This document shows, piece after piece, positions 1 through 10,599 of a stretch of DNA of 10,599 nt (positions are counted from its first letter, which is position 1; every line of letters begins with the position of its first letter). The translations under genes were made by a program, and so were the position numbers. This DNA is from SAR202 cluster bacterium Io17-Chloro-G6 (GTDB lineage: Bacteria > Chloroflexota > Dehalococcoidia > UBA3495): assembly GCA_002816585.1 (NCBI GenBank), contig MUCT01000032.1, positions 1-10,599 of the forward strand, written 5' to 3'. The notes beneath the pieces are model-generated. The model did no database searches. It saw only the letters and a list, made by a program, of their open reading frames with translations, and was not told where the DNA came from.

Positions 1-217
1 ACTCTTTGTAGCAACGGCCTTCAATCCGAACCGTTCACTAACTATAGCAATCGATTGCCTGTCTACTTCAAGAATTGTGTTTGATTCTGGTGTGAATACG
101 TTCTATCAAATCACAATAAAACACAATTTAATTGTCTGAAGCCGACGTTTCCACAGCAAAAATAGTGTACATTGCATGTGGCACATTTATGTCTTACAGT
201 ACGTATATAAGGCATCA
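1..217. other. AT-rich stretch without a supported gene; inverted repeats at 74-135
   Basis: No convincing coding region. On the minus strand 1-98 is open and runs off the left edge with protein-like composition, but it has no start codon after the stop upstream of it, so it could only be a remnant. The stretch holds imperfect inverted arms ATTGTGTTTGAT (74-85) and ATCAAATCACAAT (105-117, one bulged T), then an odd-length palindrome ACAATTTAATTGT (123-135). CACAAT/ATTGTG thus recurs four times within about 60 bases. This looks like regulatory or structural DNA, function unknown. It is clearly more AT-rich than the rest of the window. Confidence 0.4.
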
Positions 218-482
218 ATAGGACACTAAATCTCGAGGTTGGCTGAAGCGGGTGGGACCAGGGCCGATCTCGCGTCTTGGGCGAAGTCCAGCTCCAACAT
301 CGATGCGGCGCCCCAAACCAGGTCTTCCCAAAGCTTTTCCGCAGGAGCACCTGACCTGCACATCCAGTCCGCTGATTCTAAGGGTATTCGGTGGAATTCA
401 TTGAGTCCTGTTCCTCTGTGTGGGAAATGGGACACCTCTTGTGTAACGGTGGCGTTTGTGCCGACGCCACCGTTGTTTTTTT
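218..482 (+). ncRNA. Possible structured small RNA (rod-like, 6S-like layout)
   Basis: The region ends in a strong plus-strand terminator, yet no plus-strand protein gene precedes it. A -10-like TATAAG lies at 206-211, which would start a transcript near 218; no good -35 box is visible. By eye the transcript can form a long rod: GAGGT 235-239 with ACCTC 434-438, GGAC 255-258 with GTCC 405-408, CCGA 264-267 with TCGG 388-391, GCGG 305-308 with CCGC 369-372, and CAGGTC 319-324 with GACCTG 353-358. The nested order resembles the layout of 6S RNA. I could not match signatures of RNase P RNA, tmRNA or SRP RNA. The helices are short and hand-found, so the RNA and both its ends are tentative. Confidence 0.3.
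445..482 (+). terminator. Strong intrinsic terminator
   Basis: A perfect 11-bp stem, AACGGTGGCGT (445-455) with ACGCCACCGTT (464-474), has an 8-base loop and is followed by G and then seven T (476-482). The minus strand has no T-run after the hairpin, so it works for plus-strand transcription. It faces the convergent end of the mnmA-rnhB-yraN operon. Confidence 0.9.
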
Positions 483-597
483 ACCCTGAGCGCTGAGTCC
501 CAGCAGTTTCATTGCACGTACCAGGCGTCCGGCTCAAAGACGAGTATAGGCCCCATCCGGATGGATGCTATTCAGGAAATTTTCGCTGAAACGCTCC

Positions 598-966
598 TCA
601 CGCCTCCACCGCATTCTCCAGGTGGTTAACTTCCAACAGCTTACCGGAGACATCCAGGTGGATGCTGATCAGGTCGATCCTCCATTGAGATCGTTCGAGG
701 CCATTGCTCTCCAGGTAATGTTGCGCCGTGGCGACCAAGCGCCGGGACTTGGCAACGGTGACCGATTCTTCCGGGGTCCCAAATGCAACGCCACGGCGAG
801 TACGGACTTCGATAAAAACTACTTCCGAGCCGTATTGGGCCACGATATCTACCTCGCCCCAACGGCAACGGTAGTTCGTGGCCGATACTGCGTAGCCTTT
901 GCGCTCCAAGAACCGGCGGGCGTGCGTTTCTCCCCATTGGCCCAATCGGCCTCGAGGCGTGGTCAC
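598..966 (-). CDS. yraN: YraN/UPF0102 family nuclease-like protein
   Basis: A 122-residue protein of normal length for UPF0102 (YraN). The family has a PD-(D/E)xK nuclease-like fold, and its precise cellular role is not settled. Visible family features are LGQWGETHA at residues 8-16, NYRCRWGEVDIVA at about 31-43 with the acidic GExD pair, and VVFIEVRTRRG at about 49-59, where the usual EVK motif reads EVR. Helices rich in K/R follow, with the typical AxxYL pattern. The start is GTG at 964-966, overlapping the rnhB stop as GTGA, so translation is probably coupled; there is no strong ribosome site of its own. It is the last gene of mnmA-rnhB-yraN, and RNase HII next to YraN is a recurrent bacterial arrangement. 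Confidence 0.92.
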   Translation of the reverse strand: MTTPRGRLGQWGETHARRFLERKGYAVSATNYRCRWGEVDIVAQYGSEVVFIEVRTRRGVAFGTPEESVTVAKSRRLVATAQHYLESNGLERSQWRIDLISIHLDVSGKLLEVNHLENAVEA

Positions 967-1607
967 GTCCAGCTGCCGCCAGGGAACTGCATCACCGCCT
1001 GAGCCACTGGAGCAAATGACCGGCGGTGGATAGGGCAGGGACCAAGCTCTCGCAGACGTTCGAAGTGGGCCTTGGTTGGATAACCCTTATGCCTGGCAAA
1101 CGCGTAGCCAGGATAGGCCGCCTCTGCCTCCACCATCAGTTGGTCACGGGCAACCTTGGCCACGTTGGAAGCCGCGGCAATCGAATAACTGCGGCTGTCC
1201 CCTTTGACAATGGTGTCGTAGGCAAATGGACACTCCCGGACGTAGATGTAGTCCAAGAGCAGGTGTCCAGGCTCAATAGGCAATTGCCCCACTGCGCTGA
1301 GCATGGCCGCAAGAGCCGCCCGGCCGATGCCCATGACGTCGATATCCTCCGGGCCTACCATGCCGACTCCGACGGCCAACGCATGCTGATGGACAACATC
1401 GACGGCACGTTCCCGCCGGGAGTGGGATAACCTTTTTGAATCGTCCAGAAATTGAAGCCATGGCTCAGCGCCGGTTAGGTCCGGGGGAAGTATCACCGCC
1501 GCAGCGACAACCGGCCCGGCCAATGGTCCTCTCCCGGCTTCATCGACACCGGCGACGAACTGGATTCCGCGACTGTGGAGCCCCGACTCCAGGGAAAGGT
1601 CCGGCAT
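963..1607 (-). CDS. rnhB: Ribonuclease HII
   Basis: A 214-residue cytoplasmic enzyme that nicks the RNA strand of RNA-DNA hybrids and removes single ribonucleotides misincorporated in DNA. The N-terminal VAGVDEAGRGPLAGPVV (residues 18-34) carries catalytic Asp22-Glu23 and the GRG substrate-reading motif. DDSKRLS follows at 55-61, the third acidic residue is Asp119 in LLLDY, and KGDSRSYSIAAASNVAKVARD (135-155) is the family's conserved block with Asp137. The C-terminus has HKGYPTKAH, also typical. The ATG at 1605-1607 is preceded by an excellent ribosome site (GGGAGGT, minus strand, about 1613-1619, six bases before the start). It lies 26 bases after mnmA and overlaps yraN by 4 bases, so the three genes are almost certainly cotranscribed. 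Confidence 0.97.
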   Translation of the reverse strand: MPDLSLESGLHSRGIQFVAGVDEAGRGPLAGPVVAAAVILPPDLTGAEPWLQFLDDSKRLSHSRRERAVDVVHQHALAVGVGMVGPEDIDVMGIGRAALAAMLSAVGQLPIEPGHLLLDYIYVRECPFAYDTIVKGDSRSYSIAAASNVAKVARDQLMVEAEAAYPGYAFARHKGYPTKAHFERLRELGPCPIHRRSFAPVAQAVMQFPGGSWT

Positions 1608-1633
1608 CGGCCACCTCCCGGATAGCCAAATAG

Positions 1634-2776
1634 CTAGGCAGTGGCCGCGGGCAGGTCCCCGGGCAGGCCGTTTTCCAAACTTGGTTGTTTACTCGGTTCC
1701 GTACCCGGCTCAATGGTCCCACCTCCCAACAGCACATCACCTTGATAAAATACCGCCGCTTGACCCGGAGTGACCGACCGCTGGGGCCGGACAAACCGGA
1801 CCAATGCGTCGTCGCCGGATGGATATAGCACCGCAGCGGCCTCGCTTGACTTGTAACGGATCTTAACGTTGACGTCGACCGGCCCTTGTGGCGGGCTTCC
1901 CAAAGGATAGTTGACTCCAGAGACCCACATCTGGTCCCGCATCAAGGCCTCTTCTGGTCCGATGACCACCCGGCGGGATTCAGGCTCCAACCGGACCACG
2001 AACCGTGGCTCCCCTTGGGCGACGCCCAGACCGCGCCGCTGCCCAATGGTGAAATACTCAATGCCCTCATGCCGGCCCACAACCGTCCCGTCGAGTTCAA
2101 CGATGTCGCCTGGGACCGTGGCCAACCGCTGCTTGAGAAAATTCTTGTAATCCCCTGAAGGGATGAAGCAGATGTCTTGGCTGTCGGGCTTAGCTGCGTT
2201 CAGCAATCCGGCACCCTCGGCCATCCACCGTATCTCGTCTTTGTGGTAGGCGCCCACAGGCATAAGCGTGCGTGCCAGTTGTTCCTGCCCCATGCCAAAC
2301 AGCACGTAGGACTGGTCTTTGGATTCGTCAACAGCCTTCTTAAGAACGATGCCGTCTGGACCTCGCGCTATTTGGGCGTAGTGACCGGTGGCCACATAAT
2401 CGGCTTCTAAGACGGCGGCCCGTTCCATGAGGTGGCCGAACTTTATCTTATCGTTGCAGGCGATGCAGGGATGGGGAGTGCGGCCTAGTTGGTATTCGGA
2501 TGTGAAGTAATCCACCACCTGAGACTGGAATTCGCGCTGTGTGTTTAAGACGTAATGGGGGATACCCAAACGACGGCAAACGGAGCGGGCGTCCTCCACG
2601 TCGTCCAAGGTGCAGCAGCCCTGGTAATTGGGGGGGAGATTGGCTTCTCCAGGCCCGTCCAGGTTATATAGCTTCAACGTGACGCCGACGACGTCGTAGC
2701 CCTGCTGTTGCAATAGCAGCGCGGCAACGGAGGAATCCACGCCTCCGCTCATGGCGACGGCTACCTTTTCCGACAT
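1634..2776 (-). CDS. mnmA: tRNA-specific 2-thiouridylase MnmA
   Basis: A 380-residue enzyme that adds sulfur to U34 of tRNAs for Lys, Glu and Gln, using ATP and a protein persulfide. The PP-loop ATP site is SGGVDSS (residues 10-16). PHPCIACNDKIKFG (101-114) contains Cys107, the likely nucleophile in the conserved CN context. ATGHYA (129-134), KDQSYVLF (153-160) and PDSQDICFI (197-205), with Cys203 as the persulfide-forming partner, are all family hallmarks. FTIGQRRGLG opens the central domain and is followed by the C-terminal beta-barrel. A roughly 25-residue Pro/Gly-rich tail extends past the usual end of the barrel and looks disordered. The ATG at 2774-2776 follows GGGAG (minus strand, 2786-2790) with 9 bases between. 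It is the first gene of the operon with rnhB and yraN. Confidence 0.97.
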   Translation of the reverse strand: MSEKVAVAMSGGVDSSVAALLLQQQGYDVVGVTLKLYNLDGPGEANLPPNYQGCCTLDDVEDARSVCRRLGIPHYVLNTQREFQSQVVDYFTSEYQLGRTPHPCIACNDKIKFGHLMERAAVLEADYVATGHYAQIARGPDGIVLKKAVDESKDQSYVLFGMGQEQLARTLMPVGAYHKDEIRWMAEGAGLLNAAKPDSQDICFIPSGDYKNFLKQRLATVPGDIVELDGTVVGRHEGIEYFTIGQRRGLGVAQGEPRFVVRLEPESRRVVIGPEEALMRDQMWVSGVNYPLGSPPQGPVDVNVKIRYKSSEAAAVLYPSGDDALVRFVRPQRSVTPGQAAVFYQGDVLLGGGTIEPGTEPSKQPSLENGLPGDLPAATA

Positions 2777-2815
2777 CTCTTCATACTCCCATTAGGCCCA
2801 AACGATCTACAAATC

Positions 2816-2844
2816 AGCATACCCGATTCATGCGGTACGGCCAA
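2816..2844 (-). promoter_or_regulatory. Predicted promoter of mnmA-rnhB-yraN
   Basis: On the minus strand TTGGCC (2839-2844, 4 of 6 to the -35 consensus) and TATGCT (2816-2821, 4 of 6 to the -10 consensus) are separated by exactly 17 bases. A start near 2809 would give a leader of about 33 bases before the mnmA ATG, containing the GGGAG ribosome site. Visual prediction only. Confidence 0.4.
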
Positions 2845-2951
2845 TAGAAGCCAGTGCCGTCTCACACCACGACTGGCGTCCCGTCCGTAGACCGCCAGTG
2901 AGTCATATTCGCAAGTCGCGTAGCCCACAAGACCCAACAGTTAGCCAAAAT

Positions 2952-2997
2952 TCGTCGATTCGCATGAGGCTGATCGACGACTAAACTAGCACATAAT
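2952..2997 (+). promoter_or_regulatory. Inverted repeat plus -10 box upstream of the zinc-ribbon gene
   Basis: A perfect 8-bp inverted repeat, TCGTCGAT (2952-2959) and ATCGACGA (2973-2980), is separated by 13 bases. A -10-like CATAAT (2992-2997, 5 of 6) lies just downstream, with a weak CTGATC (2970-2975) at -35 spacing inside the right arm. The arrangement suggests an operator over a plus-strand promoter that reads toward 3061, with a leader of about 55 bases. No regulator gene is adjacent. Both elements are predictions by eye. Confidence 0.3.
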
Positions 2998-3060
2998 GTA
3001 CAAACGCCTGCCGACTGGGCCGGGCGCATTCCGTCCGTGGGCGTCAACGGGGATTGGCCG

Positions 3061-3842
3061 ATGGCAGAAGAATCAACGTTCCAACAATTCTGCACCAACT
3101 GCGGGACACAGCTGATTCAAGGGGCGGACTTTTGCCCATCGTGTGGAACACGGGCAAGAGGACGAGACGCCGAGGCCGGAGGCGTGGGTCTTGATTATGG
3201 CGGCGGCCCAGTCTTCGTACAATTTTTGGGGACGGGCCTTCAATTGCTGGTTAGGGGTATATTCGCCGTCATCCTGATGATATTGATAATACCCTATGGC
3301 TGGGGGGTCTCGTTGTTGTCCGGCTGGTACGTGAACAATCTTGCGTTCAGCGACGGCAGAACAGCTAATTTTACCGGGCGCGGCAGTCAGATTTGGTATT
3401 ACATCTTTCTTTTGCTGTTGACGATTTTTCTCAACATTATTCCGTTGATCGGCGGCATTCTCGGGTGGTTGGTTTCAATGCGCATAGAGCTGGCCCTAAC
3501 TCGATGGTTCTTTGGCCACATCCAGTTAAGCACTGGACAGACACTGCGGTTTGACGGGAGTTACTGGCCCTTCGTTGGATGGAATTTGCTGTGGGCCGTG
3601 TCCTTCATCACCATCATAGGCTGGGCGTGGGTTGCTTCTGCATGGATGCGGTGGCTCTGCGAGAACGTGGACATCGGGCAGGAAAACTTGGAGTTCGTGG
3701 GGGCGGCTTGGAGTTCCTATGGCGCGGAATTGCCGCGGTGTTGGGCAGTATCTTGATCATCACGATTCCCTGGATGACCGTTTGGTATCTCCGGTGGATC
3801 ACCCGTAACATAGTGATTCATCCCGGAGTAACAATCTCCTAA
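3061..3842 (+). pseudogene. Zinc-ribbon membrane protein, DUF898-like, broken by a -1 frameshift
   Basis: The N-terminus is a rubredoxin-type zinc ribbon (Cys11, 14, 25, 28: CxxC-N10-CxxC). Hydrophobic segments follow, alternating with short hydrophilic hairpins of the form W-x(2-5)-N/H-x(3-5)-G-x(3-5)-F-x-G: WYVNNLAFSDG, WFFGHIQLSTG, WLCENVDIGQ and WITRNIVIHPG. This internal repeat, three membrane units between four hairpins, resembles DUF898/YjgN membrane proteins, whose function is unknown. The first frame stops at 3756. The matching continuation, GGLEFLWRGIAAVLGS onward, is in the -1 frame and ends at 3842. The switch is at a run of five G (3699-3703); one extra G, or a -1 slip there, gives about 260 residues. 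The ATG at 3061 is preferred over GTG 3037 because GGGGA (3049-3053) lies seven bases before it. Confidence 0.7.
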
Positions 3843-3944
3843 GGCGCTCATGCATCCAAATTCCGCCCGTCGTAGTAATCTATCAACAAGGCCCTGCGTT
3901 GTGTGATGATTGCGGCAACGGACTAACTTGGTGTGGGACGGCCA

Positions 3945-4790
3945 ATGGCGGAAAGAGATAAAAACGAATTCTCGGGACGCCAATTCTGCGGGAATTGCGG
4001 CGCTGCGGTTGCCCCCGGCGCATCGGCCTGCTCTCATTGTGCCACCCCGGTGCAGCGTGCCACCCCGATGCAACCCGAGGAAAACGCACAAGTGCTTCTG
4101 GAAGATTACACCCCTTACTGCCGGGCCTGCGGGGTGGCAGTGGCAAGGGAAGCGGCGCTCCATTGCCCCCAATGCGGTGTGGGACCCCTCTGCCATCAGC
4201 ACTTCTACCCGTCGTCGCAAACCTGCGCCCTCTGCCCGTCATCTGGGGTGGCGCCGCCCGGCGAACAAGATCCCTCCTCGCTCCCCAACCGGCCCAGAGG
4301 CCCGTGGGCCCAACCAGCTACCATGTTTCCCTGCCATCGATGTGGGGCCCGCCTCCGGCACGGCGTGGGCTTCTGCCCAAGTTGCGGAGCCAAACATCCA
4401 GGCGTCGGAGAAAATTCCAAAAACGTAGGCTTCTTGCCTCGTCTCGGCGCGTCCATCATCGATGTTGTGGTGCCCATATTGGCAAGTGGAATCGTTATCG
4501 CTCTTATTGACCTCCCAGGAGTTTTCCCCCTCATTTTTGTTTGCTACCACACAATCTTCACTTACAATTTTGGTCAGACCCCCGGAAAGATGATGTTGGG
4601 ACTCCAGGTGGTGGATGCAGCCGGCCACAGACCTACGTTGAAGCAAATTATTTTACGTGAGGTGCTGGGTAAAATGATCGTCTTCTTAACCATGTTCGTT
4701 GGGTTTCTCTGGGTACTCTGGGACCCCAAGAAACGTGGTTGGCACGATTACATTGGCGGCACTTACGTAGTCAAGACGGAGCGCAACTAG
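3945..4790 (+). CDS. Multi-zinc-ribbon RDD-family membrane protein
   Basis: A 281-residue protein with four metal-binding clusters ahead of a membrane domain: Cys15/18/29/32; Cys59/62/74/77; Cys83/His86/Cys94/Cys97 (a CHQHF type knuckle); and Cys131/134/145/148. Low-complexity Pro-rich linkers separate them. Residues about 161-277 form an RDD domain, with the characteristic RLGASIID segment, two or three transmembrane helices, GQTPGKMMLGLQVVD, and a closing KKRGWHDYIGGTYVV with the conserved Asp. RDD proteins are inner-membrane proteins of mostly unknown, sometimes transport-related, function. The ATG at 3945 is preferred over GTG 3933 because GGGA (3935-3938) sits six bases upstream. The preceding gene on the same strand also starts with a zinc ribbon, so the pair may be related in role and possibly cotranscribed (about 100 bases apart). 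Confidence 0.85.
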   Translation: MAERDKNEFSGRQFCGNCGAAVAPGASACSHCATPVQRATPMQPEENAQVLLEDYTPYCRACGVAVAREAALHCPQCGVGPLCHQHFYPSSQTCALCPSSGVAPPGEQDPSSLPNRPRGPWAQPATMFPCHRCGARLRHGVGFCPSCGAKHPGVGENSKNVGFLPRLGASIIDVVVPILASGIVIALIDLPGVFPLIFVCYHTIFTYNFGQTPGKMMLGLQVVDAAGHRPTLKQIILREVLGKMIVFLTMFVGFLWVLWDPKKRGWHDYIGGTYVVKTERN

Positions 4791-4890
4791 CCCTCCAAGC
4801 ATAGGCGCTGGGTGCCTGGGGTTCTTGGGTCTGCTACACTGTCCCGCAACTAGACCGAAGCAGTGCCTGAGCAGTAGATGGAGGATATTG

Positions 4891-5841
4891 ATGGCAGTTA
4901 CATTTGGCACTTCACTCCCCAGCCGGGGCGAGATGGCCGGCCCGGAGCAGCTCCGCAGCGTGGCGCAGCGAGCCGAGGACCTGGGCTACGACCACGTATG
5001 GGTTAGCGACCACATCGTGCTCCCGAAAAAAGTCGATTCCTTCTATCCCTACGCTGCGGATGGCGTAGCCACTTTCAAGCCCGAAGAGCCTTACTACGAA
5101 CCGCTGGCGGCCCTGAATTTCATCGCCGGTTGCACTCAGCGGGTTCGTCTAGGCACCCACGTTCTGATCATCCCCTACCGCAACCCGGTGCTAACGGCCA
5201 AGATTCTATCCACGCTGGACGTGCTGTCCGGCGGCAGGGTGATCTTGGGCGCGGGAGTCGGATGGATGGAAGAGGAGTTCCAGGCCATGGGGCTCGACAC
5301 CTACAAAGAACGTGGGGCGGTCACCGACGAATACCTGGAACTCTACAAGGAACTCTGGACCAAGGAAAGCCCTTCATTCCAAGGCAAGTATTACCAGATA
5401 TCGGATAGCGGGTTCGAGCCCAAGCCGGTGCAAAGGCCCCACATGCCCATCTGGATCGGCGGGCACACCGGCCCAGCCATCCGCCGGGCCGCCAAGTACG
5501 GCGACGGCTGGATGCCCATTGGGCTGCGTCCCCCCGCCATCTTGGAACCTGAAGAGCTGGCCGGCAAGATTGCCCGTCTCCGGAAACTGACCGTGGCAGC
5601 AGGCCGGCCCGAGGACGCGGTCTCCCTCACCTTCAGCACCAGCGTTGTCTTCAACGATGCCGCCGGTAGTTCCCGCGCGATGATGCAGGGTAAGCCCGAG
5701 CAGATAGCCGCCGATTTGCGGCAGTACCAAGACCTGGGCGTATCCAACTTCATCATCGGATTCCAGGGCGGCGCCGTTCCCGAACTACAAGAAAACATGG
5801 AGCGCTTCTCAAGAGAGGTCATGACCCTGGTCCCCAATTAG
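4891..5841 (+). CDS. LLM class F420-dependent oxidoreductase
   Basis: A 316-residue TIM-barrel protein of the bacterial luciferase-like monooxygenase superfamily, in the branch usually annotated as F420-dependent (TIGR03619-like). Members oxidise or reduce small organic substrates with coenzyme F420 or a flavin; the substrate cannot be told here. Family motifs are GYDHVWVSDHIVLP (residues 33-46), the barrel segment RVRLGTHVLIIPYRNPV (about 84-100), LSGGRVILGAGVGWMEEEF (about 112-130), FQGKYYQ, and PHMPIWIGGHTGPAIRRAA with the glycine-rich cofactor-binding loop, then YGDGWMP. The ATG at 4891 is chosen because GGAGG (4880-4884) lies six bases before it. An upstream in-frame start at 4825 lacks such support. 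It ends 128 bases from the convergent GYD gene. Confidence 0.92.
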   Translation: MAVTFGTSLPSRGEMAGPEQLRSVAQRAEDLGYDHVWVSDHIVLPKKVDSFYPYAADGVATFKPEEPYYEPLAALNFIAGCTQRVRLGTHVLIIPYRNPVLTAKILSTLDVLSGGRVILGAGVGWMEEEFQAMGLDTYKERGAVTDEYLELYKELWTKESPSFQGKYYQISDSGFEPKPVQRPHMPIWIGGHTGPAIRRAAKYGDGWMPIGLRPPAILEPEELAGKIARLRKLTVAAGRPEDAVSLTFSTSVVFNDAAGSSRAMMQGKPEQIAADLRQYQDLGVSNFIIGFQGGAVPELQENMERFSREVMTLVPN

Positions 5842-5869
5842 GCAGATAGCGCGGCCAGTGGATTCTGTC

Positions 5870-5903
5870 CTGCGCCGGAATGACGGCGTAGGCCAAGTGT
5901 TTT
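5870..5903 (+). terminator. Possible terminator after the LLM gene
   Basis: An 8-bp hairpin, CTGCGCCG (5870-5877) with CGGCGTAG (5884-5891) including one G-U pair, has the loop GAATGA. A short T-rich stretch, TGTTTT (5898-5903), starts only after six further bases, so as an intrinsic terminator it is weak. The CCGGAATGACGG core resembles short palindromic repeats often scattered between genes in environmental genomes, which is an alternative reading. Confidence 0.3.
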
Positions 5904-5969
5904 CTCAGATCGGCAACCCGAGAATCTCCCTTGATTGTTGGCTCTGGACGTAAAGTACTAAGTCTGCGT

Positions 5970-6298
5970 TTATTGACCGGGAGGCCGGTAGGTAACTTCC
6001 TTGGCCTTCTGAGCGGCGGTGAAACCGTCGGATGTCGGGATTAGCACGGTGGTGTGCAGGTTGGTGACTGAGCCGGAGGCGCCGACCGCCATGACCGCGT
6101 TCGCCATTGCCGTGTCGTCGGGCATTTCAAAGATGCCGACAACGTCGTAATCGCCGAAGCAATAATCTAGGGAGACCATTTTTCCTCCCAGAGATTCCAC
6201 CAGTGTTCTGATCACCCCCGACCGGTCCTCAGGGCTGGAGACCAATCCGGCCATGCCTTGCTATGTGTGTAACTTGCCTGAAGTAGATAGCGGGGCAT
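5970..6298 (-). pseudogene. GYD-domain protein, N-terminus split off by a 1-base frameshift
   Basis: GYD-domain proteins are small (about 100-110 residue) alpha/beta proteins of unknown function, often beside catabolic genes. The longest uninterrupted frame starts at 6254 (94 residues) with AGLVSSPEDR, LGGKMVSLDYCFGDYDVVGI (GDYD being the name-giving motif), EMPDDTAMA and HTTVLIPT. It lacks the first beta-strand. That strand is present just upstream in another frame, from ATG 6296-6298: MPRYLLQASYTHSK. A stop (TAG) sits two codons before the internal ATG, so the frames are truly separated. Adding one G to the GG at 6256-6257 (minus strand) restores a continuous 109-residue protein reading YTHSKGMAGLVSS. 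The upstream start has the ribosome site GGGAAGG four bases before it; the internal ATG has no usable site. Confidence 0.75.
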
Positions 6299-6319
6299 TT
6301 TGCCTTCCCACAGAGTAGA

Positions 6320-6325
6320 TATATA
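6320..6325 (-). promoter_or_regulatory. Possible -10 box for the GYD gene
   Basis: TATATA on the minus strand lies about 22 bases before the GYD start (6298). A transcript starting near 6312 would have a short leader holding GGGAAGG. The sequence at -35 spacing (CGGAGA, 6343-6348) is poor. Read-through from the lyase gene, which ends 57 bases upstream, is equally likely. Confidence 0.2.
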
Positions 6326-6355
6326 CCCTGAGTCCCCCTGGCTCTCCGGTTCCGT

Positions 6356-7210
6356 CTACGCCACGGGCGCCTCGGTCACCCCATATTTCTTTTCCAGCTC
6401 GTAGATTTCGTCCAGGCCCAACAGACCCGCCACGTCCCAGCGAGTGCCATAGCGTTCTGGGTTGACGGCCCCATCCTCCATCAATTCGGTGTAGGAATCC
6501 TTGAGCTGCTTGTATATCAGCCAGATGGTGCTTCCGCAAATCATTAACTTGTAGCCAAGGGCGTCCATCTCTTTGGTGTTGGCCAAGTCGCCGTTGTACA
6601 TCCTGGGCAGGCTGGCCATGTCCCGGGCATAGTTCTCAATGTCATCGCGGCTCTTGATGCCATCGACGAAAACCAGGTCGGCGCCGGCGTCGATGTAGGC
6701 GTGGCTGCGCTTGATGGTGTCCTCCCAGCCGGTTACGGCGTAGGCATCGCACCGGGCTATAACCAAGAAATCCGGGTCGGTTCGGGCATCCAAAGCGGCC
6801 TTTATCTTCTGCACTGCTTCTTCTTGGGGGATCACCTGTTTGCCGGCAAAAAAACCGCACTTCTTGGGAAATACCTGGTCCTCGATATGGACTCCAGCCA
6901 CCCCCGCCGCCTCATATTCGCGGATGGTCCGTTGGACGTTAAGAGGATTGCCGTAGCCCGTATCCGCGTCGCAGATCACTGGGATGTCCACCGCTCCGGC
7001 GATGAATTTGGCGTTGGTCACCATTTCGGTCATCGTCAGCAGACCAACGTCGGGGAAGCCCCGTTCCGCGGCGGTGCCGGCCCCAGTCATGTAGACAGCC
7101 TGGAATCCCACCGACTCGGCGATCTTGGCGTGGAAAGCGTTGAGCACGAACGGCGCAACAGTCAGGCGGCCTGAACTCAGCATCTGGCGTAGCTTGGCAG
7201 TGGTCTTCAT
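6356..7210 (-). CDS. Isocitrate lyase/PEP mutase superfamily lyase
   Basis: A 284-residue TIM-barrel enzyme of the isocitrate lyase/phosphoenolpyruvate mutase superfamily, whose members cleave or form C-C or C-P bonds alpha to a carboxylate (2-methylisocitrate lyase, dimethylmalate lyase, oxaloacetate-type hydrolases). Visible are MTGAGTAAERGFPD (residues 41-54), the Mg-binding DADTGYGN (81-88), GVHIEDQVFPKKCG (106-119) with catalytic-loop Cys118, and IARCDAYAV. The usual KKCGH/KRCGH reads KKCGF, so the His after the loop is replaced by Phe; exact substrate assignment is unsafe. The ATG at 7208-7210 has GAGGAG eight bases upstream. A longer in-frame start at 7270 is less likely. It is preceded by the possible 2H gene and the palindromic repeat, and followed by the GYD gene, all on the minus strand. 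Confidence 0.88.
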   Translation of the reverse strand: MKTTAKLRQMLSSGRLTVAPFVLNAFHAKIAESVGFQAVYMTGAGTAAERGFPDVGLLTMTEMVTNAKFIAGAVDIPVICDADTGYGNPLNVQRTIREYEAAGVAGVHIEDQVFPKKCGFFAGKQVIPQEEAVQKIKAALDARTDPDFLVIARCDAYAVTGWEDTIKRSHAYIDAGADLVFVDGIKSRDDIENYARDMASLPRMYNGDLANTKEMDALGYKLMICGSTIWLIYKQLKDSYTELMEDGAVNPERYGTRWDVAGLLGLDEIYELEKKYGVTEAPVA

Positions 7211-7252
7211 TCCCTTGTCTCCTCTCTCAAAACCGGGTCTAAACACACGGAA

Positions 7253-7258
7253 TCTATA
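7253..7258 (-). promoter_or_regulatory. Possible -10 box before the lyase gene
   Basis: TATAGA on the minus strand (4 of 6 to the consensus) lies about 42 bases before the lyase ATG. It would give a leader of about 36 bases that includes the GAGGAG ribosome site. No recognisable -35 box lies 16-18 bases upstream. It is reported because the palindromic repeat just upstream may separate this gene from the transcript of the preceding one. Confidence 0.2.
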
Positions 7259-7318
7259 AATTGAGAGCATGATAACCCAGGGCTTGGAAGACTGCCAGCA
7301 GAGGGTGTGGGTCAGCGC

Positions 7319-7395
7319 GGAAATCCCCCTAAATCACCCTTCGCAAAGGGGGACTTGAACCTCCCCCTTTCGTAAAGGGGGACCGCGGGTGATTT
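7319..7395. repeat. Palindromic intergenic repeat (nested hairpins)
   Basis: Outer arms AAATCACCC (7331-7339) and GGGTGATTT (7387-7395) are perfect complements. Inside, AAAGGGGGA occurs twice (7345-7353 and 7374-7382) around one complementary TCCCCCTTT (7362-7370). The middle copy can therefore pair with either neighbour: an 8-base loop to the left or a 3-base loop to the right. A further AAATCCCCCT (7321-7330) repeats the left arm imperfectly. Elements of this AAATCCCCC/AAAGGGGGA type are scattered between genes in many environmental bacterial genomes. It lies between the possible 2H gene (stop 7404) and the lyase gene, so within a transcript it could protect or attenuate RNA. No T-run follows on either strand. 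Confidence 0.8.
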
Positions 7396-7403
7396 CAGCA
7401 ATT

Positions 7404-8033
7404 CTAGAGCATGTAACTGGCGAGGATCTCCCAGCGTAGGTCGGGCGCCCATCCTCCCTGGCTCCAGTCGCCGCCGGCCGCCTCCGAGTGATAGCGCAGC
7501 AAAACCAGCCGCCAAGCCCGGGCCAACGATGGCACTCTCATGTCGATCGCCACGCCCTTAGAAAAGTCGTAGGCCTCAGCCATCACATCTGGTGGCAGGT
7601 TGGCGTATTCCATAAGATTTATCTTAGGGTGGAATTCACCGGATTCTGGCGGCAGGACCGCGCCCGGCAATCCGTCGACAAGGGTCGTGGCCTCACTTTG
7701 CAGAACGGTCAGAGGATGATTGGGATTGGTCTCCTGAAAGTCCAGATAAACGTTATTGGATTCTTCGGTTGGTCCGCCCCTGGCCACGCCCTGGCAATTG
7801 ATGGAAAATCCAGGGCTGCGTTTCCGGCTCTCTTCGGCCAAACGGGCAGCGTCATGGAGCAGCAGGTCGACCGCATTATCTTCACACTGAAAATAACTAA
7901 CCACGCTCATGCGTAACAGGTGCATCTCGGCGGCCCACGATGCGTATTGCCCGCAAATGATATTCCGGGCCCGGTAGGCCCGTGCGGTGAACGCAGGGTC
8001 CATGACTAATTCGATGCCCAACCTTGTAGACAC
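7404..8033 (-). CDS. Conserved protein, possibly 2H phosphoesterase/2'-5' RNA ligase-like
   Basis: A 209-residue soluble protein that I do not firmly recognise. Two His-containing beta-strand motifs sit about 97 residues apart: EMHLLRMSV (His38) and EFHPKINLMEY (His135). The second resembles the FHPHITL strand of LigT-like 2H phosphoesterases, with Thr replaced by Asn. The first also departs from the standard HxT/S. If the fold is right, the protein would act on, or bind, phosphodiesters such as RNA 2'-5' ends or cyclic nucleotides, perhaps without full catalysis. RARNIICGQYASWAAEMH (residues 21-38) and the C-terminal GGWAPDLRWEILASY look like conserved family blocks. The start is GTG at 8031-8033, backed by GAGGAG six bases upstream. 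It lies 34 bases after the HAD gene, likely in the same operon. Confidence 0.65.
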   Translation of the reverse strand: MSTRLGIELVMDPAFTARAYRARNIICGQYASWAAEMHLLRMSVVSYFQCEDNAVDLLLHDAARLAEESRKRSPGFSINCQGVARGGPTEESNNVYLDFQETNPNHPLTVLQSEATTLVDGLPGAVLPPESGEFHPKINLMEYANLPPDVMAEAYDFSKGVAIDMRVPSLARAWRLVLLRYHSEAAGGDWSQGGWAPDLRWEILASYML

Positions 8034-8067
8034 TTCTTACTCCTCACGACCCGGATTCCCGGCTTGT

Positions 8068-8775
8068 TTAGATCGCGGACAAGTGGCCGGCCAACTCTGC
8101 CAGACCGGGCGCTTCCAGGTCCGCTTGGGAGCCGTCGGCGTCAACGTAAGGTATCCCGTAGCGGTTGATGTAAGCCCCAGCCATGCCCGCCGCCCGCGCT
8201 CCACGGATGTCCCAGGCATGGGCCGCAACATGAAGCACCTGATCGCCAGGCAACTCCAGCTCTTTGATGGCGTGTTGGTACACGGCGGAGTGGGGTTTAT
8301 AGTATCCTGCCTGCTCGGCCGAGATTGTCCGGTCAACCGGGATGCCAAGTCGGCTCACCGCCTGTTCCAAGGACGCCAGGTCTCCGTTGGACAAGACCGA
8401 CAGCTTGTATTTGCCCTTCAACCGGGTGAGGTTTTCGTTGACGTCAGGGAAGAGGGTCGGCGTCGCCTGGGTGGTAACCAGTTGTTCGATGTCGTCCTTG
8501 GTGTGCTCGATCTTGAGCTTGAAGAAAAGCTGACTAAGGGTCAACCGGCGGACCACTTCGAAGGGAGTCCGGGGACGGCCCAAGAAGGAGTCTACGTTGC
8601 TCTCGAAGAGGTAGGCTGCCTCCCAGGCCTGCACCACCTCGCTGGCTCTCCCGGGATAGCCGTTGGCTTCGAGAAACTCCGCGAAACCGGGAGCAAAGCT
8701 GGCGTCCAGGTCCAGCAATGTGCCGTACATATCGAAGGTGATGGCGCGCACCGGTTCTAATGGTATTTTTGGCAT
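8068..8775 (-). CDS. Haloacid dehalogenase type II-like hydrolase (HAD superfamily)
   Basis: A 235-residue HAD hydrolase most like L-2-haloacid dehalogenases, which replace halogen with hydroxyl on 2-haloalkanoic acids through an aspartyl-ester intermediate. Motif I is ITFDMYGTLLD with nucleophile Asp15 and Thr19, motif II is VLSNGD (Ser129-Asn130), motif III is YYKPHSAVY (Lys160, Tyr166), and motif IV is HVAAHAWDIRGA with Asp189. In characterised dehalogenases the last block reads closer to SSNxWD; here it is AAHAWD, so two active-site-lining residues differ and true dehalogenase activity is uncertain. Helical cap about residues 25-105. ATG 8773-8775 is chosen since the fold begins right after it; an in-frame GTG at 8823 would add 16 residues. 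Neither start has a clear ribosome site. Confidence 0.85.
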   Translation of the reverse strand: MPKIPLEPVRAITFDMYGTLLDLDASFAPGFAEFLEANGYPGRASEVVQAWEAAYLFESNVDSFLGRPRTPFEVVRRLTLSQLFFKLKIEHTKDDIEQLVTTQATPTLFPDVNENLTRLKGKYKLSVLSNGDLASLEQAVSRLGIPVDRTISAEQAGYYKPHSAVYQHAIKELELPGDQVLHVAAHAWDIRGARAAGMAGAYINRYGIPYVDADGSQADLEAPGLAELAGHLSAI

Positions 8776-8860
8776 GGCATTCGGATAAGAGAAGTTTAAT
8801 CTTCGCACCAAGGTATGCAACACACCGCTGGTCGCCTGTAGGGCAAGTATGAGGATGCGT

Positions 8861-9223
8861 TTACCGGACGGCCCGGTTCGCGACGACCACGGCCAGGGCC
8901 AGAAAAGCGACCAGCGCTACGATCGTAACGGTGACCATCCATTGAGGAAGCACAGCGGCGGGCTTTTGACCCGTCCGCTCCCGCTCCATGATCTCCTCGG
9001 GCACCAACTCAAGGACCTCCCGGGCCGTCATCTCGTCTCCCTCATAGACCAGCAGGTCGTGGGGCATATTGTAGGCCGACCCCCAAAGTCCGGGGCCGCC
9101 GCGCAGGGAACGGACGAGACAGGGTATGCCCTCAAGTTGGAGGCGTTGTTCCGCCATCCGCGCCGTGGGCTCGTTGTCGAATACTTTCAGGCTTACCTGT
9201 TTTCGACGCCGCTCGCGAGACAT
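8861..9223 (-). CDS. DUF2007-type domain protein with a C-terminal membrane anchor
   Basis: A 120-residue protein. Residues about 10-75 match the small alpha/beta DUF2007 ('putative signal-transducing') type: VSLKVFDNEPTARMAEQRL, LEGIPCLVRS, GPGLWGSAYNMPHDLLV, then EMTAREVLELVPEE. Such domains are thought to bind a ligand or partner, but no function is established. Residues about 94-116 are a single hydrophobic helix followed by NRAVR, giving a tail-anchored protein with its domain in the cytoplasm. The start is ATG 9221-9223; a perfect TATAAT lies six bases before it, so the mRNA is probably leaderless and there is no ribosome site. It is the first gene of the minus-strand block, 85 bases before the HAD gene. 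Confidence 0.78.
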   Translation of the reverse strand: MSRERRRKQVSLKVFDNEPTARMAEQRLQLEGIPCLVRSLRGGPGLWGSAYNMPHDLLVYEGDEMTAREVLELVPEEIMERERTGQKPAAVLPQWMVTVTIVALVAFLALAVVVANRAVR

Positions 9224-9229
9224 ATGCCC

Positions 9230-9235
9230 ATTATA
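9230..9235 (-). promoter_or_regulatory. -10 box giving a leaderless DUF2007-type mRNA
   Basis: TATAAT on the minus strand is a perfect -10 hexamer. Only six bases (GGGCAT) separate it from the ATG at 9223, so transcription would begin at or within a base or two of the start codon. No -35 consensus is seen; an 8-bp palindrome, GAACGTTC (9251-9258), occupies that area and could bind an activator or repressor. Confidence 0.5.
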
Positions 9236-9321
9236 GTGGTTGGACCCACGGAACGTTCGATCGTAGCGGGCAAGGCGAATCTCAGGCGTAAATAGCAGGT
9301 ACCCCCATGCCTAAGAAATGA

Positions 9322-9327
9322 TATACT
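9322..9327 (+). promoter_or_regulatory. Possible -10 box of the tRNA cluster
   Basis: TATACT (5 of 6 to the consensus) lies so that transcription would start about 11 bases before tRNA-Leu(GAG). The -35 region (around 9299-9304) is not consensus-like. The promoter is back to back with that of the DUF2007-type gene. Confidence 0.35.
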
Positions 9328-9344
9328 ACTATCGCGCACGGCTG

Positions 9345-9431
9345 GCCGAGGTGGTGAAATTGGTAGACACGCGGTCTTGAGGGGGCCGTGGGCGTAAGCT
9401 CGTGTGGGTTCAAATCCCACCCTCGGCACCA
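9345..9431 (+). tRNA. tRNA-Leu (anticodon GAG), CCA encoded
   Basis: Acceptor arms GCCGAGG (9345-9351) and CCTCGGC (9421-9427) pair fully, followed by discriminator A and an encoded CCA (9429-9431). The D region, TGGTGAAATTGGTAGACAC, is typical for Leu. The anticodon stem CGGTC/GGCCG encloses loop TTGAGGG with anticodon GAG, reading CUC/CUU. A long variable arm marks a class II tRNA, and the T arm is GTGGG-TTCAAAT-CCCAC. Confidence 0.97.
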
Positions 9432-9463
9432 TATTTGAATAGCCCAGCTTTATTGAGCACCGG

Positions 9464-9539
9464 GGCGACGTAGCCAAGTGGTTAAGGCGGAGGTCTGCAA
9501 AACCTCTATTCGGCGGTTCGAGTCCGCCCGTCGCCTCCA
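9464..9539 (+). tRNA. tRNA-Cys (anticodon GCA), CCA encoded
   Basis: Acceptor arms GGCGACG (9464-9470) and CGTCGCC (9529-9535) pair fully. Discriminator U is the Cys identity base, and CCA is encoded at 9537-9539. The anticodon stem GAGGT/ACCTC holds loop CTGCAAA with anticodon GCA. T arm GGCGG-TTCGAGT-CCGCC. Short variable loop. It lies 32 bases after tRNA-Leu(GAG) and is probably cotranscribed with it. Confidence 0.97.
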
Positions 9540-9656
9540 AAAACAACGCCCTGTCAAGCACAAATTTAACGGGCGCAACCACTTAGATTGTTACACTCGC
9601 GACCACCACACCCGCTCATCGCCACACTATCGCACCTGCGTACCACACTGTTACAC

Positions 9657-9741
9657 TGTTGACGCCCATATGTTTATCAACACGCGTTTTTGTCAACGCA
9701 TGTGTGTTGACACTAATGGGTATCCTCGTTACGATATATCG
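9657..9741 (+). promoter_or_regulatory. Promoter with overlapping operator repeats for the small two-gene module
   Basis: A perfect -35 TTGACA (9707-9712) is followed, after exactly 17 bases, by TACGAT (9730-9735, 4 of 6 to the -10 consensus), giving a start near 9742. The -35 is the right arm of the inverted repeat TGTCAAC (9691-9697)-N8-GTTGACA (9706-9712). A second weaker pair, TGTTGA (9657-9662) and TCAACA (9677-9682), lies upstream, and a 10-bp palindrome CGATATATCG (9732-9741) covers the -10/start area. Such placement is expected for repression by a DNA-binding protein, perhaps a module product. Confidence 0.6.
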
Positions 9742-9817
9742 ACCTGCGATTACCCACGTAGGCAAGCGGCATATGCCTGCAACACCCAATACTTCGATCG
9801 CGGGAGGAGGGAGCAAC

Positions 9818-10174
9818 ATGGAACGCAAAGTTGTTGTGGTTGGATCGATTTCGGTCTGGCAGCGCGACCAGGGTAAGATGTTTGCTGCCCGATTCGAACC
9901 ACTCAAACTAACCTCGTATGGACGTACCAAGGATGAGGCCGAACGGGCTGTCAGAGAACAATTCAAGCGGTTTGTACACGCCAACCGAGAAATCGGTGTG
10001 CTAGAGAAGCTGCTAGATAAGGTCGAGGCCGAATGGTATTGGGAAGATGAATATCCTTCCGACACCGAGGCTCCAATTGAATACCTCGATGGCCCCGCCG
10101 ACGCGGCGCACGCTGCGTCTAAACCAAAGGGCGGCTACACCCGCGTTAACTCAGACCTAGCTATCGCCGCATAG
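9818..10174 (+). CDS. HicB-like small protein (possible antitoxin)
   Basis: A 118-residue acidic protein. Residues 1-55 suggest a HicB-like fold: strands KVVVVGSISVWQ and KMFAARFEPL, then the YGRTKDEAERAVREQFKRFV block, close to the T-x-x-EA-x-x-A helix of HicB antitoxins. A helix GVLEKLLDKVEAEWYW follows, then an acidic, Pro-containing and probably flexible tail ending in GGYTRVNSDLAIAA. I see no clear helix-turn-helix or ribbon-helix-helix. The ATG at 9818 is fixed by GGAGG (9806-9810) with a seven-base gap, in a very purine-rich leader; the earlier in-frame ATG at 9659 lies upstream of the predicted transcription start. No HicA-type toxin (about 60 residues, GSH motif) is present. It is followed after 2 bases by an unrecognised gene and flanked by tRNA genes. 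Confidence 0.7.
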   Translation: MERKVVVVGSISVWQRDQGKMFAARFEPLKLTSYGRTKDEAERAVREQFKRFVHANREIGVLEKLLDKVEAEWYWEDEYPSDTEAPIEYLDGPADAAHAASKPKGGYTRVNSDLAIAA

Positions 10175-10176
10175 CC

Positions 10177-10404
10177 GTGCAGATTCCATTCGAACGATAC
10201 CGCGCCGAATTGATTAGAGAAGGGCTGCTTGAACGCAGCCCTTACTCATTTTACTACCCCGATAACTCCATGGTGTTCACCCCTGAGGCCGGTCCCGACG
10301 GGATGATTGACCTCGACTTCACCACCGAACAAATCGGTTTATGGTCTCCGGAATTAGCGGAGCGCATCAAAGCCCGAATCCTAGATCAAAGCTCCAGCGA
10401 CTGA
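10177..10404 (+). CDS. Unrecognised 75-residue protein coupled to the HicB-like gene
   Basis: I do not recognise this family. The predicted protein is soluble and acidic: an amphipathic N-terminal helix (ERYRAELIREGLLE), a beta-like middle (YSFYYPDNSMVFTPEAG, then MIDLDF), and a C-terminal helix (SPELAERIKARILDQ). There are no membrane segments or Cys clusters. It starts with GTG only 2 bases after the HicB-like stop and has no ribosome site, so it probably depends on translational coupling; the next ATG would leave only 45 residues. Position suggests a partner of the HicB-like protein, but it lacks the HicA motifs. Codon use looks native. Reality as a gene rests on its tight spacing and protein-like composition. 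Confidence 0.6.
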   Translation: MQIPFERYRAELIREGLLERSPYSFYYPDNSMVFTPEAGPDGMIDLDFTTEQIGLWSPELAERIKARILDQSSSD

Positions 10405-10475
10405 CTAATCTGTTACTCCCCTTCCCTAATAACCGATCTCTCCAAGGCCAAAGTGATGTAACCCCAGCTCGAAAA

Positions 10476-10561
10476 GCCGGGATGGCGGAATGGTAGACGC
10501 GGCGGACTTAAAATCCGCTACCTTTGCGGGTGTGTGGGTTCGAGTCCCTCTCCCGGCACCA
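10476..10561 (+). tRNA. tRNA-Leu (anticodon UAA), CCA encoded
   Basis: Acceptor arms GCCGGGA (10476-10482) and TCCCGGC (10551-10557) pair fully, with discriminator A and an encoded CCA (10559-10561). Anticodon stem GCGGA/TCCGC with loop CTTAAAA gives anticodon TAA, reading UUA/UUG. A long variable arm is present. The T stem GTGGG (10534-10538) with CCCTC (10546-10550) has an internal U-U mismatch (10535/10549), which is unusual. It lies 71 bases after the 75-residue gene with no terminator between. Confidence 0.95.
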
Positions 10562-10599
10562 ACTTCTAGGCACGAAAAGGCCCTCTAATTACGAATCAG

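Follow-up and report, generated by a model that had tools for sequence, protein, structure and literature searches.

The closest described system to the gene pair analyzed here is HicAB (HicA, PF07927; HicB, for which we take PF15919/PF03681 to be the families), with which it shares a HicB-like core, probably a HicA-like fold of the partner and a tight two-gene layout. Unlike in HicAB, the HicB-like gene comes first and the partner is acidic and lacks the catalytic histidine, which sits in strand 2 of HicA (PMC7180214). The family to which the pair belongs also differs from HicAB in a HicB-like core that is basic in four of seven paired copies, in an end resembling a tmRNA tag, and in having no Pfam, PHROG or NCBIfam match that exceeds the cut-off or chance level. 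Hydrophobic C-terminal ClpX degrons are described in antitoxins of other families: M. tuberculosis HigA1 ends in Val-Ala, and VapB45 carries a putative degron, Ala-Ile-Ala-Ala, resembling the end found here, while the available part of the source describes no match of either to the tmRNA tag of its own host (PMC8165232). Actinobacteriophage repressors and integrases carry ssrA-like tags within a system of integration-dependent immunity (PMC5559632; PMC4557955). These repressors are likewise regulators with an ssrA-like C-terminal tag, but attP lies inside the repressor gene (PMC5559632), whereas the interval studied here has no room for an integrase gene and holds a HicA-like partner. In ParD, an ssrA-like motif lies nearer the N-terminus (PMC6191456), and, in a review, aligned antitoxin C-termini showed no significant consensus except small hydrophobic residues in HicB, as stated in the part available (PMC4963847). 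Neither a HicB-like family with such tails nor an antitoxin tail copying a host tmRNA tag was found in the accessible parts of the open-licence literature.

The window, the whole stretch of 10,599 nucleotides that was analyzed, contains the following features.

9345–9431: tRNA-Leu(gag)
9464–9539: tRNA-Cys
9540–10434: segment inserted between tRNA-Cys and tRNA-Leu(taa), with an approximate right-hand border
9657–9712: candidate operator of repeated GTTGA(C) half-sites, from sequence, not clearly above chance
9707–9735, plus strand: sigma-70-like promoter candidate, TTGACA-17-TACGAT, 10 of 12 consensus matches
9802–9813, plus strand: Shine-Dalgarno-like GGGAGGAGGGAG, from sequence
9818–10174, plus strand: gene A, HicB-like protein of 118 aa, ATG start just 3' of that Shine-Dalgarno-like sequence
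10157–10171, plus strand: codons of the C-terminal LAIAA of gene A, candidate tmRNA-tag-like degron
10177–10404, plus strand: gene B, acidic, probably HicA-fold partner of 75 aa, no histidine, GTG start
10476–10561: tRNA-Leu(taa)

The two genes, their coupling and the flanking tRNAs, as an earlier note on this DNA had described them, were confirmed in the sequence, with the GTG start of gene B lying 2 nt past the TAG stop of gene A. Among approximately 5.8 billion proteins, a single homologue of each was found, which supports coding: P0003 for gene A (65% identity) and P0005 for gene B (69%), both from contigs of 1211 bases. A shifted frame across the final codons and stop of P0003 yields the N-terminal residues of P0005; the two would thus be adjacent and similarly coupled, a reading made from the proteins rather than seen as DNA. 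A shared promoter with operator repeats had also been claimed; both are present, but neither was clearly above chance in shuffles. One promoter site was found against 1.0 expected from shuffles of the region, and the half-site repeat counts were equalled or exceeded in approximately 9–10% of shuffles of a 140-base stretch. The candidate operator comprises an imperfect palindrome at 9657–9682 and a perfect-arm palindrome, TGTCAAC-N8-GTTGACA, at 9691–9712, which overlaps the -35 element. An operator common to the paired loci was rejected: the half-site repeats and palindromes of the window were not seen 5' of the other paired loci, and the only 7-base palindromes were those of the window, of locus L142 and of a GC-rich part of L139. 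In L142, a long palindrome, ATTTGTCCAG-N9-CTGGACAAAT, lies just 5' of gene A (start near 1474) and is a candidate operator unlike that of the window.

The tRNA-Cys to tRNA-Leu(taa) spacing was 936 bp in the window. Of 80 loci, 18 were screened for tRNA genes, and five of these carried the three tRNAs in the order of the window, with spacings of 94–182 bp (L001, 126; L002, 111; L006, 182; L007, 94; L010, 155 bp). Thus, the gene pair is most simply an insertion, and the proposed insertion into a tRNA cluster was borne out by a site that is empty in all five of these relatives. Sequence homologous to the L002 spacer resumes at 10435, and the left border is only bracketed by tRNA-Cys. The window itself belongs with ten loci titled SAR202 cluster, Chloroflexi or Dehalococcoidia bacterium, to which its MnmA is 80–86% identical. 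The GC content of the inserted segment was approximately 52–55%, and that of the rest of the window 47 to 67%, mostly 55–62%. The two short genes take up the 936-bp interval, which has no room for an integrase gene. The proteins tried had no relative in viral, plasmid and phage collections, which leaves an origin from a phage or plasmid without support. Linkage to tRNA genes did not hold as a general feature, as only one of the five other paired genome loci had a tRNA gene in the surrounding 9.5–15 kb.

A two-sequence gene A profile had matches with E values no higher than 0.01 in 48 of the 247 genomes examined from the order. In the best four loci, L139–L142 (G016, G204, G172 and G070), and in L151 (G066, E 3e-5), the match was directly followed by an ORF of 77–90 aa; the close pair was thus present in 5 of 247 genomes. 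The A/B junction was a TAATG or TGATG overlap in L140 and L141, an 8 nt gap in L139 and L151, and an ambiguous overlapping start in L142. Excluding P0003, gene A identity across the paired copies was 27–45%. The seven-row profile A3, run against 393 genomes of the class and 250 of the order, yielded no additional close pair; since A3 was built with the paired copies, their own high scores are true by construction. With regard to the neighbourhood survey suggested in the earlier note, paired copies exist: 7 of the 12 close gene A copies (window, P0003, L139–L147 and L151) were paired and five were single. The single copies, L143–L147, encode a common 94-aa protein (open frames of 94–136 aa) with no separate small ORF just downstream. 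These single relatives lie near locus position 1501 in five genomes and carry a WWPAxQYDGD motif in addition to the 94-aa core, with flanks alike by eye. The weak relatives L232 and L233 in G066 had no clear partner.

Gene A and gene B gave only chance-level rows against Pfam, PHROGs and NCBIfam, and alignments of gene A (A1) and gene B (A2) retrieved nothing relevant from PDB sequences. The profile searches called for earlier placed neither protein in a family above cut-off but provided remote links to HicB and HicA through intermediates. Gene A matched HicB-like ORFs of the nuo type at E 8e-6 at best in the ten closest genomes and at 2e-5 among 8742 ORFs. A profile built from 42 HicB ORFs scored six of seven nuo-type ORFs at E 1.5e-4 to 0.012 and gene A itself at only E 1.6. 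In addition, the first PDB rows for the AlphaFold model of gene A, poor throughout (mean pLDDT 46, with 26–32 in the last three blocks), were HicB structures 6g1n and 6g1c (probability 0.44 and 0.38). Judged by sequence comparison, gene A thus has a remote HicB-like core domain, in agreement with the earlier note; the architecture consists of this core, a conserved W-x-W-x-D segment, a variable linker and the tmRNA-tag-like end.

After the paired and L143-type copies, the nuo-operon ORFs are the closest relatives of gene A. They differ from it in lying in a housekeeping operon, mostly without a HicA-like partner, and none was seen with an AA end. In SAR202 and related Chloroflexota, one or two such small ORFs stand directly before nuoD (L081–L087, L148–L150 and L152–L165), most of the matches lying near locus position 1501; among the 17 weaker loci (L148–L150 and L152–L165), nuoD came next in 16, as judged by eye, and one was cut off. 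In the family libraries, relatives likewise gave chance-level rows, with one nuo-operon neighbour reaching E 0.00085 as UPF0150-like, below cut-off. In L218 and L162 (1489–2003 and 1438–1964, respectively; match strand), nuoD is directly preceded by a HicB-like ORF and then a HicA-like ORF carrying a GDH motif. Among the ten genomes closest to the window, the best gene A match was a nuo-operon HicB-like ORF in seven (E 8e-6 to 0.24) and a chance-level match in two, and one had none. More distant pairs of a HicB-like and an acidic HicA-like protein were observed in L192, L212, L225 and L231.

The tmRNA-tag-like C-terminus is an addition to the earlier reading of the locus. A hydrophobic residue-Ala-Ala end was the C-terminus in all seven paired gene A copies, from the window, one metagenome contig and five genomes of the order (LAIAA, WAIAA, VAMAA, LLVAA, LAFAA, LEIAA and YALAA). 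The five close unpaired copies end without AA (APGEY, APGEC, APGKY, APGEC and PATPD). As background, an AA end occurred in 9 of 907 long non-overlapping ORFs from L001–L080 and [ILVMF]AA in 3 of 907; among the 42 HicB-profile ORFs, the counts were two and zero. The distant pairs and the B-A-order loci L194, L198, L200 and L201 were left out of the seven paired copies. Of the former, L192 (EVVFA), L212 (EEVLVA) and L231 (EEVLIA) have hydrophobic tails without AA and L225 ends in AGSR; the HicB-like proteins of the latter have no AA end.

A search of 14 genomes for host tmRNA tags gave a readable tag in 10 and no full match in four. The tail NTQEYALAA of L151 closely follows its own host tag, GNSQEYALAA, and AADEPVAMAA of L139 follows GKTSTADEPVALAA, the compared part being ADEPVAMAA against ADEPVALAA. 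DDERILAFAA of L141 is compared with GERELALAA, and the tails of L140 (host tag GEREFALAA) and L142 (GNSQEYALAA) agree with the tag in the final AA only. For the window and P0003, GEREFALAA served as a proxy tag, guessed from all five window relatives with a readable tag, each of which has it, rather than read in the host of the window. The P0003 tail, GREWAIAA, matches this proxy in 3 of the 7 residues that precede AA and scores equally with GNSQEYALAA; the window tail, NSDLAIAA, matches it in 1 of 7, and the other three tags score higher. Random peptides of hand-set composition reached the own-tag score in 0 of 200000 cases for L139 and L151, in 0.2% for L141, 0.5% for P0003, 5% for the window, 11% for L140 and 16% for L142. 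The own-tag pairing was equalled by 4 of 120 permutations for five loci, and by 36 of 5040 when the window and P0003 were included with the proxy tag. Pattern searches located QEYALAA-stop at two places in G066, the tmRNA and gene A, and at a single place, the tmRNA, in G070. In G016, DEPVA[LM]AA-stop was likewise located at two places, again the tmRNA and gene A; the reversed patterns, used as a control, gave none. In L139, seven of nine residues differ in codon from the tmRNA codons of ADEPVA[LM]AA, six silently, and the agreement is thus in peptide rather than DNA. The tail DNA of L151 is also near its tmRNA, with 3 of 24 bases differing. In G198, the tag GEREFALAA, missed by ARAGORN, was read by eye from an Rfam match, and the G198 tail is no copy of it. 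ClpX was over cut-off in 12 of 12 genomes and the adaptor SspB in none of the 12, with one weak match (E 0.02) in G003.

From sequence, the best explanation of these tails is that the HicB-like protein has an ssrA-type degron of its own, which would give it the lability required in a toxin-antitoxin or in a regulator controlled by proteolysis. Alternatively, the two genes could be unrelated small genes, with the HicA fold match a coincidence and the AA ends serving something other than proteolysis, for example, partner binding. We consider this improbable because the AA ends recur in every paired copy at a background of 1%, two tails are near-copies of their own tmRNA tag, and the pair recurs across the large divergence of gene A noted above. 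On the degron reading, the tmRNA-tag-like LAIAA end would let the host protease keep gene A short-lived; ClpX is present in the relatives.

Gene B had been described as a partner that is not HicA. For the gene B model, the first two VIA rows were 1whz, which we take to be a HicA-family structure, and HicA 6g26. Moreover, the partners of the four distant loci (L192, L212, L225 and L231) bridge the window partner to HicA by profile. In column-shuffle controls, 1 of 100 shuffles per target reached the score of the 11-partner alignment (one outlying score near 130), 0 and 1 of 100 that of the seven partners, and 0 of 100 that of the four intermediates. No direct sequence match of gene B to HicA was found in family libraries, PDB sequences or HHalign, where A2 and the seven partners gave insignificant results. 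Gene B diverges too fast for sequence search, as A2 missed the partners in five genomes of the order; against 250 genomes, it gave no convincing match (best E 0.03), and its database search returned only the two known proteins. The partners are acidic, with a pI of 4.4 in the window, 4.3–4.7 in all seven paired copies and 4.1–4.7 across all 11 partners, close and intermediate, whereas each of 29 HicA domains has a pI of at least 9.3. Histidine is absent from the window and L142 partners and numbers 1–3 in the other five, with no histidine column common to the seven. The partner is thus probably a remote, strongly diverged HicA with inverted charge and no catalytic histidine, as the fold model and profiles suggest. 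Hence the earlier description stands in that the protein is no HicA ribonuclease of the known kind, but not in that it is unrelated. As the gene B protein of the window has no histidine, it cannot work by the HicA RNase mechanism; any toxic effect may come about by another, non-HicA mechanism.

The missing histidine and the acidity of all 11 partners would also fit a domesticated, non-toxic regulatory pair that has lost both HicA activity and the antitoxin role and whose complex level reports the protease or trans-translation load, as would the position of the next relatives of gene A in nuo operons rather than toxin-antitoxin loci. We regard this as rather unlikely, since an accessory cassette is suggested by the patchy occurrence (five of 247 genomes, the ten closest having only nuo-type or chance matches) and by the insertion at a site that is empty in relatives. 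Charge bears on a further alternative. The net charges of the seven paired A cores were +5, +5, +3, +5, 0, 0 and -4, whereas those of 51 HicB core stretches ranged from -16 to 0 (median -6). This shift, together with an acidic gene B in all seven, would accord with reversed roles, in which a degron-tagged gene A is harmful and normally destroyed and gene B is its stable guard. Such a reversal seems quite doubtful, as the core is still acidic in L151, no catalytic motif is known in gene A, and labile toxins are unusual among toxin-antitoxin systems.

With moderate confidence, we therefore hold the locus to be a HicBA-derived module of two genes, small and patchy in distribution, in which gene A has a built-in ssrA-type degron and gene B is a partner other than a histidine-dependent RNase. 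Gene A, ending in LAIAA, would be recognized by the tag-degrading protease of the host as if it had been tagged by trans-translation. Gene B, with a probable HicA (dsRBD-like) fold, opposite charge and no catalytic histidine, would probably be made by coupled translation and held in a complex by gene A. Once synthesis stops and gene A is degraded, gene B would be freed and would act by some means other than the histidine RNase of HicA. More tentatively, as a possibility that we rate below this general account, the HicB-like protein may imitate the lineage-specific tmRNA tag of its host, such that the module senses rescue load or translation shut-off while gene B acts by a new mechanism other than cutting nucleic acids. 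The half-life of gene A would then depend on the protease capacity that also serves to remove the products of ribosome rescue.

The basis of antitoxin lability is mostly unsettled, and ssrA-like tails on HicB-like proteins would form a direct and testable link from toxin-antitoxin control to trans-translation. Similarly, a HicA fold with inverted charge and without its catalytic residue raises the question of what else this fold can do besides cutting RNA.
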